The notes under the pieces: generated by a model
Told to the model about the DNA's origin: nothing
The model's database searches: none
The model's input: the letters and a program-made list of their open reading frames with translations, nothing else
NCBI GenBank assembly: GCA_903926205.1
Contig: CAIYID010000020.1
Coordinates: 1-63,226 of the forward strand
DNA: 63,226 nucleotides
Origin: an uncultured Bdellovibrionales bacterium
GTDB taxonomy: Bacteria > Bdellovibrionota > Bdellovibrionia > Bdellovibrionales > Bdellovibrionaceae
Direction of reading: 5' to 3'
Program-made: the position numbers and the translations under genes
Shown here: one piece after another, positions 1 to 63,226 of the stretch
How positions within the stretch are numbered: position 1 is the stretch's first letter
How the letters are laid out: every line of letters begins with the position of its first letter

Positions 1-224
1 ATAGGGAAAAATTGCAAACTACGCTTCCTGTAGGAAAAAAACTTGATCAGGATAAAATGCTCAATTAATAATCACGTCGCTGCCGCTCCGCTGGTGCACT
101 CGAATGAAAGCCGGTGGTGGATCACGATGAAATCAGCCACCAATCCTTTATCTTAATATTTATGTATGCAAACACGGAGAACTCATATGATAATTTTAGG
201 CACTCGTAGAAAGAGCGCTATTTA

Positions 225-1817
225 TCAAAATTTATTTCGTAAATACTCAAAAAACATATTTACTCGATTTGGTGTCGGCATGATTTTTTTCACGCGTTCT
301 TCTGGCTTCAGTTTTAACAAATCCGGTTCTGAAATTAGTTTTTTGAGACATTCTAAACCAATACGAATTGTTTCTGATCGAATCTGTTCTCTATCTTCTT
401 TCGATAGCTCATTTTTCCTGCCATGAACTAAATCACTTCTCAACCCATAAAAATTCTTTAATTTCCTTAGGAATGGTGCCCGTTCATTTTCTTGTTTTAA
501 AAAGCGAGCGATACTGTTTGTTACATGTCGTGTAGTATCAGTTCTTGAGCTAAAAATACTTTCCCAAGCAATTATTGCGTCGACAATTGAATCTTCAGGG
601 GTATCTCGCTCATAAATAGCATATTTTAAACGTGCGAGAGGTACTTGTATATGTTTTCTATCGACTGTTGAAAGTGCTTGATACCAGTACTTAAAGTCTA
701 CAATAGACCCTGGAGCTATCTTTAAGTATTTTTTTGGGTAATCTCCAAAAGGATGATAGTTTCCCAGCATAACCAGTGGAAATCCATTTTCTATAAATTT
801 ATGAGGGAATGAATAATCCTCATTTAAAGAAAAACATAGAGCAAATCTTATGTTTTCAAAGCACTGATTTGCGAACAGAAAAAGCTGTTGAGAGAGAGCT
901 GGGCCGCAGTTGCCTCCTAGGTGCTCCACCTTGGTTGTGTATTTTATCTCAATAACTCCGCCAGAAATAAAACTAACACCCTCTTCAGAATGTGTCGTCA
1001 GTATTGAGTTAGAATGTGTCCCTGGATTTCCACGACTATCAAGAGCTCGGAAGACGCAATTTGAGAGATCAATTGAGTTTATCTTATCAAAAACAACTCC
1101 TTGTACTCCAATGAACATAGAGAAAATGGCCTCCTCATTTTTTGAAAGAGACCTCAGGCTGTTAATCGAATTGTTTATTTCTTTTAAGAGGTCATCAATA
1201 GCATAAGCCATCTTATTGCAACAATTTTGGAACGCTCTTGATATAATAATGTCGCAAGCAAGGCATACTTGTCTGGAAAAACTTAATTTGTTGGTGGTCT
1301 CAAACATAAAACAGTAATCTAAATTCTCTTGAGAATTTGTTAGCTTGTTTAAAGTATCACCCTTTACTAACTTGATAAACTCGTCTTGCTCTTGGCGGTT
1401 TGTCATATTTAAATTGAAGCGAGAGGCAAATGGGTTATTGATGATTGTTAAAAGTAGATTTGGATATTCTCGGATCGCAATTTTTTCAACAAATGAGAGT
1501 AAAGCATCTTCATTTGTTGAGTAGGGTATGGCGCCGCCACAAAGTTTTCGGCAATAAGTAAATATATTCTCATCGCCTATTGAATACCTGTCTATGACGA
1601 ATGCAAAGCCGTCTCCAAAACCACCCTCATTTATAAATTGGATTCTAGCCTTTGTAGTCGTATCTAGGAGCACGCCTAACGCGTATTTTTGAATGTCCTT
1701 TAAATTAAGCTCAGTAGCTGAAGCATCCCATTTTATATTTTCAGGATAATTAAGTGAGTATTTGAGTAATTCAACACCCAAATATTGTTTTACGGTTTTA
1801 TAATTACCTTCATTCAT
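225..1817 (-). CDS. HEPN/Apea-like domain protein (putative RNase or defence protein)
   Basis: Protein of 530 residues, not recognised over most of its length. The last ~130 residues are helical and carry an R-x4-H motif (RSDLVHG, Arg460/His465) preceded by a helix with AIIAWESIF. This is the pattern of the HEPN superfamily, closest to Apea-like HEPN domains, whose members are often metal-independent RNases in defence or toxin systems. The N-terminal ~390 residues show no motif I can name. I chose the ATG at 1817 because AAGGA lies 8 bases upstream; a GTG seven codons earlier has no clear ribosome site. It stands alone downstream of tRNA-Arg, with no antitoxin-like partner visible; bases 1-224 hold no supported gene. 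RNase function is inference. Confidence 0.6.
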   Translation of the reverse strand: MNEGNYKTVKQYLGVELLKYSLNYPENIKWDASATELNLKDIQKYALGVLLDTTTKARIQFINEGGFGDGFAFVIDRYSIGDENIFTYCRKLCGGAIPYSTNEDALLSFVEKIAIREYPNLLLTIINNPFASRFNLNMTNRQEQDEFIKLVKGDTLNKLTNSQENLDYCFMFETTNKLSFSRQVCLACDIIISRAFQNCCNKMAYAIDDLLKEINNSINSLRSLSKNEEAIFSMFIGVQGVVFDKINSIDLSNCVFRALDSRGNPGTHSNSILTTHSEEGVSFISGGVIEIKYTTKVEHLGGNCGPALSQQLFLFANQCFENIRFALCFSLNEDYSFPHKFIENGFPLVMLGNYHPFGDYPKKYLKIAPGSIVDFKYWYQALSTVDRKHIQVPLARLKYAIYERDTPEDSIVDAIIAWESIFSSRTDTTRHVTNSIARFLKQENERAPFLRKLKNFYGLRSDLVHGRKNELSKEDREQIRSETIRIGLECLKKLISEPDLLKLKPEERVKKIMPTPNRVNMFFEYLRNKF

Positions 1818-2012
1818 AAAGTGAGTCCTTGATGTCACAGGTGTTTTTAAATGAATCTAAAGAAACTGTAGTAATGGTGTGCCGTCAAGTGCAACCCCAC
1901 ACTTAAAGCTGCAAATCCAACTACAGCACTCAACTACAGAGTCACTACTGACCCCATGATTAGCTATGATTTAGAATGATTTGAGCTTCGACGAGCTAAG
2001 AGAGCTTCTTGC

Positions 2013-2038
2013 TTGTAAATATTTGTTATTGTTTACAA
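2013..2038. repeat. AT-rich inverted repeat
   Basis: TTGTAAA and TTTACAA form perfect 7-base arms around a 12-base AT-rich spacer. It lies between the 3' end of tRNA-Arg and the HEPN-type gene, so it could be an operator or a weak transcript end. No T-tract follows on the minus strand. The rest of 1818-2079 shows nothing I can identify. Confidence 0.3.
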
Positions 2039-2079
2039 ATTTCTAAAAATTGGAACTTTTTGTTTGAGTGAGGCTAGGT

Positions 2080-2156
2080 TGGTGCGGCCGGAGAGATTCG
2101 AACTCCCGACACCCTGGTTCGAAGCCAGGTACTCTATCCAGCTGAGCTACGGCCGC
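2080..2156 (-). tRNA. tRNA-Arg (anticodon TCG)
   Basis: On the minus strand the sequence folds as a full cloverleaf. The acceptor stem GCGGCCG pairs with CGGCCGC. The anticodon arm CCTGG/CCAGG encloses the loop CTTCGAA, giving anticodon TCG (reads CGA, Arg). The T arm contains GTTCGAATC. The discriminator A is followed by an encoded CCA (2080-2082). A consensus-like promoter lies just upstream. Confidence 0.97.
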
Positions 2157-2177
2157 ATCGGTTTGAAAATGGGGCTC

Positions 2178-2206
2178 AGAATAGGGGACGAGGCTTATGA
2201 AATCAA
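2178..2206 (-). promoter_or_regulatory. Sigma-70-type promoter for tRNA-Arg
   Basis: Read on the minus strand: -35 TTGATT, a 17-base spacer, -10 TATTCT. The predicted start lies about 15 bases before the tRNA 5' end, which suits a short tRNA leader. Confidence 0.65.
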
Positions 2207-2230
2207 TGTGATTTTGCGGCTTAAAAAACA

Positions 2231-2258
2231 AAAAACCCAGCATGGAAGCTGGGTTTTT
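2231..2258. terminator. Bidirectional intrinsic terminator
   Basis: AAAAACCCAGC and GCTGGGTTTTT form an 11-base stem around a 6-base loop, with A-tract and T-tract on the two sides, so it works in either direction. It most likely ends the minus-strand DsbA-like gene (stop at 2292). Confidence 0.85.
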
Positions 2259-2291
2259 TGTTTTTTATCGACTTTAATCGCTTTAAGGCGC

Positions 2292-3125
2292 TTATTTTTT
2301 GTCGGTTTCTTTAGGTTTTGCGGCGCCGGCGTCAGCAGTCACACCCAAATGACGGTCGATGATTTTTTTGAATTCTGGGAATGGATAAGCTCCGCGAAGA
2401 GAAACACCATTGATGATGTATCCAGGAGTTCCGTTGAAGCCGAATTTTTTCGCTTCTTCCATGTCAGCAGTGATTCGCTCCATGAGTTTTGGATCTTGCA
2501 AATCTTTTTCAAGTTTCTTCATGTCAGCGCCTGCTTTTTTTGCAGTTTCTTTCATGAAGGCTTCGCCTTTTGAGCGCAAATCATTTTGATTTTCGAACAC
2601 GAGGTCATGAAATTTATAAGCTTTTTCTGGGCTCTGACGAACCATTGCTTCGAAGTACTTCGCAGCAGGAAGAGCTTTCGGGTGGAAATCTAAAGGCAAA
2701 TGTTTGAAGATGAAACGGACTTTTGCACCGTATTCTTTTTGCACTTCTTTTACTGTTTGGTATCCGCGAGAGCAGAAGGGGCACTCAAAATCCGAGTACT
2801 CAATCAATGTTACTTTCGCATCAACAGGGCCTTGAGACGCGCGACTTTCTTCAATCACTGGCTTGAGTGGATTTTTGAATTCTTCATCGCGTTTGCCTTC
2901 TTCTTCTTTGGCTTGTTTATCTTGTTGGCCTTGTTGCGCTTTTCTTTGAGCTGCAGTCACGATTTCAAAGAATTTTTCTGGATCCTTTTCAATAGCTGCA
3001 AATACGATGCTTGGATCTTTCTCCACAGCTTTTTTGAGTTGATCAGAAGATGGAGCACAGCCACCCATGAACAAGGCTACTGCTGCCAATCCGACAATTG
3101 CTTTTAATGATGAATTCGTTTTCAA
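2292..3125 (-). CDS. DsbA-family thioredoxin-fold lipoprotein
   Basis: Thiol-disulfide oxidoreductase of 277 residues. A signal peptide ends in a lipobox-like FMGGC (lipidated Cys23), so it is probably membrane-anchored in the periplasm. A charged, Gln/Lys-rich linker spans ~25-95. The thioredoxin-fold domain has the CPFC active site at 115-118 and a cis-Pro loop (NGTPGYIING) near the C terminus, as in the DsbA / DsbC-like 'Thioredoxin_4' family. The start codon is TTG with GGGAGG 7 bases upstream. Monocistronic, ending at the bidirectional hairpin. Whether it oxidises or isomerises substrates cannot be told from sequence. Confidence 0.9.
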   Translation of the reverse strand: MKTNSSLKAIVGLAAVALFMGGCAPSSDQLKKAVEKDPSIVFAAIEKDPEKFFEIVTAAQRKAQQGQQDKQAKEEEGKRDEEFKNPLKPVIEESRASQGPVDAKVTLIEYSDFECPFCSRGYQTVKEVQKEYGAKVRFIFKHLPLDFHPKALPAAKYFEAMVRQSPEKAYKFHDLVFENQNDLRSKGEAFMKETAKKAGADMKKLEKDLQDPKLMERITADMEEAKKFGFNGTPGYIINGVSLRGAYPFPEFKKIIDRHLGVTADAGAAKPKETDKK

Positions 3126-3311
3126 GTTGTGTCCTCCCGTTAGGTTTGTAAATTTTGAAACCCTGTTAGTGTGGCATAATTCAAAAACAGATGGAAATAG
3201 TTTGATCTGCCGTGCTGCTGCAGGACTTTAGTATTGAAATTCGACTTGCGCGCTTTCCCATTGCGTCGGACCCTTGGAGTGACGCTCCTCCTTAGTCTAA
3301 ACTCTTTCATT

Positions 3312-4031
3312 ATGAGAAAAATTATTTTTTTACTGACTCTCGTGTTGTCGTTTGCGGTGCAAGCTGGATTATTGTTTTCCTATAACCGTTTGGCTTTGAA
3401 GGATCTCGATCAAATGAATAAATTGATTGTGGAAAAAATCAAAGAATCAAGAAAAGAAAGAGGCGACAAAACAATGCCTCTTAAAGAAGCGCTGCAAGCG
3501 GTGTTTTCTCGTCCTAATGAGGATTTTTTAATTGAAAAAGTTTTGCCACCTTTACGCAATGAATTGGAAGAACATGGCGCCTGGGAAAAAACCGTGAAGT
3601 CTTTGGTGAAGGAGTCTTTGGGCGCGTTAGAAAACGCGCAAGCTTTTAAGCCTCAGGCTCAAGTGACCTACGCCATCTTTTTAGAAAACTTGGTGGCAGA
3701 ATTACGGCCAAAAGTAGCGGAAGACTTTGAGCGTTCCATTCTCATGCAAATTCGAGAAGCAAAGCTTGAACTAACAAAAGAGGCAAATTCTGAGCGTCGA
3801 CTTCGGATGATGAAAGAGGGCACCTCACCTTCAGCGTTAGCCAAAGCGGTTTTAGAGACTTATGAACTAGGTCAAAAAAATGATTTGGTCACGTCTGAAA
3901 AGACTCTTGGTAAAGAAAAAACAGAGAAGATCATCGATAAAAATGATGCAAAAAGTACTGGCGACTCAGGTGAAAAACCGGCTCCGTCTGCAGAAAAATC
4001 GGAAAAGTCAGAAAAAGCCGAGAAAAAATAA
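3312..4031 (+). CDS. Secreted protein of unknown function, charged C-terminal tail
   Basis: Not recognised. From the ATG at 3312 (239 residues) it begins with a clear signal peptide, MRKIIFLLTLVLSFAVQA. The middle is Leu/Glu/Lys-rich and mostly helical, and the C-terminal ~40 residues are low-complexity Lys/Glu/Ser. An in-frame TTG at 3234, with AGGA eight bases upstream, would add 26 residues ahead of the signal peptide; I prefer 3312 because the signal peptide then sits at the N terminus. The stop is one base from the end of the convergent transglycosylase gene. Confidence 0.65.
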   Translation: MRKIIFLLTLVLSFAVQAGLLFSYNRLALKDLDQMNKLIVEKIKESRKERGDKTMPLKEALQAVFSRPNEDFLIEKVLPPLRNELEEHGAWEKTVKSLVKESLGALENAQAFKPQAQVTYAIFLENLVAELRPKVAEDFERSILMQIREAKLELTKEANSERRLRMMKEGTSPSALAKAVLETYELGQKNDLVTSEKTLGKEKTEKIIDKNDAKSTGDSGEKPAPSAEKSEKSEKAEKK

Positions 4032-4032
4032 C

Positions 4033-4743
4033 TTAATTTTGTGCAATGACTTCTGTGCGGGACGCAATCATTCGCTTGTAGATGTCTTTGTAGTTTTTCA
4101 TCACACGCACGCTATATTCTTTTGGCGTTTTTGAGGCTTTGTACATTCGGCGAACCTTTGCCAAACCTAAGTTATAGGCCGACAGATATTTATTCGCGAA
4201 ACCAGAAGATTGCTCTCGAAGAAGAGCTAAATAAGTAATACCAATTCGCACGTTTTCCACAGGATTTTCCAGAGTTTTTGGTCCCTGCCAAAATAAACCT
4301 TCTTTTTCGGCGATCCATTGTGCGGTATCAGGTTTTAACTGCATCAAACCAATTTCACCATGGCTGCCACGAGCCTTTGGGTTGAAAGAAGACTCGGTTT
4401 TGATGACGGCCATCACGAAGACGGGATCTAAGTCATTAGCTTGAGCTTCAGCAATAAGAGTCATTGTTAAGGTCAAAGCTTGTGCTCGATATTTTTTGGG
4501 TAAGTTTTTGTGAATATCATTATAGATGGTGACCTGAAGGTCCGAAATCGCCTCTGCTTTTTGAGCCAAACTGCCGCGGTAGTGCTTACCAAGAAGTTCT
4601 TTGGCATGAAGGACACGAGCGTCTTGATCAATAGGTTCTAAAGTTGTGGAGGCAATACGACCAAAATCAAAATTTTGAAATAAGAGAGCAACAATAGCGA
4701 GTCCGAAAGTCATCAGAAATTTTGAGTGTATTTTGCTGTTCAT
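4033..4743 (-). CDS. Lytic murein transglycosylase (SLT domain)
   Basis: Periplasmic enzyme that cleaves peptidoglycan glycan strands with formation of 1,6-anhydro-muramic ends. The 236-residue protein has an N-terminal hydrophobic segment (signal peptide or anchor, ~9-23). The Slt70-type catalytic domain starts near 95: ESSFNP holds the catalytic Glu117, followed by GEIGLMQL and later YLSAYNLG, the hallmark SLT motifs. The ATG start at 4743 has GGAGG five bases upstream; a TTG four codons earlier would lie within this site. Convergent with the gene to its left. Confidence 0.92.
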   Translation of the reverse strand: MNSKIHSKFLMTFGLAIVALLFQNFDFGRIASTTLEPIDQDARVLHAKELLGKHYRGSLAQKAEAISDLQVTIYNDIHKNLPKKYRAQALTLTMTLIAEAQANDLDPVFVMAVIKTESSFNPKARGSHGEIGLMQLKPDTAQWIAEKEGLFWQGPKTLENPVENVRIGITYLALLREQSSGFANKYLSAYNLGLAKVRRMYKASKTPKEYSVRVMKNYKDIYKRMIASRTEVIAQN

Positions 4744-4916
4744 AAAATCCTCCAATTGATTTTTTTGCAGGCCAAAACTTGATTCTAGGTTCGATACATA
4801 CTGGTATTACAAGGAGCGTGCCGAAGGCTTAACTTGCTGAAATAATTGAGTTCTCTCAATGGGTCGCAATAAAATTGAGGCCATTTCTAACGAGGGGACG
4901 GGGTGTCTAGGAAATT

Positions 4917-5024
4917 ATGTTCACCGCCAAAAAGTTCGGCAAATCCTTGACCAAAGATGAGGCGATTCAAAATGATAAAAATCTCAAAAAAAGTTTAAAG
5001 ACCTTCGACCTGATTTTGGTCTGA
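4917..5024 (+). pseudogene. Possible remnant: N-terminus of an amino-acid permease
   Basis: A 35-codon reading frame with AGGAAATT directly before its ATG. Its C-terminal half (LKKSLKTFDLILV) closely resembles the cytoplasmic N terminus of APC-superfamily amino-acid permeases just before the first membrane helix, where GIGAIIG-type sequence normally follows. Here a TGA comes immediately and no permease sequence is seen downstream. The rest of 4744-5083 holds nothing else I can support. Alternatives are a leader peptide or chance; resemblance is from memory, not a search. Confidence 0.4.
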
Positions 5025-5083
5025 ATGACTCAAGAAGAAACAGATTCTTCCGATGAAAACAATGCAAGGAAAGGAGTTCCTGC

Positions 5084-5362
5084 ATGTTTATTCAAGGAGA
5101 TCTTCAAGCTGTGTTTGACGCTTTATATTCGGTGGGTGCCATTGATCCTGTATTGAAAATGGATTGGGGCAAGATCACGAATGAGGCGGCAAAAAATCAA
5201 GGTTTAATGAATGAGGCCATCGTAGCTCTCAATAGCTGTGCCGGGGACAGAAAGAGTTTAGTGCAAAAACTAAGTCGACTTGAACCTCGCGTGGTTAACT
5301 TTATTGCCGTGGAGGTAGCTCGTGAGTTTGCAGAGTTCACATCGCGTTCTGAGCTTCACTAG
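5084..5362 (+). CDS. Small conserved-looking protein of unknown function
   Basis: A 92-residue soluble protein with no signal peptide or membrane segment and predicted mostly helical. Start ATG is preceded by AAGGAG. Not recognised. It overlaps the next gene by 41 bases, and the ribosome site of that gene (GGAGG) lies inside its 3' end, so the two are probably translationally coupled and form an operon with the CpaF ATPase. Confidence 0.65.
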   Translation: MFIQGDLQAVFDALYSVGAIDPVLKMDWGKITNEAAKNQGLMNEAIVALNSCAGDRKSLVQKLSRLEPRVVNFIAVEVAREFAEFTSRSELH

Positions 5363-5840
5363 AGTTGTTGTTTTCCTGCTCGCATTTTTTGTGCAAGTCA
5401 CACTGCGGGCTTGGGAAGTCGACATGAGTCGTCGGCAAAAGGATCTGCAAAAGCCACAAGGCCAAAGCCAAGGTCCACTGGTCACTTCAGAGGAGACTCG
5501 AACCGAAAATTTGGTTGGATCTTTTTTTGAAACCTCTGGTCCCACTCAAGAGATTGTGATTTTGAATACCGACAAGGGTTTTGTACCGGAGACTTTGCGT
5601 TTAAAAAAAGGAAACAATTATCGCATTCACGTCGTGAACGTGAACGAAAAAGAAAAAAACGTGAGTTTTATTCTTGACGCTTTTTCCGAGCATCATGGCA
5701 CTTTTTATGGCCAGCCAAAAGAGTTTTCCATCGTGCCAAAAATTGAGGGTATTTACTCTTTCCAATGTCCAGAAACTGCCAAACAAGGGCGGATTGTTGT
5801 GATCGGAAATGAAGAGCAAAGAAAACCTGCTTCAAAGTGA
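5322..5840 (+). CDS. Secreted cupredoxin-like protein
   Basis: 172 residues. The N-terminal segment VVVFLLAFFVQVTLRA is a signal peptide or anchor. The C-terminal ~95 residues have a cupredoxin-like beta sandwich pattern (FVPETLRLKKGNNYRIHVVNVNEKEKN, then GIYSFQCPETAKQGRIVVI). The usual His/Met copper ligands after the cysteine are not evident, so copper binding is doubtful. GTG start with GGAGG six bases upstream. It is embedded in an operon with a small protein (before) and a CpaF ATPase (after), suggesting an envelope role linked to that ATPase. Confidence 0.7.
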   Translation: MSLQSSHRVLSFTRVVVFLLAFFVQVTLRAWEVDMSRRQKDLQKPQGQSQGPLVTSEETRTENLVGSFFETSGPTQEIVILNTDKGFVPETLRLKKGNNYRIHVVNVNEKEKNVSFILDAFSEHHGTFYGQPKEFSIVPKIEGIYSFQCPETAKQGRIVVIGNEEQRKPASK

Positions 5841-5864
5841 GCCGTTATTCAACTGGGAGTTTTT

Positions 5865-6977
5865 GTGGCTGATAATTTAAATGTATTTCAACAAGCCATT
5901 CAAAACTTTCTTGGTCCGATTGTACCTTTTTTAAAAGATTCTTCCATTTCAGAAATTCTGATTAATGGTCCAAATGAAATTTTCATTGAAATCGACGGTA
6001 AGCTGCAAAAAACAACATCCTCTTTTGCTGATGAAGATGCCTTGAGAGCAGCGGTTAATAATATCGCGCAAAGTGTGGGTCGACGAATTGATACGGAAAG
6101 TCCTCGTTTGGATGCCCGCTTGCCTGATGGCTCGCGCATCGCAGCGGTCATTCCACCTTGTGCTCGTAATGGAACTTGTGTCTCGATTCGAAAATTCACT
6201 CAAAATCAAATCTCTTTCAAAGACTACGTGAAAATGGGAGCCATCTCTGTTGATGCGGCTCAGTTCATGGATATTTGCATGTTTCTGGGAAAAAATGTGA
6301 TCGTGAGCGGGGGAACAGGCTCTGGTAAAACGACTCTGCTGGGAATTCTCTGTTCGCGAATTCCAAAGGGCCAGCGGCTACTTGTGATTGAAGATTCTTC
6401 TGAATTGAGCATCAAATATGATCATGTGGTGAATTTTGAAACTCGAATGGCGGACCAACAGGGTCAAGGCGAAGTTTCAATGAAAGATCTTTTAAAATCG
6501 GCACTTCGTCTTCGTCCAGATCGAATCATCGTTGGGGAAGTTCGTGCCGCAGAAGCGATGGAATTGATTAACGCTATGAATACTGGCCACAAAGGTTGTT
6601 TAGGAACTGTGCATGCAAATTCGCCCCAGGATGCTGTTGTGCGTTTGGAATCACTGGCTCAGAGCGGTGACTCAAAAATTTCTGAAAAAGCTCTTCGTCA
6701 TCAGGTGGGATCAGCCATAGATATTATTATCCAAGTCTCTCGATATTCTGATGGTTCGCGTCGAGTGGGCTCGATCGCCGAAATTCGTGGTTATAGTGAA
6801 AATGGGACCTATGAGGTTCATCCAATTTACGAGATTCCACGTCTGGTGCGCGGTTCAGATGGTAAATTACAAGGGCGTTTGGAAGCCACCGGTGAAATAC
6901 CGAGCTTTATGCAAGAAATCATAGATAATAATTTGCCTTTTCCAATAGCAAAATTTCAGAAATCCACGGCCGCATAA
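5865..6977 (+). CDS. cpaF: CpaF/VirB11-type secretion ATPase
   Basis: Hexameric type II/IV secretion ATPase of the CpaF (TadA) class that powers pilus or secretion assembly at the inner membrane. 370 residues: N-terminal domain ~1-135, Walker A GGTGSGKTT at 149-157, then RLRPDRIIVGEVR and the His-box region GHKGCLGTVHANSP. GTG start. No other Tad genes (prepilin, TadB/C, RcpA) lie beside it, so its partner system is elsewhere or unusual. The immediate partner genes are the cupredoxin-like protein and the 92-residue protein. Confidence 0.88.
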   Translation: MADNLNVFQQAIQNFLGPIVPFLKDSSISEILINGPNEIFIEIDGKLQKTTSSFADEDALRAAVNNIAQSVGRRIDTESPRLDARLPDGSRIAAVIPPCARNGTCVSIRKFTQNQISFKDYVKMGAISVDAAQFMDICMFLGKNVIVSGGTGSGKTTLLGILCSRIPKGQRLLVIEDSSELSIKYDHVVNFETRMADQQGQGEVSMKDLLKSALRLRPDRIIVGEVRAAEAMELINAMNTGHKGCLGTVHANSPQDAVVRLESLAQSGDSKISEKALRHQVGSAIDIIIQVSRYSDGSRRVGSIAEIRGYSENGTYEVHPIYEIPRLVRGSDGKLQGRLEATGEIPSFMQEIIDNNLPFPIAKFQKSTAA

Positions 6978-7054
6978 GTCGGCGGATCGTCTTTATTCTG
7001 TGAGTATCATTTTTTCTCTCGCCTAGAGAGCTCCCTCTGAGTTAAAAGATCTTC

Positions 7055-9407
<2,353 letters not shown>

Positions 9408-9410
9408 GAA

Positions 9411-10031
9411 ATGTATCAGGGCGAGAAATTCAATACCATCACTCATTTGATGGGGGTTGTTTTTGCCCTCGTCGCCACGTCGATTCTTATCACGATGGCG
9501 GGCTTGAAAGGTGATGTTTGGAAAATCGTTGGCTTCAGTATTTATGGAGCCATGATGATTTTTCTTTATTCCATTTCAACAATATATCATTGGGTAAAAA
9601 ATCCATCCGTGAAAGATTTGTTTCGGCGGCTGGATCATATTTCCATTTATTTGATGATCGCTGGAACTTACACTCCTTTCACTTTGGTCGTTTTGACAGG
9701 AGTATGGCGCTGGACAATTTTTGGAGTTATTTGGGGTTTGGCTGTTATTGGAATTTTGCAAGAAATGATGATCGGGAAAAAAAATCGTATCATTTCCCTC
9801 ATTATTTATATCTTGATGGGCTGGTTGATCACAGTGGCAACCGGTCCAATGCTGGAACACTTATCGGCAGAGGGCTTTCGCTGGCTAGTCGCAGGGGGAT
9901 TGTTTTACACAACGGGTGTTGGAATTTTTGTTTTTGACGAAAAAATAAAACATGGTCATGGGATCTGGCATCTTTTTGTTTTAGCAGGAACCATTTGTCA
10001 TTTTGCCTGTCTCGTCGGTTATGTCATCTGA
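9411..10031 (+). CDS. Hemolysin III / YqfA-family membrane protein
   Basis: 206 residues with about seven membrane helices. It has the PAQR-superfamily metal-site signatures: YSISTIYH, LDHISIYLMIAGTYTPF, and a C-terminal HLFVLAGTICHF. These match the bacterial hemolysin III (YqfA) family; the cellular role is unclear, and a hemolytic activity should not be assumed. It starts 3 bases after enolase and is probably cotranscribed. Confidence 0.9.
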   Translation: MYQGEKFNTITHLMGVVFALVATSILITMAGLKGDVWKIVGFSIYGAMMIFLYSISTIYHWVKNPSVKDLFRRLDHISIYLMIAGTYTPFTLVVLTGVWRWTIFGVIWGLAVIGILQEMMIGKKNRIISLIIYILMGWLITVATGPMLEHLSAEGFRWLVAGGLFYTTGVGIFVFDEKIKHGHGIWHLFVLAGTICHFACLVGYVI

Positions 10032-10088
10032 GTATCACTGGCCAGCCTTTTCCTTAGCACGACGTCGGTCTAATCTAGACCTCTTGAT

Positions 10089-10105
10089 AACGAGAATCGT
10101 TTTTT
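10089..10105 (+). terminator. Weak hairpin with T-run
   Basis: AACGA and TCGTT form a 5-base stem with a GAA loop, followed by TTTT. It would end the eno-hemolysin III transcript. The stem is short, so confidence is low. Confidence 0.25.
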
Positions 10106-10137
10106 ATCTCGCAGGATAAGTGATAAGTTAATATTCA

Positions 10138-10449
10138 ATGGAATTTCTTTTTAAGGCCGCTGGTCGACTGCATGTTTTTCTTCATTCACCAATGAAAGTC
10201 TTTTGGTGTTGTTTGGTTTTTGTTTCGATGAGTCTTCTTTTGAACGGAAGTCTGCTGCGACTGTATGGGCTTCACCGGGATCAGCACCGACTCCAGGCAC
10301 AAACGCAACAGGTCAATGAAAGTATTTCTGAATTAGATCGTCAGTTGAAGCAAGCTGCTGATCCTGCATTTTTGGAACGCCAGGCGATGGATCGCTATGA
10401 CTTAGCTGATGAAAATGACTTGGTTTTCGTATTTTCTGATGATCAGTGA
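10138..10449 (+). CDS. FtsB/DivIC-family cell-division protein
   Basis: 103 residues: one membrane helix (~20-42), a periplasmic coiled coil (HRLQAQTQQVNESISELDRQL) and the ending ERQAMDRYDLADENDLVFVF, which is the typical FtsB/DivIC tail. FtsB bridges FtsQ and FtsL at the division site. Enolase lying upstream matches the common eno-ftsB gene order. No clear ribosome site precedes the ATG. Confidence 0.85.
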   Translation: MEFLFKAAGRLHVFLHSPMKVFWCCLVFVSMSLLLNGSLLRLYGLHRDQHRLQAQTQQVNESISELDRQLKQAADPAFLERQAMDRYDLADENDLVFVFSDDQ

Positions 10450-10576
10450 CTAATTCACAACACAATATAAGTGTCAAAAATTGTTACAGATAAAGGCTGT
10501 TTTTTTGCTGTTTTTACATGGAGTAAAAACTCTAGACTTGATTTTTTTAATGAATCATTTCAAACTCCTAACAGCT

Positions 10577-10876
10577 ATGACTTGGAATGCAGAGAAAATT
10601 AAAACATTACGGTGTCGTTTGGGTTTTACGCAGTCGGAATTGGCTCGCAAGCTTCATTGCGAATCGGATTTAATTAATACCTGGGAGTCTGCTCAAAAAA
10701 ATGAGCTTCAGGGGATTGCTCTTCATATGGACACCCTGATTTTGCTTGAAAAGCAGGCGGAAAGCGCTGCTGATCAGATATTTCACAGTCCACTCGCTGA
10801 AACAATTTTAGAAGAAACTCACGAGTCTCAGGTTCATGTGGAAGCCGTGAGGTTACGTTTTTTTGAAAAGAATTAA
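10577..10876 (+). CDS. XRE-like helix-turn-helix protein
   Basis: 99 residues from the ATG at 10577. The N-terminal ~60 residues form an XRE/Cro helix-turn-helix (KIKTLRCRLGFTQSELARKL...INTWES). The remainder is acidic and helical with no known domain. In-frame starts at 10550 (ATG) and 10481 (TTG) would extend it; the helix-turn-helix begins directly after 10577 and no start has a good ribosome site. It sits between ftsB-like and polA; its targets are unknown. Confidence 0.75.
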   Translation: MTWNAEKIKTLRCRLGFTQSELARKLHCESDLINTWESAQKNELQGIALHMDTLILLEKQAESAADQIFHSPLAETILEETHESQVHVEAVRLRFFEKN

Positions 10877-10911
10877 AGCCTAATTCCCACACTCATGTTA
10901 ATTCAGCAACA

Positions 10912-13578
10912 ATGTCTGCTAAAAAAATTTTCCTCATTGATGCGAGTTCACTATTTTTTCGTGCTTTTTATGCAATTCGTCCTCTGACTTCACCCGCAGG
11001 ACTTCCGACGAACGCGATCTATGGATTTTTGACGATGGTGACAAAAATTCTTAAGGATGAAAAACCAGATTACATCGTTTTTTGTTATGATCGTAAAGAG
11101 CCCAGCTTTCGAAAAGAAATTTACAATGATTACAAAGCGAATCGCAGTGAAACTCCCGAAGATTTAGTTCCGCAAATTCCCTATATCAAAAAAATTGCTG
11201 ATTTATTTGGAATTCCATCTTTGGAAGTGGCCCGCTTCGAGGCCGACGATTTGATTGGCACGTTGACTAAAGTTTCGCGGAAGCATGATTTAGATGTGTA
11301 CATTGTTTCAGGCGATAAAGATTTTGGCCAGCTCGTTGGTCCTCACGTATGGCTTTTTGATACCATGAAAAATATCAAATATGACTCAGCAGGAGTGGTG
11401 GAAAAGTGGGGAGTTAAGCCCGAACAAATGATCGATTATTTGGCCTTGGTCGGCGATGCTTCTGACAATGTGCCAGGGGTGATGGGCATTGGCCCGAAAG
11501 GCGCACAAAAATTACTGAGCGACTTTGGCTCACTGGAAAATATTTATGACAATATCGAGCAGATTAAAGGTGCCATTCAAGAAAAATTGAAAGTGAGTAA
11601 GGACGACGCCTTTCTTTCAAAAAAATTAGTGACGATTGAGACAGAAGTGCCAGTGGCACAAGGATTAGAGTCCTACCATACTCGGGAGCCGAATCTTCCG
11701 GAGATTCAAAAACTGCTCACCGAATTAAATTTTAAAAATTTAGAAAAAACTTTAGATCATTTGCCAAAACATGGAATCGGCGGTGCAAGTGCGTTCACGA
11801 CGGCCACTGACGAACTCTCCTCGGGAGAAAGTTCTAGCTCTTCAGTGCAGACTTCGACCGTCGAGGTGCCGATCTTAGCTGTCGAAAACCTCGTGCCTTT
11901 TGTTCACGAAAAAATAAAACATCATATCCAAGTTGAAGAGTTATCCGCTCAGTTTATCAGTGCAACATTGAAGCCTGGACAAAAAATTTGGGGATTGCAA
12001 AATCAACAAGGAATTTACCTTGGCGATGCAGACAAAAAAATTCTTTATATTCTCCGGGGCGACCTCGATGAAGTTTCTAAAGAATTGCAAGCCTTACATT
12101 TACATTGGAATGGCTACGATCTGAAAAGTTTTTGGCATCAAATTCATTTTCGTCTGAATCGAGAATCAATTGCGGAAGCTTTTAAGGTGATTGGAGATTG
12201 GGATTCGATGTTAGCAGCCTATGTTCTGCGAGCCGGCGAATCTATGACTTGGGAGCGTGTGCTTTTCAGATATTTAGGTGAAACCCCTGGCGATTTGGAA
12301 AATCCAGCCGATCATTTTGATCAGCAATTGAGATTGCAAGCAAAGCTTCAGGACGGTCTGGCTGAAAATCGCGCAGAAAAGAAACTTTTTGAAGAATTAG
12401 AAATGCCCTTATTGATTTTACTTTTTAAAATGGAATGTTATGGCATTCATCTCGATCGAGAACTTTTGCGCGTTCAGAGTGTTGAACTGACAAGTAATAT
12501 TCAGGAGCTCGAAACAAAAATCTGTGGAGCTGCTGGAGAAGTATTTAACATAGCTAGTCCTAAACAGTTGGCCCATATTTTATTTGATAAATTGAAACTT
12601 CCTCCGAGTAAGAAAACAAAAACAGGATTTTCGACAGATAATGATGTCTTGGATAAACTTAAAACTCAGCATCCCATAGTTGATTCAGTGCTTGAATATC
12701 GTGAGTTGGCAAAACTGAAGTCAACTTACGTGGACGCTTTGCCTAATATGATCAAAGAAGACGGGCGAATTCACACAACGTTAAATCAAGCTCTCACCGC
12801 GACAGGGCGTTTGTCTTCGATGGAGCCTAATTTACAAAACATTCCGATTCGCACAGTTCGGGGGGCGAGAGTTCGTAAGGCCTTTACCGCCGAACCTGGA
12901 AAAAAATTATTGTCTGTGGATTACTCACAAATTGAATTGCGGATATTGGCTCATTATTCTGGTGATAAAAATCTTTGTGAGGCTTTTCACCAAGATCTTG
13001 ATATCCATGCCGCCACGGCGGCGGAAGTCTTCGGTGTGGGATTGAAAGAGGTCACATCCGAAATGCGTCGTACGGCAAAAGCGGTGAATTTTGGTATCGC
13101 CTATGGACAAGGGGCTTTCGGCTTGGCTGAAAATTTAGGAATTTCTAGAACCGAATCTGCGGATATAATAAAAAAATATTTTGCTCGCTTTCCTGGAGTG
13201 CGGAGTTACATTGATGAGACTATTGCTCAAGCTTCTCGTGATGGTTTCGTTGAAACTTTTTTTGGCCGGCGTCGCTATATAGCGGAATTAAAATCTTCTT
13301 CTGCCATGGTCAAGAAATTTGGTGAGCGAGCTGCCATCAATGCTCCGATTCAAGGAACGGCTGCAGATATTGTCAAAATGGCAATGATTAAAGTGTCAGA
13401 GAACATCGCGATTCCAATGATTTTACAGGTCCATGATGAATTGATTTTTGAATCGAGTGAGTCCGACCTGAGAGATCATTTGAAAGAAATTTGTGAGCTG
13501 ATGTCGAATGTGATTTCACTCAAGGTTCCACTCAAAGCGAATGCAGCCATCGGTAATAATTGGGACGAAGCTCACTAG
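10912..13578 (+). CDS. polA: DNA polymerase I
   Basis: Replication and repair polymerase that removes primers and fills gaps. 888 residues: an N-terminal 5'-3' exonuclease (KIFLIDASSLFFRAFYAI; EADDLIGTL; SGDKDFGQLV; GDASDNVPGV), a central 3'-5' exonuclease-like domain, and a family A polymerase domain with DYSQIELRILAHYSGD, RRTAKAVNFGIAYGQG and QVHDELIFE. The first exonuclease motif (DxE) that binds metal in proofreading enzymes is not recognisable around residues 340-380, so proofreading is probably lost. Convergent with the lipoprotein gene to the right. Confidence 0.97.
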   Translation: MSAKKIFLIDASSLFFRAFYAIRPLTSPAGLPTNAIYGFLTMVTKILKDEKPDYIVFCYDRKEPSFRKEIYNDYKANRSETPEDLVPQIPYIKKIADLFGIPSLEVARFEADDLIGTLTKVSRKHDLDVYIVSGDKDFGQLVGPHVWLFDTMKNIKYDSAGVVEKWGVKPEQMIDYLALVGDASDNVPGVMGIGPKGAQKLLSDFGSLENIYDNIEQIKGAIQEKLKVSKDDAFLSKKLVTIETEVPVAQGLESYHTREPNLPEIQKLLTELNFKNLEKTLDHLPKHGIGGASAFTTATDELSSGESSSSSVQTSTVEVPILAVENLVPFVHEKIKHHIQVEELSAQFISATLKPGQKIWGLQNQQGIYLGDADKKILYILRGDLDEVSKELQALHLHWNGYDLKSFWHQIHFRLNRESIAEAFKVIGDWDSMLAAYVLRAGESMTWERVLFRYLGETPGDLENPADHFDQQLRLQAKLQDGLAENRAEKKLFEELEMPLLILLFKMECYGIHLDRELLRVQSVELTSNIQELETKICGAAGEVFNIASPKQLAHILFDKLKLPPSKKTKTGFSTDNDVLDKLKTQHPIVDSVLEYRELAKLKSTYVDALPNMIKEDGRIHTTLNQALTATGRLSSMEPNLQNIPIRTVRGARVRKAFTAEPGKKLLSVDYSQIELRILAHYSGDKNLCEAFHQDLDIHAATAAEVFGVGLKEVTSEMRRTAKAVNFGIAYGQGAFGLAENLGISRTESADIIKKYFARFPGVRSYIDETIAQASRDGFVETFFGRRRYIAELKSSSAMVKKFGERAAINAPIQGTAADIVKMAMIKVSENIAIPMILQVHDELIFESSESDLRDHLKEICELMSNVISLKVPLKANAAIGNNWDEAH

Positions 13579-13605
13579 TAAATCAAATAAATGTTTTTCT
13601 TCGAA

Positions 13606-14208
13606 CTACTCTGTTTCCCAGCCGACCACGCGGCCGGCTTCGAAGTACACCGTTTTTCTTTCGGATTTATAGCCTTCTTGCGTAGAAACAAATTTTTGAT
13701 ATTTCCACCTTTGGTTGTGAAATTGAGGACTACCGGAAACTTCAATTTCGCTCGGCTCACCCCAAGATCTTTTAACTAAATTTTCCGGCATTCCGAGCGC
13801 AATATCTTGAGCTTCGATGATTTCTTGCATTTGGGCGGCTACTTTTTTCGCTCGAGTTCCAAAATCTTGAGCATTGAGCCATTCTTGTCTAGGCTCATAA
13901 CCTTCAATGTCTAAGAAATGAATTTTTTCTTGATCGTCATTAAACCAAGGAAGTGAGCGCGAGTATTGTTCAAGCTCTCGTTTGCCAGAAATTCGATTCT
14001 CTAATTGTTTAAGACGTAACTTAGTATCAGAAATTGGAGCTTCTTCGTGTCGATGAAAATCTTCACTTTTTGAAACTTTCTTCCAATTTGATAGAGTTCC
14101 GTTTGCAGACGGCGAAGAGTATCCGCTTTCTGAGCTTCTTGTGAAAGAGGTACAGGCAACTAGAGCGAGCAAGGCCAACGGAAAAAAAATGAATTTTGTT
14201 AGGTTCAT
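13606..14208 (-). CDS. Lipoprotein with BamE-like C-terminal pattern
   Basis: 200 residues with signal peptide and lipobox LVAC (Cys19). The C-terminal ~60 residues (WGEPSEIEVSG...NQRWKYQKF...KTVYFEAGRVVGWE) follow the 'G-x-P ... W-x-Y ... F-x-x-G-x-V' layout of BamE/SmpA-like folds. Outer-membrane or periplasmic location is expected. GGAGG five bases before the ATG. Function unknown; resemblance to BamE is by pattern only. Confidence 0.7.
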   Translation of the reverse strand: MNLTKFIFFPLALLALVACTSFTRSSESGYSSPSANGTLSNWKKVSKSEDFHRHEEAPISDTKLRLKQLENRISGKRELEQYSRSLPWFNDDQEKIHFLDIEGYEPRQEWLNAQDFGTRAKKVAAQMQEIIEAQDIALGMPENLVKRSWGEPSEIEVSGSPQFHNQRWKYQKFVSTQEGYKSERKTVYFEAGRVVGWETE

Positions 14209-14266
14209 GGAGCCCTCCGTGCGTTTTCATTTTAAACTAGCGAGGATCGAGTCTCAATAAAAGTGC

Positions 14267-14295
14267 TTGCGATGGATGTCGCAACTTCATAAACT
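14267..14295 (+). promoter_or_regulatory. Promoter overlapped by inverted repeat, upstream of FliL-domain gene
   Basis: -35 TTGCGA, 17-base spacer, -10 TAAACT. The -35 box is also the left arm of an inverted repeat (TTGCGA / TCGCAA, 6-base spacer, 14267-14284), an arrangement that would let a repressor cover the promoter. Confidence 0.4.
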
Positions 14296-14360
14296 AGATG
14301 GGGTAGAGTTATTTAACTGGACCATTAGCTGGGCTGACAATTTTAAAAGAAGGAGATTTT

Positions 14361-15392
14361 TTGTCTGAGTCAAAAACGCCGGTTTCTCCATCTGGTCGGG
14401 CTCCAGAGACTTCTAAGTCTTTGAAGGATAGACTTTTTGGCAGTGACGAGGACCGAATTGATATTAGCAAACTTCCTGAAATGTCAGTGGAGGATGTTGA
14501 TTCTTTCTTGAACGACGAAGAACCTGATTTTTTCAATGAAGTGTCTTCTATTGCCGCCGACAAATCTCTGTCAATCGTACAAATTAATATCGATGACGCC
14601 GTAGCAGCTCTTCATGCTGAAATTGATCTTTGGAAGACATACAAAGGCCCGCTACGAATTTTGTTTCTGGTTTTTCCGTTTATGCCGCGGATCACACTTC
14701 GTTTAAAGCTTTGGAGTTTTAAAATATCTGGCTGGATACACGGTTATTTGGTGCGCGCAAAAAATTTTAGTTACTACTTGTTGACTGATGGTCGAACGGC
14801 CGCCATTAGCAAAATTAAATCAGTCATTGTACAAGCTCTCACACAAATCAGCACGACCATTCATACTTTTAAAAAAATTAGTTTCAAAGTACGTTTAATT
14901 TTAATATTTTCCCTGGTTCTTTTCTTGTTATCAGTAGCCGTCATTTATCAGAGCGTAACCAAGGGACTGCTGCCTGGAGAGAGAGAAAATTTTCTCAGCA
15001 ATATGAGTAGTCATGCGACCCAAGCCTATGAGTATGAGACTTCGCAAGTGGAGCCTTATATGGATAATGCGAGAGCAACCCAAAATTTATTTCTTACACA
15101 AAAAATATTTGTTAATTTAAAAACTTCGCCGGGTTCTGGCCCTAATCCAATGGGTGCTTTTGAGTTTTTCATTGAGGGAATGAGCTCAGATGTGGTGATT
15201 GAAATTAAAGATCGTGAACCTATGATGCGTGATCTGATGCAAAGTGTGATTCAAGACATGACTTATGATGATTTAGATACGAGTGAAGGAAAGAAAGACC
15301 TTTGTTCTCGATTGCAAAAAGAGGTTTCCCGAGTCCTCACCACTGGCAGTGTTAAAAATGTTCGCATCAGATCTTTTGTAATTAAACCGTAA
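14361..15392 (+). CDS. FliL-domain membrane protein with long cytoplasmic N-terminus
   Basis: 343 residues. Residues ~1-170 are cytoplasmic and unmatched, a membrane helix (VRLILIFSLVLFLLSVAVIY) sits near 178-197, and the periplasmic C terminus matches FliL (FEFFIEGMSSDVVIEIKDREPMM... SEGKKDLCSRLQKEVSRVL). FliL stabilises flagellar stators; typical FliL is ~160-180 residues, so this is a doubled-length version. TTG start with AAGGAG upstream. No flagellar genes are nearby, so it may serve another motor or act as a second FliL. Confidence 0.75.
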   Translation: MSESKTPVSPSGRAPETSKSLKDRLFGSDEDRIDISKLPEMSVEDVDSFLNDEEPDFFNEVSSIAADKSLSIVQINIDDAVAALHAEIDLWKTYKGPLRILFLVFPFMPRITLRLKLWSFKISGWIHGYLVRAKNFSYYLLTDGRTAAISKIKSVIVQALTQISTTIHTFKKISFKVRLILIFSLVLFLLSVAVIYQSVTKGLLPGERENFLSNMSSHATQAYEYETSQVEPYMDNARATQNLFLTQKIFVNLKTSPGSGPNPMGAFEFFIEGMSSDVVIEIKDREPMMRDLMQSVIQDMTYDDLDTSEGKKDLCSRLQKEVSRVLTTGSVKNVRIRSFVIKP

Positions 15393-15416
15393 CTGGCCGC
15401 CGAAGGCTGGCCAGTT
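15391..15416. terminator. Hairpin between convergent genes
   Basis: AACTGGCC pairs with GGCCAGTT, extended inside by GCC/GGC around GAA with one bulged T. It starts in the stop codon of the FliL-domain gene. No T-tract follows, so it may be factor-assisted or simply an mRNA end structure. Confidence 0.5.
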
Positions 15417-15433
15417 CAAAAGTACCTTAAAGG

Positions 15434-16681
15434 TTATTCTGAAAATTGTCGTGGATCAATATCGTAAGCGCGCAGTCGATCGTGCAAGGTCGATTTAGGA
15501 ATGCCCAAATCGTTGGCGGTTTTTCTTTGATTGCCATGATTCGCTGCGAGTCTTTTGAGAATCATTTGTTTTTCTATCTCTTTGATCACCGGCAGCTGAG
15601 CAGCGTTCAACCCACTCACACCAGTGACCTCAAAGGAATTACCATCAATAATATTGTCGACGTGAATTTCTTCAATCGACATTTTAGGGTAGTAAGCAGA
15701 AGCACGAGCGACTGAATTTCTCAGTTCACGAATATTGCCTGGCCAGCTATATTTTTTCATTTTTTGAATTGCTGCAAAACTAAAACGAACTCTCATTTTT
15801 TTTGCAAATGAATAAAGCAAGTCATCAAAATCTTCCATGCGGGCCGCCAGAGCTGGTGGCGTGATCGTAATAACACCCAAGCGGAAATACAGGTCCATTC
15901 GGAACTCGCCAGTTTGAATTTTTGATTTTAGATTTTGATGAGTGGCCGCTATAATTCGAACATCTGTTTTGATGCTTCTATCAGCACCTACGGGACGAAT
16001 CTCCTCATTTTCGATTGCGCGTAGGATTTTCGCCTGTAATCCCATTGGCAAATCACCAATTTCATCCAAGAATAAAGTTCCACCACGAGCGGTTTCAAAG
16101 GCTCCTTTGCGATCATTTATGGCTCCAGTGAAACTACCTTTCAAATGCCCAAAAAGCTCACTCTCAACCAGGGTTTCAGTCAGCGCGCTGCAATTGACTT
16201 TGATCAAAGGACCTGCCGCACGAGTCGAACAACGGTGAAGAGTTTCTGACAGAACTTCTTTTCCAGTTCCCGATGGTCCCAAAATTAAAACGGGAAATGG
16301 AGTAAGAGATATATTTTTTAAAGTAGAAAGTTGCTGGCTCCAAAGCAAATTTTTGCTTTTAATCCCGATGTCTTGATCTTGTTTCATTCCTTCAAAAGTG
16401 AAGGTGAAATAGTGACCCCCGACATTGATCTCGTCACCTTCTTGCAGAAAGGCCTCAGCAATTTTTGTGGCATTAACAAAAGTACCTCCAGGAGTCCGAA
16501 GATCGACAATACTATAACCTTGAATTTTTTTTTCGATTTTACAATGTCGTTCAGAAGCTTGGTCTGAATCCACAACGATAGAGCAATTTTGATCCTTGCC
16601 GAGCAAGGCAAACTCCTCAACCAAAATTGGTGAATTTTGTTGTTGATGGGAAAGTAAATAGGCGCATTGGTCTTGTTTCAT
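15434..16681 (-). CDS. FHA-domain sigma-54 activator
   Basis: Bacterial enhancer-binding protein of 415 residues that would open sigma-54 promoters. The N-terminal FHA domain (~20-97: LLGKD, ERHCKIE, GGTFVN) binds phosphothreonine instead of the common receiver domain. The AAA+ core has Walker A GPSGTGKE (135-142), the sigma-54 contact loop as GSFTGA (182-187, where GAFTGA is usual) and Walker B GGTLFLDE (200-207). A Fis-type helix-turn-helix (GNQRKTANDLGIPKSTLHDRL) closes it. AGGAGG seven bases before the ATG. It implies a Ser/Thr kinase partner, none of which is in the window; rpoN is present at 34957. Confidence 0.93.
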   Translation of the reverse strand: MKQDQCAYLLSHQQQNSPILVEEFALLGKDQNCSIVVDSDQASERHCKIEKKIQGYSIVDLRTPGGTFVNATKIAEAFLQEGDEINVGGHYFTFTFEGMKQDQDIGIKSKNLLWSQQLSTLKNISLTPFPVLILGPSGTGKEVLSETLHRCSTRAAGPLIKVNCSALTETLVESELFGHLKGSFTGAINDRKGAFETARGGTLFLDEIGDLPMGLQAKILRAIENEEIRPVGADRSIKTDVRIIAATHQNLKSKIQTGEFRMDLYFRLGVITITPPALAARMEDFDDLLYSFAKKMRVRFSFAAIQKMKKYSWPGNIRELRNSVARASAYYPKMSIEEIHVDNIIDGNSFEVTGVSGLNAAQLPVIKEIEKQMILKRLAANHGNQRKTANDLGIPKSTLHDRLRAYDIDPRQFSE

Positions 16682-16798
16682 GATTGTTCCTCCTAAGTTT
16701 TTCTGGCAACTGGTGTTATCAAGTTTTATGCCGACCCTTTTGGACGAATTTTTTGGCCTGAATAGGCTCTATTTTTGATCTGAAGCTTTTGCGGAAAA

Positions 16799-17451
16799 AT
16801 GATTGAATCCATTTCAGTGGAGTGTTGTCCAATGGCTTGGAATCCAGTAGAATTTTCTTCCATGCCAATGATTGCTAAATTTTTGAAAAGTGCCGTGCTG
16901 GCGGATGACTATCCTGATCAAAAACGACCTGAAGTCGCCATCACCGGTCGCTCTAATGCCGGAAAATCTTCTTTTATTAATGTCCTCACAAAATCAAAGA
17001 TTGCCAAAGTCAGTCAAGAGCCCGGGAAAACACGGCTGCTGAATTTTTTCGATATTGGAGATTTCTATCGAATGGTCGATACTCCTGGATATGGCTTTGC
17101 TTCGCGCTCGGGCTCTGAGGTTTTGGAGTGGCAGAAGATGCTCGAGACTTATCTTTCCACACGAGAAAATCTCGTAGGATTGCTCTTGTTGATGGATATT
17201 AAGCGAGAGTGGTCTGATGATGAGGACGCTTTATTGAGCTTTATGAATTCGATTGGTCGTCCGACGATGGTGATTTTGACGAAAGCGGATCGTTTAAAGG
17301 CGGCAGAAATTCAAAGACGCTGCCAAGCCATTAAAAAACAGGCCAACGTGCAACAAGTTTGGGCGATTTCGAGCCAATACAATACAGGAGTTAGAGAAGC
17401 GGAAGAATATTTTTTCAAAAATTGGATCAAGCCAAGCAAAGGGAAAAAATA

Positions 17452-17452
<1 letters not shown>
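16799..17452 (+). CDS. engB: EngB/YsxC ribosome-assembly GTPase
   Basis: P-loop GTPase needed for large-subunit assembly. 217 residues with G1 GRSNAGKSS, the switch region GKTRLLNFF, G3 DTPGYGFA and G4 LTKADRL. The first ~20 residues before PMIAKFLKSAVLADDYP may not be translated; later ATG codons are possible starts. Divergent from the FHA activator across 117 bases. Its stop overlaps the kdsB start by one base, so it leads the Kdo operon. Confidence 0.93.
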
Positions 17453-20011
<2,559 letters not shown>

Positions 20012-20018
20012 TTTTAAA

Positions 20019-21008
20019 ATGAATAACAATCAAAGAAATTCTCTCGAATTAGCTCGTAAGGTTTTTGAAGTGGAAGCACAAGCGATTTTGGCCTTGAAAG
20101 ATCGTTTGGGGGAACCCTTTCAAAAAGCTGTTCAATTAGTGAGCGAGTGCCAAGGAAAAGTGGTTTTAACTGGAATTGGTAAATCAGGAATTATCGCTCG
20201 TAAAATCGCAGCGACTTTGTCCTCGACAGGAACAGCTTCAATTTTTTTACATCCCGCTGAAGGTTCTCATGGTGATATGGGAATGGTGGGCACTTCTGAT
20301 TTAGTGATTGCTATCAGTTATGGTGGAGAGACTCCGGAGCTGGCTCCCGTGCTGACTTATGTGACTCGTAAAGGAATTCCTTTGATCGCCATTACAGGCA
20401 ATACCAATAGTGAACTGGCACAAAAATCGGCAGCGGCCCTGGATGTGAAAGTGAGTCGTGAGGCTTGCCCTTTGGGTTTAGCGCCGACGGCTTCTAGCAC
20501 CGCAACGTTAGCCATGGGTGATGCTTTGGCCATGGCAGTTTTGGAGCAAAAAGGTTTCAACGCCGAAGATTTTGCGCAAAATCATCCTGGCGGAGGTTTG
20601 GGTTTCAAACTTTCGAGAATCAAAGATCTGATGCATTCTGGAAATGCAATGCCGATTTTGAAAACTTCGACTCCCATGAAGCAAGTGTTAACTGTGATGT
20701 CTCAAGGAGAAGTTCGTGGTGCGGCCGGCGTGACGGATGATGCGGGAGATTTGATTGGTATTATCACCGATGGAGATATTCGTCGTAAATTAGAAAACTC
20801 TCAAGATCCATTGAATGGCGTGGCAGGTGATCTCATGATGAAAAATCCTCGCATCATTGATGCCAATGAGATTGCAGAAAAAGCCCTGTTTATGATGGAG
20901 CAATTTCGAATCAATTTACTCTTTGTCGTGGATAAGAGCCTGGGTTTTGCTAAAAAACCGGTCGGAATTATTCATATTCAAGATTTAATCAGAGCTAAAG
21001 TTAGATAA
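20019..21008 (+). CDS. kdsD: Arabinose-5-phosphate isomerase (KdsD/KpsF)
   Basis: Converts ribulose-5-phosphate to arabinose-5-phosphate, the first step to Kdo. 329 residues: a SIS sugar-isomerase domain (TGIGKSGIIARKIAATLSS; HPAEGSHGD; SYGGETPEL) followed by two CBS domains (~205-325). ATG start 7 bases after pyrG. Fits the family length (~328 residues). Confidence 0.96.
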   Translation: MNNNQRNSLELARKVFEVEAQAILALKDRLGEPFQKAVQLVSECQGKVVLTGIGKSGIIARKIAATLSSTGTASIFLHPAEGSHGDMGMVGTSDLVIAISYGGETPELAPVLTYVTRKGIPLIAITGNTNSELAQKSAAALDVKVSREACPLGLAPTASSTATLAMGDALAMAVLEQKGFNAEDFAQNHPGGGLGFKLSRIKDLMHSGNAMPILKTSTPMKQVLTVMSQGEVRGAAGVTDDAGDLIGIITDGDIRRKLENSQDPLNGVAGDLMMKNPRIIDANEIAEKALFMMEQFRINLLFVVDKSLGFAKKPVGIIHIQDLIRAKVR

Positions 21009-21068
21009 AGGTCTGGTTTTAGTTGAATCAAGTTGGCGTCGGGCGGAATCCTCTCAACAATAGAGAGC

Positions 21069-21575
21069 ATGAACGGTGCGATCTCTCGTTTGAAAAAAAT
21101 AAAAATGCTGGCGTTGGACGTTGATGGAGTTCTTACGGACTGTCGTGTATTTTTGGATGAGTCCCGGGAGTGGCGCCGAATGTTTTCCATTCGGGATGGT
21201 TATGGGCTCGTACGACTACGAGAGCAGGGCTACAAGCTGGCGATCATCACGGCCTCTAAAGCAAAAGATATTAGAGAACGCGCTCAAGTATTAAAAATTG
21301 ACTATTTTCACGATGGAAACTTGGACAAACTCACCGAATTTAATTTGCTTTTAAAAAATAGTGGATTGAAAGCAGAAGAAGTGGCCTACATGGGCGATGA
21401 TCTTTTTGATATTCCAGTTTTAAAAGAAGTGGGTTTTGCGGCGACAGTGCCTGAGGCGATGGAGGAAGTTTTTCCGGTGGTTCAATACATCACCAAACGT
21501 CCAGGTGGTAATGGTGCGGTTCGAGAGGTTTGCGAATTAATAATTAAATATGGAACATTGGGGACACAGCTATGA
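21069..21575 (+). CDS. kdsC: 3-deoxy-manno-octulosonate-8-phosphatase
   Basis: HAD-family phosphatase that releases Kdo from Kdo-8-phosphate. 168 residues from the chosen ATG, with the nucleophile motif LDVDGVLTD, then ITASKAKD and YMGDDLFDIPVL. An upstream in-frame TTG at 21033 would add 12 residues; neither has a strong ribosome site. Its stop overlaps the next ATG (ATGA), so the Kdo genes read directly into the envelope-machine cluster. Confidence 0.93.
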   Translation: MNGAISRLKKIKMLALDVDGVLTDCRVFLDESREWRRMFSIRDGYGLVRLREQGYKLAIITASKAKDIRERAQVLKIDYFHDGNLDKLTEFNLLLKNSGLKAEEVAYMGDDLFDIPVLKEVGFAATVPEAMEEVFPVVQYITKRPGGNGAVREVCELIIKYGTLGTQL

Positions 21576-22300
21576 AATTTCAAAATGGTTTTATTTCGAT
21601 TTTGTCTTGTTTTCTTTTAGTGACTCACGTCACGAAGGCTCACGCACAGGTCGAGCTGCCTCAGGAAGAGTTAGCCAAAGAAACAGTGGTTCCAAGATTT
21701 GATAATCCCACCACCGTGAAGGCACGAAATATTATTCTTAATGGCAAGTTTGAAACAGGAGTTTATTACGGTTGGAATTTTGCTGAGGCCATTGAAAATC
21801 AAAGTAAAATGGGACTGAATTTAGGTTATCACTGGAATGAGATCAGTTCCGTTTTTATAAACTATGCAGCCTGGCAAGCGGGCCTAAATGGTCAATACAC
21901 CTCAGCTTTATCCGCACAGCCATACAATTTAGATTTCACTCGTGCTCCGCAATTACAGTCTTCACTTTGGGTGAATTATGAGTGGAATGTATACTATGGA
22001 AAAATCAGTATCACCAAAAAAGGAATCTCAAATTTAACGGTGTATCCTATCGCCGGCGGAGGGATGACAACTTACTCCAACAAATCTTATTACGGAATCA
22101 ATGCGGGCCTCGGCGCCAAATTTTATTTTTCACCTCGTTGGGCTTTGCGCACAGATTTCAAACTCCAATACTCAGGACAACCCTCTCCTTTTTTGCAAGG
22201 CGCGATGAAGACGTCGCAAGCCGCGCCGACTCCTGATCGGTTCCAAGATACTTCGGCTCTCGGAACAATTCTTGATGTCGGTCTTGTTGCTTTGTTTTAG
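21572..22300 (+). CDS. Outer-membrane beta-barrel protein (OMP_myx_plus-like)
   Basis: 242 residues: signal peptide ending at KAHA, then alternating aromatic strands (GKFETGVYYGWNFAEAI; NLGYHWNEISSVFINYAAW; GLGAKFYFSPRWALRTDFKL) typical of a small outer-membrane barrel. The pattern matches the OMP_myx_plus family seen near gliding-machine genes of myxobacteria and Bdellovibrio. The start overlaps the kdsC stop by 4 bases. Probable outer-membrane part of the Agl-Glt-like machine. Confidence 0.78.
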   Translation: MKFQNGFISILSCFLLVTHVTKAHAQVELPQEELAKETVVPRFDNPTTVKARNIILNGKFETGVYYGWNFAEAIENQSKMGLNLGYHWNEISSVFINYAAWQAGLNGQYTSALSAQPYNLDFTRAPQLQSSLWVNYEWNVYYGKISITKKGISNLTVYPIAGGGMTTYSNKSYYGINAGLGAKFYFSPRWALRTDFKLQYSGQPSPFLQGAMKTSQAAPTPDRFQDTSALGTILDVGLVALF

Positions 22301-22407
22301 AACATAATTTATTTTTTTGGTTTTTTTTAGAATCAAAGGTCTAGTTTGTTTTGCATTGCTACAACTCTGACCCGACGTTGGATAGTCTATAGCTTGCGAG
22401 GAAAATC

Positions 22408-23235
22408 ATGTTTCGAAAAACACTTACCGGATTTCTTGTTTTTGGACTTTTTCTAAATGCAAAGATGGCGTTAGCGCAATCCAGTGATTCCGGCGACGAC
22501 CGCGATTTAGATCAAATCGAAGCGGAGATCAAAAAGAATGAAGTGATTCCGCCGCCGGCGTCTGCATTGCCGGTCGCACCAGCGAAAGAATCAAGCGCGA
22601 CAGTCACAAAAGAAACGTCACCACCTGAAATAAAAGTGGAAACCTTGTCTGATTTATCGAAGCTCCAGCCCTTCAGCGAGATTTCAGTTTTGCAAAGAAG
22701 GTACATGCCGAAATCTGGTCGAGTGCAGTTTTTCGGAGGTCTTTCAGATATTGTGAATGATCCGTGGAACAGCAATAGTGGGTTTAATTTACGGGCGGCG
22801 TACGGCCTTACGGAAGCTTGGGGAATTGAAGTCGTTGATTACTTTATGAGTTCTACTCCTAGCCAGGCAGCGACCAATTTATTGGCTCAGCACAATGTGA
22901 ATGCACAAAGTTTTGGAGTTACTTCCGGATTTGTCGGAGGCTATGTGATGTGGACTCCCATTTACGGAAAAATGAGTTTTAGTACTGAAAAAATCGTCCC
23001 TTTTGATATGTATTTCAATTTTGGCAGTGGCAATACCAGTCTGAGTGGTGTTGGAGTACCATCGTCAGTGAGTGGACCTTCAGTTGGTACTGGTCAAGTG
23101 TTCGCAATCACGCGTTCTGTTGGCTTTCGCTGGGATTTAACTTGGAACATGTACACACTTCCAAGCGGTTCAACGAACAATTTGTTGCTCACGTTTGGTG
23201 CTAATTGGTACTTTCCGGAGGCTTCATACCGATGA
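22408..23235 (+). CDS. Second outer-membrane beta-barrel protein
   Basis: 275 residues: a signal peptide (GLFLNAKMALAQ), a proline/lysine-rich linker (~25-85) and a beta barrel of the same general type as the preceding gene (GFNLRAAYGLTEAWGIEVVDYFM; VGGYVMWTPIYGKMSF; SVGFRWDLTWNMY). A 107-base gap before it, and GAGGAAAATC before its ATG, suggest it can have its own promoter. Its end overlaps the TPR gene by 4 bases. Confidence 0.76.
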   Translation: MFRKTLTGFLVFGLFLNAKMALAQSSDSGDDRDLDQIEAEIKKNEVIPPPASALPVAPAKESSATVTKETSPPEIKVETLSDLSKLQPFSEISVLQRRYMPKSGRVQFFGGLSDIVNDPWNSNSGFNLRAAYGLTEAWGIEVVDYFMSSTPSQAATNLLAQHNVNAQSFGVTSGFVGGYVMWTPIYGKMSFSTEKIVPFDMYFNFGSGNTSLSGVGVPSSVSGPSVGTGQVFAITRSVGFRWDLTWNMYTLPSGSTNNLLLTFGANWYFPEASYR

Positions 23236-24845
23236 GGAAATCACTACAATCATCTTTAAGTATTTTGGTTCTGCTGACTCTCGTCGCCCCCTTTTCTTCG
23301 AAGGTTTTTGCGGAAAATCGTTCGAAAACAAAAACAACGGGCAAAGCCAAAGCTGTTTCCAAGGCTCCGGTGGTTACAAAATCTGAATCAAATCTGTCCG
23401 CCGTCTCCTCCGCGCAACTATCGCAAGCATTAAAATTAGTGCAATCGGGGCAATATCAGACAGCGGTTCCATTGTTGTATTCTCTTTCTCGTCGAGCCGA
23501 ATTTGAGAAAGAACGGATGCAAATCAAATATATATTGGGCTCGTCCTTGATGGATTTGGGTCTGAATCAGATTGCGGCCTTTCAATTTGTCGAAGTGATT
23601 AAAAATGGCAATAGCCATTACGTAAAAAATGCCATCGAAAAGTTGTCTCTTGCTGCGGACGTATTAGGTGATGATACTCTTTTAAATTACGCCGTTTCGC
23701 GAATCAAAGTTGAAGAGATCCCGAATGCCAGCAAGGATTTAATCTACTTCCGCATGGGTGAATTCAAATTAAAAAGTGGTCAATTGAGTCAGGCGATCGA
23801 TCTGTTTTCTCGGGTTCCTGAGACCAGTCGTTACTTCTTTTTATCTCGCATCGATAAAGGTTTAGCTTTTTTAGAGGCTGGAAAACCCCAGGAAGCAATC
23901 ACACTATATAAAAGCCTCGTCAATTATCGTACAAATGCATCGGTGACTGACACCAATCGAGTTGTAGCAACTTTAGGTTTAGCGCGCGCTTATTATCAAG
24001 CGACAGATTGGGAAAATGCAGTGGCTACTTATCGCGAAATTCCTCGCGATCATCCTTTGTGGCACGAGACTCTCTTTGAATCTTCCTGGGCGATGGTGCG
24101 CGCGGCCCGTTTCCGTAGTGCTCTTAGTAACTTTCAGTCTTTGCATTCAGCTTATTATGAGGATTTTTTCATTCCAGAATCTTTGTTATTAAGATCGATT
24201 GTCTATTTATATGTCTGCAAATACGACGAAATGGCGAAAGTGCTGGATCTTTTTGAAAAAACCTACGGCCCAATTCGAAGAGATATGGGAAATTTTGTCG
24301 CGAACAACACCGAGCCACTGGCTTATTTTGCAGAAATTGAAGCTGCTAATAACAACCGTGCTGGCCGTTACACTCGGACAAGACTTCCATTGAAAGTTGA
24401 TTATCAGATTTTGCATGAAGGGGACGTTAAGCGGGCTTTTGGATATTTAAAGGCGTTGAATGAGGAAAAAAATAAATTAGATTTGATGCCAAATATTTCA
24501 AAATCCTCCGTTGGCACCATCGGTCGTAAGATTCTTGCAAATCGATATAAAAACGCGAAGATTTTCATTGGCGAAATGGTCAAGTCTCATTTGATTGAAA
24601 TGAGCGCTCAGCTTAAAGATCAGTATGAACAAGCCAGCTTTATTCGCTATGAAATGATCAATGGCGAGAAAGAACTGCTCAAGAAACGAATTGCAGGAAA
24701 AGATGCTCCAAAGGTGATGTTGAATGAAAATGTTGATCGTAGCGTTTATGCTCAAAATGGTTATGAATATTGGCCTTTTGAGGGTGAATTTTGGCTAGAT
24801 GAAATTGGAAATTATCATTATTTGGGTAACCAAAGTTGCGAGTGA
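23232..24845 (+). CDS. Periplasmic TPR protein of the gliding-type cluster
   Basis: 537 residues from the ATG overlapping the preceding stop (GGAGG ten bases upstream). A signal peptide (ILVLLTLVAPFSSKVFA) is followed by helical TPR-like repeats over ~50-320 (YQTAVPLLYSLSRRAEF; LSQAIDLFSRVPE; WENAVATYREIPR) and a helical C-terminal third. Similar proteins accompany Glt motility genes. Specific role unknown; likely a periplasmic scaffold. Confidence 0.72.
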   Translation: MRKSLQSSLSILVLLTLVAPFSSKVFAENRSKTKTTGKAKAVSKAPVVTKSESNLSAVSSAQLSQALKLVQSGQYQTAVPLLYSLSRRAEFEKERMQIKYILGSSLMDLGLNQIAAFQFVEVIKNGNSHYVKNAIEKLSLAADVLGDDTLLNYAVSRIKVEEIPNASKDLIYFRMGEFKLKSGQLSQAIDLFSRVPETSRYFFLSRIDKGLAFLEAGKPQEAITLYKSLVNYRTNASVTDTNRVVATLGLARAYYQATDWENAVATYREIPRDHPLWHETLFESSWAMVRAARFRSALSNFQSLHSAYYEDFFIPESLLLRSIVYLYVCKYDEMAKVLDLFEKTYGPIRRDMGNFVANNTEPLAYFAEIEAANNNRAGRYTRTRLPLKVDYQILHEGDVKRAFGYLKALNEEKNKLDLMPNISKSSVGTIGRKILANRYKNAKIFIGEMVKSHLIEMSAQLKDQYEQASFIRYEMINGEKELLKKRIAGKDAPKVMLNENVDRSVYAQNGYEYWPFEGEFWLDEIGNYHYLGNQSCE

Positions 24846-24853
24846 GATCAGTT

Positions 24854-27800
24854 ATGAAATGGACACTGGTATTATTAACTTTAATGATTGCGATGTCTTC
24901 AGCGAATTCTTTTGCAAAGAATTCGTCGACTGAGGCAGAAGACTCAACCGCGAGTTCAAAACAGAGTCTTAGCAAAAAGAAAACGACTAAAAAGGGATCT
25001 CTAAAAAATAAAGCCTCGAATGCAGTATCCACTCAAGGAATTCACTCTAAGGCTAAGATAGCTAAATCATCTGGTAAAAAAGCAGTTGCCGATATGCTGA
25101 AGAAACCGGATCGTGCATCAACGGTGCAAGTTGACCAAAAAAAGCAAACGTCTTTACCGTCATTCAATGATAAAATTATTCAAGCAGGAAATCATACTCC
25201 CGTAAATCTTTCGGAAGTAAAGCCTCCTCGAACTTCAAGTTTTATGGAGGAGGCGGGCAGTGATGATAAGGCCAAGTTAGAAAAAATCACTGATCAGCAG
25301 ATTCAAGAGCTCTACAAAATGATTGAAAAATTTAAGGGATCTCCACGTCGAGGGGAACTCTGGTTGCGGCTGGCAGAACTTTATGTCGAGAAGGCTGGAA
25401 TCATCGATTTTCGAAGACAAACTGACTTTGATCTTAAAATGCGAGATTTCCATGATGGGAAAATCAAAGTTAAACCACGTTTAGATCTCGCGGACGCTAG
25501 AGACTATAATAAAAAAGCCGTTCAACTTTATGAATGGTTTATTCGGGACTTTCCTAAAGATGAAAAAATGGATCAAGCCTTGTTTTTCTTGGGCTACAAT
25601 TACTTCGAACTCAACGAATCGAAGCGAGGACTGGTTTATTACACTCGTTTGACTCATGAATATCCAAGCAGTCCATTTATCACCGAATCTCATTTTGCTT
25701 TGGCCGAATTCTATTTCGAGGCTGAAAAATGGAAGTTGGCTGGTGAACACTATCATGAAATAACAAAACATAAACATCATCGTTTGTATGGATTTTCGAC
25801 TTATAAAGAAGCTTGGTGTTTTTTTCGCTCCGGCCGTACCAACGAAGCCTTGCGAACCATGGAGCTCTTGATTCGAGAAAATCGTGAATTAGCTCAACAG
25901 GCCGCCGAAGGAAAAAAAGTATCGAAAGCGCGTCTTGAAAAAGAAGCCCTGCGAGACATTGTTCTTTTTTATGCAAATGAAGGAAGCCCTCAGAAAGCGA
26001 CAGAATATTTTACGAATATTGCAGGAAGTGATGCTTCCAGTTACATCGAAAAATTAGCTTATCTCTATACTGATAAAGGTAATCGAGATGGGGCCCGAGT
26101 ACTTTTTAATTATTTAATTATTAAAAATCCCACCACACCGAAGGCTTTTGATTATAAATATCAAGTCATTCAAGCCTATGCGAATGCGACAAAAACACGT
26201 GAGTTTCGCGAAGAATTGTATTCCTGGGTGAAAGATTTTGGTCCTTCAGGTCATTGGTATCAGACGAACAAGAGCAATGTCGAACTGATGGATAGCTCCT
26301 CTAAGTTACGAGAAACAACTTTAAAGAACTGGGTTTTGACTCAACATCAAACGGCTCAAAATTCTCATGCGAAATTTAGTCAGGGTTTAGCTTACGAAGG
26401 CTATAAAGTTTTTTTACAGGAATTTCCGAGTGGCCCCGCGACTGCAGATATGCACTTTTTCTTCGCTGAGCTTTTGTATGATATGGAAAGATATGAGGAG
26501 GCGGGTGTACAGTATCGATGGGTTGTCGACAATGCGCCAACATCGAAATATGGCAGCAAAGCCGCAGAAAATATCGTGCTCGCGCTAGAAAAAAATATTC
26601 CAAAAGATGAGGAGATTTCTGCTACCGTAGGAAAATCTTTGGATCCTGTCGAATTCAATTCAAAAGTTGAAAAATTTGTGCAAGTAGCTCAGTGGTATTT
26701 AACAAAATTTCCTAAAACTGATAAAACTGCTGAAATCAAATTTCGTGTTGGACGCTTGTACTATCAACACAATCAATTTGATCGAGCAATTCCTTATTTT
26801 AAAGAAATTGTTCAGAATTATCCAAAAACTAAATACTCTGAATATTCTGCCAACTTACTATTGGATATCTTCAATTTGAAAAAAGACTATGCAGGCTTAG
26901 AAAAAACTGGCCAAGAACTTTTAGCCGTACCAACGATTGCGAATTCAACTGCCGGCGCAGACATTCGAGGCGTTTTAGAAAAAGCACAGTTTAAAAAAGC
27001 ACAGGATTTAGAGATTAATAAGGATTATGGAGCATCCGCAGAGCAGTTTGAATCCTTTGCAAAGCAAAATGCAGGTTCGGCTTTAGTTTCGGCAGCACAT
27101 TTTAATGCTGGAATTAATTACGAGCGTGCAGGAAGCAATGGTAAGGCCATCAGTAATCATGCCTTGGTTTTGGCTTCGAAAAATAAAGAGGCAGAGCCTC
27201 TGAAACAAAAATCCAGAAGAATTTTAGCGAAGCTTTATCAAGATGCGGGAATGATTGAAGAGGCGGCGAAGGCCTATAGAAATTCGGCAATTGAAGCGGG
27301 AGCTGACCCCGCAGCAATGAACCTCTATTTCAACGCGGCCATTTTGGATGAGGCACTTGGGCGTAACCACGAAGCCGTTCAAAATTTTCAGACTTATTTT
27401 GATAAAAGCAAAAAAGCGGATCGAGTTGAAGCAGTATTTATGATCGCGGAGATAAACCGTCGAGCGGGTCATCAGAAGGATTCAGCCGAACGCTACAAAG
27501 AATATTTCAATTTTGGATTGAATAACGAAAAATCTGTGGAAGCGTCCTATCGTATGTATGATTTCTACAAAGCTCAGCAAAAAACCAGTGAAGCCGAAGT
27601 TTGGAAACGAAGAACTTTGACGACGCAAAAGAAACTCAATCCCAACAAGAAAGGGGCCGGTGCCTCTTGGGCTGCAAAAGTTTTGCTGGATGAGTCCACC
27701 CTCGCATTCCATGAACTTAAAAATATAAAAATTCCAGAAAATCCTGCCAAACAAAAGAAAGCGGTTCAGCAAAAAATTGATCGTTTGAATGATTTAAATC

Positions 27801-28159
27801 AAAAATTAGCGGAGATTATAAAATACGATTCACCAGAAGAAATTGTGGGAGCTCTTAATCTTGGTGGGCGCGCCAATCAGCAGATCGGGGAAGCTTTCAT
27901 AACAGCTCCTGTGCCAAAGGGCTTGAAACCCGACGAATTGAAACAGTATAAGGATGGAATTCAAAAAGTAGCGGATCCTTTCTTCGCAAAAGCAAAAGAA
28001 AGTTTTAAAACGGCTCTGGAGAGAAGCTCGCAGTTAGAAGTTTATGGAAAAGAGTCTGAGTATGCCCGCGAAAACTTGAAGAAAATTGATTCCAGTGCCG
28101 TCGTTGATCATGGCGAAGTCCCTATGGAAATTCGATCGAGCTCGTGGATGGTGGATTAA
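24854..28159 (+). CDS. Giant periplasmic TPR protein (gliding-motility type)
   Basis: About 1101 residues with signal peptide (TLVLLTLMIAMSSANSFA), a Ser/Lys-rich linker (~25-110), then many TPR units through ~900 (LFFLGYNYFELNESKRGLVYY; FDRAIPYFKEIVQNYPKTKYS) and a charged C terminus. Large TPR proteins of this kind (AgmK/GltI- or AglT-like) are scaffold parts of the Myxococcus Glt complex. I start at the ATG at 24854; a TTG six codons earlier is the alternative. The next gene's ATG overlaps its stop. Confidence 0.72.
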   Translation: MKWTLVLLTLMIAMSSANSFAKNSSTEAEDSTASSKQSLSKKKTTKKGSLKNKASNAVSTQGIHSKAKIAKSSGKKAVADMLKKPDRASTVQVDQKKQTSLPSFNDKIIQAGNHTPVNLSEVKPPRTSSFMEEAGSDDKAKLEKITDQQIQELYKMIEKFKGSPRRGELWLRLAELYVEKAGIIDFRRQTDFDLKMRDFHDGKIKVKPRLDLADARDYNKKAVQLYEWFIRDFPKDEKMDQALFFLGYNYFELNESKRGLVYYTRLTHEYPSSPFITESHFALAEFYFEAEKWKLAGEHYHEITKHKHHRLYGFSTYKEAWCFFRSGRTNEALRTMELLIRENRELAQQAAEGKKVSKARLEKEALRDIVLFYANEGSPQKATEYFTNIAGSDASSYIEKLAYLYTDKGNRDGARVLFNYLIIKNPTTPKAFDYKYQVIQAYANATKTREFREELYSWVKDFGPSGHWYQTNKSNVELMDSSSKLRETTLKNWVLTQHQTAQNSHAKFSQGLAYEGYKVFLQEFPSGPATADMHFFFAELLYDMERYEEAGVQYRWVVDNAPTSKYGSKAAENIVLALEKNIPKDEEISATVGKSLDPVEFNSKVEKFVQVAQWYLTKFPKTDKTAEIKFRVGRLYYQHNQFDRAIPYFKEIVQNYPKTKYSEYSANLLLDIFNLKKDYAGLEKTGQELLAVPTIANSTAGADIRGVLEKAQFKKAQDLEINKDYGASAEQFESFAKQNAGSALVSAAHFNAGINYERAGSNGKAISNHALVLASKNKEAEPLKQKSRRILAKLYQDAGMIEEAAKAYRNSAIEAGADPAAMNLYFNAAILDEALGRNHEAVQNFQTYFDKSKKADRVEAVFMIAEINRRAGHQKDSAERYKEYFNFGLNNEKSVEASYRMYDFYKAQQKTSEAEVWKRRTLTTQKKLNPNKKGAGASWAAKVLLDESTLAFHELKNIKIPENPAKQKKAVQQKIDRLNDLNQKLAEIIKYDSPEEIVGALNLGGRANQQIGEAFITAPVPKGLKPDELKQYKDGIQKVADPFFAKAKESFKTALERSSQLEVYGKESEYARENLKKIDSSAVVDHGEVPMEIRSSSWMVD

Positions 28160-29013
28160 TGAAAACTTTAATTAAATTCTCCCAATTTTCATTGTTGGTA
28201 CTTTTGGTGGCTGGATGTTCGAGTGCTCCCAAAAAGACGGCTCCAGTCGAAGATGATCATGCCGGAAAAGTTGAATTGGAAACAATGCCTCCTGTCCCGA
28301 GTAAGACCTCTAATGCAGACGCCGTCGCAACTCCAGTGAATAGTAAGTCAGCAAACTCTTCCGCATTAAGTGAGGCCATCAGGTCTGGTAGTGACGAGTC
28401 CATTTATCGAGTGGCTTCCTCAATGCTTATGCAGAACGCGAATGATGTAAAAGCATTAAATGCAATGGGATTGTTTCATAATCGAAAGGGACGTCCGTTG
28501 GCCGCGCGATTATTTTTTAGTAAAGCTTTATCGATTCAGCCTGACAATTCAGAATTGCACTCGAATATGGGACTGACTTATTTGGCAAATCAAGAGCAGA
28601 CAGCGGCGATCCGCGCCTTTCGAAAAGCGATTGAACTTAATCCCGCGGATATCAGCGCAACAACAAATTTAGGCTCGATTTACATGGAAAACAGAGATTT
28701 TAGCAAAGCCTTCAGTGTGCTAAGCCTCAACACTGGACGCAGTAAGGACATCAAGTTCTTGAATAACTTTGCCATCGCCTGCGCCTGGAAGGGGAAAGTT
28801 GAACAAGCCGAAAGTTTATATCAGGAAGCTTTGAAATTGTCACCGAACAATCGAGAAATATTATTTAACTATGCTGTTTTTCAAATCGATTATCAGGCAA
28901 AATTTAAAGAAGGTCTCGAGACTTTGGACCATTTAAAGTTAATTGGTCTAGTGGAAAGTATGAAGAATACCACGAAGGATTTGGAAATTAGAGCAAAAGC
29001 TGGTTTAAAATAG
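28159..29013 (+). CDS. TPR lipoprotein (GltE/AglT-like)
   Basis: 284 residues. A lipoprotein signal ends in VAGC (Cys20); a Pro/Ser linker and three or more TPRs follow (KALNAMGLFHNRKGRPLAARLFF; SNMGLTYLANQEQTAAIRAF; TTNLGSIYMENRDFSKAF). Resembles the TPR lipoprotein GltE (AglT) of the gliding complex in layout. The start ATG overlaps the preceding stop (TTAATGA), so the TPR genes are translationally coupled. Confidence 0.72.
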   Translation: MKTLIKFSQFSLLVLLVAGCSSAPKKTAPVEDDHAGKVELETMPPVPSKTSNADAVATPVNSKSANSSALSEAIRSGSDESIYRVASSMLMQNANDVKALNAMGLFHNRKGRPLAARLFFSKALSIQPDNSELHSNMGLTYLANQEQTAAIRAFRKAIELNPADISATTNLGSIYMENRDFSKAFSVLSLNTGRSKDIKFLNNFAIACAWKGKVEQAESLYQEALKLSPNNREILFNYAVFQIDYQAKFKEGLETLDHLKLIGLVESMKNTTKDLEIRAKAGLK

Positions 29014-29029
29014 GAGTAGGATTTACAAC

Positions 29030-29305
29030 ATGATGTTGCTTCAACAGTTTTTTATTACAATTATTATCCTCACTTTTGCAAATTTTTGCTTCGCTGCAGA
29101 TTCGTCAGCAAAAAAGGAGCCTCGCAAACAGAGCATCACGTTTGAAGATGAATTGGTTGAAGGTTCAACTCAAAAGCCAGATTTGTTTTATTTGTTTCAA
29201 AAAAAGAATTACAATTTTTCACGAATGATGAAATTGCGAAAAGACTTTATTCCAGAGATGAAACGATCAACTGAAGATGTTCAACGTGGACGAGGCAGCA
29301 ATTGA
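29030..29305 (+). CDS. Small secreted protein, CglF-like
   Basis: 91 residues: signal peptide ending at CFAA, then a conserved-looking short body (ITFEDELVEGSTQKPDLF ... RKDFIPEMKRSTEDV). The 'FEDE-x-VEG ... F-x-PEM-x-x-S' pattern and its position beside AgmX-type and Tol-type motor genes recall CglF, a small outer-membrane contact-gliding protein of myxobacteria. Named from pattern memory, so moderate confidence. Its stop overlaps the next TTG start. Confidence 0.6.
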   Translation: MMLLQQFFITIIILTFANFCFAADSSAKKEPRKQSITFEDELVEGSTQKPDLFYLFQKKNYNFSRMMKLRKDFIPEMKRSTEDVQRGRGSN

Positions 29306-31332
29306 GATCACCAGTTATTCTAAGAATATTTAAAAACAGCCAACTTGTTGAAGTAAAACAATTCGACAAGGATCAAATTATTTTCGGGCATGGCGGCGAC
29401 GTTGACGTCGAGCTAGCGGACTCGGCGGTTTCACCGATCCACTGTTTGATTGAGCTTCGCGATTCAGGGTACTACCTAGCAGATCTTGGCTCGTCGACAG
29501 GCACTTCGAAAAAAAATGTGCAAGTTTTAGATGAGGCATTGTCCTCTGGTGATCAGATCAATGTTGGACCTTTTGTTATTCACTTTTTTGTGGGAGTACC
29601 AAAGCCTAAAGCTCCTCCTGAAGTTGCTGTAAAACCGATAAATGTTTCTATTGCGCCACAAAAACCAATAGTAGTGACAGCGGTGGCTCCTGTTGTATCG
29701 CCATCCGTAGCAGTAGACACGACGGCAAAAGAATTAGAAAAATTAAGACCCCATTTGCCAGAAGCAGAAAAATTACCCAAAAAAAGTTCTACTGGAAAAA
29801 CTGGAAAATCTTCAAGGAAAACGCGTACGACATTTGCTCCTCCGAGCCAAATCACTGATTTAAAAACTTATTTGCGTCCGACCAAGGGGCCGGTCCTTGA
29901 AGTGCTGGTGGCTTGGAAAGAAAGAATTATTTCAAGTCATCACTTTTCGACTAAAAAACAAATCACGATGGGCCCTGAAGCATCTTGTGATATAAATATT
30001 CCATCGACTTTCCTCGCGCAAAAAATTCTGTTTGCCAATTTGGCTCAAGGTACAAAAATCTTTCTAGCCAATGGCATGACTCCTGAGATTTATCAGACAG
30101 AAAAAAAATATGATGCAGAGTTAATGCATTCTTTAGGAAAATCCACTCGCGAAAAAAATGGCGTTGCTGTTCGTTTGGATCAAGGTGAGCTTTTGTCCAT
30201 TACGGTGGGAGACGGAACCTTACAGATTTTTGTTCGTCATGTTCCTGGCACTATGGTGCCATCGCTTTCCGGTCTGGATCTGACAGCAGGAGAGTTAACA
30301 GGCTTGATCGTTTCATTTGTGGTCGTCGCTTTGTTGGCGTTATATGTTTCTGTGTATAATCCTGGGGATCAAGGACAAGATAAACAAGAAGATCAGCTAA
30401 AGCTTGCGAAGTTTGTGTATACGGCGAAAGAAATACCAACGCCGAAGCCGCCCGAGCCTCCGCCAAAACCGGTGGAGCAACCACCACCAAAACTTCCACT
30501 ACAAAAAGTTGAAGTGGTGAAGAATTCGAAAGACACGAGCGGAGATCCGAAGAAAAAATCAGCAGCAATGCGAGATAAGCCAGCGCGTGCTGAAGAAGTT
30601 CGAACTAACAATAGCAAATCGACAAGGAAAACATTTACCTCCGCTATCAAACAAGGTGGCGCAGTGAAAACAACCGACAAAGCCGCGGCGAATGCGGCTT
30701 CCAAAAAAGATGTCAATGATATGGGATTGCTAAGCGCTTTTAGTGGCGGTGGGACGAGAAAATCTCTTGATAAAGCCTACAGCGGTTCTGGAGAGTTGAT
30801 TGGAACTGGAAGTCAGGCGACGGGCTCTTCAGGAATGAATGAAAATAGACCCGGGGATGATTTGGGTGGAAAATTCAAAGACACTGGCGCTGGTGGTAAA
30901 GGCACCGCGACTCAAGGTATTGCGGGAATAAAAACACTCGGTCGAAGTTCTGGGCAGGATAAGTATGGTAACGTCGGAGTGGGTGGCAAAGGTTCTGTTG
31001 CTATCGAAGCTGGTGGAACTGGCGCGGAGTTTGTTGGCACCGTAGATCGGGAGCAGGTTCGCCGTGTGGTTCGAAGTATTTTGGCGCAAATTAAGAGCTG
31101 TTTCGACCGAGGTCTTGTAACTAATTCCAATCTTGAAGGAAAAATTGTCATTCACTGGGAAGTGGTTGAACAAGGTCACGTGAAATTGTCCAACGTAAAG
31201 GACTCTCCAAAAGAATTAAAAGAGGTAGCAACGTGTGTGGCGGCGAAAATTCGCGAACAGAGATTTCCTGAGCCACCGGGCGGAAGTTACTACGAAGTCG
31301 ACTATCCGTTCATGATGAGTAAACAAAATTAA
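29302..31332 (+). CDS. FHA and AgmX/PglI-domain trans-envelope protein (GltG/GltJ-like)
   Basis: 676 residues. An N-terminal cytoplasmic FHA domain (~1-95; SPIHCLIE, GSSTGT) leads to a linker and a second FHA-like region (~185-310), one membrane helix (~333-352, GLIVSFVVVALLALYVSVY), a proline-rich TonB-like spacer (TPKPPEPPPKPVEQPPPK), a Gly/Lys-rich stretch and a C-terminal AgmX/PglI-type TonB-like domain (VRSILAQIKSCFDRG...GKIVIHWEV). It can span from cytoplasm to outer membrane, like GltG and GltJ, and would carry force from the adjacent TolQR motor. TTG start with GAGG upstream. Confidence 0.85.
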   Translation: MRSPVILRIFKNSQLVEVKQFDKDQIIFGHGGDVDVELADSAVSPIHCLIELRDSGYYLADLGSSTGTSKKNVQVLDEALSSGDQINVGPFVIHFFVGVPKPKAPPEVAVKPINVSIAPQKPIVVTAVAPVVSPSVAVDTTAKELEKLRPHLPEAEKLPKKSSTGKTGKSSRKTRTTFAPPSQITDLKTYLRPTKGPVLEVLVAWKERIISSHHFSTKKQITMGPEASCDINIPSTFLAQKILFANLAQGTKIFLANGMTPEIYQTEKKYDAELMHSLGKSTREKNGVAVRLDQGELLSITVGDGTLQIFVRHVPGTMVPSLSGLDLTAGELTGLIVSFVVVALLALYVSVYNPGDQGQDKQEDQLKLAKFVYTAKEIPTPKPPEPPPKPVEQPPPKLPLQKVEVVKNSKDTSGDPKKKSAAMRDKPARAEEVRTNNSKSTRKTFTSAIKQGGAVKTTDKAAANAASKKDVNDMGLLSAFSGGGTRKSLDKAYSGSGELIGTGSQATGSSGMNENRPGDDLGGKFKDTGAGGKGTATQGIAGIKTLGRSSGQDKYGNVGVGGKGSVAIEAGGTGAEFVGTVDREQVRRVVRSILAQIKSCFDRGLVTNSNLEGKIVIHWEVVEQGHVKLSNVKDSPKELKEVATCVAAKIREQRFPEPPGGSYYEVDYPFMMSKQN

Positions 31333-31373
31333 GAAGGTTTTTAAACAGATTTGGATTTCAACAGGAGGAGACA

Positions 31374-32027
31374 GTGAACAATCAAGACATGCCATTTTTA
31401 GTGAGGGCTTTTTCAGAAGGTGGCCCGGTCATGTATATCATCGCAGTTATTTTTATCATCACGTTGTTGTTGGTGGCAGAGCGCTTTATGGCTCTCAAAA
31501 ACCTAACAATTGATCGAAAGGAATTTGCGGACAGCCTTTTTGGCATGGTGATGAGAGGTGATCTACGTCAGGCAATTGCTTATTGTGATTCGCGACCAGT
31601 GCCGCTGACAAACACGGTGAAAGCGGGCTTGGTGCATGCAATGAATAAGCGGCCCGACGAAGAAATTCAGGTGGCGATGGATGCTGCAGTTTTGCGAGAG
31701 ACTCCTCGCTTAGAGGGTTGGACCTCTTTCTTGGCGGTGACGGGTAACGTATCCGTGTTGTCGGGATTGCTTGGTACAATTATTGGTATGATCACATCAT
31801 TCCGTGCGGTGTCTGCGGCGGATCCTGCTGAAAAAGCTCAAAGACTTTCAGAGGGGATTTCGCATGCCTTGAATTGTACGGCTTTTGGTTTGTTGGTCGC
31901 GATTATTTCAATTGTTTTCTATGGATATTTTCAATTGCGAATTCAAAGAGCTGAAAATGAAGTGATGGAAGCCAGCATGAGTGTATTAAACTTAGTGGCG
32001 TCCAATCGAGAAAAAATTAGAGAGTGA
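31374..32027 (+). CDS. TolQ/ExbB/MotA-family proton channel (AglR-like)
   Basis: 217 residues with three membrane helices: MYIIAVIFIITLLLVAE at ~17-34, and two more around 118-140 and 160-185 (TGNVSVLSGLLGTIIGMITSF; GISHALNCTAFGLLVAIISIVFYGYF). This is the TolQ/ExbB fold that conducts protons with TolR partners. GGAGGAGACA precedes the GTG start. Followed by two ExbD/TolR genes, as AglR is partnered by AglQ and AglS in Myxococcus gliding. Confidence 0.93.
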   Translation: MNNQDMPFLVRAFSEGGPVMYIIAVIFIITLLLVAERFMALKNLTIDRKEFADSLFGMVMRGDLRQAIAYCDSRPVPLTNTVKAGLVHAMNKRPDEEIQVAMDAAVLRETPRLEGWTSFLAVTGNVSVLSGLLGTIIGMITSFRAVSAADPAEKAQRLSEGISHALNCTAFGLLVAIISIVFYGYFQLRIQRAENEVMEASMSVLNLVASNREKIRE

Positions 32028-32082
32028 TGACGTGAGGAATTGAGCGGAGCGAGATTCCCAATTTATAACAGAGGAATGAATC

Positions 32083-32556
32083 ATGTCTGAAATACAAACC
32101 GGCAGCGGTGGAGGACGAAGAACAAGTCTGGAACTAAATCTGGTTCCTTTCATCGACTTGATGAGCGTGCTCATCACCTTTCTTTTGATCACAGCGGTTT
32201 GGAGTCAGGTTTCCATGATTCAAATCGGTAGTTCGATTTACGGGAAAAAAACTGATTCCGCGCCGATTCAGCCTCCTCCAGAGTCTGATGTGGTATTAAA
32301 AGTCGAAGTGCGTGCAAATGGTTACACCTTGACCGTCGCAAAACAGAACACGAACATACCAAATAAAAATGGTGAGTTTGACGATGAAACCTTAGCGAGT
32401 CTGATCCAAAAAGTGAAAGCACAGCATCCGAATAAAGTGGATGCTGCGATAGCAATGGCTGACGAACTGCCTTATGAACGTTTGATTCGCGTGATGGATG
32501 CTTTTTTGAAAAATGGATTTGGTAGTTTGAGTGTGCTCACAGGAGGGCCTTACTAA
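32083..32556 (+). CDS. ExbD/TolR-family motor subunit (first)
   Basis: 157 residues: a single N-terminal membrane helix with the proton-carrying Asp (NLVPFIDLMSVLITFLL) and a periplasmic domain. Works with the TolQ-like subunit. A ribosome site (AGAGGAATGAATC) precedes the ATG. The 55-base gap before it contains an imperfect hairpin (GGAAT ... ATTCC). The stop overlaps the next ATG (TAATG). Confidence 0.92.
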   Translation: MSEIQTGSGGGRRTSLELNLVPFIDLMSVLITFLLITAVWSQVSMIQIGSSIYGKKTDSAPIQPPPESDVVLKVEVRANGYTLTVAKQNTNIPNKNGEFDDETLASLIQKVKAQHPNKVDAAIAMADELPYERLIRVMDAFLKNGFGSLSVLTGGPY

Positions 32557-33137
32557 TGCCAATACACTCTCCAGGAGTAAAATTTCGAAATCACCGCTTG
32601 CTCAGTCGCAAAGGTGGGAAGCGTGAAGTTGTTGCTGTTTTGAGCTTAACAGCAATGGTGGATATGTTTACGGTTCTCGTGATTTTTCTTTTGCAAAATT
32701 ATAATTCCACAGGCGAAGTACTTTATATTCCCAAAGAAGTGACCTTGCCAAAGGCAGCGAAAATTAAAGAATTAAAGCCAGCTGTTGTTGTCACTATTTC
32801 TTCGAAAGAAATTTTGGTCGATAAGACGACCGTGATTTCTTATGATGCTCTCAAAGCTCAACAGGATTGGATGGTCGAGCCGCTAAGGGCTAAGTTGCAG
32901 GAAGCGATTGCGCAGGCTCGGCAAAATTTTGAGAAAAAATTGCAGAATCAATTGAAAGCCGTGGTTGAGCCTCCCAAAGATGGTTTGACTCCTGACTTGA
33001 ATCCTTGGAACAAGGTGACAATTCAAGCCGACAAAGGAATTGATTTTTTAACAGTTAAAAAGATCATGTACACGGTGACCGAAGCTGGCGCCGGAGAGAT
33101 TAACTTTGCTGTAAATAAAGAAAAAATCCAACAATAA
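32556..33137 (+). CDS. ExbD/TolR-family motor subunit (second)
   Basis: 193 residues with the membrane helix SLTAMVDMFTVLVIFLL, whose Asp is the expected proton-binding residue, and a longer periplasmic domain with a Gln/Lys-rich helix (~115-145). Two different TolR proteins beside one TolQ is the AglRQS arrangement. It is the last gene of the envelope-machine block before lptC. Confidence 0.92.
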   Translation: MPIHSPGVKFRNHRLLSRKGGKREVVAVLSLTAMVDMFTVLVIFLLQNYNSTGEVLYIPKEVTLPKAAKIKELKPAVVVTISSKEILVDKTTVISYDALKAQQDWMVEPLRAKLQEAIAQARQNFEKKLQNQLKAVVEPPKDGLTPDLNPWNKVTIQADKGIDFLTVKKIMYTVTEAGAGEINFAVNKEKIQQ

Positions 33138-33188
33138 GCCTTTGAGATATTCATTGAGAAAATCTGCCTTGCGAAGTAAGAGTGAATC

Positions 33189-34151
33189 ATGCGTCGACTC
33201 CGTCTGATTTTTCTTGGAATATTTTTCGTGCTGCTTTTTTTGGAAATCTGGCTGGGATTTCCAATCAATTTAGAAAAAACCACCGACGTGAGCCCTCTCA
33301 GTATGGACCGTTCGTCCCCCTCCTCTGCGGATAAGCACATGGAAGGTGTGCATTATGTTGAAAGTCGTTCTGGCAATCGCGATTGGGAATTGTACGCCGA
33401 ATCGGCCGAAGGCTTTGAGGGTACGGGTGAATGGGACTTGAAGAATGTAAAGGTTCTTTTTTACTCGAATGATAAAGTGGAATTTACAGTTACAGGAGCC
33501 AACGGAAAAATTGACGCAAAAACTCGCGACATGAAAGTTTCTGGCAATGTTTTGACTCAGTCGCAAAATGGTTATCGTTTTCAAACTCAGGCGATCAATT
33601 ATAGTTCCAAGGAGCGCCTCATTAAGAGTCTCGATAAGGTGAAAATGGTCGGACCTGCAGATACGAACGGAAAAGGTATTTCAGTGGCTGGAGATTGGAT
33701 GGAAGCGAAGGTGGACCAGAATTTAATGAGCATCAGACATGATGTGGTAGCGCAAAAAATTTTAAATGATGGAAAAGTATTTTTGGTAAAAAGTGGAGCC
33801 GTGGAATTTTCAGGACAAGGGCGCAGTGTTCACTTTTTCGAGCAGGTATCTATCGAGATGGACTCAATGAAACTAGAAGGTCCAGAAGCGCGATTTCAAT
33901 ATAGCGAATCCAGTAATTTTTTAAAAAACGTGATTGTGGCTGGCGGTGTTAAGATCAGCGATTTTGATAAATACGCAACGTCTGATGTTGTCAATTTTGA
34001 CCCTGGGCAAAATCGATTCACGTTGCAAGGTAAGCCCCGTGTCGTACAAAATAATGATGAGATCACCGGCGATCAAATTGTGCTCATTGATGGTGGCAAA
34101 AAAGTAAAGGTTGAAAAAATGAGAGCGCGAGTGGAAAAACTTGAAGATTAA
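33189..34151 (+). CDS. lptC: LptC, probably fused to an LptA-like domain
   Basis: 320 residues, where LptC is usually ~190. A membrane anchor ([19 protein letters not shown]) precedes an LptC beta-jellyroll ([21 protein letters not shown]...[16 protein letters not shown]). A second stretch (~185-315) has OstA/LptA features ([38 protein letters not shown]). No separate lptA lies before lptB, so this protein may build the inner-membrane anchor and part of the periplasmic LPS bridge. The fusion is inference from length and motifs. Confidence 0.85.
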
Positions 34152-34165
34152 AAGGGAATGAAAAA

Positions 34166-34888
34166 ATGAGCGTGCTCACAGTTTCTGGAATTTCAAAATC
34201 CTTTAAAAAACGCCAAGTGGTAAAAAATGTTTCCTTTTCCGTAGAATCTGGAAAAATTGTTGGTCTTTTGGGACCGAACGGAGCGGGAAAAACCACGAGT
34301 TTTTATATGGTTGTTGGTCTAGTCAAGCCTGACCAGGGGGATATTCTTTTAGACAATATTTCCATTGGACTTGAGCCCATGTATCGTCGGGCTCGGGTCG
34401 GCTTGAGTTATTTAGCGCAAGAGCCCAGCATCTTTCGTAAGCTGACCGTGGCTGATAATATTTTAGTGGCCCTTGAGGCACATGGGTATTCTGAAGCACG
34501 CATGCGTGAGCGTTTTGAGGAGCTCCTCAATGAGTTTCACATTCAGCATATTCGAGATTCTTATGGTTACGCACTCTCAGGCGGAGAACGTCGTCGAGTA
34601 GAAATAGCTAGAGCCTTGGCTGGCTCTCCCAAATTCATTCTGTTGGATGAGCCTTTCGCAGGAATTGATCCGATTGCTGTGGCAGATATTCAAAGCATTA
34701 TTCGAGAGCTAAGCGCCAAAGGAATTGGCATTTTAATTACGGATCATAATGTGCGTGAAACTTTGGGGATCTGTGATCTTGCCTACATTCTTAAGGATGG
34801 ACAGATCCAGGTCAAAGGTACAGCACAAGAAATTGCTAACAACGATCTAGCCAAACAATTTTATTTAGGAGAAAATTTTAAATTGTAG
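34166..34888 (+). CDS. lptB: LPS export ABC ATPase LptB
   Basis: 240 residues. Walker [10 protein letters not shown]-loop [11 protein letters not shown], signature [15 protein letters not shown], Walker [14 protein letters not shown] and switch DHNVRETL match LptB closely. It powers LPS extraction by LptFG. Directly downstream of lptC and upstream of rpoN, as in enterobacteria. Confidence 0.97.
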
Positions 34889-34956
34889 GGCCACTTGCAA
34901 AGTTTGAACACTTTTTGCATGTCGGGTTTTAATTTGGGCGATAAAAAGCGGGGAAT

Positions 34957-36390
34957 ATGGCAAAGCTTAGTCAATCGATGAACTTAAGTCAGCAGCTGCG
35001 GATGACTCCGCAATTGCAACAGGCGATTAAGTTACTTCAGCTTTCCCGTATGGAACTCGAAACGGCCGTGCGGAATGAAATCGAAGAGAATCCTATTCTT
35101 GAAGAAACCACGGATTTGAAAGAAGAAGATTTTCAGCGCACGAAAGAGGCCGAGCGCGAAGTTGAAGCTAGTACTGAGCCACAGGCCGACACGCAAGATC
35201 CGCAAAAACAAGATGAGTTTGAGTGGGAAAATTATTTAGAGACTCAATACAAGCCACCTTCTCAAGGGCAAAGCGGCAATGAAGAAATTATGAACTATGA
35301 AAACGTGATGACGACACAACAGTCGCTTCACGAATATCTTGAGTGGCAAGCTCGGATGTATGGTTTTAACGATGAAGAATTAAAGATCGCAGAAGTTTTG
35401 ATCGATTATGTTGATGACGATGGTTATGTTTTGACTCCGCTGGAAGAGATTGCTGCTAGCGAAAAAATGGAACTCGGTGATGTTCAAGATGTGTTGGGTT
35501 TTATTCAAGAGTTTGATCCTCCTGGAGTCGGGGCTCGAAATTTAAAAGAGTGTTTGCTCATTCAGGCCAAAGCCATCGAAGAAGACACGAATGACTTGGT
35601 TTTTTTGATTAATAATCATTTGAAAGATTTGGAAAAGAAAAATTATGAGGCCATTGCGCGGGCAATGACTCGTGACGTGCGTGAAGTGGCAGAACTTTGT
35701 CAGATCATTTACACCATGGATCCTAAGCCAGGGCGAGCCTATGCACCTCAGGATACTCAATATGTGATGCCTGATGTTTATGTGTACAAAGTGGGTGATG
35801 ATTTCATGGTGTCCCTGAATGAAGATGGACTGCCACGTTTAAAAATTTCTAATTTTTATAAAAATGTTTTGAAGTCTTCTGGTGGTGGCGGAGCCAAAAC
35901 TCAAGAGTATATTCAGGATAAATTACGTTCTGCTGTTTGGTTGATCAAGTCAATCCATCAGCGCCAGCGAACAATTTATAAAGTGGCTGAGTCAATTGTG
36001 AAACAGCAAAAAGAATTTCTCGAAAAAGGAAACAGTTTTTTACGTCCCATGGTTTTGCGTGATGTGGCCAACGACATTGGCATGCATGAGTCCACTGTTT
36101 CACGGGTGACGACCGCTAAGTACATGCACACACCACAGGGCATTTTTGAGCTGAAATATTTTTTCAACTCTGGCATTAACACGGCTGACGGTGAATCTTT
36201 GGCGAGTGAGTCCGTCAAACAAAAAATCAAAGATTTAGTCTCGAAAGAAAGTCCCAAGGATCCATTGTCCGATCAAAAAATTGTAGAATTGCTGGATAAA
36301 GAGGGAATTAAAATCGCTCGTCGAACAGTGGCGAAATATCGCGACCTTTTAAGGATTTTGCCAAGTTCTCGTCGTAAAAAAATGTACTAA
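34957..36390 (+). CDS. rpoN: RNA polymerase sigma-54 factor
   Basis: 477 residues. N-terminal Gln/Leu-rich activator region (NLSQQLRMTPQLQQAIKLLQ), acidic linker, core-binding region, helix-turn-helix and the C-terminal RpoN box ARRTVAKYRDLL (DNA -24 recognition). Ribosome site AGCGGGGAAT. Would work with the FHA-domain activator encoded at 15434. Gene order lptB-rpoN-hpf is conserved widely. Confidence 0.97.
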   Translation: MAKLSQSMNLSQQLRMTPQLQQAIKLLQLSRMELETAVRNEIEENPILEETTDLKEEDFQRTKEAEREVEASTEPQADTQDPQKQDEFEWENYLETQYKPPSQGQSGNEEIMNYENVMTTQQSLHEYLEWQARMYGFNDEELKIAEVLIDYVDDDGYVLTPLEEIAASEKMELGDVQDVLGFIQEFDPPGVGARNLKECLLIQAKAIEEDTNDLVFLINNHLKDLEKKNYEAIARAMTRDVREVAELCQIIYTMDPKPGRAYAPQDTQYVMPDVYVYKVGDDFMVSLNEDGLPRLKISNFYKNVLKSSGGGGAKTQEYIQDKLRSAVWLIKSIHQRQRTIYKVAESIVKQQKEFLEKGNSFLRPMVLRDVANDIGMHESTVSRVTTAKYMHTPQGIFELKYFFNSGINTADGESLASESVKQKIKDLVSKESPKDPLSDQKIVELLDKEGIKIARRTVAKYRDLLRILPSSRRKKMY

Positions 36391-36482
36391 AACTTCCAGA
36401 ACGAAAAGTTAACGCAGTAAATCAATAGACACTTCGCTTCGAAAATGGCTATCGGTCACCTTCCGGGAGCCTTTAGTTTGTC

Positions 36483-36525
36483 TTTAGAACGCCTTTCCGA
36501 GCTTCTCAACGTTCTAAAATGAGAA
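36483..36525 (+). promoter_or_regulatory. Overlapping inverted repeats in the hpf leader
   Basis: TTTAGAACG (36483-36491) and CGTTCTAAA (36510-36518) are a perfect 9-base inverted repeat. TTCTCA (36503-36508) and TGAGAA (36520-36525) form a second one interleaved with it, so the two hairpins are mutually exclusive or form a pseudoknot. A further hairpin CGAGA/TCTCG lies at 36613-36625 before the A-rich, twice-repeated AAATTCGAAAA ahead of the hpf ribosome site. Role unproven. Confidence 0.4.
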
Positions 36526-36670
36526 AATATTTTATTGTAAGTCAGGTTCTTCCTCTTTTCTAAAGTCGAGTTTCGCCGATAAGAAGCTTAAGACAAACGA
36601 GAGAATGGAAATCGAGAAAATCTCGAGAAAAATTCGAAAAAAATTCGAAAAAAATTAGAGGAGAAGTTTC

Positions 36671-37051
36671 ATGAAATTTAAGTTCAACTTTCACCAAGTC
36701 GACTCGTCACAGGCTTTAACTCTCTACACTCAAGAAGAGATTGAAAAAGTTGGTCGTTTTCTTTTGACGGAGAGCACTTGCCAAGTGTTTTACCGGATGG
36801 AACGTCATGATTGTCATATTAAGGTTGATGTCAACTCTCCTTGGGGGCACTTTAAAGCAACCAGTAAGGCTGAAAATTTTTATTTAGCCATGGACGACGC
36901 TGCTCAAAAATTAGGCAAGCAATTTAAAAAATTCAAAGAAAAACATCAAAATCACCACAAAACAGAACGATCAAAACAGGGTCGTTTAAAACGTGTGAAT
37001 ACACAGTTGGAATTTGATGACTCTCCTTACCCGAGCAAGAAGGTCAGCTGA
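36671..37051 (+). CDS. hpf: Ribosome hibernation promoting factor
   Basis: 126 residues. The HPF/RaiA fold (~1-100) binds the ribosome at tRNA/mRNA sites in stationary cells. Motifs HCHIKVDVNSPWGHFKATSKAENFYLAMDDAAQKLGKQFKKFKEKH fit the family. A ~30-residue basic tail follows, shorter than the dimerisation domain of long HPF. AGAGGAG precedes the ATG. Located after rpoN as in many bacteria. Confidence 0.88.
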   Translation: MKFKFNFHQVDSSQALTLYTQEEIEKVGRFLLTESTCQVFYRMERHDCHIKVDVNSPWGHFKATSKAENFYLAMDDAAQKLGKQFKKFKEKHQNHHKTERSKQGRLKRVNTQLEFDDSPYPSKKVS

Positions 37052-37166
37052 ACTTTTGCCCTTCGCACTTCTTGCTATCCTCCCCAGTATTTGCTAGCTT
37101 TCCGAAGTTCAGGCTCAGCAGTCGGTCCCAGGGAATTACTCTCTGGGGGAATATGGGGAGGTGACC

Positions 37167-38330
37167 ATGTCTCAGCTGAAAAATTATTTGTTTACGAGTG
37201 AATCCGTTTCCGAAGGCCATCCAGATAAAATGTGTGATCAAGTCAGTGATGCAGTTCTTGATGCAATTTTGGCACAAGATACTCGCGGTCGAGTGGCTTG
37301 TGAAACTTTGATGACAACGGGTCTCTGTGTTGTGGCGGGTGAAATCACAACCAATGCTAAAATCAATATCGGCGAAATTGCTCGGCAGACCATTCAAAAA
37401 ATTGGTTACGACGATACGGACAAAGGCTTCGATTACAAAACTTGTGGAGTCGTTGTCTCTGTTGGTCAGCAATCAGGTGATATTGCTATGGGAGTTAAAG
37501 AAACTCTTTCTGAAGATCAAGGTGCTGGCGACCAAGGTTTGATGTTCGGATACGCAGTCAATGAAACTCCTGAGCTCATGCCACTTTCGATTTCTCTCTC
37601 TCACAAATTAATGTTTGAGTTAGCACAGCTGCGAAAATCTAACAAAGTGGATTGGCTTCGTCCTGATAGTAAATCGCAAGTCACGGTAGAGTATGTTGAT
37701 GGGAAAATCAAACGCATCGACGGCATCGTGGTTTCCACTCAGCATGCGGATACCGTGAACCAAGGCGCGATCAAAGAATTCGTGATGGAAGAGCTGATTA
37801 AAAAATTCATTCCAGCTCAATACTTGGATTCAAAAACAAAGTACTACATTAATCCCACTGGACGTTTTGTTGTTGGTGGACCGATGGGTGATGCGGGCTT
37901 AACTGGTCGCAAAATTATCGTTGATACTTATGGCGGACACGGCGCTCACGGCGGTGGAGCTTTCTCTGGAAAAGATCCTTCGAAAGTTGATCGTAGTGCG
38001 GCTTATGCCGCTCGCCATGTGGCTAAGAATCTTGTTGCTGCTGGTTTGGCTGATCGTTGCTTGGTGCAAGTCGCTTATGCGATCGGCGTGGCAGAGCCAG
38101 TCTCTATCAGCGTGAATGATTTTGGGACGAGTAAATTGGGTAGCGAAAAATTGGAAAAAATAGTGCGTTCCGTCTGGTCTTTGAAGCCAGCTCGTATCAT
38201 CAAAGATTTTGATTTATTGAAACCGATCTACAGTCAAACGGCGTCTTATGGACACTTTGGACGAGAAGGCTTCTCTTGGGAAAAACTCGACAAAGTTGAA
38301 CAAGTGAGAGAAATGGCAAAATCTTTATAA
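37167..38330 (+). CDS. metK: S-adenosylmethionine synthetase
   Basis: 387 residues; makes SAM from methionine and ATP. Signatures: [25 protein letters not shown], and the [19 protein letters not shown] loop. The ATG at 37167 has GGAGG five bases upstream; a GTG two codons earlier falls within the ribosome site. The leader (37052-37166) has a small CCCAG/CTGGG hairpin but I see no SAM riboswitch. The stop overlaps the lepA ATG. Confidence 0.98.
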
Positions 38331-40129
38331 TGGATCCAAAGTACATTCGAAACTTTTCAATCATTGCTCACATCGACCACGGTAAATCAACCCTGGCCGA
38401 TGCGCTTTTGCATGAGACTGGCTCTTTGACGGCTCGTGAAGAGAAAGCCCAGTTCCTTGATAATATGGAACTTGAGCGTGAACGTGGAATTACAATTAAG
38501 GCTCAAACAGTGTGCTTGAATTGGAAGGCGAAGGATGGACACGATTATCAAATTAATTTGATTGATACTCCCGGACACGTGGATTTCAGTTACGAGGTTT
38601 CCAGGTCTCTAGCGGCCTGCGAAGGAGCTTTACTCGTTGTCGATGCCGCTCAGGGAGTGGAAGCTCAGACTTTGGCCAATGTTTATTTGGCCATGGAAAA
38701 TAATTTGGCAGTGGTTCCTGTGCTCAACAAAGTGGATTTGCCTTCCGCAGACCCAGAAGGTGTTCGCCGTCAAATCGAGGACACCGTCGGGCTAAATTGT
38801 GAGGGCATTATTCATGCTTCCGCTAAAGAGCGCGTTGGGATTGCGGAAATTCTGGAATCCATCGTGCAAAGAGTGCCACCGCCAAATGCGGATCGCTCTT
38901 TACCTTTGCGAGGTTTGATTTTTGATTCTTGGTTTGATGCTTATCAAGGGGTCGTTGTACTTGTACGACTAAAAGATGGTCAGGTTAAAAAAGGCGATAA
39001 AATTCGCTTTATGGCAACAGGCAGGGATTATGAAGTTTTGCGTTTAGGAAAAAACGCACCTTTTCCTGTCGCGGTGGAATTTCTAGAAGCAGGTGAGGTT
39101 GGATTCTTGATTTGTGGAATCAAAGACATTCGCGACGTTAAAGTCGGAGACACAATCACAAACGCTAAATATCCTGCGACGGAGCCTTTGCCAGGATTTC
39201 AAAAAATGAAATCCATGGTTTTTGCAGGTATTTATCCGATTGATGCGACTGAGTTTGATAATTTGAAAGATGCTCTAGAAAAATTAGCCCTGAATGATTC
39301 TTCTTTAACTTTTGAAAAAGAAAAATCAGAAGCCTTGGGTTTTGGATATCGCTGCGGATTCTTGGGTCTTTTACACATGGAAATTGTCCAAGAGCGTTTA
39401 GAGCGAGAGTTTAATTTAAATCTTATTACGACAGCGCCGACGGTTGTTTACCGAGTGACGATGACGGACGGAACGGTTAAAGAGCTTGATAATCCCTCGC
39501 AAATGCCACCCGAAGTGAAGATTGCCAAATTGGAAGAGCCTTATGTGAAGGTCACTTTGCATGCTCCTACGGAGTTCATAGGCTCCCTTTTAAAGTTGTG
39601 TGAAGACAAGCGCGGCACGCAAATCAAAATGGATTATGTGAACGAGAAGAAGGTCATCATTGAATATAAATTGCCGATGAATGAAATCGTGATGGATTTT
39701 TATGATCGCCTGAAGTCGATTTCTAAAGGCTATGCCTCAATGGAATATGATCTCATGGGATTTGAAGAGTCCGATCTTGTGAAAATGGATATCATGATTA
39801 ATGGGGAGCCCATTGATGCTTTGTCTTTGGTGGTTCATCGTTCGAAGGCGCTCGTGCGCGGTCGCTTACTCTGTGAAAAAATGAAAGAGTTAATTCCTCG
39901 TCAGCAATACCAAGTAAATATTCAAGCGGCGATTGGTGCGAAAATTGTCGCCCGGGAAACGCTGGGCGCCCTGCGAAAAGATGTGACCGCTAAGTGTTAT
40001 GGCGGAGATATTTCTCGAAAGCGAAAACTTTTGGAAAAACAAAAAGAAGGTAAACGCCGCATGAAAGCCATTGGCTCTGTGGACGTTCCACAAGAGGCCT
40101 TTTTGGCAATTCTTAAGGTGGAAGATTAG
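38330..40129 (+). CDS. lepA: Elongation factor 4 (LepA)
   Basis: Ribosome-bound translational GTPase of 599 residues. G1 [10 protein letters not shown]3 [13 protein letters not shown]4 NKVDLP, and the LepA-specific C-terminal domain ([24 protein letters not shown]). Start ATG overlaps the metK stop (TAATGG). The first signal peptidase gene begins directly after its stop, extending the classic lepA-lepB pair to four lepB genes. Confidence 0.98.
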
Positions 40130-40879
40130 ATGTACGGATGGCGCGAAAGAAAATTTTGGACGGAGGGCTGGGGATCGCTGGTCGTCGCAATATTTTTCGC
40201 TATGACAATTCGCTGGGCTTTTTTTGAAGCTTACGTGATTCCCTCCGGGAGTATGCTCCCCACGTTGCTGATTCATGATCATATTTTTGTGAATAAATTT
40301 GTTTACGGCATTCGAGTGCCATTCACGGAAAAATGGCTGGCGAAATTTAACAATCCTCAGCGTGGTGAAATCGTTATTTTCAAATATCCTCGTGTGCCCT
40401 CCACTTTTTTTATTAAGCGCGTGGTAGGAGTTCCTGGAGATAAAATTGCCTATGAGCAAGGCACTTTGTTTATCAACGATCAGGCCATCGAAAAGAAAGT
40501 TCCTCTGACTGCTGAAGATTTTCTATGGCTTAGAGATGCAGATTTTCAACGAGAAGTGAATGCCTATGATAGCAAAGACAATTATGTGCACTTCAGTGAG
40601 GTCATGCCTGGTCCATTGGAGCACAGTATATTGCTTCGCCGAGGTGATATTTACGATAAATTTGGACCAGTGGTCGTTCCAGAAGGGCATTTATTTGTCA
40701 TGGGAGACAATCGAAATAACTCTCACGACAGTCGTGTCTGGGGCTTTTTACCTGAACAAAATATTTTAGGCCGAGCCAGTTTTGTTTGGTTGTCCTGTGA
40801 AGAAACTTTGCCCGTGGTGAGTGCTATTTGTAATCCGACGACAATTCGTTGGAAACGTTTTGGTCATGTTGTGAAATAA
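40130..40879 (+). CDS. lepB: Signal peptidase I (copy 1 of 4)
   Basis: 249 residues; cleaves signal peptides at the outer face of the inner membrane. A single membrane helix (~17-33) is followed by the catalytic Ser41 in IPSGSMLPTLL, the general base Lys96 in FIKRVVGVPGD, and box MGDNRNNSHDSR. All catalytic residues are present. ATG directly follows the lepA stop. Closest in sequence to copy 2. Confidence 0.95.
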   Translation: MYGWRERKFWTEGWGSLVVAIFFAMTIRWAFFEAYVIPSGSMLPTLLIHDHIFVNKFVYGIRVPFTEKWLAKFNNPQRGEIVIFKYPRVPSTFFIKRVVGVPGDKIAYEQGTLFINDQAIEKKVPLTAEDFLWLRDADFQREVNAYDSKDNYVHFSEVMPGPLEHSILLRRGDIYDKFGPVVVPEGHLFVMGDNRNNSHDSRVWGFLPEQNILGRASFVWLSCEETLPVVSAICNPTTIRWKRFGHVVK

Positions 40880-40903
40880 AGAATAAATACAAGGGAAGAA
40901 AAT

Positions 40904-41686
40904 ATGGCGAGCAATTATTCGAATTTCAATTTTAAAAGTAAAGAGTTCTGGAAAGACGGTTGGGGTGGTTTATTTCTTGCCATTTTAGCGGCGTTGACGA
41001 TTCGCTGGGGACTTTTTGAGTCCTATGTCATTCCCTCTGGCAGTATGCTGCCGTCCTTGCTGATCAATGATCACATTTTTGTGAACAAATTGGTTTATGG
41101 ATTGCGAATTCCATTCAGCGAAAACTGGCTAACAAAATTTAAAGAGCCAGAGCGTGGCGAAATTATAGTTTTTAAACATCCCAAAGAAATGGGAACTTTT
41201 CTAATCAAGCGAGTGGTCGGCGTCCCTGGAGATCGAATCGCTTTTGAAAATGGAACTTTGTATCTCAATGATGTGATTCAGGAAAAAGTTTCAGATCCGA
41301 ATAATTCGGTTTTTTTGAGAATTAAAGAACTTGATTTCAAACAAGACCGAGAAGGTCATGACTCTTTAAAATATTACGATCACTTCATTGAAAAGCTCAA
41401 AGTGACCGAGGGGTTTAAAGAACACAGTGTGCTCACTCGCCAAGGAATTACCGCTTCTGATGATCATTTTGGACCGGTGACCGTGCCAGAGGGTTATCTT
41501 TTCATGATGGGGGATAATCGTCATAATTCCAATGACAGTCGTTATTGGGGATTTATGCCAAAGGAAAATATTTTAGGTCGTGCAAGTCTGATCTGGTTGT
41601 CCTGCGATGAGATGTTGCCAGGGGTTGGTGTTCTTTGTAATCCAACGACGATCCGTTGGGGTCGGTTGCTCAATTCTGTGAATTGA
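40904..41686 (+). CDS. lepB: Signal peptidase I (copy 2 of 4)
   Basis: 260 residues, closely similar to copy 1 (KDGWGGLFLAIL versus TEGWGSLVVAIF). Catalytic Ser47 (IPSGSMLPSLL) and Lys102 (LIKRVVGVPGD) are present, and MGDNRHNSNDSRYWG is intact. AAGGGAAGAAAAT precedes the ATG. Its stop overlaps the start of copy 3, so copies 2 and 3 are coupled. Probably a recent duplicate of copy 1. Confidence 0.95.
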   Translation: MASNYSNFNFKSKEFWKDGWGGLFLAILAALTIRWGLFESYVIPSGSMLPSLLINDHIFVNKLVYGLRIPFSENWLTKFKEPERGEIIVFKHPKEMGTFLIKRVVGVPGDRIAFENGTLYLNDVIQEKVSDPNNSVFLRIKELDFKQDREGHDSLKYYDHFIEKLKVTEGFKEHSVLTRQGITASDDHFGPVTVPEGYLFMMGDNRHNSNDSRYWGFMPKENILGRASLIWLSCDEMLPGVGVLCNPTTIRWGRLLNSVN

Positions 41687-42363
41687 TGAAAAAAGATTTC
41701 CGTGCCACTTGGCCGCAGGCCTTTATCACGTTTTTTGCTCCGATGGTGATGGTGCTTTTGGTTCGGTGGATTTTATTGGAGCCTTTTGTCATTCCATCGG
41801 GAAGCATGATTCCAACTCTCCTTATTCACGATCATATTTTTGTTAATAAATTGGCCTTTGGAATTCATGTTCCTTTTTCTAAAAAATGGTTCATTCATTG
41901 GTCGAATCCAAAGCATGATGATATTGCTGTTTTTCGTTACCCCGAAACTCCCGAAGTTTATTTTGTGAAACGAATTGTGGGACTTCCAGGTGATGAAATC
42001 TCCGTTGAACATGGAACTTTATCTGTCAATGGTGAGGCCAAGTCGCTTCTCGAGGCACCTCTGCCGTCAGAAGGAGATGAAAAATTCAAATATTTCACAG
42101 AATCACAGCATTTGGTGAGATACATGGATAAGGAAATATCCTTTTTTCATTCAATCAAGGTTCCAGAAGGGCAATATTTTGCTATGGGTGATAACCGAGA
42201 CCAATCCTCTGATTCTCGTGTTTGGGGCTTTATTCCAGAAGAAAATTTTGTCGGAACAGTTCAAAAAATCTGGCTTTCCTGCGAAAAAACATTGCCCTCC
42301 GCAAGTTTTTTATGTGATCCAAGTACAATTCGTTGGAATAGGCTCTTGCTTGGAGTCCAATAA
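41686..42363 (+). CDS. lepB: Signal peptidase I (copy 3 of 4)
   Basis: 225 residues from the ATG overlapping the previous stop (TGATG); an earlier ATG would extend into copy 2. Membrane helix ~13-30, Ser40 (IPSGSMIPTLL), Lys95 (FVKRIVGLPGD), MGDNRDQSSDSRVWG. More diverged from copies 1 and 2 and lacks part of the variable insert between Lys and the MGDNR box. Confidence 0.95.
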   Translation: MKKDFRATWPQAFITFFAPMVMVLLVRWILLEPFVIPSGSMIPTLLIHDHIFVNKLAFGIHVPFSKKWFIHWSNPKHDDIAVFRYPETPEVYFVKRIVGLPGDEISVEHGTLSVNGEAKSLLEAPLPSEGDEKFKYFTESQHLVRYMDKEISFFHSIKVPEGQYFAMGDNRDQSSDSRVWGFIPEENFVGTVQKIWLSCEKTLPSASFLCDPSTIRWNRLLLGVQ

Positions 42364-42380
42364 AGGGCCAAGATATTTAT

Positions 42381-43088
42381 ATGCTTCATCGCAAGCTTTG
42401 GCGTGATTATTTTGAAAATATGCTCGTAGCCATTATTTTGGCTTTGTTCGTGAGATCTTTTATATGGACTGGTTACCGAGTGCCAACGAGCTCAATGGCT
42501 CCGACTCTTTTGCCCGGAGATTTTATTTTTGCCTACCGTCTTCCTTACGGAATTCGCTTTCCTTTGACTCAAACTAAATGGATGGTGAGTACACCTCGAC
42601 GAGGTGAGGTCGTGGTCTTTACTTTTCCGGAGCAGCCTAATGTAAACTACGTTAAAAGGGTTATTGGTCTTCCAGGTGATCGCGTTGAAATCATTAGGGG
42701 CCAATTGAGCGTGAACGGTAAAATATTAGAGTACAAGCTTTATGATTCTAACGAATTGAAAAAAAATGGAAAAATTTCGAGTCTTTCGATTTCAGAAGAT
42801 TTTGAATTAGTCGACGAAGTGGCTTCAGAAGGAACGCGGCTTATTTTAAGGCAAAAAAGTGCTCATGCAAAATCATTTGGCCCATTAGTAATTCCTCCCC
42901 ATGAGATCTTTTTAATGGGAGACAACCGTGATGTGAGTGATGATTCGCGTTACTGGGGCACTGTGCCGTTGGAGCGAGTTGAGGGGAAGGTTCAGATGAT
43001 TTGGCTTTCTTTAGATTGGTCAAAAAAGTGGGCCGACAATCGTTTGCCAGAAGTTCGCCGCGAAAGGCTGTTCACTGGCATTCAATGA
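42381..43088 (+). CDS. lepB: Signal peptidase I (copy 4 of 4)
   Basis: 235 residues. Ser38 sits in a changed context (VPTSSMAPTLL, not PSGSM) and Lys92 in YVKRVIGLPGD; MGDNRDVSDDSRYWG is intact. It is the most diverged of the four, suggesting altered substrate choice. It ends the lep block; a hairpin and a promoter for pyrB follow. Confidence 0.95.
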   Translation: MLHRKLWRDYFENMLVAIILALFVRSFIWTGYRVPTSSMAPTLLPGDFIFAYRLPYGIRFPLTQTKWMVSTPRRGEVVVFTFPEQPNVNYVKRVIGLPGDRVEIIRGQLSVNGKILEYKLYDSNELKKNGKISSLSISEDFELVDEVASEGTRLILRQKSAHAKSFGPLVIPPHEIFLMGDNRDVSDDSRYWGTVPLERVEGKVQMIWLSLDWSKKWADNRLPEVRRERLFTGIQ

Positions 43089-43095
43089 TAATTTT

Positions 43096-43111
43096 CCACT
43101 CTTGCGAGTGG
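43096..43111 (+). terminator. Hairpin after the signal peptidase block
   Basis: CCACTC pairs perfectly with GAGTGG around a TTGC loop, 8 bases after the lepB4 stop. No T-tract follows, so termination would be partial or factor-assisted. Confidence 0.35.
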
Positions 43112-43117
43112 ATCTCG

Positions 43118-43146
43118 TTGACAGTTTACCGCGTCTTTATTACGGT
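43118..43146 (+). promoter_or_regulatory. Promoter for pyrB, possibly giving a leaderless mRNA
   Basis: -35 TTGACA (consensus), 17-base spacer, -10 TACGGT (weak). The predicted start falls within about two bases of the pyrB ATG at 43155, and no ribosome site precedes that ATG. Confidence 0.5.
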
Positions 43147-43154
43147 TTTTATCA

Positions 43155-44072
43155 ATGTCTAAGCCAAGTGCTTCGCTCCTGGATTTGAAGTCTCTTTCCT
43201 TATCTCAAATACGCCAACTTTTTTCTCAAGCAAAAAAAATCAAAACAGAAAGTCTGCCTTATCAGGCAACAGGGCAGGTTGTTGGTTTATTGTTTTTTGA
43301 GGCGAGCACACGCACGCGAATGAGTTTTGAAACAGCCTCCCATCGAATTGGACTTTCTCCTATTTTATTGGATGGCGGAATAAAGAGCTCTCTTGAAAAA
43401 GGGGAGTCTGTGGAAGACTCAATCTTGAATGTGGCGGCGATGGGACCACATTGCTTGGTGATTCGTTGCGGAGACTCTGTGGATTTATTAACTCTCAGTA
43501 AAAAAATTCCTTGCGGAATTCTTAATGCAGGCTGGGGAGTGAAAGGACATCCAACTCAAGCTCTTTTAGATGTTTTCACGATGCAAGAAACTCTTGGTTC
43601 TGAGCCTGGCGCCATCGAAGGAACGAAAATTCTCTTTATTGGTGATATTCGACACAGTCGAGTGGCGGCTTCACATTTTGAAATTTCTAAGACCCTGAAG
43701 ACTCAGGTAGCAGTTTGTGCGCCTTCGGAATTTATGCTCGAATCGTCATTGATCAAAAAATTTGAAGATCTTGATGAAGGTTTGAGCTGGGCTGACGTGG
43801 TGATTGTTCTTCGTTGCCAATTTGAGCGACATCAATCTGAGTTCAAAACATTTTCTGTAGAGAATTATCGAAAAAATTATGGATTGAGTTCGTCTCGAGC
43901 AAAAAGACTGCGTTCCAAAGCTTTAATTATGCACCCAGGTCCGATTAATCACGGCATCGAAATGGAAAGTGAAATTCTTTCGGATCCGCGCTGTCGAGTT
44001 CTGCAACAGGTGAATAATGGTGTTTTTGTTCGTGAGGCCATTTTACGTGCAACTCTGGAAGGAACTTTATAA
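43155..44072 (+). CDS. pyrB: Aspartate carbamoyltransferase catalytic chain
   Basis: Forms carbamoyl-aspartate in pyrimidine synthesis. 305 residues with the carbamoyl-phosphate site EASTRTRMSFE, HPTQALLD, and HPGPINHGIE. No pyrI regulatory gene is adjacent. The stop overlaps the carA ATG, so pyrB, carA, the next gene and carB form one unit that makes and uses carbamoyl phosphate. Confidence 0.97.
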   Translation: MSKPSASLLDLKSLSLSQIRQLFSQAKKIKTESLPYQATGQVVGLLFFEASTRTRMSFETASHRIGLSPILLDGGIKSSLEKGESVEDSILNVAAMGPHCLVIRCGDSVDLLTLSKKIPCGILNAGWGVKGHPTQALLDVFTMQETLGSEPGAIEGTKILFIGDIRHSRVAASHFEISKTLKTQVAVCAPSEFMLESSLIKKFEDLDEGLSWADVVIVLRCQFERHQSEFKTFSVENYRKNYGLSSSRAKRLRSKALIMHPGPINHGIEMESEILSDPRCRVLQQVNNGVFVREAILRATLEGTL

Positions 44073-45169
44073 TGAAGAAAGTTGAATTGGGATATTTGGT
44101 TCTCGAGACCGGCGAAATCTACGCGGGCCTCTGGCACGGCCAAAGTTTACCGAATCGTGCAGGAGAAGTGGTTTTTAATACTTCTCATTCAGGCTATGAA
44201 GAAATTGCGACGGATCCTTCTTATTTTTCGCAAATTGTTTTGATGACGGCACCGATGATGGGAAATTACGGAGTGGACAAGGCTTCGTGGGAATCCAAAA
44301 AATTATGGATTGAGGGTTTTGTTTGTTTGCAATTGAATAACAGTCAACGTGATCATGCCTGGATTCAACGTTTGGAAGAAAATCAAATACCGATGTTGAG
44401 CGAGGTCGATACTCGTCAAATCACTTTGCGTTTAAGAAACGGAGGGACGCCCTGGGGGGCGTTGGTTGCAGCCAAGACTCCTGAAGAAGCCCAACAAAAA
44501 GCGAACACACTGATCGCAGAAAAAAGAAAGATAGAAAAAGATTGGGTATGGTTGGCGAGTCGACGTGAAAAAGAAATTCGACCAGGAGCGAAAGCGAATG
44601 GTCCAAGAGTTGGCGTGCTTGATTTTGGCTGCAAAGAAAATATCCTGCGCGAGTTAGAGTCCCGATGTTCGGAATTAGTCATTTTCCCTTCTCGTACAGC
44701 GGTCGGTGAAATTCTTTCTGCAAATGTAGATGGTTTGATGTTGACCAATGGACCAGGCGATCCCGGGGATGTGCAAGTCGCTCCCGGGACAGTTCGAGAA
44801 TTGCTTGGTGTGAAACCGATTTTTGGAATTTGCATGGGACACCAAGTTTTAGGACTCGCTTTGGGAGCAAAAACTTATAAATTAAAATTTGGTCATCGCG
44901 GGAGTAATCATCCCATCAAAGATTCGTTGTTGGGAAAAGTATATATGACGAGTCAAAATCACGGCTATGCGGTTGATCTTATCAGCTTGCCTGCGCACAC
45001 AAAAGTGACTCACGTGAATTTGAACGACAACACGGTCGCTGGAATTTACAGCGAAAGCAAAAATTGTTTAGGTATTCAATATCATCCTGAAAGTCATCCT
45101 GGTCCTCATGATGCCGTCGGGCTCTTTGACTTTTTTATCGATCAGATGATCAAGAAGGAAAAATCATGA
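44072..45169 (+). CDS. carA: Carbamoyl-phosphate synthase small chain
   Basis: Glutaminase subunit of 365 residues. N-terminal CPSase small-chain domain (GEVVFNTSHSGYEEIATDPSY) and class I glutamine amidotransferase domain with nucleophile in FGICMGHQ and the His/Glu pair in GIQYHPESHPG. The stop overlaps the next gene by 4 bases. Confidence 0.97.
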   Translation: MKKVELGYLVLETGEIYAGLWHGQSLPNRAGEVVFNTSHSGYEEIATDPSYFSQIVLMTAPMMGNYGVDKASWESKKLWIEGFVCLQLNNSQRDHAWIQRLEENQIPMLSEVDTRQITLRLRNGGTPWGALVAAKTPEEAQQKANTLIAEKRKIEKDWVWLASRREKEIRPGAKANGPRVGVLDFGCKENILRELESRCSELVIFPSRTAVGEILSANVDGLMLTNGPGDPGDVQVAPGTVRELLGVKPIFGICMGHQVLGLALGAKTYKLKFGHRGSNHPIKDSLLGKVYMTSQNHGYAVDLISLPAHTKVTHVNLNDNTVAGIYSESKNCLGIQYHPESHPGPHDAVGLFDFFIDQMIKKEKS

Positions 45170-45840
45170 GTGAAATTTCTCAATTGGAACTATTCCAGGC
45201 TTATTATGATTTGATTCGTAAAATTTTGAACCATTTTGCCGGAGAGCAATTCAAGGACGAGGTTCGTCTCGCAAAAACCCAGTTTTTTGATAATGCTGGA
45301 ATTTTGGATGAAAGTGCTCCGAGTTACGAATTGCGCATGAATCAGTTTTTTGACTGGTACTTTTTTACTCGTGAGCTAGCTGGAATTGGTCAAACTCCCT
45401 TAGATTGTTACCATGTCGCAAGAGAATTAAGATTGTCAGTCGAAGAGTTGGCACTCATAGATAATTTGAAAAATCATCGGCATAGTTTGTTTGAATTTTT
45501 GAAAATCAAAGGGACAGATGTTTATATTAAAGATCTTTTAAAAAATGAAAAACTGGTCGTCAAACAGTCACCTTGGATTTACGGTTTTGAATCAGATGAA
45601 ATCTTTGAGGCGCGACTCATTCCTGTGAACGGAAGCTGGATTTTTACTAAAGGATTTTGCTTTCATCCAAAAGAAGCGCGAAAATTTATTCTCTCCGAAA
45701 TAAAAACTCATCAAAAGAATGCGGATTTAAATCCAAAAGATATGATGCTTCGATTGGTACGTATGCGCTATAAATTCGAACGATATCGTCATGTGAAGGT
45801 TGGGATGATTTACTCTAATGAAAGTAAAATGGGGTTGTAG
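45166..45840 (+). CDS. Uncharacterised protein between carA and carB
   Basis: 224 residues, soluble, no signal peptide. Not recognised. Visible segments: [21 protein letters not shown] (~57-77), [22 protein letters not shown] (~105-126), [21 protein letters not shown] and a basic C terminus. The layout resembles a family I have seen in deltaproteobacteria without an assigned function. Starts inside carA (ATGA overlap), and carB begins one base after its stop, so it is firmly in the operon. Confidence 0.75.
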
Positions 45841-45841
45841 T

Positions 45842-48800
45842 TTGCCAAAATGTGAAGATATAAAAAAAGTTTTGATTATTGGGAGCGGCCCCATTGTTAT
45901 CGGACAAGCCTGTGAATTTGATTACTCCGGCACTCAGGCCTGCAAAGCATTGATGAAAGAGGGTTTGGAAGTTATTCTTGTTAATTCAAATCCAGCCACG
46001 ATCATGACTGATCCGGAAATTGCAACACGAGTGTATGTTGAGCCTTTGAAGGTTGAGTTTCTAGAGAAGATTATTGCTAAAGAAAAACCAGATTCTGTGA
46101 TTCCAACCTTGGGAGGTCAAACGGCTCTGAATTTGGCCTTAGAGCTTCATGAAAAGGGCATTTTACAGCGCTATAATGTGAAATTGCTTGGCGCTGACCC
46201 TCAGGTGATTCGAGCGGCCGAAGACCGAGAAGAATTTCGTGGAATTTTAGATAAGGTCGGAGCTCGTTACCCTCAATCCGAAATGGTAAGAACTTTTGAG
46301 CAAGGCCTTTTAGCGGCAGAAAAATTAGGATTTCCTTTGATTTTGCGACCAAATTACACCTTGGGAGGCGGCGGAGGTGGAGTCGCGTACTCGATTGATG
46401 AGTATAAACGAATGATTGCACAAGCTCTTCATGAGAGCCCAACCTCAGAATGTTTAGTGGAAGAAAGTATTTTAGGCTGGAAGGAATTTGAACTTGAAGT
46501 GATGCGCGATAGTGCTGGAACTTTTGTTGTTGTCTGTACCATTGAAAACTTCGATCCTTGTGGTGTGCACACCGGAGATTCTATTACGGTGGCTCCTCAA
46601 CAAACTTTGACGGACACTGAATATCAATCTATGCGCGATGAAGCTTGTAAAATTTTGAATGAAGTTGGAGTGCAAACTGGTGGAGCGAACATTCAATTTG
46701 CCACTCATCCAAAAACCGGAGAGCGTTTAGTTATCGAAATGAATCCGCGAGTGAGTCGTTCAAGTGCCTTGGCATCAAAAGCAACAGGTTTTCCGATTGC
46801 TAAAATTGCAGCTCTCCTGGCGGTAGGTTATACTTTGGATGAAATTCAAAATGATATTACCAAGGTAACTCCCGCTTGCTATGAGCCTGCGCTGGACTAT
46901 GTTGTCACAAAGATTCCGCGTTTTGCATTTGAGAAATTTCCTGGTGCAAAAGATTTACTGACGACGCAAATGAAAAGTGTCGGCGAAGTCATGGGTATTG
47001 GCAGAACTTTGCAGGAATCCATGATGAAGGCCGTTCAATCTCTGGAATTTAATGCTGAAGGTTTTCCAGAGATCAATATGCAATTGGAGAAAATTTCCTA
47101 TCCGAACAGTCAGCGCCTCTTTCATATTTATCAAGCGATGAGAGAGGGAAAGACTCTTGAGGAATTACAGGATTTGACTCAGATTCATCCTTATTTTTTG
47201 GAAAAGCTTTTTGATATAGTTAAAGTAGAAAATGAAATTAAATCTGCAATCTCACTTGATGCGGATCTGATGCTTAAAGCCAAACGTTATGGAATGTCAG
47301 ATGCTTTGATTGCACGTCTGCGCAATCAAAAAACAAAAGAGATTCGAGCTTTTCGCGAATCCAATCAAATCAGACCAAGTTTTCAACAAGTAGATACTTG
47401 TGCAGGAGAATTCGCTTCAGAGACCCCTTATTTCTACTCAACTTATTGGTCGAAGGTTTCAGCTCCGGCAAAATTTCGTCAGCCAATTATGGTGATTGGG
47501 AGCGGGCCCAATCGCATTGGTCAGGGAATTGAATTCGATTATGGCTGTGTACGAGGAGTGAAGGCTTTGCAGAGAAAAGGTCATCAAGTGATCATGATCA
47601 ATTCCAATCCCGAAACAGTCTCTACCGATTATGACACTTCCGATGTTCTTTTTTTCGAACCCTTGACGACCGAGCATGTTGGTGAAGTTCTTCGCTGGAC
47701 AAGTGCTCAGGGTTTTGTGGCGCAATTAGGAGGTCAAACTCCTATTAATTTAGCGCCTGCTTTGGTGGAGCAAGGTTTTCACCTGCTTGGTTCCAAGTTA
47801 GAAGCAATTGATCTTGCCGAAGACCGGGGTTTGTTTGCAAAAATTTGTCAGCAATTGGAATTTAAAATTCCCAAAGCAGCGATGGTCTATTATTTTGAGC
47901 AAGCTTTAGGAAAAGTTCGAGAGATCGGCTACCCAGTGATTTGCCGCCCGAGTTATGTTTTGGGTGGACGTCGCATGGAAGTGATCGAAAACGATGCAGA
48001 GTTGCAGTCTTACTTTGATCGACATGCGGAAGCGATTTCTCCAGAGCGACCTTGCTTGATGGATCAATTTTTAGAAGGAGCTCTCGAAGTTGATGTGGAT
48101 CTTGTGAGAGGGCAAGACTGGGTCTTGATTGGGGGAATTGTGGAGCACATTGAAGCCGCCGGAGTTCACTCTGGAGACAGCATGGGTGTTTTACCTCCTC
48201 AGAGGCTAAAAGATTCAACTTGTGAGCGCATTGAGCAGCTAAGTTCTCAGTTGGCAGACAAACTCGGCATTATCGGACATTTGAATCTTCAGTTGGCTAT
48301 CAAAAATGATGAAGTATATATTCTTGAGGCCAATCCACGAAGTTCTCGTTCGGTGCCTTTTGTTTCAAAAGCGACAGGAATTCCTCTCGTAGATTTGGGA
48401 ATTGAAGCCGCCATGGGTACTCGAGCGAAAGAATTGAAGCCAGAGCGTTTTCAATGGCGCAATTCACCTGTGGTGAGCGTCAAAGGCGTGGTTTTTCCAT
48501 TCAAAAAATTTCCAGAAGCGGATTCACTTTTAGGGCCTGAAATGAAATCCACCGGCGAAAGTATGGGGATTGGAAAAGATTATCCTGAAGCTTTGATGAA
48601 AGCCTTGCTTTCAAGCCAAGTCAAATTGCCCAGCAAAGGTGAGGTTTTTTTCTCCTTGAGGGAAAAAGATAAAATGGAGTTGCTGAATCTGGCTAATGAG
48701 TTGATCAAAATGGGCTACACAATTTCAGGGACACGCGGAACTGCAAATTTTTTCATCAATCACGGAATCAAGGCCATGGCACTGAGAAAAGTACACGAGG

Positions 48801-49033
48801 GCCGTCCTCATTGCGTGGATCGAATTCGCGATGGTCACGTTGCTTTTGTTGTGAACACGGCAAAGGGCAGAGTTTCCATTGATGCAAGTTTCGATATTCG
48901 TCGTGCTTGCACTGATTTAGGAATTCCTTGCATCACTGAAAGTGATGCGGCGGAAGCCTTTTTGTTAGCGATCACTCATTCCCGTTCAGGAACTTCGGAT
49001 GTCGGAGCTCTTCGCTCGATGGAGGTCATGTGA
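45842..49033 (+). CDS. carB: Carbamoyl-phosphate synthase large chain
   Basis: 1063 residues. Two ATP-grasp halves, each with a pre-ATP-grasp domain ([40 protein letters not shown]), an oligomerisation domain and a C-terminal MGS-like allosteric domain ([15 protein letters not shown]). I start at the TTG giving [14 protein letters not shown], which matches CarB N termini (MPKRTDIK in E. coli); an ATG 8 codons earlier lies within the previous gene. Ends overlapping the next GTG. Confidence 0.97.
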
Positions 49034-49920
49034 GGACAATTGCGTTAGTTTTATCTTGCTGCCTCTGTCTTATTTCAACTGTGGGATTGAGTCAGAACCA
49101 TGAAAGCACACCAAAAGAACTCACAATTGGCTTTATTCCGTCGGGAGATAAAGAGTCTTTAAAACGAGGAGCCTTCGCTTTAGCGAAAAAACTGCAATCA
49201 GATTTAGGAATTCCCATTAATATTTATATTCCGAAATCTTATGGCTCTTTATTGACAGCCATTAAAGAGAAAAAAGTAGATTTTGCTTTTTTGACGGCGG
49301 CCTCTTATGTGGCGGCGGAAAAAGATAGTAAAATTCAAGTTCTGCTCAAGAGAATTTGGTCCGAACCCTTTTATTATTCAATAATTTTGACCAAAAAAAA
49401 TTCCGGTCTTAAAAAATTAGAAGACCTTAAGGGCCGAAGAATAGCCTATGTCGATACCAAGTCAACGAGTGGGTATCTATATCCTCAAGTGATGTTCAAA
49501 AAAATGGGATGGACTGATAAGATTTTTAAAGAGGTTAAGTTCACTGGAAGCCATGCGGACTCGGTTCTTCAGCTCGAGCAAAACAAAACCGATGTCATTG
49601 CCGTTTTTAGTGATGATAAAGAGGGGACGGTCAGTGCCTGGAACAAGTACGCCAAGGACGCAAAAGCCAATCCAGTGAGAGTTCTTTGGCAAAGTGAACC
49701 AATTCCCAATGATCCATTTTGTGTTCGACAAGAGTTTTATGAGCAGTATCCAAAGGTGGTTCACACTCTGATGTTTAAATTGATCGACGCAGTTGAATTA
49801 TTAAAAGACAATAAAGATGTTGTCGCGATGATTGGAGCCAAAGGATTTTTGCCTGCGACAAGCCGGCAATACGATCCAGTTCGAGAATTAGTTAAGGAAT
49901 TAGGACTGCAAGTTGAATGA
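49030..49920 (+). CDS. PhnD-type periplasmic binding protein
   Basis: 296 residues: signal peptide, then the PhnD/phosphite-phosphonate binding-protein fold ([61 protein letters not shown]). GGAGGTCAT precedes the GTG. The adjacent ABC genes are of exporter (ABC-2) type and not a PhnC/PhnE importer, so it may act as a binding or sensing protein with another ligand. Confidence 0.88.
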
Positions 49921-50828
49921 GTAATGCTCTTGTTGTCAAAAATCTAAATAAAAGTTTTTTAACAGGTATTTTTGGGAAAAAAAGGCAGATCTTAAAAAAT
50001 GTTAATTTTTCTGTACCAAAGGGCTCCATCACTGGTTTTGTGGGCGTGAATGGCTCCGGCAAAACCACAACAATCAAATGTTTGCTGAAATTTATTTTTC
50101 CTGATGACATTCCAGAGATGTCGATCTCATTTTTCGGAGATGAAAATTTTTCTATGAAAATAAGAGAAAAACTTGCTTATTTGCCAGAGCGTCCTTACCT
50201 CCCGGAACAGCTGACGGCAGAGGAATTTTTATTCCTGCATTGGAAATTGGGCCCTTGGAAAAAAAGTAAGAACACATTTGAAGCTGCCTGTAAAAAAGTT
50301 TTATTAAGAGTGAATCTTCCTAGGGTAGAAAAAAATTTTCTTCGCGGCTTTTCAAAAGGAATGTTGCAGAGAATTTGTTTAGCGCAAGCGTTGCTCTATC
50401 AGCCTGATTTTTTTATTTTCGATGAGCCGATGTCGGGTCTTGATCCTGACGGTCGCAGGCTCGTGAAGGATATTATCTTAGAAGAACAAGCCAGAGGCGC
50501 GACAATTTTTTTCACGAGTCATCTCTTGGCGGATATGGATGAGCTATGCACTCATTTAGTCGTCATTGATCAAGGAGAAATCCATTTTTCTGGTCCAGTG
50601 GAGGATTTCACTCATTCGGAATCAAAAACTTCAGTTTTGACTTATTTGGATGCTCAGCAAAGGCGTCAGCAAGACACAATTTCTAAAGATGAATTGTCAG
50701 CAAAAATCAGCGAAATTCTAAAAAATCAGGGGCAAATTTTACGATTAAACCCGGTCGAAACCAGCATTGAACGTGTTTTCACTGAGAGAAAGTGGCTAGA
50801 AGAAAAAAACCAGAGGAAAGAGCCATGA
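49917..50828 (+). CDS. ABC-2 type transporter ATPase
   Basis: 303 residues: Walker A GVNGSGKTTT, signature region GFSKGMLQRICLAQALL, Walker B FFIFDEPMSGLDP, switch TSHLLADMDELC, plus a C-terminal extension (~235-303) as in drug or lipid exporter ATPases of the CcmA/NatA class. Start overlaps the preceding stop (ATGA). Paired with the following permease. Confidence 0.92.
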   Translation: MSNALVVKNLNKSFLTGIFGKKRQILKNVNFSVPKGSITGFVGVNGSGKTTTIKCLLKFIFPDDIPEMSISFFGDENFSMKIREKLAYLPERPYLPEQLTAEEFLFLHWKLGPWKKSKNTFEAACKKVLLRVNLPRVEKNFLRGFSKGMLQRICLAQALLYQPDFFIFDEPMSGLDPDGRRLVKDIILEEQARGATIFFTSHLLADMDELCTHLVVIDQGEIHFSGPVEDFTHSESKTSVLTYLDAQQRRQQDTISKDELSAKISEILKNQGQILRLNPVETSIERVFTERKWLEEKNQRKEP

Positions 50829-51580
50829 TAAATATTGGTTTATTCACTTTTCGAGAGCTTATTCGACAGCGCTTGATTCATGTTAGTTTGTTTGTGGCGA
50901 TTTTATTTTTTGCTATTAGTTTTTTTGTCGGCTCATTAAGTATGGAGCAAGGATCTCGCATTCTTTTCCATTTTGGTTTTTCGGCGATACAAATCACACT
51001 CGTCGGAATTTCTATTTTGTTAGGTTCCAATCTTATTCCAAAGGAAATTGAACGCCAAACTTGCTTAATCATATTGGCGCGTCCTATTGAAAGATTTCAA
51101 TTTTTTGTTGGAAAGTGGATAGGCGTAGCGGCTGTTAATTTTTGTGTTTGCAGCTTACTGACAATTTTATTGTGGCTTATCGTTGGCACTGAATATTCTT
51201 TATTTTTTTTCATCAAAGTGGGTTTTGGTATTTTTTTCGAAAGTTTAATCCTATTGGCGCTGGCTTTTTGGTGCTCGCAGTTTTTGCGGCCGGCGATCAG
51301 TCTGTTTTTTACAGTTGGTATTTTTATTTTGGGTCATTGGCTCACTGATTTGATGTACTTTGCAGAAAAATCAAAGAGCGATTCTTATGTGTTGTTTGCA
51401 AAAATTATTCAGAACGTTGTGCCGCAGCTTTATCGGACCGATTGGAAATCTTTCTATTTACTTGAAAAGAATTTGATTTCTAGCTTAGAGTTTTTTGCAG
51501 TGACATTGCACAGTTTTGGGTGGACGATCCTTTTATTATTTTTAGGTTCATTGACTTTTCGGAGAAAAGATCTTGTTTGA
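50825..51580 (+). CDS. ABC-2 type transporter permease
   Basis: 251 residues from the ATG overlapping the ATPase stop, with AGAGGAAAGAG upstream; an earlier ATG would extend it into the ATPase. About six membrane helices (FVAILFFAISFFVG; ITLVGISILLGSNLIP; FFVGKWIGVAAVNFCVC; ISLFFTVGIFILGHWL). Fits ABC-2 permeases (NatB / gliding GldF-like). Substrate unknown. Confidence 0.85.
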   Translation: MINIGLFTFRELIRQRLIHVSLFVAILFFAISFFVGSLSMEQGSRILFHFGFSAIQITLVGISILLGSNLIPKEIERQTCLIILARPIERFQFFVGKWIGVAAVNFCVCSLLTILLWLIVGTEYSLFFFIKVGFGIFFESLILLALAFWCSQFLRPAISLFFTVGIFILGHWLTDLMYFAEKSKSDSYVLFAKIIQNVVPQLYRTDWKSFYLLEKNLISSLEFFAVTLHSFGWTILLLFLGSLTFRRKDLV

Positions 51581-52364
51581 ATTTTTAATGCCTTTCTCTT
51601 CCTATTTGATTTTTATTTTTGGAGCCATGCTCGGAAGTTTTTCCAACGTAGTGATTTTTCGCTGGCCGAGAAAAGAGAGCATTGTTTTTCCCGGTAGTCG
51701 TTGCCCGAACTGCCAGCATCCAATTCGATTTTATGACAATATCCCTCTTCTTAGTTGGTTTATTTTAAGAGGGAAATGCCGTGATTGTGGCCATAAGTTT
51801 TCATCTCGATATGCGATGGTTGAACTCTTGATGGCGGTTCTATTTGTTTTAGTTTGGAATACTCACGGTGTTTCTTGGACAACCTTGGAATATTTGATTT
51901 TAGTTTTCGGCTTGGTGACTGCTAGTTTTATTGATATTGATCATTTTTTACTGCCCGATGTTTTGACCTTTCCGGGAACTCTGATCGGTTTAGTCGGCGC
52001 TTATTTTAATCCTGAAAGAAGTTTTCTAGATTCCTTGATGGGATTTTTATTTGGTTTTGGATTTTTATGGGTCATTGCCTATTTTTATCAAGTTTGGCGT
52101 AAGCAAGAAGGCATGGGCGGTGGTGACATAAAACTTTTAGGATGGATCGGAGCGGTACTGGGATGGAAGGTGATTCCCTTTGTGATCGTGGTTGCTAGCA
52201 TTTTCGGCTCTGTCTTAGGTCTAGCTTTAGCAAAAAAAAGCGAGCGTGGACTTAAGACTGTCATTCCTTTTGGTCCTTATCTTGCGCTTGGATCGCTCAT
52301 ATTCGTTTGCGGAGGTGAAAACCTGGCATTTCAGTACCTTCGTTGGTTCATCCCAGAGCTTTAG
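51573..52364 (+). CDS. pilD: Prepilin peptidase/N-methyltransferase
   Basis: 263 residues. N-terminal methyltransferase part with two CxxC pairs (CPNCQHP; CRDCGHK), then the aspartic-protease helices with FIDIDHFLLPD and the GxGD motif (GMGGGDIKLLG). Processes type IV prepilins and pseudopilins. The TTG start overlaps the preceding stop; an ATG at 51588 is an alternative. It precedes the pilM-Q operon after a 110-base gap. Confidence 0.95.
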   Translation: MFEFLMPFSSYLIFIFGAMLGSFSNVVIFRWPRKESIVFPGSRCPNCQHPIRFYDNIPLLSWFILRGKCRDCGHKFSSRYAMVELLMAVLFVLVWNTHGVSWTTLEYLILVFGLVTASFIDIDHFLLPDVLTFPGTLIGLVGAYFNPERSFLDSLMGFLFGFGFLWVIAYFYQVWRKQEGMGGGDIKLLGWIGAVLGWKVIPFVIVVASIFGSVLGLALAKKSERGLKTVIPFGPYLALGSLIFVCGGENLAFQYLRWFIPEL

Positions 52365-52382
52365 TCTAGGCTCGCCCTTGGT

Positions 52383-52411
52383 TTGACAACCTGCCGTTCG
52401 TCCTAAATAAT
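52383..52411 (+). promoter_or_regulatory. Promoter for the pilMNOPQ operon
   Basis: -35 TTGACA (consensus), 17-base spacer, -10 AATAAT (or TAAATA with a 15-base spacer). It lies 64 bases ahead of the pilM start, leaving room for a short leader with GGGAG. Confidence 0.55.
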
Positions 52412-52474
52412 TTTAAGAGGTATAGGTCAGCAGAAAAGTCGCGGCTAGTTCGTGATTTTGGGAGAAGCAACTCA

Positions 52475-53518
52475 GTGTTTGGAGAAAAAAAACTTATTGG
52501 ACTCGATATTGGTTCGAGCACAATTAAAATGGCGGAACTCAATGTTCAGCGCGGGAACGCTCAGTTAGTTTCTTTTGGTTATTTGCCAACTCCACAAGGG
52601 GTGGTCGGAGCTGGGGAAATAAATAATGTTAGCTCCGTCGCGGAAGCAGTCATTGCTCTTTCACATCAGATAAAAACTTCCCGCAAGTATGTGAGTTTGG
52701 GAATGTGGGGAACTTCGGTGATCGTCAAAAAGATCACGATTCCAAAAATTGAAAAAAAACTCATGGATCAGCAGATTCGTTGGGAAGCAGAACAATATAT
52801 TCCTTTCGATCCTGCCGAGATTAGTTTGTCCTTTCACGTGATTAATTTACCTGGCGGCGGAGACACCATGGAAGTGCTGTTGGTCGCGGCGCAAAATGCG
52901 ATGGTCCGTCAATTCAATCAACTGGTTGATGAAGCTCAGCTGAAAATTGGTGTTTTAGATGTGAGCGGCTTTGCTCTAGCGAATGCCTTCGAACTCAATT
53001 ACGGAAAAATTCCTGGACAAACGATTTCTTTATTAAATTTTGGAGCAGGCGTTACTAATTGTGTTGTTATTCATCATGGGGAAGTTATTTTCTCGCGAGA
53101 TATTCCCTTTGGTGGCAGCAATTACACGATGGAAATTCATCGAGAGATGGGTGTCACTCTTCCAGAGGCCGAGGCTCTTAAGTTGAGTGCAGTGACTGGA
53201 ACTGAAGTGCCCGAGCAAGTGCATAGTATTATCAGCGCCGTCAATTCAATGATGATAGATGAAGTCCGCAACAGTTTTGATTTTTTCACGGCTAGTTCGG
53301 CGGGCTTTGCGATCAATAATTGCTATTTTACTGGCGGAGCGGCGGGTGTTCCAAATTTGATTCCTCAAATTTCCCAAGCAACTGGAATTCCCTTTGAGCC
53401 CTTGGATCCATTTCAGCGAATCAAGCCAGGAAAAGGAGTGTCGCCAGGTTATATGCAGCAAATTGCACCCTTTGCGGCAGTGGCCATCGGCCTTGGATTG
53501 CGAAAGGTGAATGACTAA
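52475..53518 (+). CDS. pilM: Type IV pilus assembly ATPase-fold protein PilM
   Basis: 347 residues, actin-like (FtsA) fold: LIGLDIGSSTIKMAEL at the N terminus, LNFGAGVTNCVVIHHGEVIFSRDIPFGG in the middle. Cytoplasmic; recruits PilN to the inner-membrane platform. GTG start. The stop overlaps the pilN ATG (TAATG). Confidence 0.95.
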   Translation: MFGEKKLIGLDIGSSTIKMAELNVQRGNAQLVSFGYLPTPQGVVGAGEINNVSSVAEAVIALSHQIKTSRKYVSLGMWGTSVIVKKITIPKIEKKLMDQQIRWEAEQYIPFDPAEISLSFHVINLPGGGDTMEVLLVAAQNAMVRQFNQLVDEAQLKIGVLDVSGFALANAFELNYGKIPGQTISLLNFGAGVTNCVVIHHGEVIFSRDIPFGGSNYTMEIHREMGVTLPEAEALKLSAVTGTEVPEQVHSIISAVNSMMIDEVRNSFDFFTASSAGFAINNCYFTGGAAGVPNLIPQISQATGIPFEPLDPFQRIKPGKGVSPGYMQQIAPFAAVAIGLGLRKVND

Positions 53519-54144
53519 TGATTAAAATCAATTTAGTCAAAAAAGCTCCAAAGTCAGAATCAGCCACGGGAATGGATGTTGATTTGGATTTTGGAAAAAT
53601 GCCAGATCGTGAAGTCTCAACTCAAGCGATTGTTAAACTCCTCATTATTTTAATTGGTCCTTTGGGATTATGGATGTACTCCGACATGATTCTTATTCCA
53701 GATAAAATGGAGCTCATTTCAGCCAAGCAAAAAAATCTCGATGAATTGACGCAAAAAAATAATGCCGCAGCCTCTGCGGTAGCGGAAATGAAAAGCTTTG
53801 AACAAGATGAAGCAAGGCTGAAAGAGCAGATCAATGTCATTGAGAATCTACGTAAAGACCGCATGAGAGAAGTTAAAGTATTAGATGTTGTACAGAGAGA
53901 AATGCCTGAACACATGTGGCTCACTAAAGTTGAGTTGAATAGTGGCAAAATCCGTCTCGAGGGTGTGGCCGGCAATAATATGGACCGGAATCAACTGATT
54001 GATTCTCTCAATAAAAGTAATCTTGTGAAAGATGTGAATCTTTTAAAGACAAACGAAGAATTGATAGATGGGAATAAAGTAGAAAATTTTTCAATAGATT
54101 GTGTTTTTCCCGTCAATGAAATTCAACCGCCAGGAAAAATTTGA
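53518..54144 (+). CDS. pilN: Type IV pilus alignment protein PilN
   Basis: 208 residues. It has the N-terminal PilM-binding type motif (MIKINLVKKA), then an Asp/Gly linker, a membrane helix (IVKLLIILIGPLGLWMYSDM), a coiled coil (~75-120) and a periplasmic fold. Dimerises with PilO. The ATG overlaps pilM. Confidence 0.93.
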   Translation: MIKINLVKKAPKSESATGMDVDLDFGKMPDREVSTQAIVKLLIILIGPLGLWMYSDMILIPDKMELISAKQKNLDELTQKNNAAASAVAEMKSFEQDEARLKEQINVIENLRKDRMREVKVLDVVQREMPEHMWLTKVELNSGKIRLEGVAGNNMDRNQLIDSLNKSNLVKDVNLLKTNEELIDGNKVENFSIDCVFPVNEIQPPGKI

Positions 54145-54809
54145 TGAATAGTATTTTATTGAAATTAGCTCAGATGAATAATCAAAAAGCGATGATTCTG
54201 GCCTTCATCGCAACGGCGACCTTTTATTTTATGTTTTTTGATTCCGGCAGCTCTTTTGATCAAAGATTAGCCCAGCTGCAAACCCAATTGGATGAGCAGA
54301 ATAAGAAAGTCAAAGAATCAGAGGTCGCTCTCAAGAAATTGGAGCAGATTCGTTCTTCAATTTCTTCTTTGCATGAGCAGTTGAAAATAGTTTCAAATCA
54401 GTTGCCGTCTGAAGTAAAAGCCTCAGAAATTTTGAAAACGGTTGATATCTTGGCACGCTCCGCAGGAGTGAGTGTTAAATCAACAGAGCCAAGAGCCATT
54501 GTTAAAGAAAATATCGTGGAAAAAATTCCTCTTCATGTAAAACTTCAGGGTACTTATTCCGAAATTACGATGTTTTTGTATTATATTTCCATTATGGAGA
54601 GAATCACCCGGATTAATAATTTCAGTCTCGCCAATGTTTCAGTAGAAGAGGAGGCTCGTGTAAAAACAGGTTCTCTCAACTTTGAAGGTGACATTGTGAG
54701 CTATCGTTATATTGCGGAAACTTCCAAGTTTAAAGTTTCAGAGCCTAAGCCAACAGAACACAAAATCTCAGAGCCTAAAGCTCCTGAGCCGGAAGGCGCT
54801 AAGCTATGA
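54144..54809 (+). CDS. pilO: Type IV pilus alignment protein PilO
   Basis: 221 residues: membrane helix (AMILAFIATATFYFMFF), coiled coil (DEQNKKVKESEVALKKLEQIRSS is within ~45-85) and a ferredoxin-like periplasmic domain. The ~30-residue C terminus repeats Lys-Pro-Glu-Ser (EPKPTEHKISEPKAPEPE). The ATG overlaps the pilN TGA, with AGGA upstream. Confidence 0.93.
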   Translation: MNSILLKLAQMNNQKAMILAFIATATFYFMFFDSGSSFDQRLAQLQTQLDEQNKKVKESEVALKKLEQIRSSISSLHEQLKIVSNQLPSEVKASEILKTVDILARSAGVSVKSTEPRAIVKENIVEKIPLHVKLQGTYSEITMFLYYISIMERITRINNFSLANVSVEEEARVKTGSLNFEGDIVSYRYIAETSKFKVSEPKPTEHKISEPKAPEPEGAKL

Positions 54810-55642
54810 GGAGAAACATCCAAATATTCTTTGCGACATTTCTTGCTATTTTTTTTGCATTTTTGTCTCACAAGCTTCGCTTTGAATTAATGCCGAGGGC
54901 CCATTCACAGGTCGAGAGTGCAAAACAGGAGCTGCCGCCTCCGACAGACATGCCCTTGCCTCCTGAAAATGATGCCGCAGGAGCACCCAAAGTCAATTCG
55001 CCACCACCTCCTCCTCCGATGCCCAAAGCTGGGACACTGCCTCCGTCAACAACAAAGGGGGGTGTTCCGTTGCCACAGCCTCCGACAAAAGTAGGTACGA
55101 CACCGGCTCCCCCAGTGCCGCAAAAGGGTTTGCCTGTTGATATTAAAGGAGCGGCAATGACGCCTGTTTCTCCGTTGCCGGAAGAAACCCTGCGTTCGAG
55201 CACTCCCACACCTCAAGACATCGATCCAAGCGTGAAGTTTATCAGTAGTCAGGAATTTGTTTACGATCCCATCGGGCGACGAGACCCCTTCAAATCATAT
55301 TTTTACGTGTCCAAAAAAAGTTCTACAGCCTCGATGACAGGATCTTCTCCGGTTCGATCGAGCATTCCGACATTACTTCAAGCTCCCGACCAAGGTGTGG
55401 TTGAGAATTTGGAATCATTTGAGTTGGCTCAATTTTCAGTGGCAGCCATCCTATGGGATGTTAAGGATCCAAAAGCGATGCTCGAGTCACCAACAAAAAA
55501 AATGTTCATGGTACATAAGCACACAAAAGTGGGGAAAAATAGCGGCTATGTCGCTTCGATTCGCGAAGGGGAAATTGTGGTCGTGGAAGTAGCACCAGAC
55601 GGCAAAACTCCTACCACTCGAGTGATGGTTTTGCAACACTAG
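54806..55642 (+). CDS. pilP: Type IV pilus protein PilP with long Pro-rich linker
   Basis: 278 residues. The hydrophobic N terminus (IFFATFLAIFFAFLSHKL) lacks a clear lipobox Cys, unlike typical PilP lipoproteins. A proline-rich linker spans ~45-125 (PPPPPPMPKAG). The C-terminal beta domain (YDPIGRRDPFKSYF; FELAQFSVAAILWDVKDPKAML) connects PilNO to the PilQ secretin. The start overlaps pilO. Confidence 0.92.
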   Translation: MRRNIQIFFATFLAIFFAFLSHKLRFELMPRAHSQVESAKQELPPPTDMPLPPENDAAGAPKVNSPPPPPPMPKAGTLPPSTTKGGVPLPQPPTKVGTTPAPPVPQKGLPVDIKGAAMTPVSPLPEETLRSSTPTPQDIDPSVKFISSQEFVYDPIGRRDPFKSYFYVSKKSSTASMTGSSPVRSSIPTLLQAPDQGVVENLESFELAQFSVAAILWDVKDPKAMLESPTKKMFMVHKHTKVGKNSGYVASIREGEIVVVEVAPDGKTPTTRVMVLQH

Positions 55643-55691
55643 GAACCTGTCCCACGGATTTCGGGACGGAGACAAAACAGGAGGGAGTCAC

Positions 55692-57929
55692 ATGACGGGA
55701 CTCAAGAAGTTAGCAATGGCTATGAGTTTGGTTTTATTCTGCACGAGTTGTGTTACAACTTCTCCAGATGATGCTGATAATTCAGCAGGACCAACCGATG
55801 ATCTTGCAGCATTAGATAACGGAGCGGGCTCCACGGGAGCTCCAACAGATAATTCTCTTGAAGGAGAATTGGATAAACCAGTTGCAGATCAGACCAAGGA
55901 TGAAGTCCCAGATCAAGCGAAAGATCAGGTGTCAGATCAAGCCGTCGATCAGACCAAAGATCAAGATCAGACCAAAGATCAAGCGGCTGATCAGAAAGAT
56001 GACTTCGCTCAATTTGATAACGAAAATAAGCAACAAGAAAATCAACAGGCGCCACCTCCTGAAGAAGCGAAAAACGACCAGCCAGCGCCAGAGCAAACTG
56101 TTGATCAGGCAAAAGATCAAAAGGATGAACTTGCTCAGCAGCCACCTCCCCCCGAGGAGCCTAAAAAAGAAGAGCCCGCGCCAGCACCTGAGTTCAGTGC
56201 GCAAAATGAAATTCCACCAGAGCCTAAGCCTGAGCCGCCGGCTGAAGCGCAAACCACTTCAAGTCTTGTAACGATTAAAGCACTAGAGTTTAAAGGTAAT
56301 GACAATGGAGGAACTGTAGTTATTGAGGCGGATGGTCCAATGACTTACACGACTCGGAATAGCACTTCTACCGGACAGTTTGTTGTCGAAATTCCGAATT
56401 CAGTTTTACCCAAAAAACTCACTCGCGCTGTGGAGACTAAAGATTTCGATGGACCGATTGGTGGAATTGATGCTCATCAATCGCCTGGGAATATTTCTCG
56501 CATTGTTGTTCACATGAAAGCTGGCTCTCCTGAGCCAATCATTCAGTCAGAAGGAAGTTCGCTTTTGGTGGTTGCAAATTTACCCCAGCAAGAAGCGCCC
56601 GCAAGAGAAGAAGTTAAACTGTTATCATATAATAGCCTTGAAGAGTTCATGGCAGGCAACATGACTTTCTCCGGTAAAAAGATTTCCATCGAGTCTCGAA
56701 ATATTGAAGTGAGCGATATTTTTCGTATGATTTCTGATGAAGTGGGCGTTAACTTGGTGATCTCTGACGATGTCAAAGGGGAGATGGCTGTTAAGTTAAA
56801 ACAAGTTCCTTGGGATCAGGCTTTGATCATGGTCATGAAGGCGAAAAAACTGAGTTTCACTCGGACAGGAAATGTTCTTAGAATTGCACCGATTGCTCAG
56901 TTACGCGCTGAAGAAGATGATATGATCAAATTAGTGAATTCTAAAAAAGATATCGCTCCATTGATTGTCAAAGTGGTACCAATCAGTTATGCAAAAATCG
57001 CTGATATTTTGGATCAAGTAAAACCATTTCTCTCTGAAAAACGTGGCAAAGTGATCGGCGATCCCCGAACAAGTTCGATAGTTATTTCAGATATTCAAGA
57101 AAACCTAGATCGAATTATAAAACTCATTTCCAGCATCGACATTCCTCCTCAACAAGTTCTTATTGAAGGAAAAGTGGTTGAAGCGCAAGAAAGTTTTCAA
57201 CGTCAAGTGGGGGTTCAGTGGCAGGCCGGTGGAATGCCGGTTAGCTTAGGACCTGGTGGTTCAGGGCAAATCAATGCAACAACTGGAATCAATGTGACTC
57301 CAGGGACCATCAATCCAGTGGCGGGATCTTTAAATTTTTCACTCGGGACTTTGGATGTTCTAGGCGATTTGACCGCCATGCTGAGTTTGCAAGAGTCAGA
57401 AGGTTTAGTGAAGATTTTATCTTCTCCAAGGGTTGTCACTCTTCATAATGAAGAAGCCACGATCACGCAAACGCAAGAGCTTCCAATGATCACAAGCAGT
57501 GTGTCCAATGGAGTGGTATCAAATAATGTGACCTTTAAACCAATTAAGCTGAGACTGAATGTAACTCCTAATATCACTAACGATGGCGCTGTCATGATGA
57601 AGATCGATGTGAATCGTGAGTTTGCCGGTGAAATTGCGGATGCTCAAACGCAAGCACGCCCTATCAATGGTCGCTCCGCGACCACGAAAGTGCTTGTGAG
57701 AAATGGTCAGACAGCGGTTATCGGCGGAATTTACCAGGATGATTCTTCAGAGTCTGAGCGTAAAGTTCCGTGGTTTGGTAATATTCCAATATTGGGCTGG
57801 TTGTTTAAAAATAAATCTCAAACAGAGACAAAAAATGAGTTACTTATTTTTGTTACGCCAAGAATTTTGGGTCAATTAGACAGCCAAACGATTCCAAGTC
57901 AACAATCGGGAGATCAGGTGATTCAATGA
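55692..57929 (+). CDS. pilQ: Type IV pilus secretin PilQ with DQ-repeat region
   Basis: 745 residues; the outer-membrane gate for the pilus. Signal peptide with a possible lipobox at Cys20 (FCTSC). A low-complexity, Asp/Gln/Lys-repeat region (DQTKD/DQAKD units, ~66-102) and Pro/Glu-rich stretches run to ~190. Then one AMIN domain (~195-300), an STN/N0 domain (IEVSDIFRMISDEVGVNLVI), N1 and the secretin barrel with VLVRNGQTAVIGGIYQDD and VPWFGNIPILGWLF. A GTCCC/GGGAC hairpin precedes its AGGAGGGAG ribosome site. Usual PilQ carries more than one AMIN domain. Confidence 0.96.
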   Translation: MTGLKKLAMAMSLVLFCTSCVTTSPDDADNSAGPTDDLAALDNGAGSTGAPTDNSLEGELDKPVADQTKDEVPDQAKDQVSDQAVDQTKDQDQTKDQAADQKDDFAQFDNENKQQENQQAPPPEEAKNDQPAPEQTVDQAKDQKDELAQQPPPPEEPKKEEPAPAPEFSAQNEIPPEPKPEPPAEAQTTSSLVTIKALEFKGNDNGGTVVIEADGPMTYTTRNSTSTGQFVVEIPNSVLPKKLTRAVETKDFDGPIGGIDAHQSPGNISRIVVHMKAGSPEPIIQSEGSSLLVVANLPQQEAPAREEVKLLSYNSLEEFMAGNMTFSGKKISIESRNIEVSDIFRMISDEVGVNLVISDDVKGEMAVKLKQVPWDQALIMVMKAKKLSFTRTGNVLRIAPIAQLRAEEDDMIKLVNSKKDIAPLIVKVVPISYAKIADILDQVKPFLSEKRGKVIGDPRTSSIVISDIQENLDRIIKLISSIDIPPQQVLIEGKVVEAQESFQRQVGVQWQAGGMPVSLGPGGSGQINATTGINVTPGTINPVAGSLNFSLGTLDVLGDLTAMLSLQESEGLVKILSSPRVVTLHNEEATITQTQELPMITSSVSNGVVSNNVTFKPIKLRLNVTPNITNDGAVMMKIDVNREFAGEIADAQTQARPINGRSATTKVLVRNGQTAVIGGIYQDDSSESERKVPWFGNIPILGWLFKNKSQTETKNELLIFVTPRILGQLDSQTIPSQQSGDQVIQ

Positions 57930-58606
57930 TTGGGTTAAATTGCAACGAATGTTACAATAAGAATGTGTATAAAAATTTTAAGACACTGTGCTTGATGGCG
58001 TTGATCCCTTTATTGGTGACTTGCACGCCTGCAGGATCGGGGAGCTTTGATGTCACTCTGAGTGGTAACAAGCTCATTTTGATTGATGCTCCAACATCGA
58101 CCTGCAGTGGAGTCAATAGTGGGATGCTTGATACAGGTATTGCCGCAGTTCAGTTTCAGCTGCAATCAATGACTGTCAAATGGGACAAGCCTCAGTTCCC
58201 ATTGACCATTCAATGGGTTGAATTCATGACAACAACCAGTGATATAAACAACGGTCAGCCCTATTCTTGTATTATTGCAGCGACGGACCTTATGAATACA
58301 TGGGTTCAGACTTGGAATATTCTGAACTCTACGACTGGAAAGCAAGCCTGCGGTGATACAGTAACAGCTCCTCAGTCCGTAACCATTGGCGGTAGCGCGA
58401 CCAACCCTGCAACACCAGAGTGCGATCTTGTCGCCTATCAGTCGAATTGTCCATTCAAGTGCGGCGGAATACTTATGACCAATAAGCATCTGACCAGTTC
58501 TGGGCCGATGAAGATCAAAGTCTATGCTACTTACGATCCCGGTAACGGAAATCTGGTGCCACTGATTGTAACAAAAACACTAACTTACAGCTATCAGGGG
58601 ATCTAA
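57926..58606 (+). CDS. Cys-containing lipoprotein at the end of the pil operon
   Basis: 226 residues, not recognised. Hydrophobic segment with a lipobox LVTC (Cys33 from this ATG). The rest is a predicted beta-rich domain with at least six further cysteines (STCSG, YSCII, QACGD, PECDL, SNCPFKC), suggesting disulfides. Its ATG overlaps the pilQ TGA. An in-frame GTG at 57965 gives a more standard signal-peptide length. Context suggests a periplasmic or surface accessory of the pilus. Confidence 0.65.
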   Translation: MIGLNCNECYNKNVYKNFKTLCLMALIPLLVTCTPAGSGSFDVTLSGNKLILIDAPTSTCSGVNSGMLDTGIAAVQFQLQSMTVKWDKPQFPLTIQWVEFMTTTSDINNGQPYSCIIAATDLMNTWVQTWNILNSTTGKQACGDTVTAPQSVTIGGSATNPATPECDLVAYQSNCPFKCGGILMTNKHLTSSGPMKIKVYATYDPGNGNLVPLIVTKTLTYSYQGI

Positions 58607-58726
58607 GAATTCGATTTGTAAGTTTTTTGTGAGTTAATTCTTAATTCGCATATTTTGCCAATTAATTTTTAATTTTCTTATTTTCTGATAGACACGATCC
58701 TTCGTCGTGGATAATTTCCGGTCATC

Positions 58727-60061
58727 ATGGATTTATTTTCTTCAATTCCAGTTGAATCCTTACCAGGCACCCCCTTGGCAGAAAAAATGCGCCCTAAACA
58801 ATTAGAAGATTTTGTTGGGCAGGCAAAAGTCTGTCAGCAGTTGTCTGGTTATTTGAAATCAGGCTACTTGCCCAATTTGATTTTTTGGGGTCCTCCAGGA
58901 ACGGGAAAGACTTCAGCCGCAGAGTCTCTTGGGCGAGCCATCGGAGCTCAATTAGTTTCCGTGAATGCCACCAACTCAGGAACAAAGGATTTACGGCAAA
59001 TCGGTGAAGAGGCTAAACAACGACGTTTAGAAAATCATACTCGCACAGTTCTTTTTGTGGATGAGGTTCATCGCTTCAATAAGGGGCAGCAAGACGTGTT
59101 GCTTCCTTACATTGAAAAAGGTGATCTCACGTTAATTGGAGCGACAACAGAAAATCCAAGTTACGAATTAAATAAGGCAATTTTGAGTCGTTGTCGTCTC
59201 GTTATTTTTGAACGACTTTCAATTGAGGATGGAATAACTCTTGTTTTTCGCACTTTGGAAAAAATTTTTTGTGATGAGAGAAAACTTTCGACGAGCGAAA
59301 TAAAAAATGTATTTACTGAAGAATCCTTGAATTGGCTAGTTGGCTGGTCAGATGGGGATGCTCGCAAATTGCTGACAGCAATAGAAGAAATTTCAGTGAG
59401 TCTTGCTGAGGAAATTGCAGCAAAGCGCTCACTTGCATTGCCTGATTTGCAGGATATTTTGGGCCGAATAGTGATAGGCCACGATAAGTCCTCTGATTTG
59501 CATTATGATCTCGCCTCGGCTTTAATTAAATCCATTCGCGGGAGCGATGCCGATGCGGCCTTGTATTACCTCGCGCGACTTCTCAAGGGCGGCGAAGACG
59601 TCGTTTTTCTCGCTCGACGATTGGTCATACTGGCTTCTGAAGATGTTGGTAATGCAGATCCTCGTGCTTTACAGGTGGCAGTGGCGGGCGCGCAAGCGGT
59701 AGAACTCATTGGATTGCCAGAGGCCGCCATCAATCTAGCTCAAGTTGTTACTTATTTGGCGAGTGCGCCCAAATCAAATCGTAGCTACTTAGCTCTGCAA
59801 AAAGCCAAAGATTTGGTTGAATCCACAGGCTCGCTTTCCGTGCCTTTGTTTTTGCGATCGGCCAAGACAAAAGAAATGCAAAATCTTGGTTACGGTCTGG
59901 GCTATAAATATCCTCACGATTATCCACGTCATTGGACCGAGCAAAATTATTTACCTGAATCTATCGAGCTGAAACAGCCTTTTTATGTACCGGATGAAAT
60001 TGGTTTTGAAAAACAAATCAAAGAATTTGTGTCCTGGTTGCGCCAAAGCCCACGTTCTTAA
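58727..60061 (+). CDS. rarA: Replication-associated recombination protein RarA (MgsA)
   Basis: AAA+ ATPase of 444 residues acting at stalled forks. N-terminal PLAEKMRPKQLEDFVGQ, Walker A GPPGTGKTS, Walker B FVDEVHRFNKGQQD, sensor GATTENPSYELNKAILSRC, and the C-terminal tetramerisation domain (HYDLASALIKSIRGSDADAALYYLARLL). ATG start with no strong ribosome site. Convergent with the cupin gene, overlapping by 4 bases. Confidence 0.97.
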   Translation: MDLFSSIPVESLPGTPLAEKMRPKQLEDFVGQAKVCQQLSGYLKSGYLPNLIFWGPPGTGKTSAAESLGRAIGAQLVSVNATNSGTKDLRQIGEEAKQRRLENHTRTVLFVDEVHRFNKGQQDVLLPYIEKGDLTLIGATTENPSYELNKAILSRCRLVIFERLSIEDGITLVFRTLEKIFCDERKLSTSEIKNVFTEESLNWLVGWSDGDARKLLTAIEEISVSLAEEIAAKRSLALPDLQDILGRIVIGHDKSSDLHYDLASALIKSIRGSDADAALYYLARLLKGGEDVVFLARRLVILASEDVGNADPRALQVAVAGAQAVELIGLPEAAINLAQVVTYLASAPKSNRSYLALQKAKDLVESTGSLSVPLFLRSAKTKEMQNLGYGLGYKYPHDYPRHWTEQNYLPESIELKQPFYVPDEIGFEKQIKEFVSWLRQSPRS

Positions 60062-60363
60062 ATGACTCGTTGAGCGTAAAGACATAGGCAGTCATGATCG
60101 CCATGAGCCTGAAACCAGTGTTTTGTATTTGCCGGAATTTCTAATCGATCTCCCGCACGAATAAGAAATTGATTTCCGCTCACGTTAAAGAGCATTTCTC
60201 CTTCAATCAAAATTCTAACTTCAGTAAAAGGGTGACGGTGTTCGCTGACTTTTTCGCCTCGTGAAAATCGTTCTTCAACGCCTTCCAGTCCCTCTTGGTC
60301 TAGAAGAAGTAAAATTTGCGAGCGGGTTGGAATTGTGGGAGCTTGCCATCTTAAAATCAACAT
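60058..60363 (-). CDS. Small cupin-domain protein
   Basis: 101 residues, a single cupin_2-type beta barrel: EHRHPFTEVRILIEGEMLFN supplies metal-binding His residues, and GDRLEIPANTKHWFQA the second motif. Likely binds a metal and a small ligand; the substrate is unknown. No strong ribosome site before the ATG at 60363. Confidence 0.8.
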   Translation of the reverse strand: MLILRWQAPTIPTRSQILLLLDQEGLEGVEERFSRGEKVSEHRHPFTEVRILIEGEMLFNVSGNQFLIRAGDRLEIPANTKHWFQAHGDHDCLCLYAQRVI

Positions 60364-60473
60364 GAACTAACCTCGGATTTTTTCTATACTTTGTTTTGAA
60401 ATCAGAATGAGCAAAAGTCAATCACGACAAATACTGAAGATACTGTCGAAATTAAAAACACTCAGTCCATTTT

Positions 60474-60492
60474 TGAGACACACGTTGTCTCA
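60474..60492. promoter_or_regulatory. Palindrome, possible operator
   Basis: TGAGACA and TGTCTCA are perfect 7-base arms around CACGT. It lies in the 160-base space between the divergent cupin gene and a small ORF, a good place for a shared operator. No protein is known to bind it. Confidence 0.35.
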
Positions 60493-60525
60493 CTCTTAAT
60501 CGCAAAGACTAGAGGGGGGACTGGA

Positions 60526-60594
60526 ATGTTAGAAAATTACGAAATGGTCGTTAAGTACCGCCGTACATTCGACGATAGCAGATATGTGCGCTGA
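60526..60594 (+). CDS. 22-codon small ORF with strong ribosome site
   Basis: Opens with ATG 5 bases after AGAGGGGGGACTGG and encodes a charged peptide (MLENYEMVVKYRR...). Its stop overlaps an in-frame upstream ATG (60584) of the following gene. May be a leader peptide or chance. Confidence 0.3.
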   Translation: MLENYEMVVKYRRTFDDSRYVR

Positions 60595-60628
60595 CTTGTA
60601 CCTAGTTCGCAGAATGATTGGAGGAACA

Positions 60629-61147
60629 TTGAGCGAGTCAGAAAAATCATCTAAACCAGCTGTTCTACTCGAAGAGATCACCGAATTTATTCGGAGGTCG
60701 AGTGGATTAAAACTCACTTCTTCTAAAGGAAATCGGGTCTCAATTCTCCAAGAAATAGATGGAAAAAATTTTAGTTTTTCTACGAATGATCTTTCTGAGG
60801 TTTTGCAAAGATCAGACTCAGATGGAAAACCATTTATTCAGGTCAATTTTGTGAATGGTCACAAAGTGCTTTTCACCAGTACGTTAGTTGGGTTTAAACC
60901 AAGAGAAACGTATGGTCTTGATATGACAAAAATTCCTCGAGTGGTGACGACTCCTGATTTGGTCAGTGTTTTTGCAGCAATTGAAGAAGGTCTTTCTTCA
61001 GACGATGTGTCAGAATATGAGATTGATGTGTTAAAAAGAGTGTACGCTGCCATCATTCAAGGTGGAGAGGCTGCAGGATTTGATCTTCAATTCGAACGTC
61101 GATGGCTCGGACGTCTTATGCCGTCAAAAACAAAAGTATCAGCTTAA
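60629..61147 (+). CDS. Uncharacterised protein, possible tandem-domain fold
   Basis: 172 residues from a TTG with GGAGG four bases upstream; an ATG at 60584 would add 15 residues. Soluble. Not recognised: EEITEFIRRSSGLKLTSSKGN, SDGKPFIQVNFVNGHKVLFT (~65-85) and a helical C terminus (VSEYEIDVLKRVYAAIIQGGEAAGF). Followed by a hairpin at 61156-61185. Confidence 0.65.
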   Translation: MSESEKSSKPAVLLEEITEFIRRSSGLKLTSSKGNRVSILQEIDGKNFSFSTNDLSEVLQRSDSDGKPFIQVNFVNGHKVLFTSTLVGFKPRETYGLDMTKIPRVVTTPDLVSVFAAIEEGLSSDDVSEYEIDVLKRVYAAIIQGGEAAGFDLQFERRWLGRLMPSKTKVSA

Positions 61148-61155
61148 ATTTCGTA

Positions 61156-61185
61156 TAGTTAACTCACATTCTGTTGAGTTAACTA
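61156..61185. terminator. Perfect 11-base hairpin
   Basis: TAGTTAACTCA pairs with TGAGTTAACTA around CATTCTGT, 8 bases after the preceding stop. No T-tract follows, but position suggests it ends that transcript or insulates the rRNA region. Confidence 0.45.
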
Positions 61186-61249
61186 AAGAATTTATAGAGT
61201 ATTCACTTGCCTGCATTCTGGGCAAATAAAAGATTTATTTAAAAATGTA

Positions 61250-61276
61250 TTGACCAACCTCCTGACATATTAGACA
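61250..61276 (+). promoter_or_regulatory. Probable promoter for tRNA-Ala
   Basis: TTGACC (-35) and TAGACA (-10) separated by 15 bases, a short spacer, with the tRNA starting 48 bases after the -10 box. Confidence 0.4.
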
Positions 61277-61324
61277 AGCGTTCCACTTTTGATTTTAGCG
61301 CCACTTGGTCACTTGCTCGAAAAT

Positions 61325-61400
<76 letters not shown>

Positions 61401-61474
61401 ATAGCAACCAGAATGCGCTAAAAAAGTGATTTTTCGATGAAAAAAAATAAATCGAAAAAAAACAAAAAAAAGTG

Positions 61475-61503
61475 TTGACGGGAGAAGATGAAGGAATTAG
61501 AAC
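61475..61503 (+). promoter_or_regulatory. rRNA operon promoter
   Basis: -35 TTGACG, 17-base spacer, -10 TAGAAC. It follows a ~35-base very A-rich stretch (61436-61470) that resembles an UP element. Confidence 0.75.
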
Positions 61504-61523
61504 TTGCTCTCTCGTTTGAGATC

Positions 61524-61535
61524 GCTCTTTGAAAA
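61524..61535 (+). promoter_or_regulatory. boxA antitermination site
   Basis: GCTCTTTGAAAA in the rRNA leader, a usual boxA sequence that recruits the Nus antitermination factors. The rest of 61536-61695 is leader with no other element I can support. Confidence 0.7.
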
Positions 61536-61695
61536 CTGAATAGCTAGATTAAATTGATTTTTGGGCTCTCGAGATATGAGGACTGAATTCGCAAGAATGA
61601 AGACTCAGTATCCGAAGCAATTTCTTTTAAAAAATACCAATCAATGATTGAACAAGCTTAGAAATAAGCAGCTTAGCGTTGATGGGACAGAATTT

Positions 61696-63222
<1,527 letters not shown>

Positions 63223-63226
63223 TATC

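Follow-up and report, generated by a model that had tools for sequence, protein, structure and literature searches.

The ten plus-strand genes at positions 21572-33137 of the window (the whole 63,226-nt stretch of DNA that was analysed, contig CAIYID010000020.1 of assembly GCA_903926205.1, to which all coordinates below refer) lie between kdsD-kdsC and an lptC-lptA fusion followed by lptB, rpoN and hpf. They probably represent the Bdellovibrionales orthologue of the Agl-Glt system of Myxococcus, at the same locus as Bd0828-Bd0838 of Bdellovibrio bacteriovorus, and would thus encode a proton-driven surface machine for adhesion, gliding or prey attachment that was assembled between kdsC and lptC in the ancestor of the order. 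The evidence from the present analysis concerns gene content, orthology, order-wide conservation, the insertion site and the close or overlapping gene junctions; the requirement of Bd0838 for prey attachment is taken from published work.

Gene content of the block

The ten genes named in the original prediction, which had been made from the sequence alone, are all present on the same strand at the positions listed here, and family searches agree with their assignments. The flanks, described as kdsD-kdsC on one side and lptC-lptB-rpoN-hpf on the other, needed a single correction, in that what was taken for lptC encodes an LptC-LptA fusion; a separate lptA is missing because the two form one fused ORF.

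20019..21008, plus strand: kdsD (SIS and CBS domains, Pfam SIS/CBS), conserved upstream gene and flank
21033..21575, plus strand: kdsC-type HAD phosphatase (HAD hydrolase families), start TTG 21033 or ATG 21081
21572..22300, plus strand: OM1, outer-membrane barrel (GltA/B-like), TIGR04565 OMP_myx_plus 83.6 bits, cut-off 60
22408..23235, plus strand: OM2, outer-membrane barrel (GltA/B-like), TIGR04565 OMP_myx_plus 90.1 bits, cut-off 60
23232..24845, plus strand: GltC-like TPR protein, NF033756 E 1.8e-52, under curated cut-off
24854..28159, plus strand: GltD-like TPR protein, TPRs, best match of Myxococcus GltD in the window genome
28159..29013, plus strand: GltE-like TPR protein, NF033758 E 8.3e-15; block profile against Myxococcus GltE 116 bits
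29030..29305, plus strand: GltF/CglF-like secreted peptide, NF033764 E 5.7e-10, under curated cut-off
29302..31332, plus strand: GltG-like protein with FHA domain, transmembrane (TM) segment, Pro-rich stretch and TonB-like (AgmX/PglI) tail; NF033760, NF033768, FHA
31374..32027, plus strand: AglR-like motor subunit (TolQ/MotA family), PF01618 MotA_ExbB 97 bits, AglR by tree
32083..32556, plus strand: AglQ-like motor subunit (TolR/ExbD family), TM Asp25, PF02472
32556..33137, plus strand: AglS-like motor subunit (TolR/ExbD family), TM Asp36, PF02472
33189..34151, plus strand: LptC-LptA fusion, downstream flank, PF06835 and PF03968
34166..34888, plus strand: lptB, ABC_tran
34957..36390, plus strand: rpoN (sigma-54), Sigma54 domains
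36671..37051, plus strand: hpf, PF02482

Beyond hpf, the downstream flank also includes metK. The overlap reported between the kdsC stop and the start of the first barrel is real, and consists of the four bases ATGA at 21572-21575.

Profile searches bear out the proposed Agl-Glt-like identity. Both barrels exceed the OMP_myx_plus cut-off, the tail of the GltG-like protein exceeds that of the AgmX/PglI-type myxo_SS_tail domain (NF033768), and the four Myxococcus equivalog models (GltC, GltE, CglF and GltG) are matched significantly, the GltG model NF033760 over its whole length (222 bits, E 1.1e-65). All four equivalog matches fall under the curated, Myxococcus-tuned cut-offs, which counts against our reading, and membership in the system therefore rests on the cross-genome comparisons, the gene set and the gene order. 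A PDB search with the AglR-like subunit matched TolQ/ExbB only, and an AlphaFold2 model of OM2, built on a two-row alignment, reached a pLDDT of 32.

Comparison with the Agl-Glt system of Myxococcus

With the Agl-Glt system of Myxococcus xanthus the block has in common the core proteins GltC, GltD, GltE and GltG, a GltF/CglF, two OMP_myx_plus barrels of the GltA/GltB type, and an AglRQS-type motor with TM aspartates. These aspartates, Asp25 of the AglQ-type subunit and Asp36 of the AglS-type subunit, are each present in 97% or more of 49 rows and align with those of Myxococcus, Asp25 with its counterpart in Myxococcus AglQ. Of the several Agl-like systems encoded in the window genome, the block is the best match of Anaeromyxobacter GltC and of most Myxococcus queries: GltD scores 271 bits with it and 108 with the next system, the values for AglQ being 72 and 59 and those for AglS 86 and 67. 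The exception is AglR, with 150 bits to the block and 167 to locus C52, so that on this one subunit C52 is slightly closer to Myxococcus, a point against the orthology. In the reverse direction, profiles built from the block score 425-508 bits with Myxococcota GltD and 35-252 bits with other Bdellovibrionaceae systems, and the GltG model, at 222 bits in the block, gives 73-127 bits with three other GltG-like proteins of the window genome. The same genome encodes an MglA that is 62% identical to that of M. xanthus.

The block shares the MotA/TolQ/ExbB and ExbD/TolR folds with the Tol-Pal and Ton energizers, as well as the TonB-like tail on its GltG, but it differs from them in its FHA-containing GltG, its TPR and barrel partners and the placement of its AglR. 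In the tree, the AglR family is split from TolQ-like rows with support 100/98, and a Tol-Pal identity was rejected because AglR does not fall in the TolQ clade. The AglR proteins of the block form a clade of their own (100/100), within a family whose deep branching lacks resolution.

By the Myxococcus standard, calling the machine complete, as the original prediction did, was too strong. A Hyalangium GltH query found no match in the window genome or in that of B. bacteriovorus HD100 at E 0.01, searches for a full-length GltJ in the window genome returned only matches to the shared C-terminal tail, and no gene for GltI, GltK or CglB lies within the block. GltH and GltJ are essential in Myxococcus, and their absence, for GltJ as a full-length protein, counts against the reading proposed here. 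The arrangement differs as well: the gliding parts of Myxococcus lie in three separate clusters (G1, G2 and M1), whereas the window has one block.

Conservation and insertion site

A comparison of gene order across relatives, which had been proposed as a check on the block, found it conserved. Its GltD was matched in 50 of 50 good-quality relatives (60 were searched), and of the 53 loci read, which come from ten families of the order, 52 share the arrangement of its core genes, among them the one in the genome taken to be that of B. bacteriovorus HD100; the sole exception is a swap of the gltF and gltG profile hits. Such recurrence excludes chance; the 53 loci are, however, not independent events, and single inheritance accounts for all of them. 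The presence of the same block in ten families also rules out an insertion private to the window genome, and a recent mobile-element insertion was rejected since both site and gene order are shared across these families. At one locus (L089, genome G004) kdsC and OM1 together seem to have been flipped within the stretch from kdsD to OM2, and some 7 kb separates gltE from gltF-gltG; both are possibly assembly effects.

The two junctions of the block behave differently. In the 50 loci with OM1 on the block strand, the gene directly 5' of it is kdsC in 36, kdsD in nine and pyrG in one, with none seen in four; barrel homology begins 15-68 bases past the kdsC stop in 35 of the 36 kdsC cases, and families f1, f2 and f6 show repeated instances of a four-base kdsC/OM1 overlap (ATGA or GTGA). 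On the other side, the next recognised gene 3' of the block is lptC in 43 of 48 loci, at a distance from aglS2 of 9-139 bases in 24 of 24 measured Bdellovibrionaceae loci and of 730-3617 bases in most others. From these measured gaps, the kds-side link is order-wide and close spacing on the lpt side is largely confined to Bdellovibrionaceae. The suggestion that the block is co-expressed with the LPS genes thus stands for the kds side, where the tight same-strand packing suggests co-expression, and only partly for the lptC side, where the distance is 0.7-3.6 kb in most families other than Bdellovibrionaceae. Scans for sigma-70 promoters and terminators gave site numbers similar to those in shuffled sequence, and no plus-strand terminator-like site was found in the scan at the block junctions. 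Outside Bdellovibrionaceae, the space between aglS2 and lptC often holds a convergent gene whose product has GYF_2 and PilZ (c-di-GMP receptor type) domains (L097, L307, L308 and others); its homologues in Bdellovibrionaceae sit elsewhere in the genome (G000:C33:42389-43054 in the window genome).

That the block was inserted between kdsC and lptC, as first proposed, receives direct backing from genomes of the same phylum outside the order. In families f26 and f27 (one genome each) kdsC and lptC are contiguous and followed by lptB and rpoN; in f26 the earliest possible lptC start comes just three bases after the kdsC stop. The word inserted is well founded because of this contiguity. In a third outgroup genome (f13), kdsD adjoins lptC. 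Across the phylum, lptB is contiguous with lptC and nearly always with rpoN, and the kds-lpt-rpoN-hpf neighbourhood of sigma-54 is known to be conserved (PMC3162934). In the regions read, neither kdsC nor lptC lies beside the related Glt clusters of families f12, f23 and f24 or of Myxococcota, the latter thus showing no kds-lpt linkage, unlike the window block. The simplest history, judged from gene order, would be that the block was assembled once at the kdsC-lptC site, in the ancestor of the order. The machine is already known, but its order-wide linkage to kds and lpt genes seems unreported; the open-licence literature, as far as our search covered it, contained no mention of an Agl-Glt block between kdsC and lptC.

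The Bdellovibrio bacteriovorus counterpart

One relative genome, which we take to be that of B. bacteriovorus HD100, has four Agl loci where Bd0412-0420, Bd0828-0838, Bd1473-1483 and Bd2368-2377 are expected. The second of these (L074, Bd0828-Bd0838) contains the same ten genes in the same order and with the same kdsC-lptC-lptB-rpoN flanks as the window, its AglR being 74% and its GltD 53% identical to those of the block. HD100 belongs to another genus of the same family, and its kdsC stop and barrel start lie a few bases apart rather than overlapping.

This machine was described in B. bacteriovorus in 2010-2011 (PMC2797640, PMC3169522). Luciano 2011 considered Bd0828-0838 the best candidate for gliding and pointed out that the species lacks GltH, I, J and K (PMC3169522). 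Duncan 2019 reported that an insertion in Bd0838 (aglS) leads to complete loss of attachment, killing and rounding, and that predation depends on Bd0836 (PMC6561027). The Bd0838 phenotype needs careful reading, since lptC and lptB lie directly downstream in Bdellovibrionaceae: a transposon in the block may have polar effects on lptC-lptB there, which bears on the published attachment mutants, and loss of attachment, which could include such effects on lptC, is in any case not proof of gliding. According to a 2026 review, the gliding machinery of Bdellovibrio has yet to be identified (PMC13104615). The block is an Agl-Glt set that keeps its position throughout the order and, for the majority of its parts, is the nearest to Myxococcus Glt, which makes it the natural first target in the search for that machinery.

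Proposed mechanism and alternative explanations

In the mechanism that we propose, the parts that are separate in Myxococcus would have been united in the order ancestor as a ten-gene block between kdsC and lptC. Along the force path that we infer, AglR, AglQ and AglS would form a proton channel that works through the two conserved TM aspartates, and this motor would drive GltG, which would span the inner membrane and reach the periplasm with its TonB-like tail. GltC, GltD, GltE and GltF would pass the motion on to the two outer-membrane barrels, and these would hold or move surface adhesins, resulting in movement or a firm hold on surfaces and prey. The product would then be adhesion or gliding rather than an LPS task. 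A transcript shared with the kds operon, if it exists as the packing suggests, probably ties the dose of the machine to envelope growth, and plausibly gives it a growth-phase dosage.

The alternatives weighed here are not mutually exclusive, and the one that survives best concerns only why the block sits where it does, making it compatible with the explanation above. In this reading, a single arrival of the block in an essential operon with strong expression was followed by its retention there for steady expression, without any functional tie to LPS. A single insertion event accounts for all cases, the kds-lpt-rpoN order around the block is strongly conserved in its own right (PMC3162934), and the distance to lptC in most other families leaves only the kds side tightly held; the recurrent kdsC-OM1 overlaps, on the other hand, suggest a maintained junction, and we regard the matter as evenly balanced.

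It is rather unlikely, although worth serious consideration, that another Agl-like system is the gliding motor and that this block is a fixed prey-adhesion apparatus which does not move the cell. Other B. bacteriovorus Agl clusters have been linked to entry, exit and biofilm predation, which weighs against the gliding reading of the block. In a cluster other than this one, bd1480 (aglQ) shows induction on surfaces (PMC9140294), and predation on thick biofilms requires Bd1481 (PMC2277423). The phenotype of the Bd0838 mutant is a loss of attachment (PMC6561027). Against a merely static role, the GltD, GltC, AglQ and AglS of this block are the ones nearest to Myxococcota Glt/Agl, and a relative with a complete genome (G003) has a GltD match at this block only.

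We find it improbable that the main task is envelope maintenance or the handling of LPS and the outer membrane, the machine acting as a Tol-Pal- or Lpt-like helper whose linkage to kds and lpt reflects direct function. A position between kdsC and lptC throughout the order and the overlapping kdsC/OM1 frames in several families are what such a role would have in its favour, together with the up-regulation of Bd0828-0838 in prey-independent growth reported by Lambert 2010 (PMC2797640) and the Agl-Nfs spore-coat machine of Myxococcus, by the literature a paralogous, AglRQS-driven Glt-like set, which moves polysaccharide (PMC3858216). However, the block is orthologous to the gliding set, the outgroups have a contiguous kdsC-lptC without it, and in the regions read the same machine does not lie beside kds or lpt genes in Myxococcota and related families of the phylum. 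Moreover, a TolQ candidate is encoded elsewhere in the window genome (C3), and no LPS-binding part was identified in the block. From gene order, a direct LPS role is possible. Less likely again is a functional coupling in which the adhesion and gliding machine would move or insert LPS-associated surface material, or need new LPS at adhesion sites, with Kdo/LPS synthesis, export and traction forming one growth-phase module in all Bdellovibrionales; if such a link were true, surface traction would be tied to the building of the outer membrane.

Other Agl-Glt-like loci

The window genome (G000) carries further Agl-Glt-like loci on contigs C52, C66, C79, C85 and C87 (L262-L266). The one on C87 closely matches the Bd1473-1483 cluster of B. 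bacteriovorus, and that on C52 has a motor without recognised Glt genes nearby. In the genome read from family f17 of the phylum (G066), there are separate, more distant Agl-Glt-like clusters at 280 kb and 1340 kb (L275 and L274), and in this family the GltD of the block was either unfound or weakly matched.
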